Shown: positions 1 through 64,000 of the stretch, one piece after another
How positions within the stretch are numbered: the stretch's first letter is position 1
Layout of the letters: the number at the start of each line of letters is the position of its first letter
Source: Clostridia bacterium
GTDB lineage: Bacteria; Bacillota; Peptococcia; DRI-13; UBA5745
Direction: 5' to 3'
Assembly: GCA_018436095.1 (NCBI GenBank)
Contig: JAHDMJ010000013.1
Span: 1-64,000, forward strand
DNA: 64,000 nt
Notes under the pieces: generated by a model
The model's database searches: none
What the model saw: only the letters and a program-made list of their open reading frames with translations
Told to the model about the DNA's origin: nothing
Position numbers and translations under genes: made by a program

Positions 1-64
1 ACAAACCTGCATTTTTGCACAGGAAATGTCCGCACCACCAGAGGACAAAGCCTGCAGATCGTAC
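1..64. repeat. Right half of a short inverted-repeat module
   Basis: Positions 1-20 carry the reverse-oriented repeat (acaaacctgc followed by atttttgcac) that recurs at 16044, 30084 and 39855. A diverged copy can be read at 45-64 (acaaagcctgcag). By analogy with the complete modules further on, the two forward copies should lie just left of the window. The identity of the first copy is clear; the second is weak. Confidence 0.6.
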
Positions 65-148
65 AAAAGCGAATTCCGAGTCAAGCTTGGCATGACAAAC
101 CTGATCATTGGCATCTTTTCTCGATGTATGGTTTAATTCTGCAGGAAC

Positions 149-514
149 TCAGGTTACAGATACCGTATTAAATTTCATTTGCTCCTCGCTCCAGCGATAT
201 AACTCAATTAATGTTGGCAGCAACGCTTTGCCTCGATCTGTTAAGCTATATTCTACAGATGGCGGGATGGTACTATATGCAAGCCGATTAACCAGACCAA
301 ATCCCTCAAGTTCCCGTAAGCATCTTGTCAACGCCGTATTTGTAATCCCGGGAATATGACGCTTCAGTTCATTGTAGTGCAGTACGTCATAATTCACAAG
401 CTCCCATAAAATAGGGAGTCTCCATTTTTGACCGATCAACTTTAATGCATAGAGAATGGGACATTCCCCACCCTTTTCTTTGGTCAATCCCTCTGAGCAT
501 GTTATGTTTTCCAT
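149..514 (-). CDS. HxlR-family transcriptional regulator
   Basis: A 121-residue winged-helix DNA-binding protein of the HxlR/YodB type, a family of cytoplasmic dimeric regulators that often sense electrophiles or redox stress through an N-terminal cysteine. The cysteine of the family's CPI element is present (GGECPILYALKLIGQKW), followed by the helix-turn-helix (ELKRHIPGITNTALTRCLREL) and the wing (YSLTDRGKALLP). The frame is open up to 577, but the ATG at 514 is chosen because GGAGG lies five bases before it. It is transcribed away from the flavodoxin-like gene at 645, the usual arrangement when an HxlR protein represses a neighbouring reductase. The inducing signal is unknown. Confidence 0.85.
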   Translation of the reverse strand: MENITCSEGLTKEKGGECPILYALKLIGQKWRLPILWELVNYDVLHYNELKRHIPGITNTALTRCLRELEGFGLVNRLAYSTIPPSVEYSLTDRGKALLPTLIELYRWSEEQMKFNTVSVT

Positions 515-644
515 AAGTCCTCCATTATGCATATTAAGGAACAAAAATGTGCGTAATTGTTGTTTTGTTTCTTGCATTATATAATAAATAATATTGAAAA
601 AGCTATTTGTTTTACTTCAAATCTCTCGTAAAGGTGGCTAGCCA

Positions 645-1289
645 ATGAAAATTGTAGCTGTAAACGGAAGCCCTCGCAAAAACTGGAATACGCATATCCT
701 ATTAAATAAAGCGTTGGAAGGCGCACAAAGCGAAGGCGCAGAGACGGAGCTGATCAATCTTTATGATTTAACCTATAAAGGCTGTACTGGCTGCATGGCC
801 TGTAAGGTTAAAAATGGCAAAAGCCTGGGCCGCTGTACTCTAAACGATGAGCTTAGACCGGTGCTTGAAACAATACATAGCTGTGATGGTCTGATTCTTG
901 GTTCACCAATATACTTCAGTGATGTGTCTGCTATGACAAAGGCTTTTTTGGAACGATTCCTATTTCAATATCTCTCATATGATGATTATTCTCAGACTTT
1001 TTATAATGGCAGCATAAAAAAATCGGCATTTATCTATACGATGAATGTTCCGGAGAGTATGACTGATAAAATTGGATACAATGCCTTGTTTGAAAAATAT
1101 AAAATGATGTTTAGCCGTTTTGGATATGAGCAAACCATTGCAGCAACGGAAACGCTGCAGGTAAATGATTATAGCAAATATCATATGGCGAGTTTTAATG
1201 AAGCAGAGCGGAAAGAACGTAGGAAAAAAGTTTTTCCAGAGGACTGTCGAAAAGCCTATGAATTGGGAAAATCTATGGTTAAGGGCTGA
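645..1289 (+). CDS. Flavodoxin-fold NAD(P)H-dependent oxidoreductase
   Basis: A 214-residue protein of the NADPH-dependent FMN reductase / iron-sulfur flavoprotein type. The N-terminus has the FMN phosphate loop (VNGSPRKNWNTHILL), then a Cys cluster (GCTGCMACK) at about residues 46-54 typical of the family, and the flavin-ring loop GSPIYFSDVSAMTKAFLER. The C-terminal half is variable. An AAAGGTGG ribosome site precedes the ATG. It is divergent from the HxlR gene, which probably controls it. It probably reduces a quinone, nitro- or other electrophilic compound or shuttles electrons; the substrate cannot be read from sequence. A very strong terminator follows immediately. Confidence 0.8.
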   Translation: MKIVAVNGSPRKNWNTHILLNKALEGAQSEGAETELINLYDLTYKGCTGCMACKVKNGKSLGRCTLNDELRPVLETIHSCDGLILGSPIYFSDVSAMTKAFLERFLFQYLSYDDYSQTFYNGSIKKSAFIYTMNVPESMTDKIGYNALFEKYKMMFSRFGYEQTIAATETLQVNDYSKYHMASFNEAERKERRKKVFPEDCRKAYELGKSMVKG

Positions 1290-1290
1290 T

Positions 1291-1343
1291 ATATAAAACA
1301 ATAAAAAGCGTGAGGCTGCCTCACGCTTTTTATTGTTTTATAT
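1291..1343 (+). terminator. Perfect 25-bp inverted repeat terminator
   Basis: Arms 1291-1315 and 1319-1343 are perfectly complementary with a 3-base loop. The GC core (GCGTGAGG) is bounded by an A-run on the left and a T-run on the right, so it can act as an intrinsic terminator on either strand. It ends the flavodoxin-like transcription unit. Confidence 0.85.
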
Positions 1344-1402
1344 AGGTATACTTTGCTCTGATCATGCTGTAAAATCAAGGAGAAGGGGGAGAAAAGGGTA
1401 AA

Positions 1403-2611
1403 GTGCAAGGGAGAAAATGTTCCATGACTAAAACACCCATAGATTCCATCAAATGGTGCCGGTATATTGTAAAGACCGGCTATGTTTGTATTGCTCTAAT
1501 TACCCTGGCACGTATTGTTTGGTATTTTGCAGCCCAACAGTACCCGGTAGATATTCCTAAGAGGTATTTGAAGGATTTTATCATTGTGCCCACAATCATT
1601 AACTGCATTATAGTTATATCAGCGGATTTATTCGTTAGCTCTAAAAGGATTCCGATTCGTTCAAAGGAATATTTGTGTAGTTTTCTTTTTGTGATCATCT
1701 CCTTCTACCTCGTCATGATCCATGATACTTCAATCGTTGTAGTATGTGCTTTCATGGCTACAATATTTGTTTCCACGGTCTTTTCAAATAAGACGATAAC
1801 CCGTTGGGTTTTTCTTGTTAGTATCTTATGCGTGATGCTGTTTAGTGTTAAACAATTCATCACAGAAAAGATGGACAGCCATATGGTTCTGTTGATATAT
1901 GATATATGTGTTATGCTTGTGGCCTCCTATTCACTGTCTAAAATTTTGATACAGCATTATCACGATAACCTCGCAGCAATTGTCAATTCCCACGAAGAAG
2001 CGGCCAAAAATGAACTGGCTTTTCTGCAGGCACAGATTAAGCCCCACTTTTTGTATAACACAATCAACACCATCTCCTCCTTTTGCTACACGGACAGCGA
2101 AAGGGCAGCGAGCCTGCTTGTCGATTTCAGCAAATATCTCAGGCTTACGTTTGATATTGATAATCAATCGATAATGATACCTTTAGAGAGAGAACTTGAA
2201 TTGATTCAGGCCTATGTTGAAATAGAAAAGGCTCGTTTCGGCGAGAAAATCAGCGTTGCATATCATATTGAACCGGAGCTGCTCAAAATGGAGGTGCTTT
2301 CGTTTTGCATCCAGCCTTTGGTGGAAAACGCCATCAAGCATGGTCTGTGCAAAAAAGACGATGGCGGAACCATCCTGATATCCGCGGAAAAAGGTCAGGG
2401 ATATGTTATCATAAAGGTCAGCGACACAGGAATTGGGATGGGGCCGGAACAACTCAACCAGCTAAAAAATATCACATCGGCAAGCGAGGGAGTGGGCTTT
2501 TCCAATGTAACCAGGCGTATCGAAAGCTGGAGGAACGCGCAGCTTGATATTCAAAGCGCAGAAGGCGAAGGAACGGCTGTAACAATAACAATATTGGATG
2601 CTGTCGCATAA
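1403..2611 (+). CDS. LytS/YehU-type sensor histidine kinase
   Basis: A 402-residue membrane histidine kinase. The first 170 or so residues hold about five or six hydrophobic helices without a recognisable ligand domain. A short coiled linker leads to the His_kinase domain with the phospho-acceptor in QIKPHFLYNTINTI (His215 by this start). The HATPase domain follows, with N-box PLVENAIKHG and G-box DTGIGM. Start is uncertain: GTG 1403 follows GAAAAGGG, while ATG 1424 follows AAGGGAG; they differ by seven residues. The end overlaps the upstream part of the response-regulator frame and AGGAGG of that gene begins at the stop codon, so the two are co-translated as a two-component pair. The signal sensed is unknown. 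Confidence 0.9.
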   Translation: MQGRKCSMTKTPIDSIKWCRYIVKTGYVCIALITLARIVWYFAAQQYPVDIPKRYLKDFIIVPTIINCIIVISADLFVSSKRIPIRSKEYLCSFLFVIISFYLVMIHDTSIVVVCAFMATIFVSTVFSNKTITRWVFLVSILCVMLFSVKQFITEKMDSHMVLLIYDICVMLVASYSLSKILIQHYHDNLAAIVNSHEEAAKNELAFLQAQIKPHFLYNTINTISSFCYTDSERAASLLVDFSKYLRLTFDIDNQSIMIPLERELELIQAYVEIEKARFGEKISVAYHIEPELLKMEVLSFCIQPLVENAIKHGLCKKDDGGTILISAEKGQGYVIIKVSDTGIGMGPEQLNQLKNITSASEGVGFSNVTRRIESWRNAQLDIQSAEGEGTAVTITILDAVA

Positions 2612-2627
2612 GGAGGCGCCGTACTAT

Positions 2628-3752
2628 ATGTTTCATGCAATGATTGTTGATGATGAAAAGCCCGCACTCGATATTCTGAGGATATTCCTTGAAAAGACCG
2701 GCCAGGTCTGTGTGGTCGGGGCTTTTACGAATGGGGCGGACGCCCTTGCCGAAATGCGAAGCCTGAAGCCGGACGTCGCTTTTCTCGATATCGAAATGTC
2801 TGATATGTCAGGACTGGAGCTTGCGGAAAAAATCATGGATGCAGGCAGCAATATTGAGATCGTATTCGTTACCGCCTATGACAGATATGCTCTCGAAGCC
2901 TTTCGGGTCAACGCCATTGATTACATACTCAAACCGTTTTCTCCAGACGATATTGCAGAGGTTATAACAAGGCTGAAAAAAGTGAAGCCGTTGGCGGTTG
3001 TTTCTCAAATGCCTGCGGACAAAGGCCGCATCTATTGCTTTGGAAGATTATCGGTATACGGAGCGGAATGCAGGGAAGCGATTAAATGGCGTACCGCAAA
3101 GACGAAGGAGCTCTTTGCCTTTATGCTGCAAAATTTAAATAGCGTGGTATCGAAGTGGAAAATCATGGAGGCCATTTGGCCCGAATGTGATGTGGAAAAA
3201 CAGCTCAAAACAAATCTATATACCACTGTCTATAATGTAAAAAAAACATTGTCGTCGGTAAATATCAAATTTGATTTCTCATTTATCAATGGCAGCTATA
3301 AGCTGGAGCTTTCGGATGTATATATCGACGTCTCTGAGTTTGAAGCGCTGACAGATACCGAAATTACGGTTTCTGCCGCATCCATTGCAGGGTTCAAAAA
3401 AATAATCGGCTTATATAAGGGGAATTACCTGGAGGACAATGCGTATCACTGGGCTCAGAGCAAAGCGGAAGAATATGCAAAGAGGTATCGTAGAGTAGTT
3501 TCTGAATTTGCCGGATACTATATACATGCATCAGACTATCCGGCTGCAGAGAACATCCTGCGAAAAGCCCTGGCCATCATCCCCTGTGATGATGAATTGA
3601 ACGAAATGCTGCTGAAACTATATCTTATGAAAAAAGATAAAGCGTCAATTGTTGCCCACTACAACAAAATTAAAGAATTATATCGATTGGAGCTGGGAAT
3701 TACGCCAAATATGTCCATGCAGAAATTGTTCGACTGCGTAAAGGAATTATGA
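2628..3752 (+). CDS. Response regulator with REC, winged-helix and BTAD domains
   Basis: A 374-residue partner of the kinase just upstream. Residues 1-120 form a receiver domain with acidic pocket (VDDE), phospho-acceptor Asp in DVAFLDIEMSD, Thr/Ala switch (VTAYD) and Lys in LKPF. Next comes an OmpR-like winged helix (about 140-225) and a tetratricopeptide-like bacterial transcriptional activator domain to the end (GNYLEDNAYHWAQ; LRKALAIIPCDDELNEML; LGITPN). This REC-wHTH-BTAD order is the SARP-like type common in Firmicutes. AGGAGG at 2611-2616 selects the ATG at 2628, although the frame opens at 2598. The regulon is not evident; the genes immediately downstream lie beyond a strong terminator. 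Confidence 0.88.
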   Translation: MFHAMIVDDEKPALDILRIFLEKTGQVCVVGAFTNGADALAEMRSLKPDVAFLDIEMSDMSGLELAEKIMDAGSNIEIVFVTAYDRYALEAFRVNAIDYILKPFSPDDIAEVITRLKKVKPLAVVSQMPADKGRIYCFGRLSVYGAECREAIKWRTAKTKELFAFMLQNLNSVVSKWKIMEAIWPECDVEKQLKTNLYTTVYNVKKTLSSVNIKFDFSFINGSYKLELSDVYIDVSEFEALTDTEITVSAASIAGFKKIIGLYKGNYLEDNAYHWAQSKAEEYAKRYRRVVSEFAGYYIHASDYPAAENILRKALAIIPCDDELNEMLLKLYLMKKDKASIVAHYNKIKELYRLELGITPNMSMQKLFDCVKEL

Positions 3753-3776
3753 TATCCGTTCCGGCGTGATTCCCTG

Positions 3777-3839
3777 GAACATCTAAAATAGAGGGGTTTG
3801 CTTCTCACATAGAAGCAAACCCCTCTATTTTAGATGTTC
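3777..3839 (+). terminator. Perfect 29-bp inverted repeat terminator
   Basis: Arms 3777-3805 and 3811-3839 are perfectly complementary around a 5-base loop (cacat). The GC-rich part (GAGGGGTTTGCTTCT) is flanked by A-rich and T-rich tails. It closes the two-component operon. The arm is much longer than a usual intrinsic terminator. Confidence 0.8.
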
Positions 3840-3859
3840 AGAATATATCTAGCAAGCTC

Positions 3860-3868
3860 TGTTATAAT
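3860..3868 (+). promoter_or_regulatory. Extended -10 promoter for the GGDEF/HD-GYP gene
   Basis: TGTTATAAT gives a perfect -10 hexamer (TATAAT, 3863-3868) with the upstream TG of an extended -10. No good -35 lies 17 bases upstream, as expected for this promoter class. It is about 75 bases before the TTG start at 3942. Confidence 0.6.
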
Positions 3869-3941
3869 GAACAAAATAATATCGCATTTATGTGCGAAAC
3901 CAAATATATGAACGTGTGTCGACTGGGAAGGGTGAGGAATC

Positions 3942-6131
3942 TTGTTGGAGCAGAAAATTTATCACGGCCGCGCAGCAGAGCTGTTGGAAGCATTTGATTA
4001 TTTATTTAATCGTATGCAGGAGGCGGTCAGCCTTCTCGAATACAGAAACGGGACCTACCGCTATCTTCAAAATAATACGGTGCATAAAGACCTCACAGGG
4101 CATAAAGACATTCGGGGTATGGAACTTGCGCAGGTAGTTGACGGGAAGACCTGCCAAAGCATAATAGATCACCTGGCACAATGCGTTGGGAGCGGTAAGA
4201 CCGTCAATTTTGAACAGGAATATGACGCTGAATCCGGAACAGGGCTCTGGCAGACTGAGATGGTACCGGTCACAGATGGAAAGGAAATCCGCTATGTCCT
4301 GCTGCTGAGCAGGGACGCCTCGGAGATGAAACGAATACAGCATGAAAATGAGATTTTTACCCAGCGCATGCAGGCCATGTTTGAAGATCACAGTGCATTC
4401 AAAATGACCATTGATACCGTCAACGGAGAAATCATACGGGTGAATTCCTCCCTGTGCGATTATTTGGGGTATTCCAAAGAGGAAATGCTGGGGCATAGGG
4501 TTCAGGAATTCAATCTTTTGCCGCCGGAGCAGCAGGCTGATAAGATGCGGGTAGAATTCATGAGCAGAATTCTCTATGCAGCTGCCCCATACCGGCTGAA
4601 AAATGGAGAAATACGGTTTTTTGATGTCTATCCCTCCGCAGTTTTTGAGGAAGGACACAGATTACTCTGTACCGTACTTTTTGATGTGACAGACCGGGAG
4701 CGCTACCGGGAAGAACTGCAGCAAGAAAAAGAATGGCTCAAGACGACGCTGCAATCCATCGGAGAAGGCGTGGTCACAACAGACAATCATGGCAGAATTA
4801 CCGGATTAAATGCTATGGCGCAGGAATTGACCGGGTGGGATCAAGGCCTGGTAATTGGCAGGCCTTTTACCGATGTGTTCATATTGAGAAGTGAAGAGGA
4901 CGGCTTGCCTGCGGCAGACTCCATACAAGCGGTGCTGGCAACCGGCTGCATTGTAAGATTTGCCAAGGATACGGAGCTAGTCAATCGTCAGGGCAACTAT
5001 TTTTCCATCGCCGGCAGTATAGCGCCGATCAAAACGGCGTATGGAAAAATCATGGGGATTGTCATGACATTCCGCGATATCAGTGCAGAAAAGGAGTATA
5101 GCCGGCATATTGAATTTCTAAGCTCCCACGACGCCCTGACAGGCCTTTACAACAGGCATTATTTAGAGGAGGCAATCGCCCGATTCGATCTTCCCGAAAA
5201 TCTGCCGATTGCTGTCCTTATGGGCGATATCAACGGTCTGAAGATTATTAACGACGCCTTTGGCTACAAAAACGGAGATACTCTGCTGAAAAATGTGGCT
5301 GCCCTGCTGCGGGAGAATTGTGAGCCGGACCATTTGATCGCCCGTTGGGGTGGAGATGAATTCGTCATTTTTATGCCTCGGACGGATCTTGAGAAAGCGG
5401 AGAAGATTGTCCGGAATATCATGGATGCCCCGATTCCCTGCCATGTAAGCAACCTGCAATACAGTTTGTCTCTTGGATGCTCCGTGAAAAAATCTTTAGA
5501 TAGCAGCATCTCAGACATTCTGCAGGAAGCCGAAGAGTCCATGCTTCGCCACAAGCTGCTCAATGGCAAGAGCTATCGAAATGCGATTATCAATACCTTG
5601 CTGGCTGCCCTTTATGAAAACAGCAATGAAACAGCGGAGCATTCCAAAAGGCTGGAGGAGTATTGCCACTTAATTGGAAGAGCGCTGGGGATTTCGTCCA
5701 TTGAGATGTCTGAGCTCTCCTTGTTGGCTCTCTTGCATGATATTGGAAAGGTGGGCATTGACCCGCATATTCTGAAAAAGCCGGCAGCTCTCACTGCTGA
5801 GGAATGGGAGGAAATGAAGCGTCATCCTGAAATAGGTTATCGGATCGTGCAGGCCACCCCTGAGCTTGCAATGATAGCGGATTTCGTTCTCTCCCACCAC
5901 GAAAGGTGGGACGGGAAAGGCTATCCCTATGGGTTCAAAGGAGAAGATATCCCGTTGCTCAGCCGAATTCTAACCGTAGCGGATGCATTCGATGCGATGA
6001 TGAATGATCGCGTGTACCGGCAGCGCATGAGTCAAGAGGAAGCTTTGCAGGAAATTGAAAGGAATTCCGGTGCTCAGTTTGATCCTGCAATTGCACGCAT
6101 TTTTCTTGACAATATCATAAAGCAAGGCTGA
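3942..6131 (+). CDS. PAS-GGDEF-HD-GYP cyclic-di-GMP enzyme
   Basis: A 729-residue cytoplasmic protein that can in principle both make and break cyclic di-GMP. Three PAS-like sensor segments occupy roughly residues 10-130, 145-255 and 265-385 (the last ends VMTFRDISAEKEY). The GGDEF domain follows (SHDALTGLYNRHY; active site RWGGDEF at about 469-475), then an HD-GYP phosphodiesterase domain (LLHDIGKVGID near 599; HHERWDGKGYP near 655). Both catalytic signatures are intact. The start is TTG at 3942 after GGTGAGG; a second TTG follows directly. No transmembrane segment is visible. The chemoreceptor gene comes 53 bases later, suggesting a motility or surface-behaviour role. Which activity dominates is unknown. 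Confidence 0.88.
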   Translation: MLEQKIYHGRAAELLEAFDYLFNRMQEAVSLLEYRNGTYRYLQNNTVHKDLTGHKDIRGMELAQVVDGKTCQSIIDHLAQCVGSGKTVNFEQEYDAESGTGLWQTEMVPVTDGKEIRYVLLLSRDASEMKRIQHENEIFTQRMQAMFEDHSAFKMTIDTVNGEIIRVNSSLCDYLGYSKEEMLGHRVQEFNLLPPEQQADKMRVEFMSRILYAAAPYRLKNGEIRFFDVYPSAVFEEGHRLLCTVLFDVTDRERYREELQQEKEWLKTTLQSIGEGVVTTDNHGRITGLNAMAQELTGWDQGLVIGRPFTDVFILRSEEDGLPAADSIQAVLATGCIVRFAKDTELVNRQGNYFSIAGSIAPIKTAYGKIMGIVMTFRDISAEKEYSRHIEFLSSHDALTGLYNRHYLEEAIARFDLPENLPIAVLMGDINGLKIINDAFGYKNGDTLLKNVAALLRENCEPDHLIARWGGDEFVIFMPRTDLEKAEKIVRNIMDAPIPCHVSNLQYSLSLGCSVKKSLDSSISDILQEAEESMLRHKLLNGKSYRNAIINTLLAALYENSNETAEHSKRLEEYCHLIGRALGISSIEMSELSLLALLHDIGKVGIDPHILKKPAALTAEEWEEMKRHPEIGYRIVQATPELAMIADFVLSHHERWDGKGYPYGFKGEDIPLLSRILTVADAFDAMMNDRVYRQRMSQEEALQEIERNSGAQFDPAIARIFLDNIIKQG

Positions 6132-6184
6132 GAAGCAAAAATTCCTAAGCAGAACATGAAATACAATATTCGGAGGCAAGTTAT

Positions 6185-7945
6185 ATGAAAAATTTTTCAA
6201 TCAGCAAAAAGCTTCTCCTCGGGTTTGGGAGCATACTTGTTTTTATGATTTTATCTGCGGCGATATCCTTTTACAGCATCACGGGAATGAATACGCAGAT
6301 AGGGTATTATTCACAATACACAACACCCAACATTGCCCAGACCGGGGCCATGCAGCACTATCTGCTGTCGGTGGAAAGAGACCTTCTGCAAGCTTTCCTT
6401 GCCGATGATATCCAGAGCGTACAAAACAACTTGGATCAGGTTCATATAGACAGAGAGGCGCTTAAGCATACTTTTGAGGAATATGCAAATACCCAGAGAA
6501 ACCACGACCGTGACGAACAAATAAAAAATTTAGAATCATTATTGGATAAGGGCGCCCCTATCCGGCAAGAAATAGAAAGCTTGCTTTTAACGCCATCAGA
6601 AACAAATAAGCAAAAGGCCCTTGACCTGTATTATAATCAATATCTTCCCATTTGTGAGGAGGAAGAAAAGATCGCGGTTGAGCTCACCGATTCGTCAACT
6701 GCGCGATCCGGGCAGCAGGCCAAAGAAGCCCAAGCCAGCGCAGCTATGGCCTATACATTATCACTTATCTTTCTGGTTATATCCGTTATCTGGACGATTA
6801 TCATCTCAAGAAATATCAGAAAATCCATCCTTACCCCTGTCAACGAAATTGTAGGCGCTTACGGAGAAATGGCCAAGGGCAATATGCATGCCGCAATTAA
6901 CTACAAGGGCCACGATGAGCTTGGCCAAATGGCAATGCTTATCCAAGAAGTCAATCTACTGCAAAGCAAAATTGTTTCGGACGTTATTGAGAAGTTTACC
7001 AAAATATCCCAAGGGGATCTGAGGCTTCGGGTGGATTTAGAATATCCCGGAGATTATGCAATCCTAAAACAGACAATGGAGGATACGGTTTTTACGCTCA
7101 ACAATACGATGCTGCAGATCAATACGATTGCCGGACAGGTAGCCACGGGCTCCGATCAGGTATCCAGCGGTGCGCAAGCCCTTGCGACAGGTTCGACGGA
7201 GCAGGCCGCCTCCGTCGAGGAACTTACTGCTACTTCGGAAACCATTGCAAAGCAGGCGGAGGAAAACTCCGCTCATATAAAAATAGCAAGAAAGCAGACC
7301 GAACAGGCCGGAGAAGGCGTAAAGAACGGCAATGAGCATATGAGACAGCTTGACGGCGCAATGGCTGATATCAATGCTGCCTCCAATCAAATCGCCCACA
7401 TTACAAAGGTCATTGAGGATATCGCCTTCCAGACCAATATTCTGGCGCTTAACGCCGCCATCGAAGCAGCCCGTGCAGGCGCCGCCGGAAAGGGCTTCGC
7501 CGTTGTGGCTGATGAGGTTGGGAGCCTTGCGGCAAAGTCTGCAGACGCTGCCAAGGAAACCAGTAAATTAATTCAAAACTCCGTTGCCACAGTATCCCGC
7601 GGGACACAGATCACATCCGAGACGGCGCAGGTTTTGCAGGCATTGGGAATGAATGCCCAGCATGTTATGGATGTTATGATTAAAATTGAGGAGGCGTCCG
7701 CCGAGCAGGTTGCCGCAATTGAGCAAATGAGGGATGGTCTTTCCCAGATTTCCGCCGTCGTCCAGACCAACGCCGCCACCGCGGAAGAAAACTCCGCCAC
7801 CAGTGAGGAGATGTCTGCACAGGCCGCCCTGATGCGGCAGGAGGTTGGAAAATTCAAACTGGCGGCAGCCGCTGCCGGGGAATTTGCTTCATCGTCCGAA
7901 CATTTGGCAGGTTTTAAGTTCCATGCCGCATATTCCAGGCTTTGA
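6185..7945 (+). CDS. Methyl-accepting chemotaxis protein
   Basis: A 586-residue transmembrane chemoreceptor. Helix 1 is at residues 9-31, followed by a four-helix-bundle type extracytoplasmic domain of about 150 residues ([20 protein letters not shown]), helix 2 at about 190-210, a HAMP domain ([19 protein letters not shown]) with a second HAMP-like segment, and the coiled signalling domain with the invariant hairpin tip ([20 protein letters not shown]). No CheW/CheR docking pentapeptide is seen at the C-terminus. CGGAGG precedes the ATG. It probably forms a unit with the upstream GGDEF/HD-GYP gene. The ligand is unknown; the four-helix bundle type often senses small molecules or redox state. 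Confidence 0.92.
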
Positions 7946-7988
7946 ACGTTCAGAAAAAAGCCGGAACAGGAAAAGTGTTCTGTATGAC

Positions 7989-8018
7989 TTGATTCAGTGC
8001 GATTTCATCATATATAAT
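7989..8018 (+). promoter_or_regulatory. Sigma-A promoter of the envelope glycan cluster
   Basis: TTGATT (7989-7994), an 18-base spacer and TATAAT (8013-8018). It lies about 40 bases upstream of the GTG at 8057 and after the chemoreceptor gene, so the 8-11.6 kb cluster has its own promoter. Confidence 0.65.
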
Positions 8019-8056
8019 ATAACGATAAGATCAACATCAAAAAAAGGATTGATGGC

Positions 8057-9724
8057 GTGGTTTTCTTTCGTTTGTTGTTTATATTGTCTGCTGTTACGAT
8101 GACGGTTTTAGCCACATTGAGGGGCCCTGTTATTGCCGGGGTTCTCGGTGTGGCCTTGTCTTTTTTGCTTTTTATTTGGCTTGCCTTCCGCCGGGGGCTG
8201 GCAGAAAACCTGTTTAAGCCATTTTCCTGGCTGACAGGGGCTATTGCCTTGCCTTTTGCCTGTAGCGGGGGTAAAATCTTTATGTCCTATTTTTATTTCC
8301 GCTTCGAAAAGCTGTCCCGGCTTTTACTGGATACCCTATCCCGTTACCGCAGCATTGACGAGGCCTTATGGCAGGGATTGCTGCCGATGGCTAAGCTTTT
8401 GCTTACGGCCTTGGCGGCAGCAGCTCTATGGGTGGTTTTTTACTGGCTGGTCAAGACCTTTAGGCATTATGGCCTTCCTTTTATCCGGCGGATGACAGGA
8501 GTAGAGAAGGGCTTTTGGCTTTTGGCGGCGGCGCTGTCCTTATTGCTGATTTTTTCGGCCTACAGCCGGACAAATTTGTTTTATCAGCCGGCGGCGGCGG
8601 GCCAGGCTAACAAATATGACACCGTCTTTACCAGCGATACGGGTATTCATCTGCAGACTGATGTTTATGTTAATATCAACGGGCCGGAAAATGACTTGCG
8701 GCAGCCTCTCTTTGGCCTTTTTGCCCTGCCCTTTGGTATTGCCGCTTCCTGGATCGCCGCTTGCTTCGGCGGTGCTTTGCCGGCTTATGCCTTGGCTTTA
8801 GCCTCCTTGCAGGCCATAGTGTTGGCCTTTTCCCTGATCCTGGTTTCCCGGCTGCTGAAGCTCAGGGGTTTGGATCAACTGATTTTTCTAGGCTTATACT
8901 TTACCAGTTATCCGGTGCTCTTGTTTGTCCTGAATCTGGAACAATACGTCTTCGCCCTGTTTTGGCTTTTACTCTTCGTTTATTCCCTCTGCCGGGAAAA
9001 CCTTTCCGGCAAAGCGGGGGCGAGGGAGCCCTGGCTCTGGCAGCCTCTTTGCTTTACCGGCGCTGCCGGCAGCATGCTGACCAGCGGCTTCTTTCTGCTT
9101 TTTACCCTAAAAGGCAAGAATCGCCGGCAAGGCTTGGCGGTTATGATGCGGACAGGTTTAATCTTCCTGGCTATCCTGACGGTTTTTGGCCAGCTGCCTT
9201 TGTTGTGGGAGGCGGGAATTTCCTTGCCCCGGCTTTTGCGTTTTGCCGGCACTGGTCTGCCTTTGCAGGAAAAACTTCGGCAATATTGGGGCTTTCTCGC
9301 CAACTGTCTGACGGCGCCGGAGGCTTATGCCACCCCCAATGTTTTCGGTCAAATCTCCTGGCAGTTAACTCCCGAACAAGGGCTGATCTGGCTAGGTCCT
9401 GTTTTATTTATTTTGGCGGCGGCGGCCTTTCTATTGCATAGAAAAGAGCAATATTTCCAGATTTGCCTGGCTTGGCTGCTTTTTTCCTTTTGTCTTTTGG
9501 TGGGAATGGGCTGGGGCGCCAAAGAAAACGGTATGATTCTTTATACGCTGTATTTTTCCTGGGCGCTGCTCTCCTTGCTTTATGGGGGATGGATGAAGCT
9601 GCTGGCTAAAAAGCCCCGGCTGCGGCGGGTCTTAGGCCTGGCGCTGGTGGCGGCGATGGCCTGGGGGAACCTGGCCGGCATCCGGCAATTGATCCAATTC
9701 GGCGTGATTTATTATCCGGGCTAA
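8057..9724 (+). CDS. Polytopic membrane protein, GT-C glycosyltransferase-like
   Basis: A 555-residue integral membrane protein with about 12 hydrophobic helices. After the fourth or fifth helix there is an extracytoplasmic loop with acidic residues (YDTVFTSDTGIHLQTDVYVN) directly before NGPENDLRQPLFGLFALPFG. An Asp-bearing first large loop is the usual position of the catalytic residue in GT-C enzymes, which use polyisoprenoid-phosphate sugars. GTG 8057 follows AAAGGATT. It precedes a UbiA-family polyprenyl-phosphate transferase gene and a HAD-GtrA gene on the same strand, which fits synthesis and use of a lipid-linked sugar at the outer face of the membrane. No specific family could be named with certainty. 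Confidence 0.5.
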   Translation: MVFFRLLFILSAVTMTVLATLRGPVIAGVLGVALSFLLFIWLAFRRGLAENLFKPFSWLTGAIALPFACSGGKIFMSYFYFRFEKLSRLLLDTLSRYRSIDEALWQGLLPMAKLLLTALAAAALWVVFYWLVKTFRHYGLPFIRRMTGVEKGFWLLAAALSLLLIFSAYSRTNLFYQPAAAGQANKYDTVFTSDTGIHLQTDVYVNINGPENDLRQPLFGLFALPFGIAASWIAACFGGALPAYALALASLQAIVLAFSLILVSRLLKLRGLDQLIFLGLYFTSYPVLLFVLNLEQYVFALFWLLLFVYSLCRENLSGKAGAREPWLWQPLCFTGAAGSMLTSGFFLLFTLKGKNRRQGLAVMMRTGLIFLAILTVFGQLPLLWEAGISLPRLLRFAGTGLPLQEKLRQYWGFLANCLTAPEAYATPNVFGQISWQLTPEQGLIWLGPVLFILAAAAFLLHRKEQYFQICLAWLLFSFCLLVGMGWGAKENGMILYTLYFSWALLSLLYGGWMKLLAKKPRLRRVLGLALVAAMAWGNLAGIRQLIQFGVIYYPG

Positions 9725-9781
9725 ATCCGGGTTAGTCTTGCTCACTTTCGCCCGAATAAATTTTTAGGATAGGAAGTTTTT

Positions 9782-10666
9782 ATGTTTGCACAAGTGAAGC
9801 CCTATATCAAATTGATGCGGCCCCACCACTATTCAAAAAATTTCTTTATTTTTCTGCCCCTGTTTTTTAGCGGCAGCTTATTGCAATGGGCTTTGGTCCG
9901 GCAGACCTTTACCGGCTTTTTGGCCTATTGCTTGATCAGCTCGGTGGTTTATATCTATAACGATATTCAGGATGCGGAAAAAGACCGCCAGCATAGCGAA
10001 AAATGCCGCCGGCCCATTGCTTCCGGAGCCGTGCCGGTGAATAAGGCCGCCATATTGGCAGCGGTGCTGCTGCTGCTTGGCTTAGCCTGCCAGGCCCTGG
10101 CCGGCCCGGCTAATTTCTTTTCCTGGCTGTTTTTGCTGTCTTATTTGCTGATGAATCTGGCTTATAGCTGGAGGCTGAAGCATGTGGTCTTATTGGATAT
10201 ATCCATATTGGCGGCGGGCTTTTTGCTGCGGCTGGTTTATGGGGCTGCTCTCACCGGAATTGCCGTTTCCGGCTGGCTGTATCTGACGGTGCTGACCATG
10301 TCTTTTTATATGGGCCTGGGCAAGCGCCGGGGGGAATTAATACGGCAGAAAGAAACCCGGCAGGTATTGAAAAAGTACAGTCAGGGCTTTTTGGAAAAAA
10401 GCATGAACATGTGCCTCACTCTGACAGTGGCTTTTTATTCCCTGTGGGCCGGCGGCGGCCATAGCCTGGCTTGGGGAGAAGGGGAAAGAGGCGGGGGAAT
10501 GCTTTGGACGGTGCCTCTGGCTATCTTGATTTGCCTGAAGTACAGCTTGAATATCGAAACGGATTCCGACGGCGATCCGGTGGAGGTAGTGCTGCGGGAC
10601 AAGGTTCTTTGCGGCTTGCTGCTGCTTTTTGCCCTCCTGGTATTTGTGTTGTTATATTTTGTGTAA
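9782..10666 (+). CDS. UbiA-family decaprenyl-phosphate phosphoribosyltransferase-like protein
   Basis: A 294-residue membrane enzyme with about eight or nine helices. It carries the first Asp-rich motif of the UbiA superfamily (YNDIQDAEKDRQHSEKCRRP), which binds the Mg-pyrophosphate of the donor. The opening IKLMRPHHYSKNFFIFLPLFF resembles the branch that moves 5-phosphoribose from PRPP to polyprenyl phosphate (DPPR synthase). The second motif region (KYSLNIETDSDGDPVEVVLRDK) is also typical of this branch. ATG 9782 follows AGGAAG. Known DPPR enzymes feed arabinan or ribofuranosyl decoration of envelope polymers; here only the class of reaction is inferred, supported by the GT-C-like and GtrA-like neighbours. 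Confidence 0.72.
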   Translation: MFAQVKPYIKLMRPHHYSKNFFIFLPLFFSGSLLQWALVRQTFTGFLAYCLISSVVYIYNDIQDAEKDRQHSEKCRRPIASGAVPVNKAAILAAVLLLLGLACQALAGPANFFSWLFLLSYLLMNLAYSWRLKHVVLLDISILAAGFLLRLVYGAALTGIAVSGWLYLTVLTMSFYMGLGKRRGELIRQKETRQVLKKYSQGFLEKSMNMCLTLTVAFYSLWAGGGHSLAWGEGERGGGMLWTVPLAILICLKYSLNIETDSDGDPVEVVLRDKVLCGLLLLFALLVFVLLYFV

Positions 10667-10689
10667 AAGACTTGGAAGAGGGCAGAGCG

Positions 10690-11652
10690 TTGAACGTTTA
10701 TGATTTTGACTATACCATCTACGATGGGGACAGTACGAAGGATTTTTACTGGTATTGTCTGTATAACCGCTGGTCTTTGGCCAGGTATTGGCCCCGGCAG
10801 GCCTGGGCCTTGCTGCTTTATGCCCTGGGCCGCATCGGCAAAACCCAGTGTAAAGAGCGGTTTTACGTGTTTTTTCAGGGGCTGCCGGATATGGAGAATT
10901 TCGTCTATGATTTCTGGCGCCGCAATATTAAGAAAATCAAGCATTTCTACAAAGTCTGGCAGCGGCCCGACGATTTGATTATTTCGGCCTCACCGGCTTT
11001 TCTGCTGGAAGAAGCCTGCCGCCGGCTGGGGGTGGTAAACCTTATCGCCTCGCCGGTGGATCCCCGGACCGGCCGCTATCAGGGTAAGAATTGCTATGGC
11101 GAAGAAAAAGTCCGCCGGTTTAAGGCGGACTATCCTCACAGGGAAATAGAAGGTTTTTATTCAGACTCTTTGTCGGACAGTCCCATGGCGGCTATAGCGA
11201 AAAAGAGCTATCTGGTGGCGGGAGAGAAGCTGCTGCCCTGGGGCAGCCTGCCGCCAACCGCCAAACAAGGCTGGCTGCAGTATTTCTTAAGCCGCCAGTT
11301 TCTTATTTTCTTTATCATCGGTCTGGCCAACGCTGTAAACGGTATTGTGTTTTCTCTTCTCTACTCCCTGGTTTTGCCGGTAAGCCCTGCCTTCGTCCTG
11401 GGCTATCTCAGCAGCCTGACGGTTTCCTATTTGCTCAACAGCCGGTTTACGTTTAAGGCAAATCTTTCCCTCAAAAGATACGGCAGTTTCTGCTTGTCTT
11501 ATTTGCCCAATTTCGCCATTCAAAATATTATCGTGTTTGTGGTCTATTATTGGGCCGGCTTCAGCAAGCTACTGGCCTTTTTCCTGGCGGCGGCCATCGG
11601 TATGCCCGTCACCTTTTTGATGCTGAAGCTCATCACTTTTCGCAGGAGATGA
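10690..11652 (+). CDS. HAD phosphatase fused to GtrA-like membrane domain
   Basis: A 320-residue two-domain protein. Residues 1-185 are a HAD-IB type phosphatase with motif I VYDFDYTIYDGDST, motif II IISASPAF and motif III/IV around FYSDSLSDSP. Residues 200-320 are a GtrA-like unit of four transmembrane helices (FFIIGLANAVNGIVF; SSLTVSYLLNSRFTF), a family linked to translocation of lipid-linked sugars. Start is TTG 10690, after GGAAGAGGG; the longer open frame overlaps the UbiA gene and is not supported. The fusion suggests dephosphorylation of a phosphoribosyl-lipid or its donor coupled with movement across the membrane. In mycobacterial DPR synthesis a separate phosphatase follows DPPR synthase, which fits the order here. 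Confidence 0.75.
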   Translation: MNVYDFDYTIYDGDSTKDFYWYCLYNRWSLARYWPRQAWALLLYALGRIGKTQCKERFYVFFQGLPDMENFVYDFWRRNIKKIKHFYKVWQRPDDLIISASPAFLLEEACRRLGVVNLIASPVDPRTGRYQGKNCYGEEKVRRFKADYPHREIEGFYSDSLSDSPMAAIAKKSYLVAGEKLLPWGSLPPTAKQGWLQYFLSRQFLIFFIIGLANAVNGIVFSLLYSLVLPVSPAFVLGYLSSLTVSYLLNSRFTFKANLSLKRYGSFCLSYLPNFAIQNIIVFVVYYWAGFSKLLAFFLAAAIGMPVTFLMLKLITFRRR

Positions 11653-11673
11653 AGGGAACAGAAGTGTTTGGGA

Positions 11674-13044
11674 TCAGCCTAAAAGGGGCCCGGCCACAGC
11701 GATCAGGATGCTGAAAAGGATTAGCGCCACAGGGCCGAAAACCTTGTTGAGATTAAGCAGGCTCCAGGAAGGCCGGCCGCAGCAGCCGCTGAGAATGAGA
11801 GAGGTGGAAGTCAGCGGGGAGAGGAAGGTGGCCAAAAGCCAGCCGGTGAGGATGGTCAGGGTAAAGGACATCAGATCCAGGCCCAAAGCGGCGGGGGTCA
11901 CGGCGCTGAGAAGAGCCGTGCCGGTAGCTACGGGGTGGATGCCTACCATAGCCGGCAGGATCAGCAGCAGCATGATGGCTGCGATCATCAATACCGGATA
12001 AGAGGTAAGCCAGTCCGGCAGAAAACGGGGCAGCACAGCACCTATTCCTGCGGCATCCAGGGCTTTGCCGAGAAAGCCGGCGGCGGTAAAAAGGGCGCAT
12101 TGGCTTTGTACTTTAATGAGGGATTTGCCATAGAAATTGGCCATCCCTTTTTTGTATGCCGGCATGTGCTTTTGCAGCAGGCCGGTGGCCAAAGGGAAGA
12201 TGATGGCGACGATGGAAATAATAATCAGCAGATCCCAGGGCGTCACGATGTTGCCCAGGATAATGGAGCCGATGAGGGCAACGGCCAGCAGCAGCATGGT
12301 ATATATCTTGCGCCAGTTGACCACAGCTCCTTCTTCTGCCTGGAGCCGGGGATATCTTTCCGGATTGCGTTTGATTTTTACGGCGATAAAACTTAAATCC
12401 AAGCCCATAAAAATAGCGGAAAAGGCCAGGCCGATGGGAATCAGAGAAAGCCAGGACACTTGCAATTGAGAATTGATCAGCACCATAGAGGCCCAGGCCG
12501 GGGACCAAAAGCCCGAGGAGGAATAGCTTCTCATAATGGTGGCCAGAAAAGTATCTTCGGACTTGTAAAGCTTGGCATGAGGGCTTAGCAGTTCATAGAT
12601 GATGGCGATGGCCCCGACGCTGATCAGTACGCCCAGCAAATGGGTGCACAGGGAGGTCAGCAGGCAAAAGCCCAGCATGGATTGCATTTTTGTCTGGGCC
12701 ACCACTTTGAGCTCGCTTTGATAATCTTCATAAAAAAAAGGCAGGGACATCAGCGGTACGCAAATCAGCATAGTGGCCACGTTGGCGTTCTTTAAGAAAG
12801 CCACAGTCCACAGCCGGAGGCTGGCCCCGCTAGCTAATAGCAGGACGGCGCCAAATAAAAAGAGGCCCGATACCACCCAACGGCTGCTTTTATCCAGCTT
12901 AGGCATGGCTTGGACGATGATAAACAGCAAGACTCCGGCGCTGAGATATTCCAGTAAGGAATTATTAATGAAGTAATTTGACAGGCGCAAGCCGGCAAAT
13001 AAGATTACGGCAATAGGCTGAATGTGTCTCAGAGCAACAGGCAT
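11674..13044 (-). CDS. Polytopic inner-membrane transporter, family uncertain
   Basis: A 456-residue hydrophobic protein with about 12 helices and features of the ion-transporter superfamily of anion or metabolite carriers, such as re-entrant-like loops GIHPVATGTALLSA and FLSPLTSTSLILSG near the C-terminus. The long frame opens at 13092, but the ATG at 13044 has a ribosome site (GAAGGGAAAG) and gives a normal N-terminus; the earlier ATGs do not. It is convergent with the HAD-GtrA gene (22-base gap) and divergent from the Crp/Fnr gene, which may regulate it. The substrate is not predictable. Confidence 0.6.
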   Translation of the reverse strand: MPVALRHIQPIAVILFAGLRLSNYFINNSLLEYLSAGVLLFIIVQAMPKLDKSSRWVVSGLFLFGAVLLLASGASLRLWTVAFLKNANVATMLICVPLMSLPFFYEDYQSELKVVAQTKMQSMLGFCLLTSLCTHLLGVLISVGAIAIIYELLSPHAKLYKSEDTFLATIMRSYSSSGFWSPAWASMVLINSQLQVSWLSLIPIGLAFSAIFMGLDLSFIAVKIKRNPERYPRLQAEEGAVVNWRKIYTMLLLAVALIGSIILGNIVTPWDLLIIISIVAIIFPLATGLLQKHMPAYKKGMANFYGKSLIKVQSQCALFTAAGFLGKALDAAGIGAVLPRFLPDWLTSYPVLMIAAIMLLLILPAMVGIHPVATGTALLSAVTPAALGLDLMSFTLTILTGWLLATFLSPLTSTSLILSGCCGRPSWSLLNLNKVFGPVALILFSILIAVAGPLLG

Positions 13045-13333
13045 TTTGATCTTTCCCTTCTGGGTATATTCCTGACGGCCAAGCATCAGCATGAGGCTAT
13101 GGTAACATAATTCATTTTTTATGACAATGCGGGCCCGGGGCGGTAAAAAGCGTTAAATAGGGCTTTTTATAACTTAGGTTAGAAAATAAAAAAATTTTTA
13201 TGTTTTCTGGCATAAGCAGAGCAGGAAGGAGTCGGCTTTTTTGCATAGAATTATATATGCCTGTACATAACATTGACGAAAGACACCAGGATGTTAACAA
13301 AAATAAAAGAAAATCCCGGAAGAGGAGGAGCCT

Positions 13334-14035
13334 ATGGACAAAAAAGAACTATGTAGCCGGCTGCTGGAAGAACTGCCTTTTCATACCATGGAAATCAAGA
13401 AGAAAAACTTTTGCACCTTGTCTTTTGGCCGGGGCGGCTATATTTGGGTTGTGCGCAAAGGCCTGATGATGAGCGTGCGCAATACGGAGGACGGACGCTA
13501 TAAAGCTTTGGGCATTTTCGACGCCGGTTCCCTTATCGGCGTGGCCGGCCTCACCGATGAAACCCGGCACATTACGGCTTATACGCTGAGCAAGACGGTG
13601 CTTAGCTTTGTGCCGGTTAAAGAGGCCTTGGCTCTGCTGCAAAGAGATAACCAGCTTTGCTATTATTTCATGCTTTATTTGAGCAGAAATCTTCTGGATA
13701 CTTTTAACGACCTGGAGATCAATACCTTAGGCACCTTAGAGGACAGGATCCGGGCTTTTGAAGGTCAAATCGCCCAAAAAAATCTGCCCAAGGACGCTTC
13801 TTTTTCCGAAGTGGTTATGGCTATGGCCGTAGGAGCCCATCCCGGCAGCATCAGCCGCATCAGAAAGCAACTGAAAAAAAATGATGAGGCGGAAAAAGCA
13901 AAGGCTAATTCTCTCCAGATAGAGTTACAGGAAAAGGCGGCCCAATTGGACGAAACAGCCGAGGCGGCGGAAGCGGCCGCGGCCTTTGAAGAAATCGGAC
14001 AAACCGGCAAGCACCGGGAAGATAATCAGGCTTAG
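13334..14035 (+). CDS. Crp/Fnr-family transcriptional regulator
   Basis: A 233-residue regulator with an N-terminal cyclic-nucleotide-binding-like beta-roll (GYIWVVRKGLMMSVRN; FDAGSLIGVAGL), a long dimer helix and a degenerate winged-helix segment (SFSEVVMAMAVGAHPGSISRIRKQLKK). The N-terminus has only scattered cysteines (Cys5, Cys21), so an Fnr-type Fe-S cluster is doubtful. After the DNA-binding domain comes an unusual Ala/Glu-rich tail of about 50 residues that looks helical (LQEKAAQLDETAEAAEAAAAF). AGGAGG precedes the ATG. It is divergent from the transporter gene at 11674-13044. The effector is unknown. Confidence 0.8.
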   Translation: MDKKELCSRLLEELPFHTMEIKKKNFCTLSFGRGGYIWVVRKGLMMSVRNTEDGRYKALGIFDAGSLIGVAGLTDETRHITAYTLSKTVLSFVPVKEALALLQRDNQLCYYFMLYLSRNLLDTFNDLEINTLGTLEDRIRAFEGQIAQKNLPKDASFSEVVMAMAVGAHPGSISRIRKQLKKNDEAEKAKANSLQIELQEKAAQLDETAEAAEAAAAFEEIGQTGKHREDNQA

Positions 14036-14079
14036 GCAGGATCAGGACAAGAAAAACATCATCCAAGTTTAAATTTTAG

Positions 14080-14108
14080 GTATATTCCCTCCACCTGTCC
14101 CATATAGT
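14080..14108 (+). promoter_or_regulatory. Sigma-E-type sporulation promoter of spoIVA
   Basis: GTATATT (14080-14086), a 14-base spacer and CATATAGT (14101-14108) match the known sigma-E pattern (about GAATATT, 13-15 bases, CATACAMT). This predicts a start near 14115 and a leader of about 115 bases. Sigma-E control in the mother cell is how spoIVA is expressed in studied spore formers. Confidence 0.7.
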
Positions 14109-14231
14109 TTATAGCAAATCAGTGCCGCTTGGCGAAGTGAGCCCGTTAACACATTCCGAAATAGGAGGATGGCAACATTGAGGCTTTGTGTCGGCAGGCT
14201 CCAGCTGCAATAAGACATAGGAGGGATTGGC

Positions 14232-15704
14232 GTGGAGAATGTTTTTCAGGATATTGCGCAGAGAACTGGCGGCGATATCTACTTAGGGGTCGTGGGCCCG
14301 GTAAGGGCAGGAAAATCCACTTTCATAAAAAAGGTCATGGATTTATTGGTAATTCCCAATATTACCGACGAATATGACCGCCAGCGTACCATCGATGAGT
14401 TGCCCCAAAGTGCCGCCGGCCGGGCCATCATGACCACCGAACCGAAGTTTATTCCCAATGAAGCGGTGGAGGTGGAAATTAAAGAAGGCCTGACGGTGAG
14501 AATGCGGGTGGTGGACTGCGTAGGTTATAGCGTGGAAGGGGCTAAAGGTTACGAGGATGAAAGCGGCCCCAGAATGGTGCATACGCCTTGGTCCGATGAT
14601 CCTATGCCTTTCCAGGAAGCAGCGGAGATAGGTACTAGAAAAGTAATTGCCGATCACTCCACCATCGGTGTGGTGGTGACCACGGACGGTTCCATTACCG
14701 ATATCCCCAGGGAGAACTATGAGGAACCGGAAGCCCGGGTTATTGAAGAGCTGAAGCAGCTTTCCCGGCCTTTCGTAGTGGTTCTTAACACTTCCAAGCC
14801 CGAAGAACTGGAGACTTTGGAGCTGGCTCAAAGCATGGAGCTGCGCTATGAAGTGCCGGTAATGGCCATGGATATTTCCGGCCTGGACACGGAAGGCATT
14901 ACGAAAATCCTGGAGGAAGCCCTTTTTGAATTCCCCGTGACGGAAGTCAATGTCAATCTGCCTAAGTGGGTCGAGGTGCTGCCGGAGGATTACTGGCTGC
15001 GGGTGCAGATGGAAACCTCCGTTACCGATGCCATTGAGCCGGTAAGCCGCTTGCGGGATATTGACAAAGCCATCGAAATGCTCAGCGAAAATACGGTGGT
15101 GGAAGAAGTGGTGCTGGAGGATATGGATCTGGGCACCGGTATGGCTTCCATCAGCGTGACGGTGCAGGACGGCTTGTGGTATCAGGTTCTTAAGGAAGTC
15201 ACCGGCTTTGCCGTAGACGGCAATCAGGATGTATTGCAGCTCTTGATGTCTTATGCCACCATCAAGAAGGACTATGATAAAGTAAAAGACGCTTTAGCCA
15301 TTGTCCGGGATTCCGGCTATGCCGTAGTCAATCCTTTAATGGATGAGATGACTCTGGAAGAGCCGGAGCTGATCAAGCAGGGAGGCCTGTTCGGCGTTAA
15401 GCTGAAAGCCAGCGCCCCGGCTATCCATATGATTCGTACCGATATCAATACGGAAATCACACCGTTGATGGGTACGGAGAGGCAGTGCGCCGATTTGGCC
15501 CGCTACATCACCGATAAATTCCAGGAAAATCCCTCCCAGATTTGGAGTTACGATATTTTCGGCAAATCCCTTCATGATCTGGTAGGCGAAGGAATCAGCA
15601 GCAAGCTGACCGGCATGCCTGAAAGCATCCAGCATAAGCTGAGAGAGGCCATGAAACGCATTGTCAACGAGGGCAGCGGCGGCATCATCTTCATTATTAT
15701 CTGA
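14232..15704 (+). CDS. spoIVA: Stage IV sporulation protein A, spore coat ATPase
   Basis: A 490-residue protein, the length of the B. subtilis protein. It opens with the characteristic DIAQRTGGDIYLGVVGPVRA segment, has a Walker A loop (GPVRAGKST at about 22-30) and a switch region VVDCVGYSVEGA, and ends with the conserved hydrophobic tail GSGGIIFIII. SpoIVA is made in the mother cell, hydrolyses ATP to polymerise on the forespore outer membrane and forms the base on which the coat is built. The start is GTG 14232 after AGGAGGG. It is monocistronic here, with a sigma-E-like promoter upstream and a repeat module downstream. Its presence is firm evidence of an endospore former. Confidence 0.97.
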   Translation: MENVFQDIAQRTGGDIYLGVVGPVRAGKSTFIKKVMDLLVIPNITDEYDRQRTIDELPQSAAGRAIMTTEPKFIPNEAVEVEIKEGLTVRMRVVDCVGYSVEGAKGYEDESGPRMVHTPWSDDPMPFQEAAEIGTRKVIADHSTIGVVVTTDGSITDIPRENYEEPEARVIEELKQLSRPFVVVLNTSKPEELETLELAQSMELRYEVPVMAMDISGLDTEGITKILEEALFEFPVTEVNVNLPKWVEVLPEDYWLRVQMETSVTDAIEPVSRLRDIDKAIEMLSENTVVEEVVLEDMDLGTGMASISVTVQDGLWYQVLKEVTGFAVDGNQDVLQLLMSYATIKKDYDKVKDALAIVRDSGYAVVNPLMDEMTLEEPELIKQGGLFGVKLKASAPAIHMIRTDINTEITPLMGTERQCADLARYITDKFQENPSQIWSYDIFGKSLHDLVGEGISSKLTGMPESIQHKLREAMKRIVNEGSGGIIFIII

Positions 15705-16209
15705 GAATCCGTACTTCTAGTACTAGAAAGAATCCGGCAGACAAAGGGGTCTTCTCAAAAGCAACTCAAAAGCTGCCATAGCATGCTGGTTTCATAAGCC
15801 GGCGGCTATAGACAGGTTTGGGGCTTGATTTGAGCCGGCCTCTTTGTCATGGAAAAAGAAGTTCGGGTTGGCGGTTGTGTCCCTTGGCGGCGCTGCTGGA
15901 AAATGTGCAAAATTGCAGGTTTGTCACCCCGTTTGGCCCCCAAATGTGCAAAATTGCAGGTTTGTTGGGTCAGATCACTGCTCCTTGGCCTTTTAGGGGC
16001 CTAGAATGGGCTGAAAGCCGGATTTTTATAGATAAAAGCCTTTACAAACTTGCAATTTTGCACAATAATCGCTTCCGCTAAGGTACAAACTTGCATTTTT
16101 GAGTGTTGCCAACCGCAGGCAGGCGCAGGCCATAGTATCGCCGCCCTCCTCCGGTCACGCCCCTCGCCGCCCCCTCCGGCACTAAATCCATGGTCCAATG
16201 CCTTTTGCT
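15705..16209. other. Intergenic region between spoIVA and degV
   Basis: About 600 bases separate the spoIVA stop from the degV stop. The region holds a 14-bp perfect palindrome TTCTAGTACTAGAA at 15715-15728, the repeat module at 15905-16103 and the degV terminator. The short open frames across it are chance readings through repeats; no gene is supported. Confidence 0.7.
15905..16103. repeat. Two-by-two repeat module, 41-bp period
   Basis: Forward copies gtgcaaaattgcaggtttgt are at 15905-15924 and 15946-15965. Inverted copies are at 16044-16063 (acaaacttgcaattttgcac) and 16085-16103 (diverged end). Start-to-start distance is 41 in both halves. The 21-base sequences between copies are not complementary to each other, so it is the repeats alone that are symmetrically placed. 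It sits between the convergent spoIVA and degV genes. Confidence 0.85.
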
Positions 16210-16263
16210 TAAATGACAAAAGGGTGTCTCACCGGCCCCTTTTCAGGCTGATCTGAGACACCC
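16210..16263 (-). terminator. Intrinsic terminator of the marR-degV operon
   Basis: GGGTGTCTCA (16222-16231) pairs perfectly with TGAGACACCC (16254-16263). On the minus strand the stem is followed by TTTTGTCATTT, which supports termination after degV. Confidence 0.75.
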
Positions 16264-16323
16264 AAGCAGAAATGTGTTGTTTCCCTGGCAAGCCAAATGA
16301 GTATACGCTGATCCGGCCTTTTC

Positions 16324-17181
16324 CTACTTTGCTTTGGCGATATAGGCAATGCCTTGGGCATTGGGCCCGGTATGGGTGCCGACGACGGCGCCGAGAGAGA
16401 GGGTCAGGGTTTTGTCGGGGGACAGCAGGTATTTAAACTCTTCCTGCAAAGCAGCGGCCAGGGCCGGCGCGTCACTGTGCAGGAAAGCGCCGCTGTATTG
16501 GGGGTCGGGAATGTCCGTCAGCAGCTTCTCCCGCAGCCATTGGTGGAAAACATTTTGCCGCTTACGGATCTTGGCTATCGGTACCAGTTTGCCGTTGACA
16601 AGAGAGCAGACCGGCGAGATATTGAGCAGACCGCCGGCAGCGGCGGCGGCGGCGGACAAGCGTCCGCCCATTTTGAGATATTTCAGGGTATCAAATAAGG
16701 CATAAAGCCTGGTACGGGGCACCAGCTCATTGATGCTGTCGGCAATTTCTTTGGCGCCGGCCCCCTGATCCCGCATTTTGCAGGCCTGGTGAACCAAAAT
16801 GCCCAGGCTGCCGGTGGCCTGCTGGCTGTCTATCAGATGGATCCTGCTTTGCTCTTCATTAATAAAGCTGCTTCTGGCGATCATGGCAGATTGATAAGTG
16901 CCGCTAAGGCCGGCGGAAATAAAGATGCCTACGATGTCTTTGCCCTCGTCCAGGCGGCGGCGGAAAACCTCCTGAAATGCCGCCGGCGTAGGCTGGGAAG
17001 TGGTGGGCAGTATTTCGGCCTTGGCCAGCCGCAGGTAAAACTCGCTGTTGGTCAGATCGATGCCGTCCCGGTAGGCTTTTTCGCCAAAGGTCACCATCAA
17101 AGGCACGATATCGATTTGATAAGCGGCTTCGGCACTGGTGGATAAATCGCAGGTGCTGTCTGTTATAATGGCAATGTTCAT
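16324..17181 (-). CDS. DegV-family fatty-acid-binding protein
   Basis: A 285-residue cytoplasmic protein of the DegV family, which binds a fatty acid and in some Firmicutes presents exogenous fatty acids to the kinase FakA. The first beta-strand motif ITDSTCDL, the DIVPLMVTFGEKAYRDGIDL segment, the TSQPTPAAF loop and the SAGLSGTYQSA loop that contacts the carboxylate are all present. AGGAGAG precedes the ATG. The MarR gene lies nine bases upstream on the same strand, so this is a two-gene unit in which the MarR protein probably responds to lipid or related signals. No FakA gene is in the window. Confidence 0.93.
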   Translation of the reverse strand: MNIAIITDSTCDLSTSAEAAYQIDIVPLMVTFGEKAYRDGIDLTNSEFYLRLAKAEILPTTSQPTPAAFQEVFRRRLDEGKDIVGIFISAGLSGTYQSAMIARSSFINEEQSRIHLIDSQQATGSLGILVHQACKMRDQGAGAKEIADSINELVPRTRLYALFDTLKYLKMGGRLSAAAAAAGGLLNISPVCSLVNGKLVPIAKIRKRQNVFHQWLREKLLTDIPDPQYSGAFLHSDAPALAAALQEEFKYLLSPDKTLTLSLGAVVGTHTGPNAQGIAYIAKAK

Positions 17182-17190
17182 GATACTCTC

Positions 17191-17664
17191 CTATTCTTTT
17201 TCTGTTTTTGCTGTCATTTTGTTCATAAAAAAGCGGCTCAGATGCTTGAGGGATAAAATCAGCATATCCAGTTGAGGGCCGTCCAGGCCGGAGACCACTT
17301 CCTCAATCATCTCTTCATGAAATCTGTGGTGCAGCTCATTGGCGGCCTGGCCCTTGTCCGTCAGAAAAATATTGATGATCCGCCTGTCCTCCTGGCTTTG
17401 CTGCCGGCTGACGTAGCCTTTTCTGACCAGAACGCTGATGGCGGTAGTCAAAGCTCCCACGCTGATGGATAAAGCTCTGGCCACGTTGGTCATGGTGTTT
17501 TTGCTTTTGGCCTGCAAACGGTCAATGGCTTCCAATACATGAAACTCTTTCACGCTGAGTCCCGGCGCCCCGCAAGAAGCTAAGGTTTGCTCCTCCCAGG
17601 TCAGGATATTGTTGAAAACCGTAACGAAAAAATGGTTTAGTTCAGCCTTGTGCTGCGTATTCAT
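17191..17664 (-). CDS. MarR-family transcriptional regulator
   Basis: A 157-residue winged-helix dimer protein. The DNA-binding region is TMTNVARALSISVGALTTAISVLVRKGYV followed by the wing QSQEDRRIINIFLTDKG, the standard MarR D-R-R signature. It is the first gene of the operon with degV, and its promoter region contains a 12-bp palindrome over the -10 box, consistent with self-repression. In several Firmicutes a MarR-type protein (FabT) controls fatty-acid genes, so a lipid-related role is possible but not shown. Confidence 0.88.
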   Translation of the reverse strand: MNTQHKAELNHFFVTVFNNILTWEEQTLASCGAPGLSVKEFHVLEAIDRLQAKSKNTMTNVARALSISVGALTTAISVLVRKGYVSRQQSQEDRRIINIFLTDKGQAANELHHRFHEEMIEEVVSGLDGPQLDMLILSLKHLSRFFMNKMTAKTEKE

Positions 17665-17707
17665 CGCTAAACCTTTCTGGATGATAATCCCATATTTATT
17701 TTAACTA

Positions 17708-17742
17708 TAAAATATTTTAATATCAAACTATTATTCTGTCAA
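17708..17742 (-). promoter_or_regulatory. marR-degV promoter with overlapping palindrome
   Basis: Read on the minus strand: TTGACA (17737-17742), a 17-base spacer and TAAAAT (17714-17719). The perfect palindrome TAAAATATTTTA (17708-17719) covers the -10 box and is a plausible MarR operator. Confidence 0.75.
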
Positions 17743-17758
17743 CGAATAAAAAGGTGAA

Positions 17759-17807
17759 AATATAAAAAGGCCGTCTCCCTTCAGGTTTGTAAGCCTGGGG
17801 GACGGCC
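17759..17807 (-). terminator. Terminator of the Cys-rich protein gene
   Basis: An 11-bp stem (17769-17779 with 17797-17807, one G-U) holds a smaller internal CAGG/CCTG stem. On the minus strand it is followed by TTTTTATATT. It lies 60 bases after the Cys-rich gene stop and before the marR promoter. Confidence 0.8.
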
Positions 17808-17867
17808 GAATTGTTGTCATGTCGCTACACCACCGCTCAGTGACAGGTAAAGGCAATACCTTTGCCT

Positions 17868-18584
17868 TTACTCGATCACTTCACCTTGCACTTCGTCGTA
17901 GTCCCACTGATTCCAATCCTGCTGGGAACTTTCGCCGTAGGCTGCCATGGGAGCGGGCAAAGGCCGATACACCACGGTGCGGCGGGGAGTGCATGCAGGC
18001 AGGCACAGGGGCTGACAGGGCAGGGAGCAAGAGGGGGAGCAGAAAGGCTGACAGCAGGAATGGCGCCAATCGCAGGAGGAGCAAGGATTGCAGCAACCTG
18101 CGGAAAAAGAGGAATAGCCTACAGTACGGCAACCTCTATGGTTGCAGTAAATTTGGGTGACGCCATCAAAGCAGGGGCCACAGGTCGGCAGTGGCCGGGG
18201 GCAGCAGGATGTGCCACAGGAGGTGCCACAAGACGTGCCGCAAATGGGTAAAGACCTGCAAGAGCAGTGGGAGGAGCCGCAGCCCCGGCATGACCGGCAG
18301 GAGCGGCGGCAGCGGCCGCAGCCGCTGCACGAAGACCTGCCGCAGCCGTAGGAGCCGCAGCCGCCGCCACAATTACTGGGGAAATTGGTGAAGTTGGAGT
18401 GACCGTAAACACGGTTACCCTCACCACAGGTGGAGACCCCTAAGACGGGCCTGGGAAGGTTGCAGGGAGCTGGCCTGCAGGTTCTTACGGGGGTGCAGTC
18501 GATGGGGTATTTCCCGGGGCGGCCGGGGCGGCCGTTGGCAAATATGGTCCCGAAGGTTTCCACATATGCGTTCAAGGCTTTCAT
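17868..18584 (-). CDS. Extremely Cys-rich protein, candidate spore-surface protein
   Basis: A 238-residue protein with about 35 cysteines (15 percent), many glycines and prolines, and keratin-like tracts such as CGTSCGTSCGTSCC and CRRSCRSCRGCG. The first 60 residues and last 40 are less Cys-rich; the C-terminus is acidic and aromatic (DWNQWDYDEVQGEVIE). There is no signal peptide or membrane helix. The Cys spacing does not follow a zinc-finger or ferredoxin pattern. Such composition is typical of insoluble disulfide-linked spore coat or exosporium proteins, and spoIVA is nearby, so a spore role is inferred. AAAGGA lies 11 bases before the ATG; a dedicated terminator follows. No sporulation promoter could be recognised. 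It has no family I can name. Confidence 0.7.
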   Translation of the reverse strand: MKALNAYVETFGTIFANGRPGRPGKYPIDCTPVRTCRPAPCNLPRPVLGVSTCGEGNRVYGHSNFTNFPSNCGGGCGSYGCGRSSCSGCGRCRRSCRSCRGCGSSHCSCRSLPICGTSCGTSCGTSCCPRPLPTCGPCFDGVTQIYCNHRGCRTVGYSSFSAGCCNPCSSCDWRHSCCQPFCSPSCSLPCQPLCLPACTPRRTVVYRPLPAPMAAYGESSQQDWNQWDYDEVQGEVIE

Positions 18585-18657
18585 TTAGACATGCGTCCTT
18601 TCTTTTTTTGTTTATCCGGGATAGAGGTACCATCCATGCCGGTATCCTATCTTATTC

Positions 18658-18686
18658 TTTACAGGGGGAAAGTGCTACGCTAAAAT
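18658..18686 (+). promoter_or_regulatory. Sigma-A promoter of the dipeptidase gene
   Basis: TTTACA (18658-18663), a 17-base spacer and TAAAAT (18681-18686), 38 bases before the ATG at 18724. Confidence 0.65.
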
Positions 18687-18723
18687 AGCAAGTGAAGAAG
18701 AAAAGGACGAGGGGTATTAAAAA

Positions 18724-19665
18724 ATGAAACCTGCCGCTTATTATATAAAGGAAAGGCCCCGCCGCAAGCGAAAAATCCGGCCAGGCTTGATTCTCATTGT
18801 GCTGCTTGGTATAGTAGCCTTGGCCACCGTGGTCTATAGCGGCCAGGTGAAGGTACTCCTGTTCGGGAGCCTGGGGCAGGCCCAGGCAAAGGAGCAAACA
18901 GGGGACGGCCTCGATGCAAATTCTGATGAGAATCAGAAAATGGCAGAGCAGGAAAATGCAGAGGGTCAAGGCGAGCAAGGGGAGCAGGGCGCAAAAGAAG
19001 CAGTTCCGCCGGAGCCTCCCGTGCTCTATGCCTTTCCCCAGCCTGTGGCCTTTGTTGAAGGGGGCAAAGCCTATCAGGATGAATTGGTGGATGTGCGGCT
19101 GGTGATTCCGGGTATTCAGGTAAACATGCTCTATGCCAGCGAAGATAATTTTACAGGACAGGTTCTCTATCCCCTGGATTTATGCCTCCTGCAGAAGGGC
19201 ACGGCAGAGAAATTAAAAAAAGCCCAGGAAATTCTGGCTGCTGACGGCTATCAGCTATTGATTACCGATGCTTACCGGCCTTTTTCCGTGCAGTTGAAAA
19301 TGTTTGAACTGGTCGGCAGTAGCGCCTATTTGGCCAATCCCCACCGCAGCCCTTCCAATCACAACCGGGGAGCGGCAGTGGATGTGACGCTGCTGGATAG
19401 TGAGGGCAATCCTCTGGAAATGCCCTCGGCCATCGATACGTTTGACGCCACCGCCCACCGGGCCTACAATCCCGGTCCCGGCCAGCCGCCCCGCAGTCAG
19501 GCCGCCAAAGATAATATGGATTATTTAACGAAGGTCATGGTTGAGTGCGGTTTCACCACCATAAAGAGCGAGTGGTGGCATTATGACGACAAGGACGCCA
19601 AGACCTATCCCGCTACGGACAGGGACTTCTTGACCATACCCCTGAAAACTCTTGATGCAGAGTAG
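18724..19665 (+). CDS. D-Ala-D-Ala dipeptidase / carboxypeptidase-like protein (M15)
   Basis: A 313-residue zinc peptidase with an N-terminal membrane anchor (about residues 20-38, after a basic RPRRKRKIR stretch) and a Glu/Gln-rich linker to about residue 95. The catalytic domain has the two M15 metal motifs: SNHNRGAAVDV (His and Asp ligands, about 216-226) and SEWWHY (catalytic Glu and His ligand, about 281-286). The VRLVIPGIQVNMLYAS and ITDAYRPFSVQ segments resemble VanX/DdpX dipeptidases. It probably acts outside the membrane on peptidoglycan-derived D-Ala-D-Ala or on wall peptides. No vanHA ligase genes are nearby, so glycopeptide resistance is not implied. The ribosome site is weak. Confidence 0.82.
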   Translation: MKPAAYYIKERPRRKRKIRPGLILIVLLGIVALATVVYSGQVKVLLFGSLGQAQAKEQTGDGLDANSDENQKMAEQENAEGQGEQGEQGAKEAVPPEPPVLYAFPQPVAFVEGGKAYQDELVDVRLVIPGIQVNMLYASEDNFTGQVLYPLDLCLLQKGTAEKLKKAQEILAADGYQLLITDAYRPFSVQLKMFELVGSSAYLANPHRSPSNHNRGAAVDVTLLDSEGNPLEMPSAIDTFDATAHRAYNPGPGQPPRSQAAKDNMDYLTKVMVECGFTTIKSEWWHYDDKDAKTYPATDRDFLTIPLKTLDAE

Positions 19666-19691
19666 TCACAGACAATCCCCGGATGAGAAGG

Positions 19692-19742
19692 AAAAGCGCT
19701 GGCAAGTCTTCAAAAAACAAGAGGCTTTCAGCGCTTTTTGAA
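19692..19742 (+). terminator. Intrinsic terminator after the dipeptidase gene
   Basis: AAAAGCGCTG (19692-19701) pairs with CAGCGCTTTT (19729-19738), and T-rich sequence follows. Confidence 0.75.
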
Positions 19743-20026
19743 TTTTTAAAAGTCAGCGGCGGCAGTGAAATTTTTTTTATTCGAATCGCCTATTAATCCT
19801 ATCGCAAATGTATATTTCACTTATGGATTTACCCATGTTATTGTTATTACAAGCAAAGTAAAAATAAAGTGCGGGTATTTTTTTTAATCGAATTAGTTAC
19901 AAAATTCACAATTAATAACGAAGCAGGATTTAATCTGGTCCGTTATGAAAAAATAAGGAGGTGAGTTGAAGGTAGCGTTCCATTTTGCCTTATTCCGTCG
20001 GATAAAAAAACTTGGAGGAAAAGCCT
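19743..20026 (+). promoter_or_regulatory. Leader region of the catabolic operon
   Basis: AT-rich DNA between the terminator and the SLC13 gene. A partial dyad TTGTTATTACAA (19841-19852) has the T-N-A form of LysR sites, and a LysR gene lies at the operon end. No convincing -35/-10 pair was found. A perfect Shine-Dalgarno AAGGAGGTGA (19955-19964) precedes TTG 19966 of a 25-codon frame (19966-20043) that overlaps the first codons of the SLC13 gene; this could be a coupled leader peptide, but its translation is unproven. Confidence 0.4.
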
Positions 20027-21457
20027 ATGAATCTAAAAGCTGAATCTAAAGAGAAGTCGATGATGTCTCCGGTATTGAAAAAAGGTATTTGGTTGATAGC
20101 TACGTTTTTTATCTATTTTGCTATAACGGCATTGCCTACGCCTGAAGGACTGACTCCCATCGGCCAGAAGTCCATTGCCCTTATGGTGGTGGCGGTTATT
20201 GCCTGGGTAGTCGAGATTTTACCTATTGCGGTTTCATCCCTTGTGCTCTTGTTTTTACAGCATATCATCGGCACGGAGAAAATGGGACCGGCAGTTCAGA
20301 ACTTTGCTACTCCCACAGTTCTCTTTGTTTTATCCTCCTTTTTCCTGGCTGCCGCTTTGTCGGCCAGCGGTTTGAGTAAGCGGATATCGATGAAAATAAC
20401 CATGATGTCGGAAGGCAATCCCAAAAAAGCGGCGTTTTTTCTTATGGCGGCAACGGCGGTGCTATCCACCTGTATTTCCGATGTGCCGGCAGCAGCAGCC
20501 TTCGCCCCCATCGGTCTTGCTCTTCTGGACAAAAATAATTGCAAGCTGGGCTCCAGCAATTTTGCGAAAACGCTGATGATCGGTATTCCTTTCGCATCAT
20601 TGATCGGCGGCGTAGCCACGCCGGCGGGCTCTTCATTGAATGTGTTAACTTTGTCTTTGCTGAAATCCACCTCCGAGATCGACATAGGCTTTGTTCAATG
20701 GTCCTCCGTAGGAATTCCCGTAGTTATTTTAACAATTCCCCTGGCCTGGAAGCTTATCACCATGGTGTTCCCTCCCGAAATGGAAAAACTGGTGGGCATG
20801 GAAGATGTGCATAAGGAATACAAGGAATTGGGCCCTGTATCAAAAAATGAAATAAAATTTATGATTATTATGCTTCTTATGCTGATCACTTGGTTTACCG
20901 AAACCATCCATAAAATTCCCTTGCCCATATCCGCCACCCTTGGGGCAGCCCTTTTCTTTGTCCCCGGCATCAATCTGCTGAATTGGGATACTGCCAAAAA
21001 CAGGGTTGGCTGGGATACTATACTGCTAATCGGCGCTTCCAGCTCCCTGGGCACCACTTTATGGAACTCAGGAGCCGCCACTTGGGTAGCCACAACGGCT
21101 TTGAGCGGCATTCAAGGAGCCTCTTCCCTAACCGTAATACTTTTTGTCGTAATATTCACTATATTAATTCATTTACTGGTGCCCGTTAATCCCGCTATCG
21201 TGTCGGTTATGGTGCCTACCCTGGCGGCTTTTGCCACCAGTTTGGGGATGAATCCCGCTTTTCTGGTTATTCCCATGGGCTTCACCGTATCGGCGGCCTT
21301 CTTACTGCCCCTTGACCCCGTTCCTTTGATCACCTATTCGTCAGGACATTATAAAATGGGGGACTATTTCAAAGCCGGTGTGCCTGTCTGTGTGTTGTGG
21401 ACCCTTGTCATGACCTTGGCCATGATGGTGCTGGCCCGTCCCTTAGGATTGTTTTAA
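20027..21457 (+). CDS. SLC13/DASS-family anion transporter
   Basis: A 476-residue membrane carrier with about 11-12 helices of the divalent anion:sodium symporter family. Family features include FVLSSFFLAAALSASGLSKR, the first re-entrant region GIPFASLIGGVATPAGSSLN and the second NPAIVSVMVPTLAAFATSLG. Such carriers import di- or monocarboxylates or sulfate with Na+. ATG 20027 has GGAGG at 20014-20018; the upstream TTG 20012 is less likely. It is the first gene of an operon with an acyl-CoA ligase, a CoA-transferase and a molybdenum hydroxylase, so the cargo is probably the organic acid degraded by these enzymes. Confidence 0.88.
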   Translation: MNLKAESKEKSMMSPVLKKGIWLIATFFIYFAITALPTPEGLTPIGQKSIALMVVAVIAWVVEILPIAVSSLVLLFLQHIIGTEKMGPAVQNFATPTVLFVLSSFFLAAALSASGLSKRISMKITMMSEGNPKKAAFFLMAATAVLSTCISDVPAAAAFAPIGLALLDKNNCKLGSSNFAKTLMIGIPFASLIGGVATPAGSSLNVLTLSLLKSTSEIDIGFVQWSSVGIPVVILTIPLAWKLITMVFPPEMEKLVGMEDVHKEYKELGPVSKNEIKFMIIMLLMLITWFTETIHKIPLPISATLGAALFFVPGINLLNWDTAKNRVGWDTILLIGASSSLGTTLWNSGAATWVATTALSGIQGASSLTVILFVVIFTILIHLLVPVNPAIVSVMVPTLAAFATSLGMNPAFLVIPMGFTVSAAFLLPLDPVPLITYSSGHYKMGDYFKAGVPVCVLWTLVMTLAMMVLARPLGLF

Positions 21458-21494
21458 TCCACCAAACTATTGGTGAAACCTGTGAGGCGTAAAA

Positions 21495-22850
21495 ATGAGG
21501 ATGCCCAAGATTAAAGAAACAACGAATATCCATTGCAAATATTGGTCTGTGGCGGAGTTGATGCCCAGGGAGGAACTGCAAAAGCTTCAATTCGACAGGC
21601 TGGTGGAGCAGGTAGGCTACCTATGGGAGAAAAGCGGGTTTTACCGCCAAAAATGGCAAAAAGCCGGCTTCTTGCCGAAACGGTTGAAAACCATGGAGGA
21701 CATCAGACAGATCCCTATATTAAAAAAAGAAGAAATCCGTATAAGTCAGGAAACAGAGCCGCCCTACGGCATGATGCGGGTTCCCGGCAGCGGATCGATT
21801 TCCAGAATTGCCATGACCTCGGGCACCACCGGTGAGCCGGTGCTGATCCCCTTTACGAAAGAGGACTACTTTGGCGTTTTCTGTGAAGGAGGCGTCCGGG
21901 GCCTGTGGGCGGCGGGGGTCCGAAAAGAAGATGTGGTTCATGCGGCCTTCGGCTTTTTACCCTTCGTCGGCTTACATGGGGTTTATGACGCCTGCGAACA
22001 TTTTATCGGCTCTTTAGTGGTTCCCGGCGGGGCCTGGGACAGCATGCTGCGCTTGCGCATGATCAAAAAGTTCAAGGTAACGGTGTTAATGGGAACGCCC
22101 ACTTATCTTCTGCACTTGGCGGCTGTGGCCGCAGAAAACGGTATTGATCCCGCAAGCCTTGGGATCAGGCTGGTGCTGACTACCGGCGAATGCGGTTCGG
22201 CTTCGGTGAGCAATACAGGAGTACGGCTGGAAAAGGCCTGGGGCTGCAAAGTATTTGATTTCTCCGGCACTCAGGAGACCAATTATATTTCCTGGACCTG
22301 TGAAGAAGGCACAGCTCACCTAAACGAAGATTTGCTGTATTTTGAAGTACTTGATCCGGAGACGAATGAAGCTGTTCCCCCCGGGGAACCGGGGAAATTG
22401 GTAGTCACCGATTTGATGCAGAAAACTCATCCCGTAATCAGATTTGAAACCGGCGATATTGTTGCCGGTATTGACTCGGAAACCAAATGTGCCTGCGGAA
22501 GGACCTTGAGCCGGCTAAAAGGTTATACGGGACGGGTAGGCGATATTATCAAGGTAAAAGGGGTATGTGTTTCCGTAACGGGAATTGAAAACGTGCTGCG
22601 GGGACTGGACTGCTGTTCCGATAATTATGAGTATATGGCTTTGCGGGATGGAGAAAAGGATAAAATCGTAGTGCGGCTGGAGCCCAATAAAGATGCGGAC
22701 CCCGGCTGCTGGGAAAGTATCCGCAGGCAAGTGGCGGAGGAACTGCGGGGCGCTTTTATGATCAATATGGATGTGGAGATAGTGGCCCCGGGCACTCTGC
22801 CGGTATTTGACCTGAAAGCCAAGCGCTTTCGTGACCTTAGAAAAAGCTAA
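21495..22850 (+). CDS. PaaK-like aryl/acyl-CoA ligase
   Basis: A 451-residue adenylate-forming enzyme of the phenylacetate-CoA ligase type. The ATP loop is AMTSGTTGEPVLIPFTKEDY, followed by DFSGTQETNYISW, the FETGDIV motif and the C-terminal hinge region GRVGDIIKVKGVCVSVTGIE. A CxC pair before the hinge (KCACGRTLSRL) is common in this family. Length fits PaaK (about 430-440). It probably activates an aromatic or related carboxylic acid to its CoA thioester in the cytoplasm with ATP. It lies between the carrier and the CoA-transferase genes; the ribosome site is TGAGGCG. Phenylacetate itself is not implied, because no other paa genes are present. Confidence 0.85.
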   Translation: MRMPKIKETTNIHCKYWSVAELMPREELQKLQFDRLVEQVGYLWEKSGFYRQKWQKAGFLPKRLKTMEDIRQIPILKKEEIRISQETEPPYGMMRVPGSGSISRIAMTSGTTGEPVLIPFTKEDYFGVFCEGGVRGLWAAGVRKEDVVHAAFGFLPFVGLHGVYDACEHFIGSLVVPGGAWDSMLRLRMIKKFKVTVLMGTPTYLLHLAAVAAENGIDPASLGIRLVLTTGECGSASVSNTGVRLEKAWGCKVFDFSGTQETNYISWTCEEGTAHLNEDLLYFEVLDPETNEAVPPGEPGKLVVTDLMQKTHPVIRFETGDIVAGIDSETKCACGRTLSRLKGYTGRVGDIIKVKGVCVSVTGIENVLRGLDCCSDNYEYMALRDGEKDKIVVRLEPNKDADPGCWESIRRQVAEELRGAFMINMDVEIVAPGTLPVFDLKAKRFRDLRKS

Positions 22851-22901
22851 GTCTATCAAAGCAGGTTAAGGTATTGAATAAGAGTTGAGGGGAGAGAGGA
22901 T

Positions 22902-24461
22902 ATGTCAAAGGTTATTTCGGCAAAACAGTCGGCTGAGCTGATCAAGGATGGTTCTACAATAGCGTGGACTACCGCCGGCTTATGCGGATTCCCTGAAGAG
23001 GTGGCGGCGGCTATTGAGGCCAGGTTTTTAGAAAGCGGATTTCCCAAAAACCTGACCATGACCCATAGCTGCGGCTGCGGCGACCACAAAACCAGAGGCA
23101 TGAATCATTTTGGTTATGAAGGGCTCGTCAAAAAGGTAATAGCAGGCCATATCGGCGAGGCCCCCAAATTAGGACAATTGGTTGCCGACAATAAAGTAGA
23201 ATGCCACTTGCTGCCTCAGGGGGTTATGACTCATCTGTGGCGGCAGATGGCCGGTAAAAAAGTGGGCGTAATCACAAAGGTCGGTTTAGGAACCTTTGTT
23301 GACCCCCGTCTGCAGGGCGGTAAGGTCTCCGAGATAACAAAGGATGAAAAAGTAAAGCTGATCGAGTTTGAAGGCGAAGAATACCTGTATTATAAGACCT
23401 TTCCTATTGATGTGGCGGTAATCCGGGGCTCCACTGCCGACGAAAGAGGCAATATGACCATGGATAGGGAGGCCCTGTTTCTGGAGGCCCTTTCTCTGGC
23501 AACGGCGGCAAAAAACAATGGCGGCATAGTGATTGCCCAGGTGGAATACCTGGCTAAGCCCTTTACCCTCCATCCCAAGCGGGTAAAAGTGCCCGGCGTC
23601 CTGGTGGATTACGTTGTGGTGGCCCAGCCGGAAAACCATATGCAGACAAAGAAGACCTTCTATAATCCTGCCCTTTGCGGCGACAGCAAGGTACCCATAG
23701 ACAATGTGGCGCCTCTGCCCCTTGATGAGCGGAAGATTATCGCCAGAAGAGCGGCTATGGAGCTGAAGGCCAACTCCACTCTGAATTTGGGCATCGGCAT
23801 GCCCGACGGTGTGGCCAGCGTGGCGGCGGAAGAGGGCGTCATGGAAATGCTGACCATGAGTACGGAGTTAGGCAACTTCGGCGGCATGCCTGCCGGCGGT
23901 CTGGATTTCCCGGCCACCTATAATTCCGAAGCCACAATAGACCACCCCTATATGTTTGACTTCTATGACGGCGGCGGCCTGGACGCCTGTGTTCTGGGCC
24001 TGGCTCAAACCGATAAAGAGGGTAACCTCAATGTCAGCAAGTTTGGACCAAAGGTGGTGGGTCCCGGCGGTTTTATCAATATCTCCAGCAGCGCCAAAAA
24101 GGTGGTTTTCGTGGGTACCATGACCGTTGGGGCTGAGTACGAAGTGAAAGAGGGCCGGCTCCACATTATTAAAGAAGGCAATATCAAAAAATTTGTGAAT
24201 CAAGTGGACCATGTTACCTTTAGCGGGCCTTATGCCTATAAAGCAGGCAGGCAAGTGGTTTATGTTACCGAGCGGGCTGTCTTTACTTTGGATGATGGCG
24301 AAATGACCTTGATTGAAATTGCGCCGGGCATCGATTTGGAAAAAGATGTTTTGTCAGCCATGGAATTCAAGCCGAAAATCGCCAAGGATCTCAAAGAAAT
24401 GCCGAAAGAAATCTTTGAAGCCTCCTGGGGTAAGCTCAAAGATATTATGCAGGCGAAATAA
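22902..24461 (+). CDS. Acyl-CoA:acetate/3-ketoacid CoA-transferase, single chain
   Basis: A 519-residue class I CoA-transferase with alpha and beta halves fused, as in propionate CoA-transferases. The N-terminal half opens VISAKQSAELIKDGSTIAWTT; the beta half has the catalytic glutamate in STELGNFGGMPAGG (Glu322), which forms the gamma-glutamyl-CoA thioester. GGGL and GPGGFINISSSAKKVVFVGT follow as in the family. GGGGAGAGAGG precedes the ATG. In this operon it offers an ATP-free way to move CoA between the substrate acid and a product such as acetyl-CoA, alongside the ligase. The exact acyl group is unknown. Confidence 0.9.
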   Translation: MSKVISAKQSAELIKDGSTIAWTTAGLCGFPEEVAAAIEARFLESGFPKNLTMTHSCGCGDHKTRGMNHFGYEGLVKKVIAGHIGEAPKLGQLVADNKVECHLLPQGVMTHLWRQMAGKKVGVITKVGLGTFVDPRLQGGKVSEITKDEKVKLIEFEGEEYLYYKTFPIDVAVIRGSTADERGNMTMDREALFLEALSLATAAKNNGGIVIAQVEYLAKPFTLHPKRVKVPGVLVDYVVVAQPENHMQTKKTFYNPALCGDSKVPIDNVAPLPLDERKIIARRAAMELKANSTLNLGIGMPDGVASVAAEEGVMEMLTMSTELGNFGGMPAGGLDFPATYNSEATIDHPYMFDFYDGGGLDACVLGLAQTDKEGNLNVSKFGPKVVGPGGFINISSSAKKVVFVGTMTVGAEYEVKEGRLHIIKEGNIKKFVNQVDHVTFSGPYAYKAGRQVVYVTERAVFTLDDGEMTLIEIAPGIDLEKDVLSAMEFKPKIAKDLKEMPKEIFEASWGKLKDIMQAK

Positions 24462-24485
24462 AAATACATTAAAGGGGGCTAAACC

Positions 24486-25355
24486 ATGTATCTACCGGAT
24501 TTTGATTATTATGTACCTGCCAGCGTAGCGGAAGCCTGTCAGCTATTAGCGGAGAATATTGACTGCGCCAAGGTGATCAGCGGCGGCACCGACTTGCTGC
24601 CCAAGATGAAGCATGGGCTGCTATCACCGCAAATCCTGGTGTCCATCAAGAAAATTCCCGGACTAAGAAAGATCGAATATGTGCAGGGCAAGGGCGTTGT
24701 TATCGGCGCGGCCTCCACCATCAACGACATCGTGTTTTCCGAGGTTGTACAGCAAAAATATCCCTCTGTATCCAATGCGGCTCACACAATGGCGGCCAAC
24801 CAGGTACGCCACAGCGGCACCGTAGGCGGCAATCTGGTCAGTGCCGTTCCCTCTGCCGATATGCCGCCTATTCTGATGGCTCTTAATGCCACTGCAACTA
24901 TCGAAGGTCCCAATGGCCAGCGCCAGCTGCCTGTAGAAGATGTGTTCTGCGGACCCAGCAAGTGCTTGCTTGAGAAAAGTGAGATTATTACGGAAATCAT
25001 CATTCCCGATCAGGCCATGACCGGCAGCACCTATTTCAAATTTGCTTTGCGCAGAGCGGGAGCTTTAGCGGTGGTAGGCGTTGCAGCAGCGGTGCAGGTT
25101 GAGAACGAAACAATTAAGGACGCTCGCGTAGCCTTGGGAGCAGTGGCTCCTGTGCCTATGCGGGCGAAGAAAACCGAAGAGTTTCTCATTGGCAAAAAGA
25201 TCAGCGATGAGCTGCTGGAGGAAGCGGGCAAAATCGCTGCCGCAGAGTGTAAGCCGATTACGGATTTCAGGGCTTCTGAGGAATACCGCCGGGATCTGGT
25301 GCGAATTTATACGAAACGGGCATTGTGCAAAGCTATTGATCAGGGCCACGTCTGA
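24486..25355 (+). CDS. Molybdenum hydroxylase, FAD-binding subunit
   Basis: A 289-residue medium subunit of the xanthine dehydrogenase / CO dehydrogenase family. FAD loops are KVISGGTDLLPKMKHG and QVRHSGTVGGNLVSAVPSAD; the C-terminal CO_deh_flav_C domain starts near residue 180 (FALRRAGALAVVGVAAAV). At 289 residues it lacks the additional [4Fe-4S] insertion seen in the beta subunit of 4-hydroxybenzoyl-CoA reductase. It transfers electrons from the Fe-S subunit to an external acceptor such as NAD(P)+. Genes for the other two subunits follow with 15- and 14-base gaps. Confidence 0.93.
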   Translation: MYLPDFDYYVPASVAEACQLLAENIDCAKVISGGTDLLPKMKHGLLSPQILVSIKKIPGLRKIEYVQGKGVVIGAASTINDIVFSEVVQQKYPSVSNAAHTMAANQVRHSGTVGGNLVSAVPSADMPPILMALNATATIEGPNGQRQLPVEDVFCGPSKCLLEKSEIITEIIIPDQAMTGSTYFKFALRRAGALAVVGVAAAVQVENETIKDARVALGAVAPVPMRAKKTEEFLIGKKISDELLEEAGKIAAAECKPITDFRASEEYRRDLVRIYTKRALCKAIDQGHV

Positions 25356-25370
25356 GAAAGGAGTGAGAAT

Positions 25371-25877
25371 ATGTCGAATTTCATCGTTGATAATAATGGC
25401 ATTAAGCGTTATCTCGTAACAATTAATGTTAACGGCATTGAGTATACCAAGGTAGTCAAGGCCAATACTTTGCTGGTCAACTTCCTGCGGGAAGAGCTTG
25501 ACCTGACGGGAACTAAAAAAGGCTGTGAGCTGGGCGACTGCGGTTCCTGTACGGTACTTTTAGAGGGCAAGCCCGTTAATTCCTGCCTGATTCTGGCCAT
25601 TGAAGCCGACGGCATGAAGGTTACCACTATTGAGGGCGTAGCCTCCACCGCTAATTTAGACAATATCCAGGAAAAGTTTTTGGAATACGGCGCCATTCAA
25701 TGTGGCTATTGCTCGGCGGGCATGATTCTGTCGGCAAAAGCGCTATTGACAGAAAACCCTAAGCCTACGGAAGAAGAAGTACGGGCAGGCATTTCCGGCA
25801 ACCTCTGCCGCTGCACCGGCTATATCAACATTATTAAAGCCATTATGGCCGCATCGGGACAAGAGGTAATGAATTAA
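25371..25877 (+). CDS. Molybdenum hydroxylase, [2Fe-2S] subunit
   Basis: A 168-residue small subunit with two [2Fe-2S] clusters. The plant-type ferredoxin cluster is formed by CELGDCGSCTVLLEGKPVNSC; the helical domain cluster by CGYCSAGMILSAKALL and SGNLCRCTGYINII. All eight cysteines are present. The length is usual for CoxS/HcrC-type subunits. It passes electrons from the molybdenum centre to FAD in the cytoplasmic heterotrimer. AAAGGAGTG precedes the ATG. Confidence 0.95.
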   Translation: MSNFIVDNNGIKRYLVTINVNGIEYTKVVKANTLLVNFLREELDLTGTKKGCELGDCGSCTVLLEGKPVNSCLILAIEADGMKVTTIEGVASTANLDNIQEKFLEYGAIQCGYCSAGMILSAKALLTENPKPTEEEVRAGISGNLCRCTGYINIIKAIMAASGQEVMN

Positions 25878-25891
25878 AGGAGGTAGTATAA

Positions 25892-28243
25892 ATGGAAGGT
25901 ATTCGCTATCCTAAAGAAAATACTCTATATAAGAAAAAAGAGTATACGCAAATCGGCCAGAGTAAGCCCAGGATTGACGGCGTTTCCAAGGCTACCGGCG
26001 CCGGGAAATACTGCGGCGATTTGAAGTTTCCCAACATGCTTTACGGCAAAATGCTGACCAGCCCCCATGCCCATGCCAAGATCCTCAGCATCGACACCTC
26101 GGCGGCGGAAAAAATACCGGGTGTGATCAAGGTGATTACCCATAAGGACGTACCCAGCCTGAAATACGGCATCAGCCCGGCCCGCTGGGATGAGAATGTA
26201 CTGTGCATAGATAAGGTGCGTTTTGTGGGCGATAAAGTGGCTGCCGTTGCTTGTGTGGACGAAGAAACCTGCTATAAGGCCCTGAAAGCCATAAAAGTGG
26301 AATATGAAGTGCTGCCGGCGGTACTGAATTACCGGACGGCAATGAACGAGGATATGCCCCAGATTCATGATGAATATCCCCGAAACATCAATACGGAGAT
26401 CCATCAGCTATTTGGCGATGTGGATAAAGCCCTTGAGGAAGCATACCATGTAAGAACCGACGTTTTTGAAGGCCAAAGAACCTACCAATGCCCCATTGAA
26501 CCCCATTCGGCCATTTCCATCTGGAAGGACAATAAGCTTACGGTATATTCCAGCACCCAGTCGGTCCATTACTTCCAATACTACATCGCCCGGGAATTCG
26601 GATTGAAAATGGGCGACGTCAGGGTAATCCGGCCTCTGGTAGGCGGCGGCTTCGGCGGCAAGCTTGAGCCCACGGGCCTGGAATTCAACGGAGCCGTATT
26701 GTCGAAGCTTACGGGCCGGCCGGTAAAGATGTTCTATGACCGGGCGGAAATGTTTGCCCATAACCGGGGCCGTCACCAGGGCCATTACGAAATCACCACC
26801 GGCGTAACCAAAGAAGGCAAGATCCTGGCGGCCAAGGCCAATTTTGTCCTGGACGGCGGCGCTTATACCAGTCTGGGCATAGCTACGGCTTATTACGCCG
26901 GAGGCCTGCTGCCTTTGACTTATGATTTCGAGAACTACCAGTTTGACCTGATGCGGATGTATACTAACCTGCCGGCCTGCGGCGCCCAAAGGGGCCACGG
27001 CGCTCCTCAGCCCAAATATGCCTTTGAGAGCCACCTGGATAATGTGGCCAGAGATTTAGGCATTGACCCCATTGAAATCCGCAAAAGGAATGCCCGGCAG
27101 CCAAACACCAATACCTGCAACGGCATGGGCATACAATCCTGCCACCTGACGGAGGCCCTGGAGAAGATCGAGACCATAACCGATTGGAAAGCCAAGAAGG
27201 AGAAGGGCCTGCCTAAGGGAAGAGGCATCGGCATGGCCACAGGCTCTTTCGTTACCGGCGCCGGCTATCCCATATACCGAAACGATTATCCTTCCTCTTC
27301 CTGTATGGTTCGGGTGAATGAAGACGGTACTTCCGCCACTCTCTATGCCAATGCCATCGATATCGGCCAGGGCTCCGATACGGTCTTGTGTCAGATGACT
27401 GCCGAGGCTATGGGGTATCGCTATGAGAATATGAAAATCGTCACCGGCGATACGGAAACGGCGCCCCTGGACTTTGGCGCTTACTCCAGCCGCCAGACAG
27501 CCTATTGCGGCTGGGCCTGCAAGCGGGCAGGGGAAGAAATCAAAGCTAAAATCCTCGAAACCGCAGGCTTTATGATGCATCTGCCGCCGGAGGATCTGGA
27601 ATGCGAAGAGGGGATTATTTTCTCCAAATCCCGTCCCAAGGTTGAGCCCATAACCTTTGAAGAAGCCGCCAAGAAGTACTTCATCATTAAAGGACCCTTG
27701 GTAGGCACCGGGGTTTATACCGTGCCGAGACTAGGCGGATACCATAAAGGGGCTCCCGTGGCCACCTCCCCTTCTTACAGCTTCTGTACCCAGGCTGCCG
27801 AGGTGCAGGTTGATGAGGAAACCGGTGAGGTTGACGTTATACACGCCTGGGACGTTCACGACGCCGGCCAGATCATCAACCCGGCCCTGATGAAAGGCCA
27901 GGTCCATGGCGCCTTTGGCATGGGCATCAGCGAAACCATCATGGAAGAGGTTGTATTTAACAAAGACGGCAAAATTATAAATCCCGACGTAGGCGGCTAC
28001 CGGATCATTACGGCTTTAGACATGCCTGACTTCACCAATGACCTGATTCCCAGCAACGACGAACCGGCCACACCCTGGGGCCTGAAAGAAATTGGCGAAG
28101 GCTCCAACAATCCCACCATGGGTGCGGTAAGAAACGCCATTTATGATGCTATAGGAGTTAACGTTGCTTCCCTGCCTTTGTCTTATGAAAAGGTTTGGCG
28201 GGCCATCAAAGAGAAGAAGGAAAAGGAACAGGCGGCTAAGTAA
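25892..28243 (+). CDS. Molybdenum hydroxylase, molybdopterin-binding large subunit
   Basis: A 783-residue large subunit of the xanthine dehydrogenase family. The order is N-terminal Ald_Xan_dh_C domain (from GKYCGDLKFPNMLYGKMLTS) and then the molybdopterin-binding domains with GGGFGGK near residue 251, GAQRGHGAPQ near 365, AIDIGQGSDTVLCQ, and the catalytic-glutamate loop KEIGEGSNNPTMGA near 735. It hydroxylates, or in the HBCR branch reductively dehydroxylates, a heteroaromatic or aromatic substrate. Pairing with a CoA ligase and a CoA-transferase makes an aryl-CoA substrate plausible, but an N-heterocyclic acid is equally possible. AGGAGG precedes the ATG. No cofactor-maturation genes are in the window. 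Confidence 0.93.
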   Translation: MEGIRYPKENTLYKKKEYTQIGQSKPRIDGVSKATGAGKYCGDLKFPNMLYGKMLTSPHAHAKILSIDTSAAEKIPGVIKVITHKDVPSLKYGISPARWDENVLCIDKVRFVGDKVAAVACVDEETCYKALKAIKVEYEVLPAVLNYRTAMNEDMPQIHDEYPRNINTEIHQLFGDVDKALEEAYHVRTDVFEGQRTYQCPIEPHSAISIWKDNKLTVYSSTQSVHYFQYYIAREFGLKMGDVRVIRPLVGGGFGGKLEPTGLEFNGAVLSKLTGRPVKMFYDRAEMFAHNRGRHQGHYEITTGVTKEGKILAAKANFVLDGGAYTSLGIATAYYAGGLLPLTYDFENYQFDLMRMYTNLPACGAQRGHGAPQPKYAFESHLDNVARDLGIDPIEIRKRNARQPNTNTCNGMGIQSCHLTEALEKIETITDWKAKKEKGLPKGRGIGMATGSFVTGAGYPIYRNDYPSSSCMVRVNEDGTSATLYANAIDIGQGSDTVLCQMTAEAMGYRYENMKIVTGDTETAPLDFGAYSSRQTAYCGWACKRAGEEIKAKILETAGFMMHLPPEDLECEEGIIFSKSRPKVEPITFEEAAKKYFIIKGPLVGTGVYTVPRLGGYHKGAPVATSPSYSFCTQAAEVQVDEETGEVDVIHAWDVHDAGQIINPALMKGQVHGAFGMGISETIMEEVVFNKDGKIINPDVGGYRIITALDMPDFTNDLIPSNDEPATPWGLKEIGEGSNNPTMGAVRNAIYDAIGVNVASLPLSYEKVWRAIKEKKEKEQAAK

Positions 28244-28309
28244 GCGGCGGCAGTAAGAGACGGCTAAGTAAGTGGCGCAGCTAAGTAATAGACCGGATAA
28301 CTGATATAA

Positions 28310-28371
28310 AGGGGGTGTCTCAAAATGAGTTTCATGAAGGGGCACCCCCTATCTGAAAGGCCCGGCCTTTA
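28310..28371 (+). terminator. Hairpins after the molybdenum hydroxylase operon
   Basis: AGGGGGTG (28310-28317) pairs with CACCCCCT (28343-28350), and a second tight dyad AAAGGCCCGGCCTTT follows at about 28356-28370. There is no long U-run, so termination may be partial. The stem shares GGTGTCTCA with the degV terminator at 16222. Confidence 0.5.
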
Positions 28372-28430
28372 TTGAGCATAATCTGCCATAAAGGGTCTAT
28401 GGAACCAAGGGGTTGCAAAGGGGGGGTACG

Positions 28431-28889
28431 ATGTACGTTGGTGTTGACATCAAAGAAACAGAGGTAGCCGTGGGCTTAGTCAGTGATCAGGGAAAGGTTG
28501 CCTTCCATAGTTCATTATCTATAGAGCCTGGGAAAGATCCGGATGCCATAGTCATGGAAATTATATTTATTATCAAAAGCTTGGCGGAAACGGTGCCATT
28601 GGAATTGTTTAATGACCGGCTTCAGGGTATCGGCATAGCAATTCCCGACGCCATTGACAAAAACAGCGGCAGTATTATCGGGCAGGCCCGGCCCCGGCTG
28701 CAGAACGATTCTCACCGGGAGAAGCTGGAAAGGCATTTTAACCTCCCCGTTTATATAGACAACCGGGAGGCGGCAGCAGTACTGGCCGTCAAAGAAATAC
28801 AGGGCAATCAGGGAATTTTTCCGGGAATAATCGGGGCTGCTTTACTTTGTAAATTTTTTCACAGCCCTAAAGAGGAATTTGCCCTATAG
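28431..28889 (+). CDS. ROK-family-like protein with internal deletion
   Basis: A 152-residue product, about half the normal length of ROK sugar kinases or repressors. The N-terminal part has the phosphate loop (VGVDIKETEVAVGLVSDQGKV), the GIGIAIPDAIDKNSG segment and the strand leading to the active site (LPVYIDNREAAAVLAVKE). The cysteine-rich zinc motif and the central catalytic region are missing, yet the last residues (GIIGAALLCKFF) look like the normal ROK C-terminus, so the middle third seems to have been lost in frame. ATG 28431 follows a GGGGGGG ribosome site. Kinase function is unlikely. It may be a decaying gene or a binding-only protein. Confidence 0.5.
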   Translation: MYVGVDIKETEVAVGLVSDQGKVAFHSSLSIEPGKDPDAIVMEIIFIIKSLAETVPLELFNDRLQGIGIAIPDAIDKNSGSIIGQARPRLQNDSHREKLERHFNLPVYIDNREAAAVLAVKEIQGNQGIFPGIIGAALLCKFFHSPKEEFAL

Positions 28890-28963
28890 TCAGCGAAAAG
28901 GCAATAGGTGTTATTCGTTTGAACTGGAGTTGTAATTCTATTCGTGGATATAGGGGGGATATT

Positions 28964-29902
28964 ATGCAGTTACATCAGTTGGAATACGTTCTGGCTGTCG
29001 CAAGGCATCATAGTTTTACCCGCGCCGCTGAAGAGATTAATGTAGCCCAGTCCTCTCTTTCTCAACAGATAAGCAATCTGGAGAAGGAACTGGGGGTGCA
29101 TTTATTTATAAGAACCACCCGGTCTGTTTATCTTTCTGCTGCCGGGAAGGAGTTTGTGGAGCACGCTATGCGCATCATGAAAGAAGTGAGCGTAGCCCAG
29201 CAGTGCATCCAAGAGTATGTGTCCATTGATAAGGGTTATCTTGCCGTGGGCATTATCCCTGTTGTTGCCCATTATTCCATACCTAAGCTGCTGGCGGATT
29301 TCAATAAGGAATTTCCCGGCGTCAAGATGAGCCTCATCGAGAGTCAGGATGAAGAGCTCCTCGATATGATCAGCTCCTCTAAGCTGGATGTAGCTATTCT
29401 CCAGCACGAAGATAACGATTCGTCGTTTCAATATTTTCCTTTATACGTTGACAATATGGTGTTGCTAACCAGCAAACACCATCCTTTGGCTTTCCGGAAA
29501 TCCGTAGACCTGACGGAATTGAGAAACGAAAACTTTATTATTACGCCGCCTACCTCAGGCCATCATCACGATTTTGAGAAAGCCTGCCATATGGCGGGTT
29601 TTAAGCCTAATGTGCTGATGACTTGTTCTTCCGTAAAAATGATCATGGATTTGACTGTGGAAGATATCGGGATTTCTGTGCTTTCCTCCAAGGTTGCTTT
29701 AACCATGGGCTATGACAGCAACCAGATTTCCATCTTGAACCTGACGCCTACAATCAAAAGACGAATTCATCTGGCCATACCGAAAAATGTCAATATGTCT
29801 CCGGCCCTTAAAGTCTTCGTCAAATATGCCGCCCAGTGGATCAATACAAGCGGCAAAGGAGGCCAGCTTTACGAAGCTTCCAAAACAACGATGCTGGCCT
29901 GA
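28964..29902 (+). CDS. LysR-family transcriptional regulator
   Basis: A 312-residue LysR protein. The HTH is FTRAAEEINVAQSSLSQQISNLEKELGVHLF in the first 60 residues, followed by the linker helix and a type 2 periplasmic-binding-like effector domain from about residue 90. ATG 28964 is chosen because AGGGGGG lies just upstream; the frame itself opens at 28919. It stands at the end of the catabolic cluster in the same direction and is the best candidate for its regulator. The co-inducer would be the imported acid or its CoA form; this is inference. Confidence 0.9.
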   Translation: MQLHQLEYVLAVARHHSFTRAAEEINVAQSSLSQQISNLEKELGVHLFIRTTRSVYLSAAGKEFVEHAMRIMKEVSVAQQCIQEYVSIDKGYLAVGIIPVVAHYSIPKLLADFNKEFPGVKMSLIESQDEELLDMISSSKLDVAILQHEDNDSSFQYFPLYVDNMVLLTSKHHPLAFRKSVDLTELRNENFIITPPTSGHHHDFEKACHMAGFKPNVLMTCSSVKMIMDLTVEDIGISVLSSKVALTMGYDSNQISILNLTPTIKRRIHLAIPKNVNMSPALKVFVKYAAQWINTSGKGGQLYEASKTTMLA

Positions 29903-29924
29903 GTTTTCAAAGTGAGCGAGTTTT

Positions 29925-30144
29925 GTGCAAAATTTCAACTTTGTACCCGGTCTCGGCCCTATTTGTGCAAAATTGCAGGTTTGTATTCCTCATTTATACA
30001 CTTTTTTGTTTGAAATTCCAGCTTTATGGTATAAACAAACTTTTGGGGTTATAATTTCAAAGTCGAGGCCTATTTTTGTGTTGACAAACCTGCAATTTTG
30101 CACAGTTAGCCTTGTTGAACAGCGGCAAACCTGCAATTTTGCAC
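29925..30144. repeat. Two-by-two repeat module, 40/41-bp period
   Basis: Forward copies are at 29925-29944 (diverged: gtgcaaaatttcaactttgt) and 29965-29984 (consensus). Inverted copies are at 30084-30103 and 30125-30144 (acaaacctgcaattttgcac and gcaaacctgcaattttgcac). Spacing is 40 in the left half and 41 in the right. The base pairs flanking the inner inverted copy (cacagttagcct) recur in the module at 39664. The whole 373-base gap between the LysR gene and the DUF177 gene is occupied by this module and a promoter. Confidence 0.85.
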
Positions 30145-30203
30145 ACTTCTACCTTAAGGTGCTATCTTGTGCCGCGATAATTCGGTAATTCCCGGCTCGG
30201 TCA

Positions 30204-30232
30204 TTGACAAAGGGTAGGCCTGCTGATATAAT
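30204..30232 (+). promoter_or_regulatory. Perfect consensus sigma-A promoter of DUF177-rpmF
   Basis: TTGACA (30204-30209), a 17-base spacer and TATAAT (30227-30232), both hexamers perfect. It implies a start near 30239 and so supports the ATG at 30276 for the first gene. Confidence 0.88.
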
Positions 30233-30275
30233 GACTTTTGGTATTTTATCAAAAAGCTTTAAGGCAGGGTACGCA

Positions 30276-30743
30276 ATGAAAATAGAAATCGGCCGGCTAA
30301 AACAAGAGCCGGGGGCTGTGGAAGCCTTTGATTTCCTTCTTTCCCCGGCAGGGGGAGAAGAGGATTATGTTTTGCTGACACCCATCCACGTTAAGGGCAC
30401 GCTGACTAACGGCGGCAATGATTTTCGTCTTGCCGGCCGCTTGGAGGCCAAAGTCCGGCTGGCTTGCAGCCGTTGCCTGTCTCCTGTGGAGCAAGAACTT
30501 GCGGTAGACGTTGAAGAAGATTACGGCTACGAGGAGTTTGCGGAAGTGGATCCCTTTATTGATTTAGGGGATATTGCCGCTCAGATATGGCTCACTTCTA
30601 TTCCTATGCAGGTGCTTTGCCGGGAGAATTGCAAGGGTTTATGCTTGCAGTGCGGCAAGGACTTAAACGAAGGCGATTGCTCCTGCCCCAAGGAAGAAAT
30701 CGATCCCCGGTTAGCAGCACTAAAAGATTTATTCCATAAATAA
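30276..30743 (+). CDS. DUF177 (YceD-like) protein
   Basis: A 155-residue protein of the YceD/DUF177 family, nearly always encoded just before rpmF. It has the family's metal-binding cysteines ([14 protein letters not shown] and [25 protein letters not shown]), the latter a likely zinc site. The family is linked to 23S rRNA accumulation in bacteria and plants. The promoter at 30204 rules out the longer frame that starts at 30204; ATG 30276 has only a weak AGGCAGG ribosome site. Confidence 0.88.
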
Positions 30744-30771
30744 GACGGTTTTATTAAAGGAGGTGTGGATC

Positions 30772-30963
30772 ATGGGTGTACAACAGCATCGTCATTCCAA
30801 AGCCAGGGTACGGAGAAGCCGCGCCGAGGCAATGAAAATGGAAGCTCCCAATTATGTGGAGTGCCCCAAATGCCATGAGTTCAAAATGCCTCATCGGATT
30901 TGTCCTTCATGCGGCTATTACAACGAAAATATCACCATTGCGCCGGCTAAGAAAGAGGACTAA
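30772..30963 (+). CDS. rpmF: 50S ribosomal protein L32
   Basis: A 63-residue ribosomal protein with the [17 protein letters not shown] start and a zinc ribbon ([20 protein letters not shown]), i.e. the zinc-containing C+ form. AAGGAGGTG places the start at ATG 30772. It is co-transcribed with the DUF177 gene (28-base gap). Confidence 0.96.
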
Positions 30964-31095
30964 GGTTTTAGTTTTCCCGGCAGCAGGGGATGTTATGGCA
31001 ACGACAATCAATAATGTTTTAATGGATGGACTCTCCTTGTATCCTCAGGGCTTTCGGTAGACAGCTTTGCGGAAGGATTCTTTTGAGGCTTGCCT

Positions 31096-31136
31096 TACCC
31101 GGCATTGGCTCAATGAACCGGGAGGGTTTTTTCTTA
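31096..31136 (+). terminator. Intrinsic terminator between rpmF and plsX
   Basis: CCCGG-CATTG (31098-31107), loop GCT, CAATG-AA-CCGGG (31111-31122), then AGGGTTTTTTCTT. It lies 130 bases past the rpmF stop and may allow partial read-through into plsX. No FapR-type operator was recognised before plsX. Confidence 0.8.
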
Positions 31137-31185
31137 TAACCAAGTACTTTTTGGAGTTGCAGTACACTAGATAGGGGTAATGAGA

Positions 31186-32172
31186 ATGAGAATAGCGTTG
31201 GACGTTATGGGAGGGGATCACGGGCCGGCTGAGATTCTGGCAGGGGCCCGGCAGGCTTTGGCTGCTTCGCCAAAGCTGGAGCTGCTTTTAGCGGGGGACA
31301 GGGAAGCCCTTTTGCAGCACTGGCCCCAGGCGGAGTCGGAGTCAAGGGCGGAAATTGTCCATTGCAGCCAGGTCATCGAAATGGATGAGCATCCGGCTAT
31401 GGCTTACCGTAAAAAGAAGGATGCCTCTATTACCGTGGCCACTAAGCTGGTCAAGGCAGGCCGGGCTGAAGCCGTAGTATCGGCGGGCAGCACCGGCGCT
31501 CAAATGGTGGCTGCCTTGTTTGGTCTGGGCCGTTTGCCGGGAGTGGACCGTCCGGCTATTTGCGGCTGCATACCGACCCTGGCAGGGCCCCGGGTGGTGC
31601 TGGATATCGGCGCCAACCTGGATTCCACCCCGGAGAACCTGCTGCAATTTGCCTGGATGGGCAAGATTTATGCGGAGATTGCCTTAGGGACCAAAAATCC
31701 CCGGGTCTTTCTGCTGAGCAACGGCGAAGAAGCGGAGAAGGGCGACGAGCGCACCCAAAAGGCTCACCAGCTTTTGGCGGTGGAAGAAGGACTGGGCTTT
31801 TGCGGCAATATTGAAAGCAGGGATATTTTCAGCGGCAAGGCCGACGTAGTGGTTACTGACGGTTTTGCCGGTAATGTGGCTTTAAAGACCATGGAAGGCA
31901 CCGCCGACGCTTTATTTACCATGATGAAGGAAGCCTTTTACGCCGACAGCCGCAGCAAGCTGGGGGCCCTGCTCTTGAAGCCGGCTTTAAAAGAAGTCAA
32001 GAAAAAGCTGGATTACGAGGAGATTGGCGGCGCTCCCCTTTTAGGCATCAATGGCCTCAGCATCGTCTGCCACGGCAGTTCCAAGGCCAAGGCCATCCGG
32101 GCGGCAATTTTAAGAACCGAGGAGTGGATCGAATCGGGCTTGATGGTTAAGCTGGCGGCGCATAAATTCTAA
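31186..32172 (+). CDS. plsX: Phosphate acyltransferase PlsX
   Basis: A 328-residue cytoplasmic enzyme that converts acyl-ACP and phosphate to acyl-phosphate for phospholipid synthesis. Family motifs are RIALDVMGGDHGP at the start, EMDEHPAMAYRKKKDASI, VSAGSTGAQMVAALFGLGRL and CHGSSKAKAIRAAI near the end. ATG 31186 sits eight bases after AGGGG; ATG 31180 is too close to it. The gene order plsX-acpP-rnc-smc is the Firmicutes pattern, but fabD, fabG and fabF, often found between plsX and rnc, are absent here. Confidence 0.96.
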   Translation: MRIALDVMGGDHGPAEILAGARQALAASPKLELLLAGDREALLQHWPQAESESRAEIVHCSQVIEMDEHPAMAYRKKKDASITVATKLVKAGRAEAVVSAGSTGAQMVAALFGLGRLPGVDRPAICGCIPTLAGPRVVLDIGANLDSTPENLLQFAWMGKIYAEIALGTKNPRVFLLSNGEEAEKGDERTQKAHQLLAVEEGLGFCGNIESRDIFSGKADVVVTDGFAGNVALKTMEGTADALFTMMKEAFYADSRSKLGALLLKPALKEVKKKLDYEEIGGAPLLGINGLSIVCHGSSKAKAIRAAILRTEEWIESGLMVKLAAHKF

Positions 32173-32200
32173 GGAATTCTGCGGAAAAAGACTCGTTTAG

Positions 32201-32350
32201 AGTCGTCAGGCTGTAACCAGCAACGCTTCATCTTGCGGTTTAATAGCCCGCACTGATTCGGCATCCTGTCTCAGCGGTGCTTTCCACCCCATCCCTGGCG
32301 TTCCAGTCATTAAACCGCTGCGGTTCAGCGGCTGGTTTTACAGCCTGACT
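32201..32350 (+). ncRNA. Structured inter-cistronic element, copy 1
   Basis: Between plsX and acpP. The outer stem is 32201-32221 with 32331-32350 (AGTC, then AGGCTGTAA, then CCAGC, with small bulges). The inner stem GCGGTTTAAT (32235-32244) pairs perfectly with ATTAAACCGC (32309-32318). The head has two hairpins: GCACTG (32250-32255) with CGGTGC (32275-32280), and ACCCCA/TGGCGT (32286-32301). The 60-base head is almost identical to that at 50945-51018, but the stems are different sequences. The element lies inside or near transcribed genes; whether it acts as RNA or DNA is not known. Confidence 0.65.
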
Positions 32351-32391
32351 CCAAATAGAAAAGATATTGAAAAAAATATTAGGGAAAAGTC

Positions 32392-32420
32392 TTGACCGAT
32401 GGAAAGCAACTTGATATCCT
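32392..32420 (+). promoter_or_regulatory. Probable acpP promoter
   Basis: TTGACC (32392-32397), a 17-base spacer and TATCCT (32415-32420), 45 bases before the acpP start and downstream of the structured element. Confidence 0.55.
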
Positions 32421-32465
32421 TAATGAAGTCAAGTTTGGCATCATGAAGCGGAAGGGGGTGACCCT

Positions 32466-32696
32466 GTGAGCCTGTCCGATAAGATTAAAGGTATTTTGTC
32501 TGCCCAATTGAGTGTGGAGCCGGCAGATTTGACGGATAGTACAAGTTTTGATGATTTAAATGCGGATTCCTTGGATGTTGTTGAACTGATTATGGCATTG
32601 GAAGAGGAATTTGATATTGAGATCCCTGACGAGGATGCCGAGAAAATTCGCACAGTTGGCGATATCACGGAGTACATTAAAGATCGCATCAACTAA
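32466..32696 (+). CDS. acpP: Acyl carrier protein
   Basis: A 76-residue acidic carrier with the phosphopantetheine site in [20 protein letters not shown] (Ser of DSL). Length and the closing [19 protein letters not shown] are standard. The start is GTG 32466 behind AGGGGGTG. It carries growing acyl chains and supplies PlsX. It is followed by its own terminator, so rnc is transcribed partly or wholly separately. Confidence 0.96.
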
Positions 32697-32717
32697 TGGG
32701 CCTTAAAGCTTCTATAT

Positions 32718-32755
32718 GCCTTCGGACACCGTATACCAGTGCCGGAGGCGTTTTT
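32718..32755 (+). terminator. acpP terminator
   Basis: GCCTTCGGACAC (32718-32729) pairs with GTGCCGGAGGC (32739-32749), one G-U and one bulge, followed by GTTTTT. Confidence 0.8.
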
Positions 32756-32829
32756 CATAAATGGCAAAAACAATCGTTTTTAATCATTTTTAATCGTTTT
32801 TTGCAGGCGCAAGCCGGGAAGGAAACGTA

Positions 32830-33582
32830 ATGGAAACCCATGATATAGTTGCAGGGCTTGGGCTGGACCGGCTGGCAGGTATTCGTATACAAGATGCGCT
32901 TATTGACCAGGCCTTCCGCCATCCTTCATATTGTATGGAAAATCCCGTGGCCTCAGACGGTGACCCTTATTTAGACAGCAACCAAAGGCTGGAGTTTTTA
33001 GGCGACGCCGTCCTGGGTTTTTTGACGGCTCAAAAATTATATTTAGATAATGTCCAAGCCCAGGAGGGAGAATTGACGAAGCTGCGGGCTTCTTTGGTTT
33101 GCGAAAAATCCCTGGCTGCCGCCGCTTCCGTTATGGGCCTGGGGCAGCACCTGAAGCTGGGCAAAGGCATTGCCGCTGCCGGCGGCTCCGGCCAGCCTTC
33201 GGTTTTGGCCGATGCTTTTGAAGCCCTTTTAGGGGCTCTGTATTTGTGCGGCGCTACTTTGCCGGCTCTGGAGGATTTCGTTTTCCGTTCCCTGGAGGCC
33301 AGCCGCCATTTGATTACCGATGATGTGGATGAGGATTATAAAGGACAGCTGCAAGCCTGGGTTCAGAAGAGCAATGACAGGAAGCTGTCCTATGAGATAT
33401 TGGAAGAAAAAGGGCCGGACCACCGGAAGCTGTTTTTGGCAGCGGCTTATCTGGATGGGAAGGAAATCGGCCGGGGCTGGGGCAATACGAAGCAGGAAGC
33501 CCAGAAGCAGGCGGCCAAGCTGGCTTTGCGGCGGCTGACCAAGGCTCCGTCTAGGACGAGAGAGGCCAAGCAGCCGCAGTAG
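32830..33582 (+). CDS. rnc: Ribonuclease III
   Basis: A 250-residue double-strand RNA endonuclease. The catalytic signature NQRLEFLGDAVLGFL is at about residues 57-71, a second acidic motif ADAFEALLGALYL near 126, and a C-terminal dsRNA-binding domain from about residue 168 (GQLQAWVQKSNDRKLSYEI; NTKQEAQKQAAKLAL). It processes rRNA precursors and can cut sense-antisense duplexes, which matters for the antisense-RNA locus at 45.7 kb. GGAAGGAAA precedes the ATG. The adjacent smc gene follows in the usual order. Confidence 0.96.
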   Translation: METHDIVAGLGLDRLAGIRIQDALIDQAFRHPSYCMENPVASDGDPYLDSNQRLEFLGDAVLGFLTAQKLYLDNVQAQEGELTKLRASLVCEKSLAAAASVMGLGQHLKLGKGIAAAGGSGQPSVLADAFEALLGALYLCGATLPALEDFVFRSLEASRHLITDDVDEDYKGQLQAWVQKSNDRKLSYEILEEKGPDHRKLFLAAAYLDGKEIGRGWGNTKQEAQKQAAKLALRRLTKAPSRTREAKQPQ

Positions 33583-33632
33583 CTGCCGGCAGCTGCAATA
33601 ACGATAAAAACGGGGAAAGAGGAATTTATTCT

Positions 33633-36600
33633 ATGTTCCTAAAAAGGCTGGAGCTATACGGCTTCAAATCTTTTGCCGATAAAACCGCCCTGGAGTTTCA
33701 GCCCGGGGTTACTCTTGTGGTAGGACCCAACGGCAGCGGCAAGTCCAATGTGGCCGACGCTATCCGCTGGGTGCTGGGGGAGCAAAGCGCCAAATCCTTG
33801 CGGGGCGGCAAGATGGAGGATGTGATCTTTGCCGGCAGCGAAAAGCGGAAATCCCTGGGCATGGCGGAGGTTTCACTGACCATCGACAACAGCGATCACG
33901 CTTTCCCCCTGGATTTTCAAGAGGTTACCGTAACCCGCCGGCTTTACCGCTCAGGAGAGAGCGAATATTTGATCAATAAGGTTCCCTGCCGGCTGCGGGA
34001 TATCCATGAGCTGTTTATGGATACGGGTATTGGCCGGGAGGGCTTTTCCATGATCGGCCAGGGCCGGGTGGAGGAAATACTGCTTTCCCGTCCGGAAGAA
34101 AAACGGATGATTCTGGAGGATGCCGCCGGTATTATCAAATACCGCTACCGCAAAAAAGAAGCGGTGAGAAAGCTGGAGGAGACGGGCCAGCACCTTTTGC
34201 GCATCGAGGACCTGCTGCTGGAGCTGCAGGCTCAGGAGGCGCCTTTGGCCAAGCAAGCCGAAGAAGCCAAAGAATACAAGCTATTAAAGGAAGAATTAGA
34301 CGGCCTGGAAATGGGGATGATGGTAGGAGAAATCCGCCAGGCTAAGGATAAGCTGCAAAGCCTGCAGCAAGAGCTGGAGGCGCTTTCCGAGGCTATTTTA
34401 AGCCAGCGCACCGGCTTTTTGACGGCTCAGGGTCAGGAGGAAAGTATCCGCCTGGCTTTGGATCAGTTAAACGAGCAGATCAATAAGCTGCAGGAAGAGA
34501 TTTACCGCCAGAGCCTGGAGCGGGAGCGGCTGGAAAGCGAATGCCGCACGGAGCTTCAGCGCAGTGAAGATCTGCAGAAACAGGCCAAAGAGCTGGAAAG
34601 TGAAGGGGCAAAGCTGCAGGAGGAGTGGCAGGGCTTGTCGGCAGAATGGCAATCCCGCAAGGATCAGGAGGCCGTCTTAGCAGAGCAGGTCAGCCGGGCC
34701 AGAGCTTTGGTAGCGGAGGAAGAAGACCAGCAAAAAGAGGCTGAAGCCGAGGGCGAGGCCAAAGGCCAGGCCCTGGAAAAAGGTGAAGAGGACCACTTTG
34801 AGCTGCTGCGCAAAGACAGCAGCCTGCAAAACCAGGAGGTTGGCTATAAAGAGCAGTTGACTTCCGCCGAAAAGCAGAAGGAGCGGCTGGCGGAAACCAG
34901 GCGGCGGCTGGCTCAGGAGAACCAAAGAATTGAAGAGCAGATTGCTTCTTTGGAAGCCCGGCGCAATTCCCACATGGCGGAAAAAATCCAGCGGGAAAAG
35001 AATATCTATGAAGCCCAGGCCAAGGTGGAGGAAATTGCCGGCCAGTTGCGGGCCAAGCAGCAGGCTAACCGGGCTTTGGCAGCAGAGCGGGGTCAGGCTC
35101 ACTCCAAATATAAGCTGCTAGATGAGATGGAAAAAGAAGGCCAGGGCTATGCTCAAGGCGTGCGGGAGATTTTGCAGCGGCGCAGCAAAGAAAGGCTGCC
35201 GGGGATTCTGGGCACTGTGGCCCAAAGCCTGCGGGTAGATAAGGAATACGAGCTGGCGGTGGAGATTGCTTTGGGCGGACAAGCTCAAAACGTGATTACC
35301 GAAACGGAGCGCAGCGCCCAGGATGCCATCCGCTGGCTGAAGAATTTTGATAAAGGCCGGGTAACCTTTTTACCCCTGGATACGGTGAAAAACCGCTCTC
35401 TGGATAGCGGCGCTTTTCCCAAAGGCAAGGGCATTATTGGCCGGATGGTGGACTTGGTGGATTTTGAAGACCGCTTCCTGCCGGCTATGGAGTTTCTGCT
35501 GGGCCGCATCTGGCTGGTGGATGAATTGTCCAATGCAGTGGCCAGAGCCCGTGAAAACGGCTTCCGCTACCGGATGGTGACCCTGGACGGCCAGGTGGTT
35601 AATGCCGGCGGCTCCCTGACCGGCGGCAGCGTTCGTCTCAGCGGCGGCGGTTTTATTAGCCGGCGGCGGCAGTTGGAGGAGCTGGACCGGGATATTCGTC
35701 AGCTGTCCAAGGACCTGGTGGAAGGGGAAAAGGAAGAAGAAGAATTGCGCCGTCTTTGGACTGCTGCCAAAGAGCAGTTGGAGGCATTAAAGGAAGAGCA
35801 GCAGCAAAGAGGCGTGGAGCTGGCGGGCATAGAAAACAGCCTTAGCCACAGCCGGCAGGAAGAAAAACGGCTGGCTGAGGAACTGGAGATGCTGGGCCGC
35901 CAGCATGAAGAGGGCGAGCAGGAACAGGCCAGGATCCTGGCTTTGCTGGAAGGCCTGACCTTGGAGCGCCAGTATCTGGCCGAAGATATCGCCGCCAACC
36001 GTCAGAAAATGGAGATATTGAAGCAGGATATCCAGCTTCTGCAAAGCCAGCGGGCCAACCGCCAAAGGCGGCTGACGGAGCTGAGGATCGGCTTGGCCGG
36101 TGATGAAGAAAAGCTGAATTCCTTTGATAAAGAGGGCCGTTTCATCCGCAACCGGATGGAACAGGTCCAAAGCATGATTACAGCCCAGAAAGAAAATGCC
36201 GGCCTTTGCCTGAGCCGCAGCCGCCAGTACCGGCAGGGAGCGGAGCAGCATCGCAAAAGCATTCTGGCCCTGGATGAAAAACTGTCCGCTTTGGAAATAG
36301 ATAAGAAGCAGCTTCAGGAGAACCGGCAGAAGCTGCAAGCGGAAGCCGCCAGCCTGGATGAAAGCCAGAAGGCCATCAGCCAGGAGCTGGAGGCGAAGCA
36401 GGAGCGGCGGCAGCAGCTACAGGTTCAGGAGGGCCGGCTTTCCGCCAATTTGGAGGAATGGACCGGCCGCCTGGCCCAGCAATTTGCTTTGGATTGGGAA
36501 GTGGCTTTAGAAACCATCGAGCCGATTCAGGAAAAACGCAAAGGCCAGCAGCGGGTGAAAGAGATCCGGGAACAGATTGAAGCCATGCCGGAGGTCAATC

Positions 36601-37190
36601 TGGCTGCGGTGACCGAATATGAAAAGCTGCTGGAAAGGCTGGCCTTTTTGACGGAGCAGACCGAGGACCTGCTGCGGGGCAAAGCGGATTTGGAGACGGT
36701 GATCCAGGAAATGGACGCCTTGGTGGCTAATAAATTCAAAGAAACCTTTGATGAGGTCAACGAGCAGTTCAATGCCGTGTTTCAGCGGCTCTTTGCCGGA
36801 GGCCGGGCCAGCCTGGTGCTGACTCAACCCGGCAATCTGCTGGAAACCGGCGTGGATATCATTGCCCAGCCTCCCGGCAAGAAGCTGCAGCATTTATCCC
36901 TGCTGTCCGGCGGCGAAAAGGCCCTGTCGGCTATTTCCCTTTTGATGGCTATGCTGCGGGTGCGGCCCAGTCCTTTCAGCATATTGGATGAAATTGAATC
37001 CAATCTGGACGAGGCCAATGTGGACCGGTTTGCCGCTTTAATCAAAGAGTACAGTGAGAACGGCGGCCAATTTATCATTATTACTCACCGCCGGGGCACC
37101 ATGGCCATCGGCGATGTGATTTACGGTATTTCCGCCCAGGAGTTTTCCGGGGTATCCAAGGTATTAAGCGTACGAATGGAATCGGACTAA
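33633..37190 (+). CDS. smc: Chromosome segregation ATPase SMC
   Basis: An 1185-residue condensin protein. Walker A ([20 protein letters not shown]) is at about 29-48, two long coiled coils occupy roughly 170-500 and 670-1010, the hinge lies between ([28 protein letters not shown]), and the C-terminal head has the signature [20 protein letters not shown] and Walker [19 protein letters not shown]. The length is the family norm. It compacts and segregates origins with ScpA/ScpB, which are not in the window. AAAGAGGAA precedes the ATG. Confidence 0.98.
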
Positions 37191-37225
37191 AATCCGGTAT
37201 CAGTACAGGAATGGAGGATGAATAA

Positions 37226-38119
37226 GTGGGCTTGTTTGGCAATCTATTTAAAAAAATCGGCCAGGCCATGGGCTTGACGAAGATTGATGAGAGTTTTTTT
37301 GAGGAATTGGAAGAACAATTGATCCTGGCGGATGTAGGGGCTGTAACAGCTATGGATTTGGTGGAGAATTTGCGCCGGGAGGCCAAGAAACAGGGCCTTG
37401 ACTCCGTGGAAGCTTGCGCCGGTTGCTTCCGGCAGCAGATTACCGAGCTTTTGGAGGCGGGGGAGCACCAGTTGCAGCTTGAGCCTCAAGGCTTGACGGT
37501 AGTTTTATTTCTGGGGGTCAACGGCGTAGGCAAAACCACCACCATCGGCAAGCTGGCCAACCAATTAAAGAGTCAGGGCCAAAAAGTGCTGGTGGCGGCG
37601 GCGGATACTTTCCGGGCAGCGGCCATTGACCAGTTGGAGGTTTGGTGCGGCAGGGCAGGTGTGGAGCTGATCCGCCACCATGAGGGAGCCGATCCCGGTT
37701 CCGTAGTTTATGACGCCATGGCTGCCGCCCATTCCCGCAAGGTGGACGTGCTTTTGGTGGATACTGCCGGCCGCCTGCAAAACAAGAGCAATCTCATGGA
37801 AGAGCTGAAGAAGCTGCGGCGGATTATTGAGCGGGAACATCCCGGCCAGCCCGGGGAAGTACTGCTGGTGCTGGATGCCACTACGGGGCAGAATGCCCTT
37901 TCCCAGGCCAAGCTGTTTAAGGAGGCTGCAGGCGTTACCGGTGTGGTTTTGACGAAGCTGGACGGCACCGCCAAGGGCGGCGTAGTGCTGGGTATCCAGC
38001 ATGAATACGGCCTGCCGGTGAAGTTTACCGGCTGGGGCGAGGGGATTGGGGATTTGCAGCCTTTTGACGCTGCCGGCTTCAGCCAGCGGCTCTTTGAAAT
38101 AGGGGAAGGGGAGGAATAG
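37226..38119 (+). CDS. ftsY: Signal recognition particle receptor FtsY
   Basis: A 297-residue SRP GTPase with a short N-domain and no long acidic extension, as in many Firmicutes. G-motifs are [51 protein letters not shown] and [10 protein letters not shown]. It docks the SRP (Ffh, encoded 3 kb further) at the membrane. The start is GTG 37226 after GGAGGATGAATAA. The next gene begins three bases after the stop. Confidence 0.97.
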
Positions 38120-38122
38120 ACT

Positions 38123-39493
38123 ATGGGTTGGCTGATTAAAGGAGCCCTGATCGTCCCTATGGCCTCCTTGGCAGGAGAGCTGGGGGATGAGGAGGGAAAG
38201 CCCGGTTTTTCGAAGCTCTGGTTTACCGGGGATATTGCGGTGGCGGCGGACAGAATTGTAGCTATCGGTGAGGATCTGTCTTTGGAGCTGCCGGCTTTGA
38301 CGACGAAATACGGGGAGCTGACGATGATCCCGGCTCAAGGCTTCATTGCTATGCCGGGTCTGGTCAATGCTCATAGCCATAGCGTGATGAACCTTTTCCG
38401 GGGGGCCGGCGACGACATGTCCCTGGAGGACTGGCTTTTTAAGCGGATTTTCCCTCTGGAAGATAAGCTGGACGGCCGGGCCGCCGCCATCGGGGCTGCC
38501 AGCGCCGTTCTGGAAATGATCGGCTCCGGTACCACCTGCTGCTGTGATTCCTATTTCTTTATGGATGAGGTAGCCCAGGTTATGCTGGACAGCGGCATCC
38601 GGGCCAATCTGGGCCGGGGGCTTACCGATGCGGCCGGCCCCGGCAGCGGCGCCGGCCGCCTGGCGGAGGCCGAGGCACTTTTTAAGAAATGGCAGAATGC
38701 CGGGGAGGGCCGGATTAAGTTTTGGCTGGCCCCCCATGCTCCCTATACCTGCTCCGACGAGTATTTGCAGGAAATTCTGGCTAAGGCGGCGGAACTGCAG
38801 GTGGGCTTGAATATCCATGTGGCGGAAACCAGGACGGAGTTTAACGAAAGCCTGGCCAAATACGGCATGACCCCGGTGGAACGGCTGAATTCCCTTGGCC
38901 TGTTCGATCAGGGACCCCGGGTGCCGGTTTTGGCCGTCCACTGCGTCTGGCTGACAGAGGATGACCGCCGGATTCTGAAAGACAAACAAGTCAGCGTGGT
39001 CCACAATCCCCAAAGTAATTTAAAGCTGGGCAGCGGCATCGGTCAAATACCGGCGCTGATGGCTGCCGGTGTGCCGGTGGCTCTGGGTACCGACGGCGCC
39101 GCCAGCAACAACAATCTGGATTTGTGGGAAGAAATCCGGGAGGCGGCCTTGATTCACAAAGGGGAGCGCCACAACCCCACCCTGATGCCGGCAGCCCAGG
39201 TGCTGCAGATGGCCTGCCCTATCGGCGCTAAAGCCATCGGTTTTCCGGAATGCGGCACTTTGGCCGTGGGCCAAAAGGCTGACATCATTTTAGTGGACCT
39301 GGATCAGCCCAACATGCGGCCTCTCATCGATCCTATCTCCCAGCTAGCCTATAGCGCCGGTCCTGCCAATGTGGATACGGTGATGATCGATGGCCGGCTG
39401 GTGCTGCGCAAAAAAGAATTTTTGACTTTGGATAAGGAGAAGATTCTTTTTGAGGTGCAGCAAAAGGCGGAGGAGCTTTTGGCCGGAATGTGA
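38123..39493 (+). CDS. mtaD: 5'-methylthioadenosine / S-adenosylhomocysteine deaminase-type amidohydrolase
   Basis: A 456-residue metal-dependent amidohydrolase of the MtaD/TrzN group. Metal and substrate motifs are NAHSHSVMNLFRGAGDDM, APHAPYTCSDEYLQE, NIHVAETRTEF, LAVHCVWLTEDD and LGTDGAASNNNLDLWEE. It probably deaminates MTA, SAH or adenosine to the inosine forms in nucleoside salvage. The start is three bases after the ftsY stop, with GGGGAGGA overlapping the ftsY end, so the two are translationally close. Substrate identity within the group is uncertain. Confidence 0.85.
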   Translation: MGWLIKGALIVPMASLAGELGDEEGKPGFSKLWFTGDIAVAADRIVAIGEDLSLELPALTTKYGELTMIPAQGFIAMPGLVNAHSHSVMNLFRGAGDDMSLEDWLFKRIFPLEDKLDGRAAAIGAASAVLEMIGSGTTCCCDSYFFMDEVAQVMLDSGIRANLGRGLTDAAGPGSGAGRLAEAEALFKKWQNAGEGRIKFWLAPHAPYTCSDEYLQEILAKAAELQVGLNIHVAETRTEFNESLAKYGMTPVERLNSLGLFDQGPRVPVLAVHCVWLTEDDRRILKDKQVSVVHNPQSNLKLGSGIGQIPALMAAGVPVALGTDGAASNNNLDLWEEIREAALIHKGERHNPTLMPAAQVLQMACPIGAKAIGFPECGTLAVGQKADIILVDLDQPNMRPLIDPISQLAYSAGPANVDTVMIDGRLVLRKKEFLTLDKEKILFEVQQKAEELLAGM

Positions 39494-39545
39494 CGGAGGC
39501 GTTTGTCGAACTCTCTGCGCCGTGATAAGACAGAACGATATGTGT

Positions 39546-39583
39546 GGCAGACAGCGAGGGGTTCGCTGCCTGCCGGTTTTTTG
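39546..39583 (+). terminator. ftsY-mtaD terminator
   Basis: GGCAG-AC-AGCGA (39546-39557) pairs with TCGCT-GC-CTGCC (39563-39574), followed by GGTTTTTTGTTG. Confidence 0.8.
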
Positions 39584-39663
39584 TTGTGCGCCTATTTTAT
39601 GGGAGGGCGGGGAATTAGCGAGGATTTAGTGAGGAGTTAGCGAGGTCTTAACAGGAGCTGGCT

Positions 39664-39915
39664 GTGCAATTTTGCAGGTTTGTAGTGGTTTGATGCAGCT
39701 AACTGCTCAATTTTGCAGGTTTGTCATTCATCGATTCTCTTTTTGGAAGGCTTCTGGACTGCATCTAGGGGGAGAGATGAAGAAGAGCACTATTTAAGGA
39801 GAAAACCCCCTTATAAAGTATACATTTTTGAGTAAGAGGCGGTCAGCAGGGGTTACAAAGCTGCAATTTTGCACAGTTAGCCTCAGCTAATCGTTACAAA
39901 CCTACAAATTTGTGC
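39664..39915. repeat. Two-by-two repeat module, 41-bp period
   Basis: Forward copies are at 39664-39683 (gtgcaattttgcaggtttgt) and 39705-39724 (gctcaattttgcaggtttgt). Inverted copies are at 39855-39874 (acaaagctgcaattttgcac) and 39896-39915 (acaaacctacaaatttgtgc). Spacing is 41 in both halves; the gap between the halves is 130 bases, longer than in the modules at 15905 and 29925. Confidence 0.85.
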
Positions 39916-40049
39916 AAAACGAGGCTAGCAGTGGTTGGGACGACCGGGAAGCTGAAAACACCAAAAAAGCCTGTTACCAACTCCAAATTTGCGAAAAATA
40001 GGGGAGCTTTTCGAGGACACTGAAAAAGTCGGCGGCAAATCGGGCGAGG

Positions 40050-40272
40050 TGCACAAAAATCGAAGTTGTGTCACAGCGGACATCAAATTTAGGCTAAAAG
40101 CAGAGGCTAACTGCACAAAAATCGAAGTTGTGTCGCACTAGTTCCTTCAAATTGGCTTAGATTACGAAAAACTGCCCTCTAATCCGTTACACAACCTCGA
40201 TTTTTGTGCATCTGAAAGCGAAAAAACAGTAAAATCCCCTGCCTGCCGTCACACAACCTCGATTTTTGTGCA
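40050..40272. repeat. Diverged two-by-two repeat module, 62-bp period
   Basis: Forward copies tgcacaaaaatcgaagttgtgtc (quoted as one 23-base unit split here: tgcacaaaaatc then gaagttgtgtc) lie at 40050-40072 and 40112-40134. Inverted copies, differing by one or two bases, lie at 40188-40210 and 40250-40272. Spacing is 62 in both halves. The unit keeps the skeleton TGCA-AAAAT-G-AGGTT-GT of the other modules, so it looks like a subfamily. Confidence 0.85.
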
Positions 40273-40507
40273 GTTGGCAACAGTGAACCCGATTTTAGCC
40301 ACTATACGGACTGCGGCTTTTTCAGCGGCCTCAAGCTTTTCCGCAATTGGCAGCAGTTGCAATTCGTACACATAAATAAATGATGTGTCTAGCACCGAAC
40401 AGCTTTTGCGCATCATCGCGGATATGCTGCCATTGCCGTTGCGCTGCTGCTGCTACCAGAAAAAAACTGGCTGTACAGTAAAAATACTTGATGCCAAGGA
40501 AAAATCC

Positions 40508-40536
40508 TTGACAAAGCCTGCGGCCCCATGTAAAAT
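40508..40536 (+). promoter_or_regulatory. Sigma-A promoter of the ylxM-ffh region
   Basis: TTGACA (40508-40513), a 17-base spacer and TAAAAT (40531-40536), 70 bases before the ylxM start. Confidence 0.85.
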
Positions 40537-40605
40537 GACTTTTGTCGATGTGTTAAGCGGCATATTGATTGCCGCCGGAATAGGCGGATTAACACAGGAG
40601 GCATT

Positions 40606-40959
40606 ATGAAAGACGTGGCCCGGCGGGCTTTTTTACTGGACTTTTACGGTCCCCTATTGACGGAGAAGCAAAGGGATATTTATGAGTGGTATTACCAGCA
40701 GGATCTTTCCCTGGGGGAAATCAGCCAGTTTGCTCAGGTATCCCGTAATGCAGTATATGATTTAGTCAGCCGTACCGACGAGAAGCTGGAGCGCTATGAG
40801 AAGGCCCTGGGCCTGATTGCCGCCAATGAGCGGCAGGAGACGGCCAAGGAAGAACTGGCCGGCGGCTTTGAAGACTGGCTGGCAGCAAACGGCGAAGGCT
40901 TGAAGACAGAGGCCAGGGAGGCATTGGCAGCCCTGATCAGCCGTCTGCGGGAAGCATAG
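40606..40959 (+). CDS. ylxM: YlxM-family HTH protein, SRP-associated
   Basis: A 117-residue protein with a sigma-70 region-4-like helix-turn-helix (LTEKQRDIYEWYYQQDLSLG; ISQFAQVSRNAVYDLVSRTDEKL) followed by a helical tail. YlxM is almost always encoded before ffh and has been linked to modulation of the SRP GTPases. AGGAGG precedes the ATG. Unlike the usual tight arrangement, 257 bases separate it from ffh. Confidence 0.92.
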   Translation: MKDVARRAFLLDFYGPLLTEKQRDIYEWYYQQDLSLGEISQFAQVSRNAVYDLVSRTDEKLERYEKALGLIAANERQETAKEELAGGFEDWLAANGEGLKTEAREALAALISRLREA

Positions 40960-41109
40960 GTATGAACTTTAGGCAAAATTTCATGGTTAAAGTGGGCTGT
41001 TTCTTCAAAATAGTGAAGAGCACCTAGCAAAAACACTAAATACGGCTAAGGGCAGTTGAATACAGCCGAAAGATAATGTTTGGGACACTTTAAACTTGAA
41101 ATTTTGGTA

Positions 41110-41168
41110 CAGGTTGAAGAGATATCCTTAAATACGTAGCACGCAGAGGGAGCTACGATCTCAACCTG
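41110..41168 (+). promoter_or_regulatory. Structured leader upstream of ffh
   Basis: Nested stems CAGGTTGA (41110-41117) with TCAACCTG (41161-41168), and CGTAGC (41135-41140) with GCTACG (41152-41157). The structure lies 49 bases before the ffh start in the 257-base gap after ylxM. It does not match a riboswitch or leader that I recognise; no promoter was identified in the gap. It could be an attenuator or RNA-stability element. Confidence 0.4.
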
Positions 41169-41216
41169 CTATCCGTAGGCACTAAGGGCGCAGATGTTCA
41201 GCCAAGAGGAGATTTT

Positions 41217-42548
41217 ATGGCATTTGAAAGTTTAGCAGACAGACTGCAAAATGTATTTAAAAAACTGCGGGGCAAGGGCAAGCTTTCCCCCCAGGATGTA
41301 GATGAGGCCATGCGGGAAGTACGGATGGCCCTTTTGGAGGCCGACGTCAACTTTAAAGTGGTCAAAAGCTTTGTGGCCACGGTGAAGGAGCGTTCCGTGG
41401 GCGCTGAGGTTATGGAGAGCCTCACTCCCGGCCAGCAGGTCATCAAGATCGTCAACGAGGAATTGACGGCACTGATGGGCAATAACCCTTCCCAGATTAC
41501 CAATGCAGGCCGGGGGCCTACGGTGATCCTGATGGTGGGTTTGCAGGGCTCCGGTAAAACCACTTCCAGCGCCAAGCTGGCCCGTTACTTTAAAAAGCAA
41601 GGACGGCGGCCCATGCTGGCAGCCTGTGATATCTATAGGCCGGCAGCCATCAAGCAGTTGCAGGTTTTAGGACAGCAACTGGAGGTACCGGTGTTTTCCC
41701 TGGGTGATCAGACCAGCCCCGTGGATATTGCTAAAGGTGCTTACGCCGAGGCGGAGCGCCAGGCCATGGACATGCTGATTATCGATACCGCCGGCCGGCT
41801 CCATATTGACGATCAATTGATGGAAGAGCTGGAGGCCATTTGTGCCGCGGTAAAAACTCAGGAGATTTTGCTGGTGGTGGACGCCATGACCGGTCAGGAT
41901 GCGGTGAAGGTCACTGAGACCTTCAATGAGCGGCTGGAGCTTACCGGCGTGATTCTGACCAAGCTGGACGGCGATACCCGGGGCGGTGCCGCCTTATCCG
42001 TCAAAGCCGTTACCGGCAAGCCCATCAAATTCGTGGGTATGGGCGAAAAGACCGATGCTTTGGAGCCTTTTTATCCCGACCGGATGGCTTCCCGGATATT
42101 GGGCATGGGGGATATTCTGACCCTGATCGATAAAGCCCAGGCCAATGTGGACCTGAAAAAAGCTCAGGAAATGGAACAGCGGATGCGCAAAGCAGAGATG
42201 ACGCTGGATGACTTTCTGGAGCAGATGCAGCAGATGAAAAACATGGGACCCTTGGATCAGATTTTAGGAATGCTGCCGGGAGCCGGCAAGATCAAAGGGC
42301 TGAAGGATATGCAGGTGGACGAGAAGGATATGGCTCATACGGAAGCCATCATCCGCTCCATGACCCCGGAAGAACGCCGCCGGCCCCAGATCATCAACGG
42401 CAGCCGCCGCAAGCGCATCGCCGCCGGCAGCGGCACCAGCATAGCCGACGTCAACCGGCTGATCAAGCAGTTTGAGCAAAGCCAGAAGCTGATCAAGCAG
42501 TTTGGCCAGATGGGCAAGGGTAAAAAAGGTTTTAAACTGCCTTTCTGA
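41217..42548 (+). CDS. ffh: Signal recognition particle protein Ffh
   Basis: A 443-residue SRP54 protein: N-domain, GTPase G-domain (MVGLQGSGKTTSSAKLARYF; CDIYRPAAIKQL; IDTAGRLHIDDQLMEELEAI; TKLDGDTRGGAAL) and C-terminal Met-rich M-domain (FLEQMQQMKNMGPLDQILGM) that binds SRP RNA and signal peptides. AGAGGAG precedes the ATG. It starts the conserved block ffh-rpsP-khpA-rimM-trmD. No SRP RNA gene was seen in the window. Confidence 0.98.
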   Translation: MAFESLADRLQNVFKKLRGKGKLSPQDVDEAMREVRMALLEADVNFKVVKSFVATVKERSVGAEVMESLTPGQQVIKIVNEELTALMGNNPSQITNAGRGPTVILMVGLQGSGKTTSSAKLARYFKKQGRRPMLAACDIYRPAAIKQLQVLGQQLEVPVFSLGDQTSPVDIAKGAYAEAERQAMDMLIIDTAGRLHIDDQLMEELEAICAAVKTQEILLVVDAMTGQDAVKVTETFNERLELTGVILTKLDGDTRGGAALSVKAVTGKPIKFVGMGEKTDALEPFYPDRMASRILGMGDILTLIDKAQANVDLKKAQEMEQRMRKAEMTLDDFLEQMQQMKNMGPLDQILGMLPGAGKIKGLKDMQVDEKDMAHTEAIIRSMTPEERRRPQIINGSRRKRIAAGSGTSIADVNRLIKQFEQSQKLIKQFGQMGKGKKGFKLPF

Positions 42549-42597
42549 TTAAAGTATAAATATTGATAAATGAAACTAAAATAAGGAGGTGAAGCAA

Positions 42598-42852
42598 ATG
42601 GCAACAAGAATTCGCTTGAGAAGGATGGGTGCAAAAAAAGCCCCTTTTTACCGGGTGGTAGTGGCTGATTCCCGCTATCCCAGAGACGGCCGTTTTATTG
42701 AGGAGATCGGTTACTACGATCCCACGAAAAACCCTGTTGTGATCAATATCAATGAGGAACGGGCCAAATATTGGGTAGGTACCGGCGCTCAGCCCTCCGA
42801 TACCGTTAAGGCTCTGCTGGTGAAAGCCGGTGTAATCACCAAATCCGTCTAA
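42598..42852 (+). CDS. rpsP: 30S ribosomal protein S16
   Basis: An 84-residue ribosomal protein with the typical start [20 protein letters not shown] and the [17 protein letters not shown] segment. AAGGAGGTG selects ATG 42598; the frame opens nine bases earlier. It is 49 bases after ffh. Confidence 0.97.
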
Positions 42853-42905
42853 TCCCCCCGGCAAAAGATGCAGCTAACGCGTATCTGAAGGATAAGGAGG
42901 ATAAA

Positions 42906-43151
42906 ATGAAGGATCTGGTGGAATACCTGGCCAAGGCACTGGTTGAACATCCCGATCAGGTGCTGGTGACCCAGCGGGAAGACGAAGAGGCCATTGTCAT
43001 TGAGCTGAAAGTCTTGTCGGAAGATATGGGAAAAGTGATCGGCAAACAGGGCCGGATCGCCAAATCCATTCGCACCCTGGTAAAAGCTGCGGCAGGCCAG
43101 GAAGAAAAGAAAAAAATTGCGGTGGATATTATCCCCCGGGATGAAGATTGA
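42906..43151 (+). CDS. khpA: KH-domain RNA-binding protein KhpA
   Basis: An 81-residue single KH-domain protein (VIGKQGRIAKSIRTLVKAAA carries the GxxG loop as GKQG). In Firmicutes KhpA pairs with KhpB/Jag in RNA binding and cell-elongation control. AAGGAGG precedes the ATG. It sits between rpsP and rimM as usual. Confidence 0.95.
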   Translation: MKDLVEYLAKALVEHPDQVLVTQREDEEAIVIELKVLSEDMGKVIGKQGRIAKSIRTLVKAAAGQEEKKKIAVDIIPRDED

Positions 43152-43219
43152 TCAACGAAACAGCCGGGAAAGGTGACTGCCTTCCCGGTTGTAAATTTTT
43201 TTAAGGATATGGTGAGGCC

Positions 43220-43735
43220 ATGTATATATCAATCGGCAAAATCGTCAATACTCACGGCATAAAAGGCGAGGTTAAGGTAAAGGTCTTCAGCGACAGCCTG
43301 GAAAGATTTGAAGGGGTGGAACAGGTCTACGCCAGCCCTGACGAGAGGGGAGAAAAAGGGCAGCTTTTGACTATTACCGGTATTCGCTACCATAAAGATA
43401 TGGCTATGCTGACGTTTAAAGAAACGTCTGATCTCACCCAGGCGGAGAAGCTGAAGAATTACTACTTGCAGGTGCCAGAAAAGGATTTGCCGCCGCTGCC
43501 CGAAGGCAGGTATTACATTTATCAGCTGGAGGGCCTGTCCGTATGGGAAAAGGATGTTTGCTACGGCACTCTCACCGAAGTGCTGCAGCCCGGCAGCAAT
43601 GACATCTACGTAGTCAAGGAAGGCAAACGGGAGATCTTGGTCCCGGCCTTGAAAACGGTAATTAAATCCGTGGATCTGGACCAGGGCCGTATGGAAGTGG
43701 AATTGCCGGCGGGCTTGCTGGAGCTGTACCAATGA
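43220..43735 (+). CDS. rimM: Ribosome maturation factor RimM
   Basis: A 171-residue 30S maturation factor with the N-terminal RimM domain ([20 protein letters not shown]) and a C-terminal PRC-barrel ([33 protein letters not shown]). It binds the S19 region of the 30S head. The stop overlaps the trmD start by four bases (ATGA), showing translational coupling. Confidence 0.97.
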
Positions 43736-44472
43736 AAATAACGATATTGACTATATTCCCGGAAATGTTTGAGGGGCCTTTGAGCGCCAGCATTCTTAAA
43801 CGGGCCAGGGAGCAGGGCCTTCTGACCTTTGAGACGGTGAACTTCCGGGATTACGCTTTATCCAAACATAAAAATGTGGATGACATACCCTTTGGCGGCG
43901 GCGCCGGCATGCTGCTTAAACCGGAGCCTATCTTTGCGGCTTTGGAGGCGGTGCGGGGGCCTAAGGAGGCTTACGGGGGCAAGGTAATCCTCATGAGTCC
44001 TCAGGGAGCGCCCTTTACCCAGCAGACGGCGGCCAGGCTGGCCCGGGAGCAGGAGTTGATCTTTATCTGCGGCCATTATGAGGGCTTTGATGAGCGGATC
44101 AGGACTTTAGCCGATGAAGAGATTTCCATCGGCGACTATGTGCTGACCGGGGGAGAGCTGCCGGCTATGGTGGTTATCGACAGCCTCTGCCGGCTGATTC
44201 CCGGCGTCTTGGGTGAGGCGGCTTCCCATGAGGCCGATTCTTTTTCCGACGGGCTGCTGGAGCATCCCCATTATACCCGGCCCCGGGAGTTTCGGGGCAT
44301 GGAGGTGCCGGAGGTGTTGCTTTCCGGCAATCACGAAGAAATCCGCCGCTGGCGGCGTAAAGAAGCCTTGCGGCGAACCTGGCTGCGGCGGCGGGAGCTG
44401 CTGGAAGCTGCTGATTTAAGCCGGGAGGATCAAAAATTTCTGGAGGAAATCTGCCGGGAAGAAGGCATATAA
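43732..44472 (+). CDS. trmD: tRNA (guanine-37-N1)-methyltransferase TrmD
   Basis: A 246-residue SPOUT methyltransferase that makes m1G37 in tRNAs and prevents +1 frameshifting. Conserved segments are [41 protein letters not shown] and the SAM knot [20 protein letters not shown]. Translation is coupled with rimM. In many Firmicutes rplS follows; here rplS is 13 kb away. Confidence 0.98.
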
Positions 44473-44492
44473 AAAGGTATATAAGAGGGCGT

Positions 44493-45083
44493 ATGACAAA
44501 AGAAAATCGAATTTTTTTAGGTCTGGTTCATTATCCTATTTATAATAAAAACAGCGAGATGGTAGCCACTTCGGTGACCAATCTGGATATCCACGATATT
44601 TCCCGGGCGGCAGCTACTTATGATTTAAATAAATATTTCATCATTCATCCTCACCCCAGCCAAAGACAGCTAGTAACCGAGCTGCTGGCCTATTGGCAGG
44701 AGGGCTATGGGGCAGAGTACAACCCCGACCGCAAAGAGGCTTTGGCCCGGCTGGCCCTGGTGGATTCCCTGAAGGTGGCAGTGGAGGAGATTAAGGCTCA
44801 ATACGGCGGTCCCGTTTACACTATCGTCACCGACGCCCGTACATTTCCCCGCAGTATTTCTTATAGGGGGCTGCGGCAAAAGCTGTGGGAAAATAGCGAC
44901 TGTAATTATTTGCTGCTTTTTGGTACAGGCTATGGCTTAGCGGCGGAAATCATGGAAGAAGCGGATTATGTGCTGGCTCCCGTTTTGGGCAGAGGGCCAT
45001 ATAACCACCTTTCGGTGCGCAGTGCCGCCGCCATCATTATCGACCGGCTTTTGGGGCCGGCCTGGTGGAATGAGGAGGAATAG
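44493..45083 (+). CDS. SPOUT-type RNA methyltransferase (TM1570-like)
   Basis: A 196-residue protein of the RNA_Me_trans family with a SPOUT fold, often found next to trmD in Clostridia and Thermotogae. The start FLGLVHYPIYNKNSEMVATSVTNLD (given in part), the central VTDARTFPRSISYRGLRQKL and the knot LLLFGTGYGLAAEIMEEADY with APVLGRGPYNHLSVRSA are characteristic. The target RNA is not established. The start is 20 bases after trmD with GAGGGCG close to the ATG, so it belongs to that operon. Confidence 0.85.
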   Translation: MTKENRIFLGLVHYPIYNKNSEMVATSVTNLDIHDISRAAATYDLNKYFIIHPHPSQRQLVTELLAYWQEGYGAEYNPDRKEALARLALVDSLKVAVEEIKAQYGGPVYTIVTDARTFPRSISYRGLRQKLWENSDCNYLLLFGTGYGLAAEIMEEADYVLAPVLGRGPYNHLSVRSAAAIIIDRLLGPAWWNEEE

Positions 45084-45085
45084 CC

Positions 45086-45625
45086 ATGGTTTTGTTGCAG
45101 ACGGAGCGGCTTTTGCTGCGGCCTTTTGAGCAGAGGGATCTTGAAGATTTATTTGAATATGCCCGGCAGCCGGAGGTGGGACCGGCAGCAGGCTGGCGGC
45201 CCCATGAGGATATTGAAGAAACCCGGGAAGTACTGCAAAATTTTCTGGGCAATTCCGGGGAGCTGGCCATTGTGGACAGGTCTGAGGATAAGGTTATCGG
45301 CTCTATCGGATTAACGAAGGACGAGCGGCGGGACAATAACCGGGCCAAAGCCATGGGCTATGCCCTGAACCGTCATTATTGGGGCCGGGGCTACATGGCC
45401 GAGGCTGTGGGAGCCGTGCTGAACTACGGCTTTAATACCCTGCTGCTTAATCTGGTGAGCATCTATCATTTTCCCTTTAATGAACAGTCCCGGCGGGTTA
45501 TTGAAAAATGCGGCTTTGTTTATGAAGGAACTCTGCGGCAAGCCAAAGGGATTTACGATGGCCGGGTTCATGACGTGGTTTGCTATTCCATGACCAGAGA
45601 AGAATATAGAAATTATTGTAAGTAA
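45086..45625 (+). CDS. GNAT acetyltransferase, RimJ/RimL type
   Basis: A 179-residue N-acetyltransferase of the Acetyltransf_3 kind. The start is TERLLLRPFEQRDLEDLFEY; the acetyl-CoA loop region is ALNRHYWGRGYMAEAVGAVL and the end is SRRVIEKCGFVYEGTLRQAK. GAGGAGG precedes the ATG two bases after the preceding stop, so it is the last gene of the trmD operon. The family acetylates protein N-termini or small amines. Its last 47 codons are duplicated at 46520-46661. Confidence 0.87.
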   Translation: MVLLQTERLLLRPFEQRDLEDLFEYARQPEVGPAAGWRPHEDIEETREVLQNFLGNSGELAIVDRSEDKVIGSIGLTKDERRDNNRAKAMGYALNRHYWGRGYMAEAVGAVLNYGFNTLLLNLVSIYHFPFNEQSRRVIEKCGFVYEGTLRQAKGIYDGRVHDVVCYSMTREEYRNYCK

Positions 45626-45661
45626 ATCAATTATGCTGCTTTCTTTTCAGGAAAAAAATGG

Positions 45662-45725
45662 TATAATGTAGCTATAGGAACTGTTGCTTGGCGGCTTTCC
45701 CTCCTATTATCGAATAATAGGAGGG
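45662..45725 (+). promoter_or_regulatory. Toxin promoter and self-sequestering leader
   Basis: The -10 box TATAAT is at 45662-45667 (weak -35). The leader begins near 45674 with ATAGGAACTGTTGCTT, which pairs with AAGCAGCAGTTCCTAT at 45881-45896 (one G-U). A perfect 12-bp hairpin (45699-45710 with 45714-45725) buries the Shine-Dalgarno GGAGGG against CCCTCC. The mRNA would therefore be translationally silent until refolded or processed. Confidence 0.75.
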
Positions 45726-45737
45726 GGGTGATATGGT

Positions 45738-45827
45738 ATGGCAGTAACATGGCTGGAGTTGTTTAACTTCTGCCTGATTCTCCTAACATTAGCCTCGTTG
45801 TTGTTGAAAAAGAACAAGAAAAAATAG
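45738..45827 (+). CDS. Small hydrophobic peptide, probable type I toxin
   Basis: A 29-residue peptide: MAVTWLELFN then FCLILLTLAS then LLLKKNKKK. One membrane helix is followed by a basic tail, the form of holin-like or Fst/TxpA type toxins that depolarise the membrane when overproduced. The start ATG 45738 lies after GGAGGGGGG, which is held in the leader hairpin. The convergent antisense RNA, 5'-3' pairing and hidden ribosome site are hallmarks of type I systems. No close family member can be named from memory; a resemblance to the Hol_Tox family is possible. Confidence 0.75.
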   Translation: MAVTWLELFNFCLILLTLASLLLKKNKKK

Positions 45828-45900
45828 CCGCCTGCAAGCAAGCGGCCGATCTCAATAACTGAGGGACTACCGCCGGACAAAAGCAGCAGTTCCTATTTGT
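45816..45900 (-). ncRNA. Antisense RNA, probable type I antitoxin
   Basis: On the minus strand a promoter TTGAAG (45930-45935), 17 bases, TAGGAT (45907-45912) should start RNA near 45900. Eighty bases later the stem GCCGCTTGC/GCAGGCGGC (45827-45846) is followed by TATTTTTTC, an intrinsic terminator. The RNA is complementary to the 3' part of the toxin transcript and to the 3' arm of its 5'-3' pairing. The second copy keeps the promoter, and its terminator stem is kept with a G-U changed to C-G. Confidence 0.75.
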
Positions 45901-46036
45901 ATTTATATCCTATCATAGTTTGCTTTATTCTTCAATGGAGAATTTATTCAACGGGCTGCACTTTGGCCAGTGTGGCCAGGCGCCCCAAAAGGTAGATTAA
46001 TAGTATAATGCTTACTATAGCGAGGTGATGTTAAAA

Positions 46037-46540
46037 ATGCCATATCTAGTTAGGGCGATACAGTATAGTGACTGGGACAGTATAAGCAAAATATATTTGC
46101 AAGGAATAAATACAAACCTGGCAACATTTCAAACAGAATGTCCCCAGTATAGCGATTGGGAAGCAGCTCATCATAAACACAGCAGATTAGTGATCGTGAT
46201 GGATGATAATATAATTGGCTGGGCAGCTCTGGCGCCGGTTTCGGGGCGGTGCGTGTACTCAGGTGTAGCTGAGGTTAGTATTTATGTTGATGAAGCTCAA
46301 AGAGGCAAGGGTATTGCCACAATACTAATGAAAGCTCTCATAGACAGCGCTGAAAAAAACGGTATTTGGACACTACAGTCAGCAATTCTGCAGGATAATG
46401 AAGCCAGTATCCGATTGCATGAAAAATGCGGATTTCGCATGGTAGGATATCGGGAAAAGATAGGACTGGACCGTTATGGCAACTGGCGAAATATTGTATT
46501 AATGGAATATAGAAGTAAGACAGTCCCGGCGGGTTATTGA
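46037..46540 (+). CDS. GNAT acetyltransferase, phosphinothricin-acetyltransferase-like
   Basis: A 167-residue GNAT protein: start VRAIQYSDWDSISKIYLQGI, acetyl-CoA loop VDEAQRGKGIATILMKALID, and IRLHEKCGFRMVGYREKIG. It resembles the PAT/YncA group that acetylates amino-acid analogues. ATG 46037 follows GAGGTG at nine bases. Base use is more AT-rich than in its neighbours. The last residues (SKTVPAGY) are read from the duplicated RimL-type sequence that begins at 46520, so the original C-terminus was replaced at the duplication junction. The gene and a promoter-like TATAAT near 46004 lie between the two duplicate copies, which marks it as a later insertion. Confidence 0.82.
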   Translation: MPYLVRAIQYSDWDSISKIYLQGINTNLATFQTECPQYSDWEAAHHKHSRLVIVMDDNIIGWAALAPVSGRCVYSGVAEVSIYVDEAQRGKGIATILMKALIDSAEKNGIWTLQSAILQDNEASIRLHEKCGFRMVGYREKIGLDRYGNWRNIVLMEYRSKTVPAGY

Positions 46541-46661
46541 AAAATGCGGCTTTGTTTATGAAGGAACTCTGCGGCAAGCCAAAGGGATTTACGATGGCCG
46601 GGTCCATGATGTGGTTTGCTATTCCATGACCAGAGAAGAATATAGAAATTATTGTAAGTAA
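46520..46661 (+). pseudogene. Fragment of the RimL-type acetyltransferase gene
   Basis: The last 47 codons and stop of the gene at 45086-45625 are repeated here with three or so base differences, without a start. It follows directly on the PAT-like frame in a different reading frame. It is a duplication remnant and not a functional gene. Confidence 0.85.
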
Positions 46662-46698
46662 ATTAATGATAATGCTTTCTTTTCAGGAAAAAAATGGC

Positions 46699-46788
46699 AT
46701 GGCAGTAACATGGCTGGAGTTGTTTAACTTCTGTCTGATTCTCCTAACATTAGCCTTGTTGTTGTTGAAAAACAACAAGAAAAAATAG
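46699..46788 (+). CDS. Second copy of the hydrophobic peptide, promoterless
   Basis: A 29-residue peptide differing at two sites (Ser20 to Leu, Lys25 to Asn) from the product at 45738. The frame is intact, but promoter, leader and ribosome site are deleted; only AGGAAAAAAATGGC precedes the ATG. It is probably not translated. The antisense promoter (46892-46897 and 46869-46874, 17 apart) and terminator (46788-46807) survive, so this copy may still make an antitoxin RNA. Confidence 0.6.
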   Translation: MAVTWLELFNFCLILLTLALLLLKNNKKK

Positions 46789-46862
46789 CCGCCTGCTAGC
46801 AGGCGGCCAACCCCAGTAATTGAGGGACTGCCGCCCCAACAAAAGCAGCAGTTCCTATTTGT
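46779..46862 (-). ncRNA. Antisense RNA of the second copy
   Basis: The promoter TTGAAG-17-TAGGAT is identical to copy 1. The terminator stem GCCGCCTGC/GCAGGCGGC is a perfect palindrome followed by TATTTTTTC. Because the sense gene has lost its promoter, this RNA could act in trans on the copy 1 toxin mRNA. Confidence 0.6.
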
Positions 46863-46905
46863 ATTTATATCCTATCACAGTTTGCTTTATTCTTCAATGG
46901 AGAAT

Positions 46906-48090
46906 TTATTCAACCGGCTGAACTCTGGCCACGCCGCTTTTGATAGCGGCCCGGGCTACGGCGCCGGCCACCGCATCCTTGACCCGGGGATCAAAGGCGG
47001 CAGGCATGATGTAATCAGCGCTGAGCTCTGCGTCGGATACCAGGCTCGCTATTGCCTCAGCGGCGGCGATTTTCATCTCATCATTGATATCGCTGGCCCG
47101 TACGTCCAAGGCGCCCCGGAAGATGCCGGGAAAGGCCAATACGTTGTTGATCTGATTGGGAAAATCGCTGCGGCCTGTGCCTACTACGGCGGCGCCGGCT
47201 TCCTTGGCTTCCTCGGGAAAAATCTCCGGAGTCGGATTAGCCATAGGAAAGAGAATGGCGTCTTTGGCCATGGTTTTAACCATATCCTTAGTGATGGTGC
47301 CGGGGCCGGAAACACCGATAAATACGTCGGCTCCTGCCAGGACTTCGGCGATGCTGCCTTTTTTCATCAACTTATTGGAGATGGCGGCCATTTCCTGCTT
47401 CTCCGCATTCAGCCCTTCCCGGCCGGCATAGATGGCCCCGGCCCGGTCGCACATCACTACGTCTTTCAGGCCCACAGCCATCAGCAGCTTAATGATGGCT
47501 ACACCGGCGGCCCCGGCGCCGCTGGTGACTACGCTGATATCCCGGATATCTTTGCCTACCACCTTCAGGGCATTGATCAGGGCAGCCAGGGTTACTACGG
47601 CGGTGCCGTGCTGGTCGTCGTGGAAGATGGGAATATCGCAGCGCTCTTTAAGCTTGCGCTCAATTTCAAAGCAGCGGGGAGCGGAGATATCCTCCAAATT
47701 AATGCCGCCGAAGCTGCCGGCCAAAAGAGCTACCGTATTGACAATGTCGTCCACATCCTTGGAACGGATGCAGAGAGGAATGGCGTTGACGCCGCCAAAC
47801 TCCTTAAAGAGGACGCATTTGCCTTCCATCACCGGCATGCCGGCTTCGGGGCCGATATCCCCCAGGCCCAGGACGGCAGTGCCGTCGGTGACTACGGCTA
47901 CCATATTGCCCCGGCCGGTCAGCTCGTAGCTTAAGTCTACATTTTTTTGAATCTCCAGGCAAGGCTGGGCTACTCCCGGGGTATAGGCGATGCTGAGCTG
48001 CTCTTTATTTGTTACTTTAGCCTTGGACACAATCTCCAGCTTGCCTTTCCATTGGGCATGCATTTTCAGGGCTTCCGCCGCGTAATCCAT
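46906..48090 (-). CDS. NAD(P)-dependent malic enzyme
   Basis: A 394-residue decarboxylating malate dehydrogenase of the short bacterial type. It has the catalytic Tyr region SIAYTPGVAQPC, the VVTDGTAVLGLGDIGPEAGMPVMEGK segment (given in part), the metal site IPIFHDDQHGTAVV, the Rossmann loop TSGAGAAGVAIIKLL and FPMANPTPEIFPEEA. It makes pyruvate, CO2 and NAD(P)H from malate. AGGAGG precedes the ATG. The LysR gene is divergent from it across 113 bases, a typical regulator-target pair. Its 3' end borders the duplication. Confidence 0.94.
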   Translation of the reverse strand: MDYAAEALKMHAQWKGKLEIVSKAKVTNKEQLSIAYTPGVAQPCLEIQKNVDLSYELTGRGNMVAVVTDGTAVLGLGDIGPEAGMPVMEGKCVLFKEFGGVNAIPLCIRSKDVDDIVNTVALLAGSFGGINLEDISAPRCFEIERKLKERCDIPIFHDDQHGTAVVTLAALINALKVVGKDIRDISVVTSGAGAAGVAIIKLLMAVGLKDVVMCDRAGAIYAGREGLNAEKQEMAAISNKLMKKGSIAEVLAGADVFIGVSGPGTITKDMVKTMAKDAILFPMANPTPEIFPEEAKEAGAAVVGTGRSDFPNQINNVLAFPGIFRGALDVRASDINDEMKIAAAEAIASLVSDAELSADYIMPAAFDPRVKDAVAGAVARAAIKSGVARVQPVE

Positions 48091-48171
48091 GATCGATACC
48101 TCCTATAAATCTATTGCTTCCATCATAATTCTGAAAATCTGATCTGTAAAATACATATTTTTTCTAATATA

Positions 48172-48186
48172 ATAGATTTTATCTAT
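48172..48186. promoter_or_regulatory. Probable LysR binding site
   Basis: The dyad ATAGAT-TTT-ATCTAT lies between the divergent malic enzyme and LysR genes, 17 bases before the LysR ATG. It has the T-N11-A form of LysR boxes. Confidence 0.5.
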
Positions 48187-48203
48187 GATGGAAGGAGAAG
48201 CAG

Positions 48204-49085
48204 ATGAAGATATCGCAAATCCGGCATTTTCAGGCGGTATGCCGGTATAAAAACGTGACCCGGGCTGCCGAGAGCCTGCATATTACCCAGCCCTCCGTAT
48301 CCAGTTCAATCAAGGAGCTGGAGGAGGAGTTTGGCGTCAATCTCTTTCACCGGATCAATAAACGGCTGGTGCTGACCCGGGAAGGAGAATTCTTTTTGGA
48401 GCGGTCCAATCTTCTTTTGGAGCAGGTGGATACTTTGGAAGCTCAGATGAAGGACCTGGGCAGCGGCAAAAACTTGATCCGCATCGGCGTACCCCCCATG
48501 ATCGGCACCTTTCTTTTTCCCGCTATGTTCGACGCTTTCCACGAGAAATATCCGGAAATCAAGTTGGAAATGGTGGAACAGGGTTCCCGGATCACCAATA
48601 AATTGGTGAAAAGCGAGGAGCTGGACTTAGCTATGGCCATTGTGGATGAGGCCGTAGATCATGAGCTCCACAAGCTGGATATTTTCAGCACCCGCCTGGT
48701 ATTTTGCGTCAGGGCCGGCCACCCCCTGGCCTGCCGGGACAGTGTGGGCCTCCAGGACTTGCGGCAGGAGCCCATTATTTTATTTAAGAGTGATTCCTCT
48801 CAAAACGCTATTTTGCTGAGCCGTTTTAAAAGCCTGGATATTGAGCCCAATGTGTTGCTTTCCTCCAGTCAGCTCTATACGATCAAACATTTTGTGGCGG
48901 CAGGACGGGCGGGAGCCTTCTTATTTCAGGAGATTGCCGATATGGAGCCGGATATCGCAGGGGTGCCTTTAGAAGAACCTATTCTTATGGATATCTGCCT
49001 GATTTGGAAAAAGAACCGCCACATTTATAGTGATGCCGCTAAGTTTATTGAGTTTACGAAGTCATATAACGAAGGGGCTAAATGA
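48204..49085 (+). CDS. LysR-family transcriptional regulator
   Basis: A 293-residue LysR protein; HTH VTRAAESLHITQPSVSSSIKELEEEFGVNLF (in part) at about 18-48 and an effector domain from residue 90. GGAAGGAGAAG precedes the ATG. Divergent from the malic-enzyme gene, it probably controls it in response to a dicarboxylate. Confidence 0.92.
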   Translation: MKISQIRHFQAVCRYKNVTRAAESLHITQPSVSSSIKELEEEFGVNLFHRINKRLVLTREGEFFLERSNLLLEQVDTLEAQMKDLGSGKNLIRIGVPPMIGTFLFPAMFDAFHEKYPEIKLEMVEQGSRITNKLVKSEELDLAMAIVDEAVDHELHKLDIFSTRLVFCVRAGHPLACRDSVGLQDLRQEPIILFKSDSSQNAILLSRFKSLDIEPNVLLSSSQLYTIKHFVAAGRAGAFLFQEIADMEPDIAGVPLEEPILMDICLIWKKNRHIYSDAAKFIEFTKSYNEGAK

Positions 49086-49089
49086 AAAC

Positions 49090-49119
49090 AAGGCCCCCCG
49101 GCCTATGCCGGAGAGCCTT
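49090..49119 (-). terminator. Terminator between lysR and the lipoprotein gene
   Basis: AAGGC..CCGGC / GCCGG..GCCTT stem-loop. On the minus strand GTTTTCATTT follows, so it best serves the lipoprotein gene; it may work for both convergent genes. Confidence 0.6.
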
Positions 49120-49140
49120 GGAAGAGGCTTGGTTGCCTGG

Positions 49141-49938
49141 TTATTGGACAGGTATTTCCTGATACTGGTCCAAATCATCAGGCAATTGGACGGTTACCTG
49201 TTTGCCGGGCTGGTTATAGATCATATCCAGCTTCATATCCATATCTGCGCTTTCACCTTCAACGGTAACGTTCATGGTGATGTTCATTTCCTGGCGGTCG
49301 ATGTAACCCTCTTTGTTAACATAAAAAACACCGGAAACCTCTTTAATGGCAATGCTTTGGGAATCGCTCATGTTGACGAAATCCTTCATCTGGCCCATAT
49401 AGCTCATGATATATTCGGTCATTATTTCGCCGTTGCCGGTGAAACTAAGGATTTGATAGTCACCGGATTGTTCCAGCTTAATATCCTTCAGAATCTCCTC
49501 CGGTAAAGGCTCCATACCTGTCATGTTTTCGGCCTGAGCATTAATGGTTTCCAGATCCATGGCCTGTTTGACCTTCATACCCATCATATCCATGTAGTAA
49601 AAACCGTCGCTATAATAAGTCTGCATGGTTATTTGTTCGGGAGTTGCTGCCCCATCGCCAATGCCGCTAAGGCTCATATCCATTTTCATGTCCATTTTTA
49701 AATTTGAACCGGCGGGATTTTCCATTTTAATGGCTGAATCGGAAGTGATGGTTACTTTCTCCTCGCCTACCACCATGTCCATATCCAGCTTCATGCTAAG
49801 GTCTAAAGAGGTCAACTCCTCATTTTTCGCCAGGGCGCTATTGTAAACTTCCAAAGCGCTGGCTGCTTCACTGCTGCAAGCGCTTATGGAAAAAATAAAG
49901 AGTGCAACCAGCAAAGCAACAATACTTTTTTGCTTCAT
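49141..49938 (-). CDS. Lipoprotein, DUF6612-like
   Basis: A 265-residue secreted lipoprotein. The signal peptide (KQKSIVALLVALFIF) ends in a lipobox SISAC with Cys21 as the lipidated residue. The mature part is rich in Met and Asp in beta-strand-like repeats (LKMDMKMDMSLSG; ADMDMKLDMIYNQPGKQVTV), typical of the LolA/LppX-like fold proteins seen in Firmicutes lipoproteins. AAAGGAG precedes the ATG. The role is unknown. It lies divergent from the ABC efflux operon but has its own AT-rich promoter region. Confidence 0.75.
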   Translation of the reverse strand: MKQKSIVALLVALFIFSISACSSEAASALEVYNSALAKNEELTSLDLSMKLDMDMVVGEEKVTITSDSAIKMENPAGSNLKMDMKMDMSLSGIGDGAATPEQITMQTYYSDGFYYMDMMGMKVKQAMDLETINAQAENMTGMEPLPEEILKDIKLEQSGDYQILSFTGNGEIMTEYIMSYMGQMKDFVNMSDSQSIAIKEVSGVFYVNKEGYIDRQEMNITMNVTVEGESADMDMKLDMIYNQPGKQVTVQLPDDLDQYQEIPVQ

Positions 49939-50097
49939 TTCTTTCTCCTTTCACTTTGCTTATCGGTGTGCCGCTAAGACACGAATACTATTGTAACGTA
50001 ATTTCCCTATCTTCACAAGCTTCATTGGATACGGAAAATAGAACTTTGAGGAATAGGCAATAGTATTCCTATTCAGTAAAATTTCATTTTTGCACCA

Positions 50098-50144
50098 TTG
50101 ACCAATAGTCATTTTTCTTTTACAATGAAAATGACTATTGGTCA
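50098..50144 (+). promoter_or_regulatory. Efflux operon promoter with twin TetR-type operators
   Basis: TTGACC (50098-50103), 17 bases, TACAAT (50121-50126). TGACCAATAGTCA (50099-50111) overlaps the -35 and its exact inverse TGACTATTGGTCA (50132-50144) covers the start site; each also has TGAC-N5-GTCA symmetry. The centres are 33 bases apart. This is a classical repressor layout, and the TetR gene is the last gene of the operon. Confidence 0.8.
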
Positions 50145-50168
50145 TTTCGCGGAAGGGAAGGCGCAGCC

Positions 50169-50879
50169 TTGGAAAGCAAATCCTTTGTGACGATAGAGAA
50201 TTTAACGAAGATTTACCGGATAGGCGAGGTTGAGGTAACGGCAGCGGCGGGAATTAATCTGACTATTGAGGAAGGTGAGTTTGCCGCCGTAGTGGGTCCC
50301 TCCGGCGCCGGTAAATCTACGGTCCTCAATATATTGGGGGGCATGGATACACCCACTGCCGGCCAGGTCATTGTAGACGGGCAGGTTATCAGCGGTTATA
50401 GCCAGAAAGAGCTGACAACTTACCGCCGCAATGATATCGGTTTTGTCTTTCAATTTTATAATTTAGTACCCAATTTAACAGCTTTAGAAAATGTGGAGTT
50501 AGCTTTGCAAATCTGCCGGCAGCCCCTGGACCCGGTGGAGACTTTACAGGCAGTGGGGCTGGCTGACCGCATGGATAATTTTCCCGCCCAGCTTTCCGGC
50601 GGTGAGCAGCAAAGGGTATCCATTGCCAGGGCCATTGCCAAAAACCCCAAGCTTCTGCTTTGTGACGAGCCTACCGGCGCCTTGGATTTTGCCACGGGCC
50701 GCAAGGTGCTCTCCCTTTTACAGGATACCTGCCGGCGCTTGAAAAAAACCGTGGTTATCATCACCCACAACCTGGCTATCGCCCCGGCGGCCGACAGGGT
50801 AATCCACATTCGGGGCGGCCTGGTTTCGAAGGTGGAGTTGAATCCTGCGCCGGTGCCGGTGGAGGAAATCGAGTGGTGA
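50169..50879 (+). CDS. ABC transporter ATP-binding protein, MacB/LolD type
   Basis: A 236-residue ATPase with Walker A VGPSGAGKSTVLNILGG, Q-loop FVFQFYNLVP, signature QLSGGEQQRVSIARA, Walker B LLCDEPTGALD and H-loop ITHN. The family drives FtsX-type permeases that move lipoproteins, peptides or drugs by mechanotransmission. The start is TTG 50169 after AAGGGAAGG. It is the first gene of a TetR-regulated operon (ATPase, permease, adaptor, TetR). Its stop codon lies in the first arm of the hairpin element. Confidence 0.95.
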   Translation: MESKSFVTIENLTKIYRIGEVEVTAAAGINLTIEEGEFAAVVGPSGAGKSTVLNILGGMDTPTAGQVIVDGQVISGYSQKELTTYRRNDIGFVFQFYNLVPNLTALENVELALQICRQPLDPVETLQAVGLADRMDNFPAQLSGGEQQRVSIARAIAKNPKLLLCDEPTGALDFATGRKVLSLLQDTCRRLKKTVVIITHNLAIAPAADRVIHIRGGLVSKVELNPAPVPVEEIEW

Positions 50880-51087
50880 TTCTGCTGCCAAAGGCTCTTG
50901 CACTGTCGGCAAATTGTGAATTAGCGCCCTTCGCCCAATGGGGATTAATGGCCCGCACTGATTCGACCTCCTGTCTCAGCAGTGCTTTCCACGCCATCCC
51001 TGGCGTTCCAGCCATTAAAGCCCCATTTCCTCAGGGGCTAATTCTACAATTTGCCTCCAAGTGCCTTCGCCTTTGGCAGCAGAATCA
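50877..51087 (+). ncRNA. Structured inter-cistronic element, copy 2
   Basis: A near-continuous hairpin of 211 bases between ATPase and permease genes. Paired blocks from outside in: 50877-50895 with 51069-51087 (19 bp perfect), 50900-50904 with 51060-51064, 50908-50917 with 51046-51055 (10 bp), 50918-50925 with 51037-51044, GGGG 50940-50943 with 51021-51024, and TTAATGGC 50945-50952 with GCCATTAA 51011-51018. The head has hairpins GCACTG/CAGTGC and ACGCCA-TCCC-TGGCGT. The head matches 32245-32315; the arms do not. The element begins at the ATPase stop codon. Confidence 0.7.
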
Positions 51088-51099
51088 GTAATAAAATTA

Positions 51100-51145
51100 G
51101 TGAATTAGCGTCCTTCGTCTAATGGGGATTAATGGCCCGCACTTT
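51100..51145 (+). repeat. Partial third copy of the structured element
   Basis: gtgaattagcgtccttcgtc and taatggggattaatggcccg, ending cact, repeat 50916-50959 with three changes, then stop at the first head hairpin. It lacks a partner arm, so it looks like a truncated left half. Confidence 0.7.
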
Positions 51146-51184
51146 CGTAATAGTGAAAAACAATATTAATATAGGAGTTTGGCA

Positions 51185-54100
51185 GTGGAAGCAATGACGG
51201 CAGCAGGCAGAAAAAAGGCATATTGGAAAAATTGCTGGCGGGCTATTTGGGGTAACAAACGGCGTTCCCTGATGCTGCTGCTGATCACGGCCTTGGGCTC
51301 CGCTTTCTTTGTGGGGCTGCGCTCCACCTCTCCGGATATGAATTTGACTTTTGACCGTTATTTTGACAGCCAGGGTATGTACGATATTCAGATAGTCAGC
51401 AATTTAGGGCTGACTAAAGATAATGTGGAGGCTTTTCGAGGGGTGGCGGGGGTGGAACGGGTAGAGCCGGCTTATTCCGCCGACCTTTTTGCCCAGATCG
51501 GGGATGCCAGCTACCTTTTCCGTTTTCACTCCCTGCCGGAAAATGCTGAGCATATGCTGGCTGCTCCCAGCCTGCAGAAAGGCCGTTTGACCTTAATGCC
51601 CGGAGAATGTCTGGTGGATTACCGCTTCGCTTTAATGGCTCAATGCGGCGTCGGCGATGAGCTGACGATCTTTACCGGCGATGACGGGCCTGTTACCGAT
51701 TTTTTAACCCGAAAGACCTATACCATTGCGGGCTTGGTGGATTCTCCTCTTTATCTCTTGCCCAATTTAGGCTCTTCCAGTAAGGGCAGCGGTACCTTAG
51801 ACGCCTTTGCTTATTTGCCGGCAGAGGATTTTACTTCCGGCGTCTATACGGAGGCCCAAATTACTTTAACTAACCCCCGCCGCTACTCCCGCTTTGATCA
51901 ACAGTTCAAGGATATGTCCGGGGCTGTGGAAGACCGGCTCCAGGAGCTGGGAGACGAAATGGTCCAAAAGCGGCGCCGGGTCTTAGTGGCCCAGGGAGCT
52001 AGGGAAATCGAGGAAAGCCGCCGGGCTCTCCGGGCTTCCCGGGAAGAGCTGCGGCAGCAGGAAGAAGCTCTGGTCCGGGGAGAAAGGGACTGGCAAGAGC
52101 AGGCGGCGGAACTTAGTCAACAAAAGTATCAATTGAAGCAAGGTTTAGACCAAGGCCGGAAGATGCTCCGGGAGGGACGCCGGGAATTGGATGAGGCCCG
52201 CCGCAGCCTGGAGGCAGGTTTAGCCGCTTTAAGGCAAAGAGAAAAAAACCTAGCCTTAGCCATAGCTGCAACGGCGGCGGCAGCGGAAGACGCTGCCGGG
52301 GCTTCCAATCAGGCTTTCCTTACTGCTTTAGAAGAACAAAAAAAATCTCTCCTGGCTGCTCAGCGTCAGCTGGAGGAACAAGAACTGCTGCTTTTGCAGG
52401 AGGAGCTGAATATTCAGGCTGAAGACTATGGCCGGCAGGCAGGTCTTGGGGCCGCCCAACGAGAATTGGAGTTGGCGGCTGATGCTTTAGCTGACAGCCG
52501 CAATGCTTTAGAAGCAGGGAAAAGAACCGCAGAAACCTCTCTGGATCTGGCGGAAAAGGCTATACTCCAAGGCCAAAAAGCTTTGGTAAACTTCCCCGAG
52601 GGCAAGTGCTATGTTCTGGGCCTGGAAAAAACCATGGGCTTTGGCAGCTTTGAACAAGACAGCGGGCGGATCAATTCTTTAAGCTATACCTTTCCCTTGG
52701 TTTTCTTTCTGGTGGCGGCTCTGGTGGCCTTCACCAGCATGGTGCGGATTATTGAGGATGACCGGGCCACTGCCGCCGCCATGGTTTCCCTGGGTTACGA
52801 TACAAAAACCGTCATGGGGAAATATCTGGTTTATGCCTTAGCCGTAGCCGTTCCCGGCACTATTTTAGGTATTGCCATAGGCTACCGCCTGCTGCCCGTT
52901 ATTGTTTTTAACTTCGGCTACCGGATCATGTATCTTTTGCCGCCCATTCAGGTTCGCCTTTATGGGGGCCTTTGCGCCCAGGCCTTTCTGATCTGTATTG
53001 CCAGTGTGGTGTTGCCGGCTTTCTTCGTTTCTTTTTCCTTATACAAACAGAGCCCTGCTCAATTAATGCGGCCGAAAGCGCCGCAGAGAGGCAAGCGGGT
53101 CTTTTTGGAAAACATCAAAACCATATGGCGCTCTCTCAGCTTTTCCGCCAAAGTCACCGCCCGGAATATTCTCCGCTACAAAAAGCGTTTTGCCATGACG
53201 GTGGTGGGCATTATCGGCTGTACCGCCATTATTCTTACGGGCTTCGGCCTGCGGGACTCCATTAGGTCCATTACCGTCAACCAGTTTGAACGGATCTATC
53301 ATTTCAGCCTGCGTATCACCATTGCCGACGAGGCTAAAGGCTCTGAGCGTTCGGCCCTGGAGCGCTTTTTAACGGCAGAAAAAGAAATAGAAGCCTGGCA
53401 ATACCAGCGCCGGGAAAATATTGAAGTGAGCTTTCGTCAGAAGGAGGGCTCTCACGAAACCACCCTGGTGGTGCCCCAGGACCCGGAAAATTTAGGCCAA
53501 TTTATCCGTTTAGCGGAACCGGGCAGCGAAAAAACCGTCAACCCAACGGATAAAGGCGTGGTGATTACAGAAAAGCTGGCCTCTCTGCTAGGGGTCAAAG
53601 CCGGCGATACCATTACTTTGGAAGATGAGGATGATAAAATCTATCAGGTTCCCGTGGCGGCTGTTGCAGAGAACTATGTGGAGCATTTCCTTTATATGAC
53701 GCCGGAGCAGTACGGCTATGTTTTTGATCGAAAAATTCATTATAATACCCTGCTTTGCCGCACCCCGGCTCTCAGCCAAAGCCGCCAGGATGAGCTGGGA
53801 CTAGATATTCTGGATTTTGGCGGCGTCACCGCACTAGCCTATAATGACCGGGTCAAAGATTTTTATCAGGATATGATCGGTTCCCTTAACGTGGTGGTTC
53901 TCGTTTTGATTATTTCCGGCGCCTTGCTTTCCTTTGTGGTTCTCTTTTGCCTTACGGGCATCAATATTGATGAACGCAAGCGGGAATTGGCCACTTTGCG
54001 GGTTCTGGGCTTTTATGAAGAGGAAGCCGCCGCCTATATTTTTCGAGAAAACGTTGTTAATACCATTATCGGCGTAGCTTTAGGATTAGGCGCCGGAGTT

Positions 54101-54286
54101 TTGCTTCATCAATACATCATCCGGACGGCGGAAATTGACCGGGTGATGTTTGGTAAAAGTATCGCTTTACCCAGTTACCTTTTTGCGGCTGCCCTGACCT
54201 TTTTGTTTACCCTTTTTGTTAATACCGTAATGACAAAGGATATTCGCAATATCGACATGGTGGAGTCCCTGAAAAGCGTAGAATAA
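51185..54286 (+). CDS. FtsX-like ABC permease with extracytoplasmic coiled coil
   Basis: A 1033-residue permease. One N-terminal helix (SLMLLLITALGSAFFVGLRS), a large extracytoplasmic domain, then a long coiled coil at about residues 255-470 (rich in Glu, Arg, Gln, Leu), three helices of the first FtsX domain (about 500-640), a second extracytoplasmic domain, and the last three helices (900-1020). GTG 51185 has GGAG at seven bases; TTG 51179 is too close. It works with the ATPase and the adaptor as an exporter. The coiled coil may contact the adaptor or the cell wall. The cargo is unknown. Confidence 0.88.
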   Translation: MEAMTAAGRKKAYWKNCWRAIWGNKRRSLMLLLITALGSAFFVGLRSTSPDMNLTFDRYFDSQGMYDIQIVSNLGLTKDNVEAFRGVAGVERVEPAYSADLFAQIGDASYLFRFHSLPENAEHMLAAPSLQKGRLTLMPGECLVDYRFALMAQCGVGDELTIFTGDDGPVTDFLTRKTYTIAGLVDSPLYLLPNLGSSSKGSGTLDAFAYLPAEDFTSGVYTEAQITLTNPRRYSRFDQQFKDMSGAVEDRLQELGDEMVQKRRRVLVAQGAREIEESRRALRASREELRQQEEALVRGERDWQEQAAELSQQKYQLKQGLDQGRKMLREGRRELDEARRSLEAGLAALRQREKNLALAIAATAAAAEDAAGASNQAFLTALEEQKKSLLAAQRQLEEQELLLLQEELNIQAEDYGRQAGLGAAQRELELAADALADSRNALEAGKRTAETSLDLAEKAILQGQKALVNFPEGKCYVLGLEKTMGFGSFEQDSGRINSLSYTFPLVFFLVAALVAFTSMVRIIEDDRATAAAMVSLGYDTKTVMGKYLVYALAVAVPGTILGIAIGYRLLPVIVFNFGYRIMYLLPPIQVRLYGGLCAQAFLICIASVVLPAFFVSFSLYKQSPAQLMRPKAPQRGKRVFLENIKTIWRSLSFSAKVTARNILRYKKRFAMTVVGIIGCTAIILTGFGLRDSIRSITVNQFERIYHFSLRITIADEAKGSERSALERFLTAEKEIEAWQYQRRENIEVSFRQKEGSHETTLVVPQDPENLGQFIRLAEPGSEKTVNPTDKGVVITEKLASLLGVKAGDTITLEDEDDKIYQVPVAAVAENYVEHFLYMTPEQYGYVFDRKIHYNTLLCRTPALSQSRQDELGLDILDFGGVTALAYNDRVKDFYQDMIGSLNVVVLVLIISGALLSFVVLFCLTGINIDERKRELATLRVLGFYEEEAAAYIFRENVVNTIIGVALGLGAGVLLHQYIIRTAEIDRVMFGKSIALPSYLFAAALTFLFTLFVNTVMTKDIRNIDMVESLKSVE

Positions 54287-54303
54287 AAACAGGAGGCATG
54301 CAG

Positions 54304-55704
54304 GTGAACATTCAGGAGCTAATGGCAAAATGGCAGAGGGCAAAGGCCGGCCTTTCCCCCAAAACTATACGCAGAGCGGCGGTAATCACTATAGGAGCGG
54401 CAATGCTCATCTTATTCAGCGTTCTTTTCAATGCTTACCGTTCCCTTCCCCCTGCTGCCTACACCCTGCAGCAGATTAACCTGCGGCAGTCGGTGCAGGC
54501 TGAAGGCATGGTGGAAGCCGGAGAAAAGAGGGAGATCTATGCCCCTTCCAGCTTGAAGGTGCGGGAGCTGTTGGTGGAGGAAGGCCGTCGGGTGGCTGCC
54601 GGCGACTTGCTGGCAGTGCTGGACACGGAAACCCTGGAATTGGAGATCCGCCGGGGAGAGTTGAGCATTCAAAATGCCGAGGCTAATCTCAGCAGTGAAC
54701 AGCGTACTTTGGCTAATGGGGTAACCAATGCCCGCAACACCCAGGCCAGCGCCGCCTTATCCCTGCAAACCGCCCAGCGGGAGCTTGACGCCCTGCTGGC
54801 CCAGCAGGGCAATGAAGCGGCGGTGGTGGCGGCCAGGGCCAATCTGGATTATGCCCGGCGCACCTGGGAAAGTTACCAGGCTTTAGCGGCGGCGGAGGCT
54901 GTTTCCCGGGAAGCTTTAGCTCAGGCGGAAGAAGCTTATCATAAAACGGAGGCCGCTTATGCCGATGCGGTACAGGCGGCCAAGGATAATCTGGCCCAGG
55001 CCAGGGAGAATCTGGAGTCTGCTAAGATACGCCAGGAAAATGCGGCGGCTACCTTACAAGACGCCACAGCCCGCAACACGGATCCGGCGGCCATCGCTTT
55101 GGAACTGCAGCGGGTGGCTTTAGAGGAGAAGAAGCTGCGGCTGCGGGACGCCCGCGTTGTGGCGCCGGTTGCCGGACGCATTACCTATATGGCTGCTAAA
55201 GTGGGGGTCCCTGCCTCTGGCCTTTTGTTTGTTGTTGAAGATGATCAAAACTTGCTGGTGCGGGCCAGGGTAGAAGAATCGGATATGGCAGGCTTAACAC
55301 CGGGCCTTCCCTGCTTGATTCGGATTGCCGGTTCAGGCCGGGAATATGCCGGCCAGGTGCTTTGGGTGGCTTCTGCCGCTGAACGGGATGGCGCCGGAGA
55401 GTTTTCGGCGGTAACCGGCGATGAGGTGTTTTTTCCGGTGAAGGTTGGCTTTGAGAAAGTTGATGAGGGGCTGCTGATCGGCATGAATGCGGAAGTGGAA
55501 TTCATTCTGGCCCAAAAAGAGAATTGTTTCGGGGTACCCAAGGATTTGGTGGAAGAAATCCAAGGTGAGGCCTGCGTTTTTACCAGGAGAGGTTTTTTCT
55601 TAAAACCCATCCCTGTGGAAACCGGTTTGCAAACAGGAAAAATGACGGAAATCAGCGGCGGCGCTTTGCGGGAGGGTTTGCCTCTATATAAAAAGCAAGG
55701 CTGA
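54304..55704 (+). CDS. HlyD/MacA-type membrane fusion (adaptor) protein
   Basis: A 466-residue adaptor with an N-terminal helix (about residues 25-45), a biotinyl-lipoyl half-motif (REIYAPSSLKVRELLVEEGR), a long coiled-coil hairpin (about 115-265, with SREALAQAEEAYHKTEAAYA), the second half-motif (ARVVAPVAGRITYM), and a beta-barrel domain. AGGAGG at 54291-54296 points to GTG 54304; ATG 54298 would be too close. It links to the FtsX-like permease. Such adaptors occur in Gram-positive exporters too, so it does not by itself show an outer membrane. Confidence 0.9.
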   Translation: MNIQELMAKWQRAKAGLSPKTIRRAAVITIGAAMLILFSVLFNAYRSLPPAAYTLQQINLRQSVQAEGMVEAGEKREIYAPSSLKVRELLVEEGRRVAAGDLLAVLDTETLELEIRRGELSIQNAEANLSSEQRTLANGVTNARNTQASAALSLQTAQRELDALLAQQGNEAAVVAARANLDYARRTWESYQALAAAEAVSREALAQAEEAYHKTEAAYADAVQAAKDNLAQARENLESAKIRQENAAATLQDATARNTDPAAIALELQRVALEEKKLRLRDARVVAPVAGRITYMAAKVGVPASGLLFVVEDDQNLLVRARVEESDMAGLTPGLPCLIRIAGSGREYAGQVLWVASAAERDGAGEFSAVTGDEVFFPVKVGFEKVDEGLLIGMNAEVEFILAQKENCFGVPKDLVEEIQGEACVFTRRGFFLKPIPVETGLQTGKMTEISGGALREGLPLYKKQG

Positions 55705-55747
55705 AGAATTCGGGATGAGATGATTCGGGAGGATTTGAGGAGGCAGC

Positions 55748-56404
55748 ATGGTTAAGATCAAAGAAAAAAAGGCCCATACGGAGGAGCAGCTTTTGGAAGC
55801 CGCCTTTGCCTTGTTTGTGGAAAAAGGCACGGAGCAAACCACCATCGACCAAATAGTAAAAAGGGCCGGCCTGGCTAAGGGGACCTTCTATTTATACTTT
55901 CAGGATAAGCAGCATCTGCTCCAGCGGTTGGTTCAGGTTTATGCCGATGCTTTACTGGAAGAGGCCTGGGCGGAGTGCTTCCCCTCGTCGGGGGATTGGG
56001 ATATCCTTTCTCTGCTGACCCGCTTTGCGGATTGGCTGATTGATGCCTTTGCCCGGGACAGCCGTCTCATTCGCTTTATCCACCGGGATTTGTCCTTTCA
56101 GCTTTTTTCCAGCATTACCACAAAACCGATGAAGGAGATACCCCCTCATCTATTAGCGAATATCTCCGCCCCTGTTTCTCAAGCCATTTCCGAGGATATC
56201 CCCGCCAAAGCCCTGGACAAAATTATTTTCCTCCTGGAGAAAAGCGGTATTGTCATGAAAAACCCCAAAATTGCCCTTTTCATGATCATCGAATTAATTG
56301 TAGGTACTTGCTATCAGGCAATTATTTACGGCGAGCCCTTGGATATCCAGGAATTAAAGCCTCACCTTTTTGGGGCCATCGACGGATTGGTGCGCTGCTT
56401 ATAA
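55748..56404 (+). CDS. TetR-family repressor of the efflux operon
   Basis: A 218-residue TetR protein: HTH TTIDQIVKRAGLAKGTFYLYFQDKQHLL (in part) at about 30-57 and a ligand-binding C-terminal half. GAGGAGG precedes the ATG. It is the last gene of the exporter operon, and the promoter at 50098 has paired palindromes of TetR size, so negative feedback is likely. The inducer is probably the exported compound. Confidence 0.92.
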   Translation: MVKIKEKKAHTEEQLLEAAFALFVEKGTEQTTIDQIVKRAGLAKGTFYLYFQDKQHLLQRLVQVYADALLEEAWAECFPSSGDWDILSLLTRFADWLIDAFARDSRLIRFIHRDLSFQLFSSITTKPMKEIPPHLLANISAPVSQAISEDIPAKALDKIIFLLEKSGIVMKNPKIALFMIIELIVGTCYQAIIYGEPLDIQELKPHLFGAIDGLVRCL

Positions 56405-56439
56405 CGTCTCAGTAGAAAATTTTTCGACTGTAGAAAAGG

Positions 56440-57297
56440 TTGAGGAAGAGAAAGGGCGGGAAGAGTTTGGGTTTGCAGCAGAATGTTTTGGGTCAGAATA
56501 TTAAAGAGAATTTCAGGAATGATTTTGAGGAAGAATCCGGGGAGTCCTTGGCCGGGCAGCAAAAGGAAGCCTTTGACCTGGCCCGGGATAAAATCCTCCA
56601 TCAATACCGGGAAAGAAAAGGCATAGGCACCTTGGGAGAAAAAACCCTTCATGCCATTTTGAAGCATTATATTGAGCCAAATGAAGAATACCATGAGCAG
56701 CGCCTGGACTCTTTTGTGGCCGATATCTTTAAAGAGGGAGAGGTTTGGGAAATTCAGACCCGCAGCTTTGACAAGCTGAGAAAAAAACTGGCCAGTTTCT
56801 TAGACCGCCATCGGGTGACTATCGTTTATCCCCTGCCCCGGGTGAAATGGCTGATCTGGCTGGACCAGGAAACAGGTGAGGCCACGAAAAAGCGGAAATC
56901 ACCTAAGTTGGGCAGTGCTTACGACTGTTTTCACGAGCTTTACAAGATTAAAACTATGCTTTCCCATCCCAATTTGAATCTGCGGATAGTCCTGGTAGAT
57001 GTGGAAGAATACCGCTATTTGAACGGTTGGGATCAGGCAAAAAAACGGGGTTCCAGCCGTTGCGACCGCATACCCCTGGCGATTGGCCATGAAGTGCATA
57101 TCGCCGGCGGCGGGGATTACCAAAAGCTGATTCCTCCTGCCTTAATCCGGGACTTTACCGCTAAGGATTTCAGTAAAGCAGCAAAAACCAGCCCGGCCAA
57201 AGCCGGCTTGGCGTTAAATGTGCTGCGGCATTTGGGGGCTGTGGAAGCTGTGGGGAAATCGGGGAAGGCTATTTTGTACAGCCGGGTTGAGGGCTGA
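56440..57297 (+). CDS. Predicted PD-(D/E)XK nuclease-like protein
   Basis: A protein of up to 285 residues found in Firmicutes without a settled function. Residues about 60-125 have the signs of a PD-(D/E)XK fold: TLGEKTLHAILKHYI, then DSFVADIF with an Asp, and EVWEIQTRSFDKLRKKLASF with an E-x-Q core. The rest includes a variable middle (ATKKRKSPKLGSAYDCFHEL) and a C-terminal winged-helix-like part (FSKAAKTSPAKAGLALNVLRHLGAVEAVG). The start is unclear: TTG 56440 or TTG 56467, the latter just after GGGAAGAG. It is placed directly before the rplS promoter. DNA repair or RNA cleavage are possible; neither is shown. Confidence 0.55.
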   Translation: MRKRKGGKSLGLQQNVLGQNIKENFRNDFEEESGESLAGQQKEAFDLARDKILHQYRERKGIGTLGEKTLHAILKHYIEPNEEYHEQRLDSFVADIFKEGEVWEIQTRSFDKLRKKLASFLDRHRVTIVYPLPRVKWLIWLDQETGEATKKRKSPKLGSAYDCFHELYKIKTMLSHPNLNLRIVLVDVEEYRYLNGWDQAKKRGSSRCDRIPLAIGHEVHIAGGGDYQKLIPPALIRDFTAKDFSKAAKTSPAKAGLALNVLRHLGAVEAVGKSGKAILYSRVEG

Positions 57298-57354
57298 GAA
57301 GAACCCGATACGATCAGGGCCGGGAAAAAGAGATGATCAGTCCGAGAAAAAGGC

Positions 57355-57383
57355 TTGTGCTGTTCAGCTTTCTATGATAAAAT
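57355..57383 (+). promoter_or_regulatory. rplS promoter
   Basis: TTGTGC (57355-57360), 17 bases, TAAAAT (57378-57383). Confidence 0.65.
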
Positions 57384-57389
57384 ACATCA

Positions 57390-57479
57390 GTATTCGCCTG
57401 TTGGCAAGAACGGATGGTCCGCTGTCTTGATTTGATAGGCAAGGCATGAACATCTATGCAGGGAGGAGGATAGATAGTT
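57390..57479 (+). promoter_or_regulatory. Probable L19 ribosomal-protein leader
   Basis: The 90-base rplS leader includes GGTCCGCTGTCTTGATTTGA and GGCAAGGCATGAACATC shortly before GGGAGGAGG. These segments resemble the L19 leader of Firmicutes, an RNA that autoregulates rplS. The match is from memory and not from an alignment. Confidence 0.5.
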
Positions 57480-57821
57480 ATGGATTTATTGAGAAGTATT
57501 GAAGTTGGCCAGCTGCGCAATGACGTACCGGAATTCCGGCCTGGCGATACCGTCAAGGTACACGTTAAGGTTGTTGAAGGCGCTAAAGAAAGAGTACAGG
57601 CTTTTGAAGGCGTTGTGATCAAGCGCCGGGGCAGCGGCATTAATGAGACTTTCACCGTTCGTCGGGTTTCCTATGGTGTGGGCGTGGAGCGTTGCTTCCC
57701 CGTGCATATGCCCAGGATTCAGAAGATCGAGGTGCTGCGTAAAGGTAAAGTACGCCGGGCAAAGCTCTTTTATTTGCGGAACCTTTCCGGCAAAGCAGCC
57801 AGGATCAAGGAAAGATCCTAG
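57480..57821 (+). CDS. rplS: 50S ribosomal protein L19
   Basis: A 113-residue ribosomal protein at the 30S-50S interface. Family segments are [52 protein letters not shown] and [29 protein letters not shown] precedes the ATG. It is separated from trmD by an accessory region but is followed by rbgA and rnhB as usual. Confidence 0.98.
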
Positions 57822-57834
57822 TAGGGATATTGGG

Positions 57835-57868
57835 AAGCTGTCTTTCGAGACAGCTTTTTTCTTTTTTT
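57835..57868 (+). terminator. rplS terminator
   Basis: AAGCTGTC (57835-57842), 6-base loop, GACAGCTT (57849-57856), followed by TTTTCTTTTTTT. Confidence 0.88.
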
Positions 57869-57879
57869 GCATGCTAACT

Positions 57880-57898
57880 GCTAATTTTGCAGGGTGTC
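57880..57898 (+). repeat. Solitary degenerate copy of the 20-bp repeat
   Basis: gctaattttgcagggtgtc, preceded by atgctaact, resembles the inner forward copy at 39705 including its left flank (gctaactgct). No partner copies are near. Confidence 0.5.
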
Positions 57899-57979
57899 GG
57901 GTTATATGGATGCTGCCGGTTTTTCTTGCAAAATAGCATGGATATAATATGGTATATAATGGAAATGAAAGGGCAGAAC

Positions 57980-58987
57980 ATGACGATTCAATGGTTTCCC
58001 GGTCATATGGCCAAAACCCGGCGGCTTATGACAGACAACTTAAAATTGGTGGATGTGGTGGTGGAGATTCTGGATGCCCGTTTGCCCCAAAGCAGCCGCA
58101 ATCCCCTGATTAATGAGATCATTGGGGAAAAGCCCCGGGTATTGGTGCTGGCCAAGGCCGACTTGGCGGAGGAGGAGTTTAGCAAGACCTGGCTGAGCCA
58201 TTTCCGGCGGCAAGGCTTGGCGGCTGTAGCCTGTGATTTCAAGGGTTCTAATCCCAAGGGTGAGATCAAAGCGGTTACAGAGGCTATGAGGAGCCAGGCC
58301 AAAGAGATTCTGGCCAGGCGTCAGAGCCGGGGCATCAGCAATCGGGTGATCCGGGCTATGATCACCGGTATTCCCAACGTAGGCAAATCCACGATGATCA
58401 ATTTATTTGCCGGTAAGGCCCGGGCAGAAACCGGCGACCGGCCGGGAGTGACCAAGGGTAAGCAGTGGATTCGCCTGGAGCAAGATTTAGAGCTGCTGGA
58501 TATGCCGGGTATTTTATGGCCCAATCTGACAGATAAAGAAGGCGCCAGAAAGCTGGCAGTCACCGGGGCTATCGGCGATAATGCCTACTCCCAGCAGGAA
58601 TTGGCTTTATGGCTCATTGCCTGGTTGCGCACCCAGCGGCCGGGCCGGCTGAAACAGCGCTACGGCGTGGAGGAATCGGGACTGGAAGCCGATGTGGCGG
58701 AGCTCTTGGAAAGCTGGCAGGAGGAGCAGGCTATGCTGGCTCTGGACCGGTTGCCGGCTGATGATGAAGAAGAGGGGCGGCAGCAGCCTGATCTGCTGTC
58801 TTTGGCCATATTGGAGGCTATCGGCAGGCGCCGGGGCCTTTTACGTAAAGGCGGCATTGTCGAAAGGGACAAGACGGCCGTCATCCTGCTGGATGAGCTG
58901 CGGGCCGGCAAATTGGGCCGGATTACTTGGGAAGAGCCTAAGGAGCATTGCGGCGCTGCAGCGGCGATTAACCTGCCCGTATTATGA
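57980..58987 (+). CDS. rbgA: Ribosome biogenesis GTPase RbgA (YlqF)
   Basis: A 335-residue circularly permuted GTPase that acts late in 50S assembly. The motif order is G4 (VLAKADL), G1 (GIPNVGKSTMINLFAG), G2/G3 (RPGVTKGKQWI; LLDMPGILWP), as in the family. The N-terminus QWFPGHMAKTRRLM is diagnostic and fixes the start at ATG 57980; the open frame extends 93 bases upstream without support. The C-terminal part is longer than in B. subtilis (282 residues), with an acidic insertion (ADDEEEGRQQPDLLSL) before AIGRRRGLLRKGG. The stop overlaps the next frame. Confidence 0.95.
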   Translation: MTIQWFPGHMAKTRRLMTDNLKLVDVVVEILDARLPQSSRNPLINEIIGEKPRVLVLAKADLAEEEFSKTWLSHFRRQGLAAVACDFKGSNPKGEIKAVTEAMRSQAKEILARRQSRGISNRVIRAMITGIPNVGKSTMINLFAGKARAETGDRPGVTKGKQWIRLEQDLELLDMPGILWPNLTDKEGARKLAVTGAIGDNAYSQQELALWLIAWLRTQRPGRLKQRYGVEESGLEADVAELLESWQEEQAMLALDRLPADDEEEGRQQPDLLSLAILEAIGRRRGLLRKGGIVERDKTAVILLDELRAGKLGRITWEEPKEHCGAAAAINLPVL

Positions 58988-59751
58988 TAGGGATGGAAAG
59001 AATGGCAAAGGACAAGAAAGCGACATCGAAGCAGGAAGCAAAACTTAAGCAGGAAAAAGCTCTTAAGCGTCAGTTGGAAAAGAAGCAGTTGGAAAAAGAG
59101 CGCCTGGAAAGACAGCGTTTGGCCGGGCTGGCCGAAAGAGAAGCGGCTTTGCGGGCAGAGGGCTTTCAGGCTATTGCCGGTCTGGATGAAGCCGGCCGGG
59201 GACCTTTAGCCGGGCCGGTTGTGGCCGCGGCAGTGATCCTGAAACCGGACTGGTTTTTGACCGGACTTAATGATTCCAAGCAGGTCAGTTTAGCCAACCG
59301 CTTGCGGCTGGAGCAAGAAATTAAGGCCACTGCGGCAGCCTGGGCTATCGGCGAAGCCAGTCCCGAAGAGATAGATAAGCATAATATTCTGGGAGCCACG
59401 AAGCTGGCGATGATCAGAGCCATAGCAGCCCTGCCGGTACCCCCCGACTATCTGCTGCTGGATGCCTTGCGCCTGCCTCTGGATCTGCCCCAAGAGGCCG
59501 TCATTAAAGGCGATGCTAAGATAGCCTGCATCAGTGCCGCCTCTATTTTGGCGAAGACCCACCGGGACCGGTTGATGGAGGAGTGGCACCGGCAGTATCC
59601 GGACTATGGTTTCTGCCAAAATAAAGGCTACCCCACAGAGGCTCACCGCAAAATCGTCATCGAAAAAGGCTTTTGCCCCATTCACCGCCAGTCTTTTTTA
59701 AGCTTTTTTAGGAAAGCAAAGGAAGAAGAGCAGATACAGCTCTTTGGCTGA
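58984..59751 (+). CDS. rnhB: Ribonuclease HII
   Basis: A protein of up to 255 residues that removes RNA from RNA-DNA hybrids. The catalytic motifs are GLDEAGRGPLAGPVVAAAV (Asp-Glu), LLLDALRLPL, GDAKIACISAASILAKTHRD and the end YPDYGFCQNKGYPTEAHRK. An N-terminal extension of about 50 residues is highly charged (KQEKALKRQLEKKQLEKERL) and helical, as in other Firmicutes with longer RnhB. ATG 58984 overlaps the rbgA stop (ATGA); ATG 59002 is an alternative start with an AGGG site at about 11 bases. Confidence 0.95.
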   Translation: MIGMERMAKDKKATSKQEAKLKQEKALKRQLEKKQLEKERLERQRLAGLAEREAALRAEGFQAIAGLDEAGRGPLAGPVVAAAVILKPDWFLTGLNDSKQVSLANRLRLEQEIKATAAAWAIGEASPEEIDKHNILGATKLAMIRAIAALPVPPDYLLLDALRLPLDLPQEAVIKGDAKIACISAASILAKTHRDRLMEEWHRQYPDYGFCQNKGYPTEAHRKIVIEKGFCPIHRQSFLSFFRKAKEEEQIQLFG

Positions 59752-59847
59752 AGCTGACTGGCCAAAAAGTTAATAATAAGGGATATAAAAATAAGTGCAG
59801 ATATACAACCGCTATTGCGATTGATTTTTGCACTTTTATCGTATCAG

Positions 59848-59901
59848 GGAGGGACTCAAAAAGAACCTAAACAAGGTTAAGGAAGAGCACCCTCCTTTTT
59901 T
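59848..59901 (+). terminator. Terminator after rnhB
   Basis: GGAGGG (59848-59853) pairs with CCCTCC (59890-59895) enclosing AACCT/AGGTT, followed by TTTTTTGTG. An imperfect AAGTGCA/TGCACTT dyad lies upstream at about 59793-59835. Confidence 0.75.
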
Positions 59902-59968
59902 GTGTTTTATTTTCACGGCTCCTGAAACTGGCGCCAACAAGCTTGCCGAATAGGTTAGCTTCGAGGCA

Positions 59969-61099
59969 TCACAGGCCGCCTCCCAGTACAGGCAGGGTTT
60001 TATAGGCTCCCGAGGTTCCGGTCAGCAAACGGCAGCCATCCTTTGTGATGGTTAGCGCATTTTCCAATTGGAAGCCGTATTTCCCCGGTACAATACAGAT
60101 TGGTTCGATACATAGAGCCATTTTTTCCTTTAGCTCAATATCTTTGTACTGGTAGATATAGGGTTGTTCATGGAGTGAAAGTCCCACGCCATGTGCTACA
60201 AAATTGATGGGCGTATAGCCTTGAGCCTTCAGAGCTTGCGCATAATTTTGGTAAATAGCCAAAGTTGACGCTCCAGGCTTCAATTGAGCGACGATACTAT
60301 CATGAATGTCCACCAGGTTGCGCCAGATATTGTGGTGCGATTCCTGGGCTTGTCCCGCTACAAAGGTGCGGCAAATATCGCAGTAATAGCCGTTTTTAAT
60401 GCCGATTAAATCAACCCGCACTACGTCTCCGCTTTGAATGATCCTGTCCCCCGGTTCGGAATTGAGCATGCAGCTCTTTTCCCCGGAAGCCACTGTCGTC
60501 ATGGTCAGCTTATCTCCGCCGATCCTATGAAATCCGTTGGCAAGAATTTCCCCAATATTGTACTCGCTCATTCCCAGGCGAAATTGGCGAAAGGTGTAAT
60601 CGATTACGCTTTCCGCGCTGCGGGCAAAGGCTTCGATCAGCTCCAGCTCGCCCGCTGTCTTGATTTCACGCATCTGCATAAACAATGGCGTTGCATCGAC
60701 AATCTCGACGCGGGGCATCATTTTTTTTAACAAAATATAATCGCAGGCCGGCAAAAAGTCCATCTCGATGGCCAGCCTTTTTATGTCGGGCATTTCCCGT
60801 TGCAGACATTCCGCCAGCAGCGCAACCGGTTTTTGAACAAATTCGTTATAAGAAATTATCTGCGAGGGGGACAGCCAGCTATTGTTCTGTACATACTCCC
60901 GGTCAATATCCACCACCACAGCCCGCTGTGTGTGCAGGCGGGTGGTGTAGCCAATGGCATGCCTGGTACGAACTGTGGATTGGGAGGGAGCCTGGGTTCC
61001 GATTGTATACCGAAAGCTCTCCCCTGTCATCGCCACCAGTGCATCCAAGCGGTAGTCCTCAAGATACTTTAGTTGCTGCAAAAGAGTTTCGTTCATCAT
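59969..61099 (-). CDS. M24-family Xaa-Pro peptidase / creatinase-like
   Basis: A 376-residue pita-bread metallopeptidase with an N-terminal creatinase_N domain (residues 1-135) and a catalytic domain. Metal ligands can be placed: the two Asp in RVDLIGIKNGYYCDICRTF, His in VAHGVGLSLHEQP, and the two Glu in LCIEPICIV and FQLENALTI. All five are present. It may cleave Xaa-Pro or related dipeptides. AAGGAGG precedes the tandem ATG codons and overlaps the end of the GntR gene by four bases, so the two form an operon. Neighbouring epimerase and racemase genes suggest peptide or amino-acid catabolism. Confidence 0.85.
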   Translation of the reverse strand: MMNETLLQQLKYLEDYRLDALVAMTGESFRYTIGTQAPSQSTVRTRHAIGYTTRLHTQRAVVVDIDREYVQNNSWLSPSQIISYNEFVQKPVALLAECLQREMPDIKRLAIEMDFLPACDYILLKKMMPRVEIVDATPLFMQMREIKTAGELELIEAFARSAESVIDYTFRQFRLGMSEYNIGEILANGFHRIGGDKLTMTTVASGEKSCMLNSEPGDRIIQSGDVVRVDLIGIKNGYYCDICRTFVAGQAQESHHNIWRNLVDIHDSIVAQLKPGASTLAIYQNYAQALKAQGYTPINFVAHGVGLSLHEQPYIYQYKDIELKEKMALCIEPICIVPGKYGFQLENALTITKDGCRLLTGTSGAYKTLPVLGGGL

Positions 61100-61818
61100 A
61101 AATCCTCCTTTTGCTGGGCATCATCTAACATATTGCTTTGGATCATCGTTTCCACCGCCCGCCTTGTACTGAGAAAATGGTTGGTGCTGCTCTGTTTGAT
61201 CTTTTCTAGATCACCGGTTTCAAAGGCATCAATAATGGTGTTGTGTTCCGATAAAGAACGAATGATCTGGTCTGATTTGGAAAAAAGCACCGTACGTTCA
61301 TCGTAGATCGTACCAGTTATTTCTGCACAAAGGTTAAAGAGCAGGTTGTTTTTGGAAGCGCGGCGAATGATGTTGTGAAACTCCAAATCGTGGGCCAGCA
61401 AATCATCGTAAGTACATTGTAAAATATCCACTTTGCCAATGCATTTTTTCAGTTTGTCCAGCACCTCGGGGTAATCCTCTTTGGGAATCAGCTCCAGGGC
61501 TTTGTTTTCAAGACACTCCCGTACCACCAGCATATCGAAAACTTCCGTTTGGTGCTGGGCCAACCAGTGAGGATTATCTTTATCCAGAAAAAAATCCGCC
61601 TTTTTTACATACATTCCGCTGCCCCGGCGAATTTCAATAATTTCTAATGTTTGCAGCACACTGGTGGATTGGCGCAGCGTATTGCGGCTGATTCCAAGGA
61701 TTTCAGCCATAACCCGTTCCGAGGGCAGGCGGTCTCCTTCCTGGAAGTCGCCTTCCTTAATGAAATTGAGCAGATCGTATATAACACTTCCCTGAAGTTC
61801 ACCGGTTCTAATGTTCAT
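61096..61818 (-). CDS. GntR-family (FadR/FCD subgroup) regulator
   Basis: A 240-residue regulator with an N-terminal winged helix (DRLPSERVMAEILGISRNTL; LEIIEIRRGSGMYV) and a helical FCD effector domain (metal/ligand His in LAHDLEFHNIIRRAS). It is the first gene of the leftward operon and faces the epimerase operon. AGGTGAGTAAGGA precedes the ATG. Operators in the shared region (62001-62019) fit control of both directions. Confidence 0.9.
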   Translation of the reverse strand: MNIRTGELQGSVIYDLLNFIKEGDFQEGDRLPSERVMAEILGISRNTLRQSTSVLQTLEIIEIRRGSGMYVKKADFFLDKDNPHWLAQHQTEVFDMLVVRECLENKALELIPKEDYPEVLDKLKKCIGKVDILQCTYDDLLAHDLEFHNIIRRASKNNLLFNLCAEITGTIYDERTVLFSKSDQIIRSLSEHNTIIDAFETGDLEKIKQSSTNHFLSTRRAVETMIQSNMLDDAQQKEDL

Positions 61819-61856
61819 TCCTTACTCACCTCAAAATTGGTTCACGGCTGATATTA

Positions 61857-61886
61857 ATTATAAACCAATTTTAATCCAATTTGCAA
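61857..61886 (-). promoter_or_regulatory. Promoter of the gntR-peptidase operon
   Basis: On the minus strand TTGCAA (61881-61886), 18 bases, TATAAT (61857-61862). The spacer holds ATTGGAT and ATTGGTTT, half-sites related to the operator at 62001. Confidence 0.7.
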
Positions 61887-61965
61887 TATATAAGTTTTTT
61901 TACTCTATAGTTAGAGCAATGCTTTGATTTTGGTTCAACTAATTATAATATTATTTAAAATTATA

Positions 61966-62019
61966 TTGCAAATCTGTAAAATCGAATATATAATATAGAA
62001 AAAGTGGTTCAACCACTTT
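61966..62019 (+). promoter_or_regulatory. Promoter and GntR operator of the epimerase operon
   Basis: TTGCAA (61966-61971), 17 bases, TATAAT (61989-61994). The perfect palindrome AAAGTGGTT-C-AACCACTTT (62001-62019) lies on the transcription start. Single TGGTTCA half-sites occur at 61931 and 61839. Such TGGT..ACCA dyads are typical for FadR-group proteins. Confidence 0.78.
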
Positions 62020-62057
62020 GCGATTAAGGACTTTATTGTGAAAGAAAGGGATGCATT

Positions 62058-63269
62058 GTGAGGCTATTAGAATGTGAGCTATTCGAAATTTCCATTCCAA
62101 CGCGCAGGCTGCATACATGGGCTACCAGTACTGCCGACGTTGGATCCGGGTACATCATTGTAAAACTAACGGCTGATAACGGTATTGTTGGCTTTGGTGA
62201 GGCCACCGCCATGCCGGAATGGGGCGGCGATTTTGGCAGATATTTTGGGGAATCCGGTAATACCACCCGGGTGGTTATCGAAAAGCATCTTTTTCCCGCT
62301 ATTTACGGCATGGATCCCTTTGACATCGAAAATATCCACCGAAAGATGGACCTGGCCATCCGCGGCTACAACTATGCAAAAACAGGCCTGGAAGAAGCTA
62401 TTTATGACATTGCTGGCAAGGCGCTGGATCAGCCGGTTTACATGATGCTTGGCGGGAAATGCCGTGACGGGATTCCTGTGGCACACAGTTTGGGGATTAT
62501 GGAGATTGACGCTGCGGTAGAAGAAGCGCTGGAGGCTGTTAGCGAGGGGATTAAGGATATTAAGGTAAAGGGAGGCCTTGACTTTAAACGGGATTATGAA
62601 CTGGTGAGAAAGCTTCGCAGCGCTTTGGGTCCTGACATTCGGATTTTTTTGGACGCAAACCAAGCCTATCCTACGGCCAAGGAAGCAGTTAAATGGGTGG
62701 GGCGTATGGATCGGGAGTTCAATTTGGAATATATCGAGCAGCCGGTGGAGGGACTGGAGCAAATGAGGCTGGTGACAAAGCTGCTTCATCTGCCAATTTG
62801 CGCAGACGAATCCTGCTGGACCATCGCCGACGCGCTGGATATTATAAGATTAAGCGCCGCAGATTATCTCTCTATTTATGTCACAAAGGCGGGGGGGATT
62901 TACAAAGCCAACACTATTGCAAAAATTGCTCAATATGCTGGAATACGCTGTAATGTCAACGGCTCGGGTGAATTTGGAGTGGGAAATGCTGCTAATCTGC
63001 ATGTAGCTTGCACCGCACGGACTGCCACATTAGCGTCCGTCTTCCCCGTTACTCACATTGACGGCATGGAGCAAACCAAGGTGGCCGGCCACTGGTATAA
63101 AGACGATATTTTAACCAAGCCCTTCCGTTATGAGGATGGTTACCTCATGGTGCCCGACGGCCCCGGCCTCGGCATCGAGGTTGATATGGAAAAAATCAGA
63201 AAATACAGTGTGGGCAAAGGGGGAAACAACAGTATGGTCATAAGAATGAAAGAGGAGGTTTCTATGTGA
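62058..63269 (+). CDS. Enolase-superfamily enzyme, muconate-lactonizing/dipeptide-epimerase type
   Basis: A 403-residue protein with an N-terminal capping domain (residues 1-125) and a TIM barrel. Catalytic residues of the MLE subgroup are visible: Lys pair in DIKVKGG, metal ligands Asp in IFLDANQAY, Glu in EYIEQPV and Asp in CADESCW, and the opposing Lys in VTKAGGI. The 20s loop region is TWATSTADVGSGYIIV. Start GTG 62058 follows GAAAGGGA. Possible reactions are epimerisation of a dipeptide or N-acyl amino acid, or cycloisomerisation; the racemase and peptidase neighbours favour the former. The racemase gene overlaps its stop. Confidence 0.85.
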   Translation: MRLLECELFEISIPTRRLHTWATSTADVGSGYIIVKLTADNGIVGFGEATAMPEWGGDFGRYFGESGNTTRVVIEKHLFPAIYGMDPFDIENIHRKMDLAIRGYNYAKTGLEEAIYDIAGKALDQPVYMMLGGKCRDGIPVAHSLGIMEIDAAVEEALEAVSEGIKDIKVKGGLDFKRDYELVRKLRSALGPDIRIFLDANQAYPTAKEAVKWVGRMDREFNLEYIEQPVEGLEQMRLVTKLLHLPICADESCWTIADALDIIRLSAADYLSIYVTKAGGIYKANTIAKIAQYAGIRCNVNGSGEFGVGNAANLHVACTARTATLASVFPVTHIDGMEQTKVAGHWYKDDILTKPFRYEDGYLMVPDGPGLGIEVDMEKIRKYSVGKGGNNSMVIRMKEEVSM

Positions 63270-63991
63270 AAGTGACTGGCGGAAGAACCAATTACGGAGA
63301 AGATATTGGCATATTAATGCTCGATACCGTATTCCCCAGATTGGTAGGGGATATCGGCAATGCCTTGAGCTACCCGTTTCCTGTGAGGTATAAAATAATC
63401 AAGAATGCCTATCTGAGCAAAGTTATGGGAAAAAAACCGGCAGAAGAGCTTCTGGAACTATTTATTCAAGGTGCAAAAGAACTAGAAAAGGAAGGCGTTA
63501 GGGCGATCACAACCAGCTGTGGATTTTTAGCGCCTTTTCAGCGGGAACTGGCAGATTCAGTAAATATACCTGTTTTCACCTCCTCGCTTATAATGGTTCC
63601 CTGGATTCATTCCATGCTGAACAAGGACAGAGAAATCGCAATTTTCACTGAACGTGCACATAACATGACCGAGGAGCATTTCCGCAAAGTGGGCTGGTCT
63701 TCATCGGATGTACCGGTCATTGTAAAAGGAATGACATTGGATGCTTATTTTCCAAAAATCTATTGTGACGACGGTTTAGTAGCAGATGTAGAGCTTTTAC
63801 GCAAAGATATAGAAATTATGTCAATAGAGCAGATGAGAGACCACCCGGAGACTGGCGCTATAGTTCTTGAATGCACTAATATGGGGCCTTTTGCAGGCTA
63901 TGTTCAGGACATAACCGGAGTACCTGTTTTCGGAATTAACCAATTGATATCTTTCATTTGGTCAGCTTTAAATAATGCAAGATATCATTAA
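63266..63991 (+). CDS. Aspartate/glutamate-type racemase family protein
   Basis: A 241-residue cofactor-independent racemase-fold protein. Two catalytic-type cysteines are present, in ITTSCGFLAPF (about residue 79) and IVLECTNMGPFAGY (about residue 200), as in Asp/Glu/hydantoin racemases and related maleate isomerases. GTG 63266 overlaps the stop of the epimerase gene (GTGA), indicating coupling. With the upstream enzyme it forms a two-gene operon under GntR control. The substrate is not determined; the gene ends nine bases before the window ends. Confidence 0.8.
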   Translation: MKVTGGRTNYGEDIGILMLDTVFPRLVGDIGNALSYPFPVRYKIIKNAYLSKVMGKKPAEELLELFIQGAKELEKEGVRAITTSCGFLAPFQRELADSVNIPVFTSSLIMVPWIHSMLNKDREIAIFTERAHNMTEEHFRKVGWSSSDVPVIVKGMTLDAYFPKIYCDDGLVADVELLRKDIEIMSIEQMRDHPETGAIVLECTNMGPFAGYVQDITGVPVFGINQLISFIWSALNNARYH

Positions 63992-64000
63992 GCTCTGTAG

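Follow-up and report, generated by a model that had tools for sequence, protein, structure and literature searches.

The DNA at positions 40013-40332 of the window (the whole stretch of 64,000 nucleotides analysed here) is, on the evidence of its ends and flanking duplication, a non-autonomous mobile element, an IS1182-type MITE not described before, and the array of four F2 repeat units inside it is its cargo. F2 is one family of a superfamily of units whose arrays are dispersed through the genome, and helical phase appears to matter for these arrays. Within the element, two F2 units are forward and two inverted, with steps of 62, 77 and 62 bp (Table 1). The F2 consensus is TGCACAAAAATCGA(A/G)GTTGTGT with a unit length of 22-23 bases, and a single base separates the two orientations, the inverted units having GAGG where the forward ones have GAAG. 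A search of the host genome (G000; 3.7 Mb in 38 contigs) allowing up to three mismatches returned 69 forward and 77 reverse F2 matches, 146 altogether, against no forward match and one reverse match for the reversed pattern, so the repeats are not due to chance. A sequence-only reading had described a 23-base unit, twice forward and twice inverted with 62-base steps in each half, at 40050-40272. We reproduced its positions and steps, but the span is too narrow, since the repeated element has its own inverted ends and a target duplication of 9 bp; that reading also missed the place of the module as IS1182-type MITE cargo.

Table 1 Features of the F2-bearing element and of other modules in the window.
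Feature	Position	Strand	Details
Left target-site duplication	40004-40012		GAGCTTTTC; 8/9 identical to right copy
Left terminal inverted repeat, 18 bp	40013-40030	+	GAGGACACTGAAAAAGTC; matches IS1182 element ends in G012
F2 unit 1	40050-40071	+	TGCACAAAAATCGAAGTTGTGT
F2 unit 2	40112-40133	+	Starts 62 bp downstream of unit 1
Centre between facing units 2 and 3	40134-40188		55 bp
F2 unit 3 (inverted)	40189-40210	-	
F2 unit 4 (inverted)	40251-40272	-	62 bp past unit 3
Right terminal inverted repeat, 18 bp	40315-40332	-	GGCTTTTTCAGCGGCCTC; 3 mismatches to consensus
Right target-site duplication	40333-40341		AAGCTTTTC
Neighbouring F1 module	39663-39916		Units at 39663 (+), 39704 (+), 39855 (-), 39896 (-); steps 41, 151, 41
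F1 module	15904-16105		Steps 41, 99, 41
F1 module	29924-30145		Steps 40, 120, 41
F4 module	40970-41110		One forward and one inverted unit; between ylxM and ffh

A BLAST search with the DNA around the units delimits a non-coding repeating element of ~320 bp, present in the host genome in ~20 complete and several partial copies that are ~90% identical. Because several contigs of the draft (C6:1, C19:1, C37:1 and the end of C35) break off within such elements or at their margins, these counts are minimum values, and an autonomous copy may have escaped assembly. At their two ends the copies carry GAGGGCACTGAAAAAGTC and the reverse complement of that sequence, and on either side lie 9-bp direct duplications such as GGTTTAAAG, TGCACTATC, GACTTTTCG and GGCTGGGTC, which are perfect at L032, L036, L038, L039, L073, L074, L076 and L078. 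The orthologous site in the congener SM1-B15.1 is empty. Shorter MITEs, 179-244 bp long, share the ends of this element but hold different cargo. At C30:112-117 kb, single MITE ends flank 4 kb of ordinary genes, and no transposase was found in those 4 kb.

Among 46 genomes of the class, the MITE ends are present in the congener (G004) and in G038, G010, G012 and G020. G012, from the same order, carries an autonomous 1,730-bp IS1182-family element (L189, 723-2452) with matching ends, GGGGCCACTGAAAAAGTG and AACTTTTTCAGTGGCCTC, whose transposase scores 325 bits with the NCBIfam IS1182 model NF033551 (cut-off 270) and which is flanked by a duplication, GGATGAACC, of the same 9-bp length as those of the MITEs. 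These inverted ends (GAGGNCACTGAAAAAGTC) and the 9-bp duplication, common to both, identify 40013-40332 as an IS1182-type MITE. MITEs usually have an autonomous partner within their genome but do not require one, so the assignment rests on ends and duplication; no IS1182 transposase was found in the drafts of the host or the congener, where it may be lost or unassembled. ISLre2 was also considered as the source of the ends, and its model PF06782 gave no match; the control genomes gave none either, hence this result is uninformative. G038, from another family of the class, holds many MITEs with IS1182-type ends and unrelated cargo (TCATTCTGAATGAAACGAAG.. / CTTCGCTATCGCTCAGGATGAC; L164, L168, L171, L174, L180, L183 and L186). 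Known IS1182-family MITEs, such as the ISMac2-related MITEs of Methanosarcina acetivorans (PMC3852290), are likewise short non-coding copies; the cargo in the window differs in that it consists of conserved sites in a phased array, which is also found outside the MITE frame.

The units fall into four families, F1-F4, that have a common core, TGNNCAAAATTGCARGTT, and differing tails and together number more than 500. F1 has the tail TGT and steps of 40-41 bp, F2 the tail GTGT and steps of 61-62 bp, F3 is TGTACAAAATTTGAGGTTTT, and the F4 tail is TAAAGTGT. The proposal that the F2 unit is related to that of an adjoining standard module therefore stands: this F1 module exists, with 41-bp steps, and its family is dispersed, with 328 units genome-wide at up to three mismatches. 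Facing order is nearly exclusive: F1 neighbours on opposite strands and no more than 400 bp apart face each other in 45 of 46 pairs. At free F1 arrays, flanking conservation ends at the outermost unit, and no target duplication was found at the outermost units of free F1 or F4 arrays. The F2 core, too, is present with other flanks. A second F2-core lineage without IS1182 ends has a different common left flank, GGATTGGATTGGGTTGTGCCCGGCC (L044, L047, L048, L049, L050 and L053), and L048, L049 and L053 seem by eye to lie directly beside tRNA genes. MITEs at L027, L031, L032, L033, L036 and L029 are often inserted in the tails of F1 or F4 units, as if these were a preferred target (flanks or duplications GGTTTGT.., AGTTTGTCG and GGTTTAAAG). 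Directly upstream of the neighbouring F1 module, three 18-nt near-repeats (GGAATTAGCGAGGATTTA) lie at 11-bp steps in 39611-39650.

F1 and F2 units are essentially limited to the host species. Six near-matches occur in the congener, whose assembly matches the MAG Clostridia bacterium SM1-B15.1 at 100% identity over 4,338 bp; searches of other relatives gave none. The exact F2 unit was absent from a collection of named genomes, and phages, plasmids and viral contigs yielded nothing except one chance match. The 281-bp stretch holding the F1 module at 29924-30145 is reduced to 13 bp in SM1-B15.1, and the F4 module is absent from its ylxM-ffh gap. Other differences from the congener lie outside the modules: window positions 45660-45930, absent there, encode a ~30-residue hydrophobic peptide, MAVTWLELFNFCLILLTLASLLLKKNKKK, that by eye resembles holin-like type I toxins, and the congener contig has 458 bp in place of the malic enzyme and LysR regulator genes at 46526-49137.

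Genome-wide, same-strand F2 steps within 400 bp measure 61-62 bp in 59 of 61 cases and 41 bp in none, in agreement with the 62-base steps of the sequence-only reading. This count proves little alone because the F2 copies derive from one ancestor, and the 62-bp regularity is partly to largely inherited. For the same reason, namely the single ancestor of the 27 complete arrays, the change from 41 to 62 bp from which the sequence-only reading had argued for helical phase is not evidence by itself. The broader claim that phase on the helix matters is supported on other grounds: centres of unrelated sequence are quantised in length, related centres change by jumps of 10-11 bp, and the congener keeps the spacing despite a diverged spacer.

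Facing-unit distances across all families fall into classes near 61, 82, 93, 103, 113, 123, 134 and 155 bp and concentrate at multiples of ~10.2-10.3 bp. When each centre-homology cluster contributes a single value and the null is a uniform length distribution, the Rayleigh statistic is highest at 10.2 bp (n = 21, p < 5e-5), although remote homology may persist between clusters, which were built on 7-mers in common. An unbiased sample of four contigs (C4, C34, C17 and C22), which at 1.23 Mb covers one third of the 3.7-Mb genome, holds 260 units against 4 for the reversed control. Counting each combination of homology cluster and length class in this sample once gives the same period (n = 19, T = 10.2, p = 1.5e-4), which beats every other period from 5 to 25 bp. 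Divergent, back-to-back neighbour distances, which serve as an internal control, show no periodicity (p = 0.37), and neither do the outer lengths of the MITEs (p = 0.42). The mean same-strand steps, 40.7 and 61.6 bp, correspond to four and six turns of ~10.2 bp.

The spacing might lack any function, the 62-bp step being merely inherited by MITE copies and the quantised centres arising from descent and short tandem repeats. The ~90% identity of the F2 copies agrees with this, and some F4 centres hold ~10-bp repeats, which could contribute to the quantisation of F4 centres. We nevertheless regard this explanation as quite unlikely. Phasing holds when each homology cluster counts only once, and it holds in the unbiased sample. 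F1 centres have no simple repeats of such kind; the length differences between aligned ones are either 1 bp or 10-11 bp, with compensating indels in one case. Conservation also exceeds what descent alone would leave: in the 27 complete F2 arrays, consensus agreement is 0.959 in unit columns and 0.864 in spacers and centre (p = 6e-18), and the sole sizeable length changes are losses of 10-11 bp in the centre. A centre 10-11 bp shorter than the 55 bp of the window copy is seen in two other F2 copies and in the congener element L087. This last element shares the MITE ends and has steps of 62 and 62-63 bp, although one spacer is at chance identity to that of the window copy (12/40); its centre is 11 bp shorter, and its units still match at 16-19 of 22 positions.

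Phasing of this kind points to proteins bound to double-stranded DNA and interacting across the centre, not to an RNA or a single-strand hairpin. That the arrays act as RNA, as transcribed long hairpins, a structured RNA or a terminator, is highly improbable: the predicted fold is very stable, but this is a trivial result of the inverted order, there is no Rfam match, nested units show no preferential complementarity, and the frequent A/G change in F2 gives an A-C mismatch in the stem. An RNA hairpin function was rejected on the partner comparison, in which nested units are no more alike than others. The same comparison bears on a REPIN-like origin, in which facing pairs would spread via single-strand hairpins through a RAYT-type (HUH, Y1) transposase. 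Like REPINs and BIMEs with their RAYTs (PMC3116915), the arrays comprise hundreds of intergenic, species-specific facing pairs in several families, and their ends lack duplications, an absence that RAYT-type transposition would explain; the region is also predicted to fold as a strong hairpin (z -7.3). This origin is still unlikely, in that the hairpin partners 1-4 and 2-3 are no more alike than other unit pairs, leaving no sign of selection for hairpin pairing, and a hairpin offers no cause for 10.2-bp quantisation of centres. A motif scan of the loci examined and of 1.23 Mb of the 3.7 Mb found no HUH (Y1, RAYT-type) ORF. In further contrast to REPINs and BIMEs, the arrays here have multi-unit ends with four- or six-turn steps and centres of whole-turn length.

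A protein acting on duplex DNA could instead serve the host, with a nucleoid-type or repressor-like protein on phased units forming small loops with a local effect on chromosome structure or transcription. Repression loops equally predict helical phasing, according to the helical-twist literature as cited in PMC3464196, and most arrays (43 of 52) lie between genes. By crude gene calls, however, divergent gene pairs, whose gaps hold the promoters, have too few arrays (12% vs 22% of gaps) and convergent pairs too many (29% vs 15%), which disfavours promoter control. Moreover, the window and the compared congener contig have no module position in common, and the centres are homologous copies, so the arrays have spread by copying. 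A host role of this type is accordingly somewhat unlikely.

The explanation to which we give about an even chance is that the IS1182-type MITE carries phased duplex sites for one protein that would form a same-face complex, most likely for synapsis of element ends. The four F2 units would be double-stranded recognition sites of this protein, two per side and facing. Steps of 62 bp (six turns) and, in the sister family, 41 bp (four turns), with whole-turn centres, would place all sites on one face of the helix, and the bound protein could then assemble into a single compact complex, looping the short DNA between the halves. The likeliest use would be by a transposase or related recombinase that synapses the element ends; such a use would account for the multiplication of in-phase length variants alone. 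Phasing, dispersal, homologous centres and the lack of positions common with the congener favour synapsis of short non-autonomous elements. Two points count against it: free F1 and F4 arrays lack target duplications, unlike a normal DDE element, and no enzyme linked to the units was identified. A search of 1.23 Mb, one third of the genome, for larger elements or genes bracketed by units found none. Only one rve-domain transposase turned up; it is IS3-like, lies at a distance from the units and was rejected as a partner.

Tn7- and Mu-type ends have several spaced binding sites per end and TG...CA outer bases, and in both respects they resemble the arrays; they differ in that here no 5-bp duplication and no Tn7-like transposase was found. 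Periodicity in end-to-end distance has a closer counterpart in the IESs of Paramecium, whose ~10.2-bp size periodicity is attributed to a transpososome-like loop (PMC3464196, PMC3408717), and in engineered short IS50 and IS1 constructs, whose transposon length is helix-dependent as cited in PMC3464196. Facing-unit distances here are likewise periodic at ~10.2-10.3 bp. Those systems use known transposases, whereas the present sites are bacterial, lie in repeated arrays and imply a protein that we infer from their arrangement. No natural bacterial example of such length-phasing evidence was found in the literature searched.

The phased site arrays represent a form of short repeated mobile DNA not described before. 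They may even constitute a class of mobile repeat new to bacteria, a tentative proposal against which we lean, comprising free arrays with 1-4 sites per side and no target duplication that would be spread in helical register by an undescribed enzyme and would also travel as cargo of IS1182-type MITEs. The genome amounts to a natural helical-twist experiment, in which one site array exists in dozens of lengths, almost all of them whole turns. A physical requirement of a predicted protein complex thereby becomes readable from sequence alone, and the length variants provide a ready substrate set for finding the protein.
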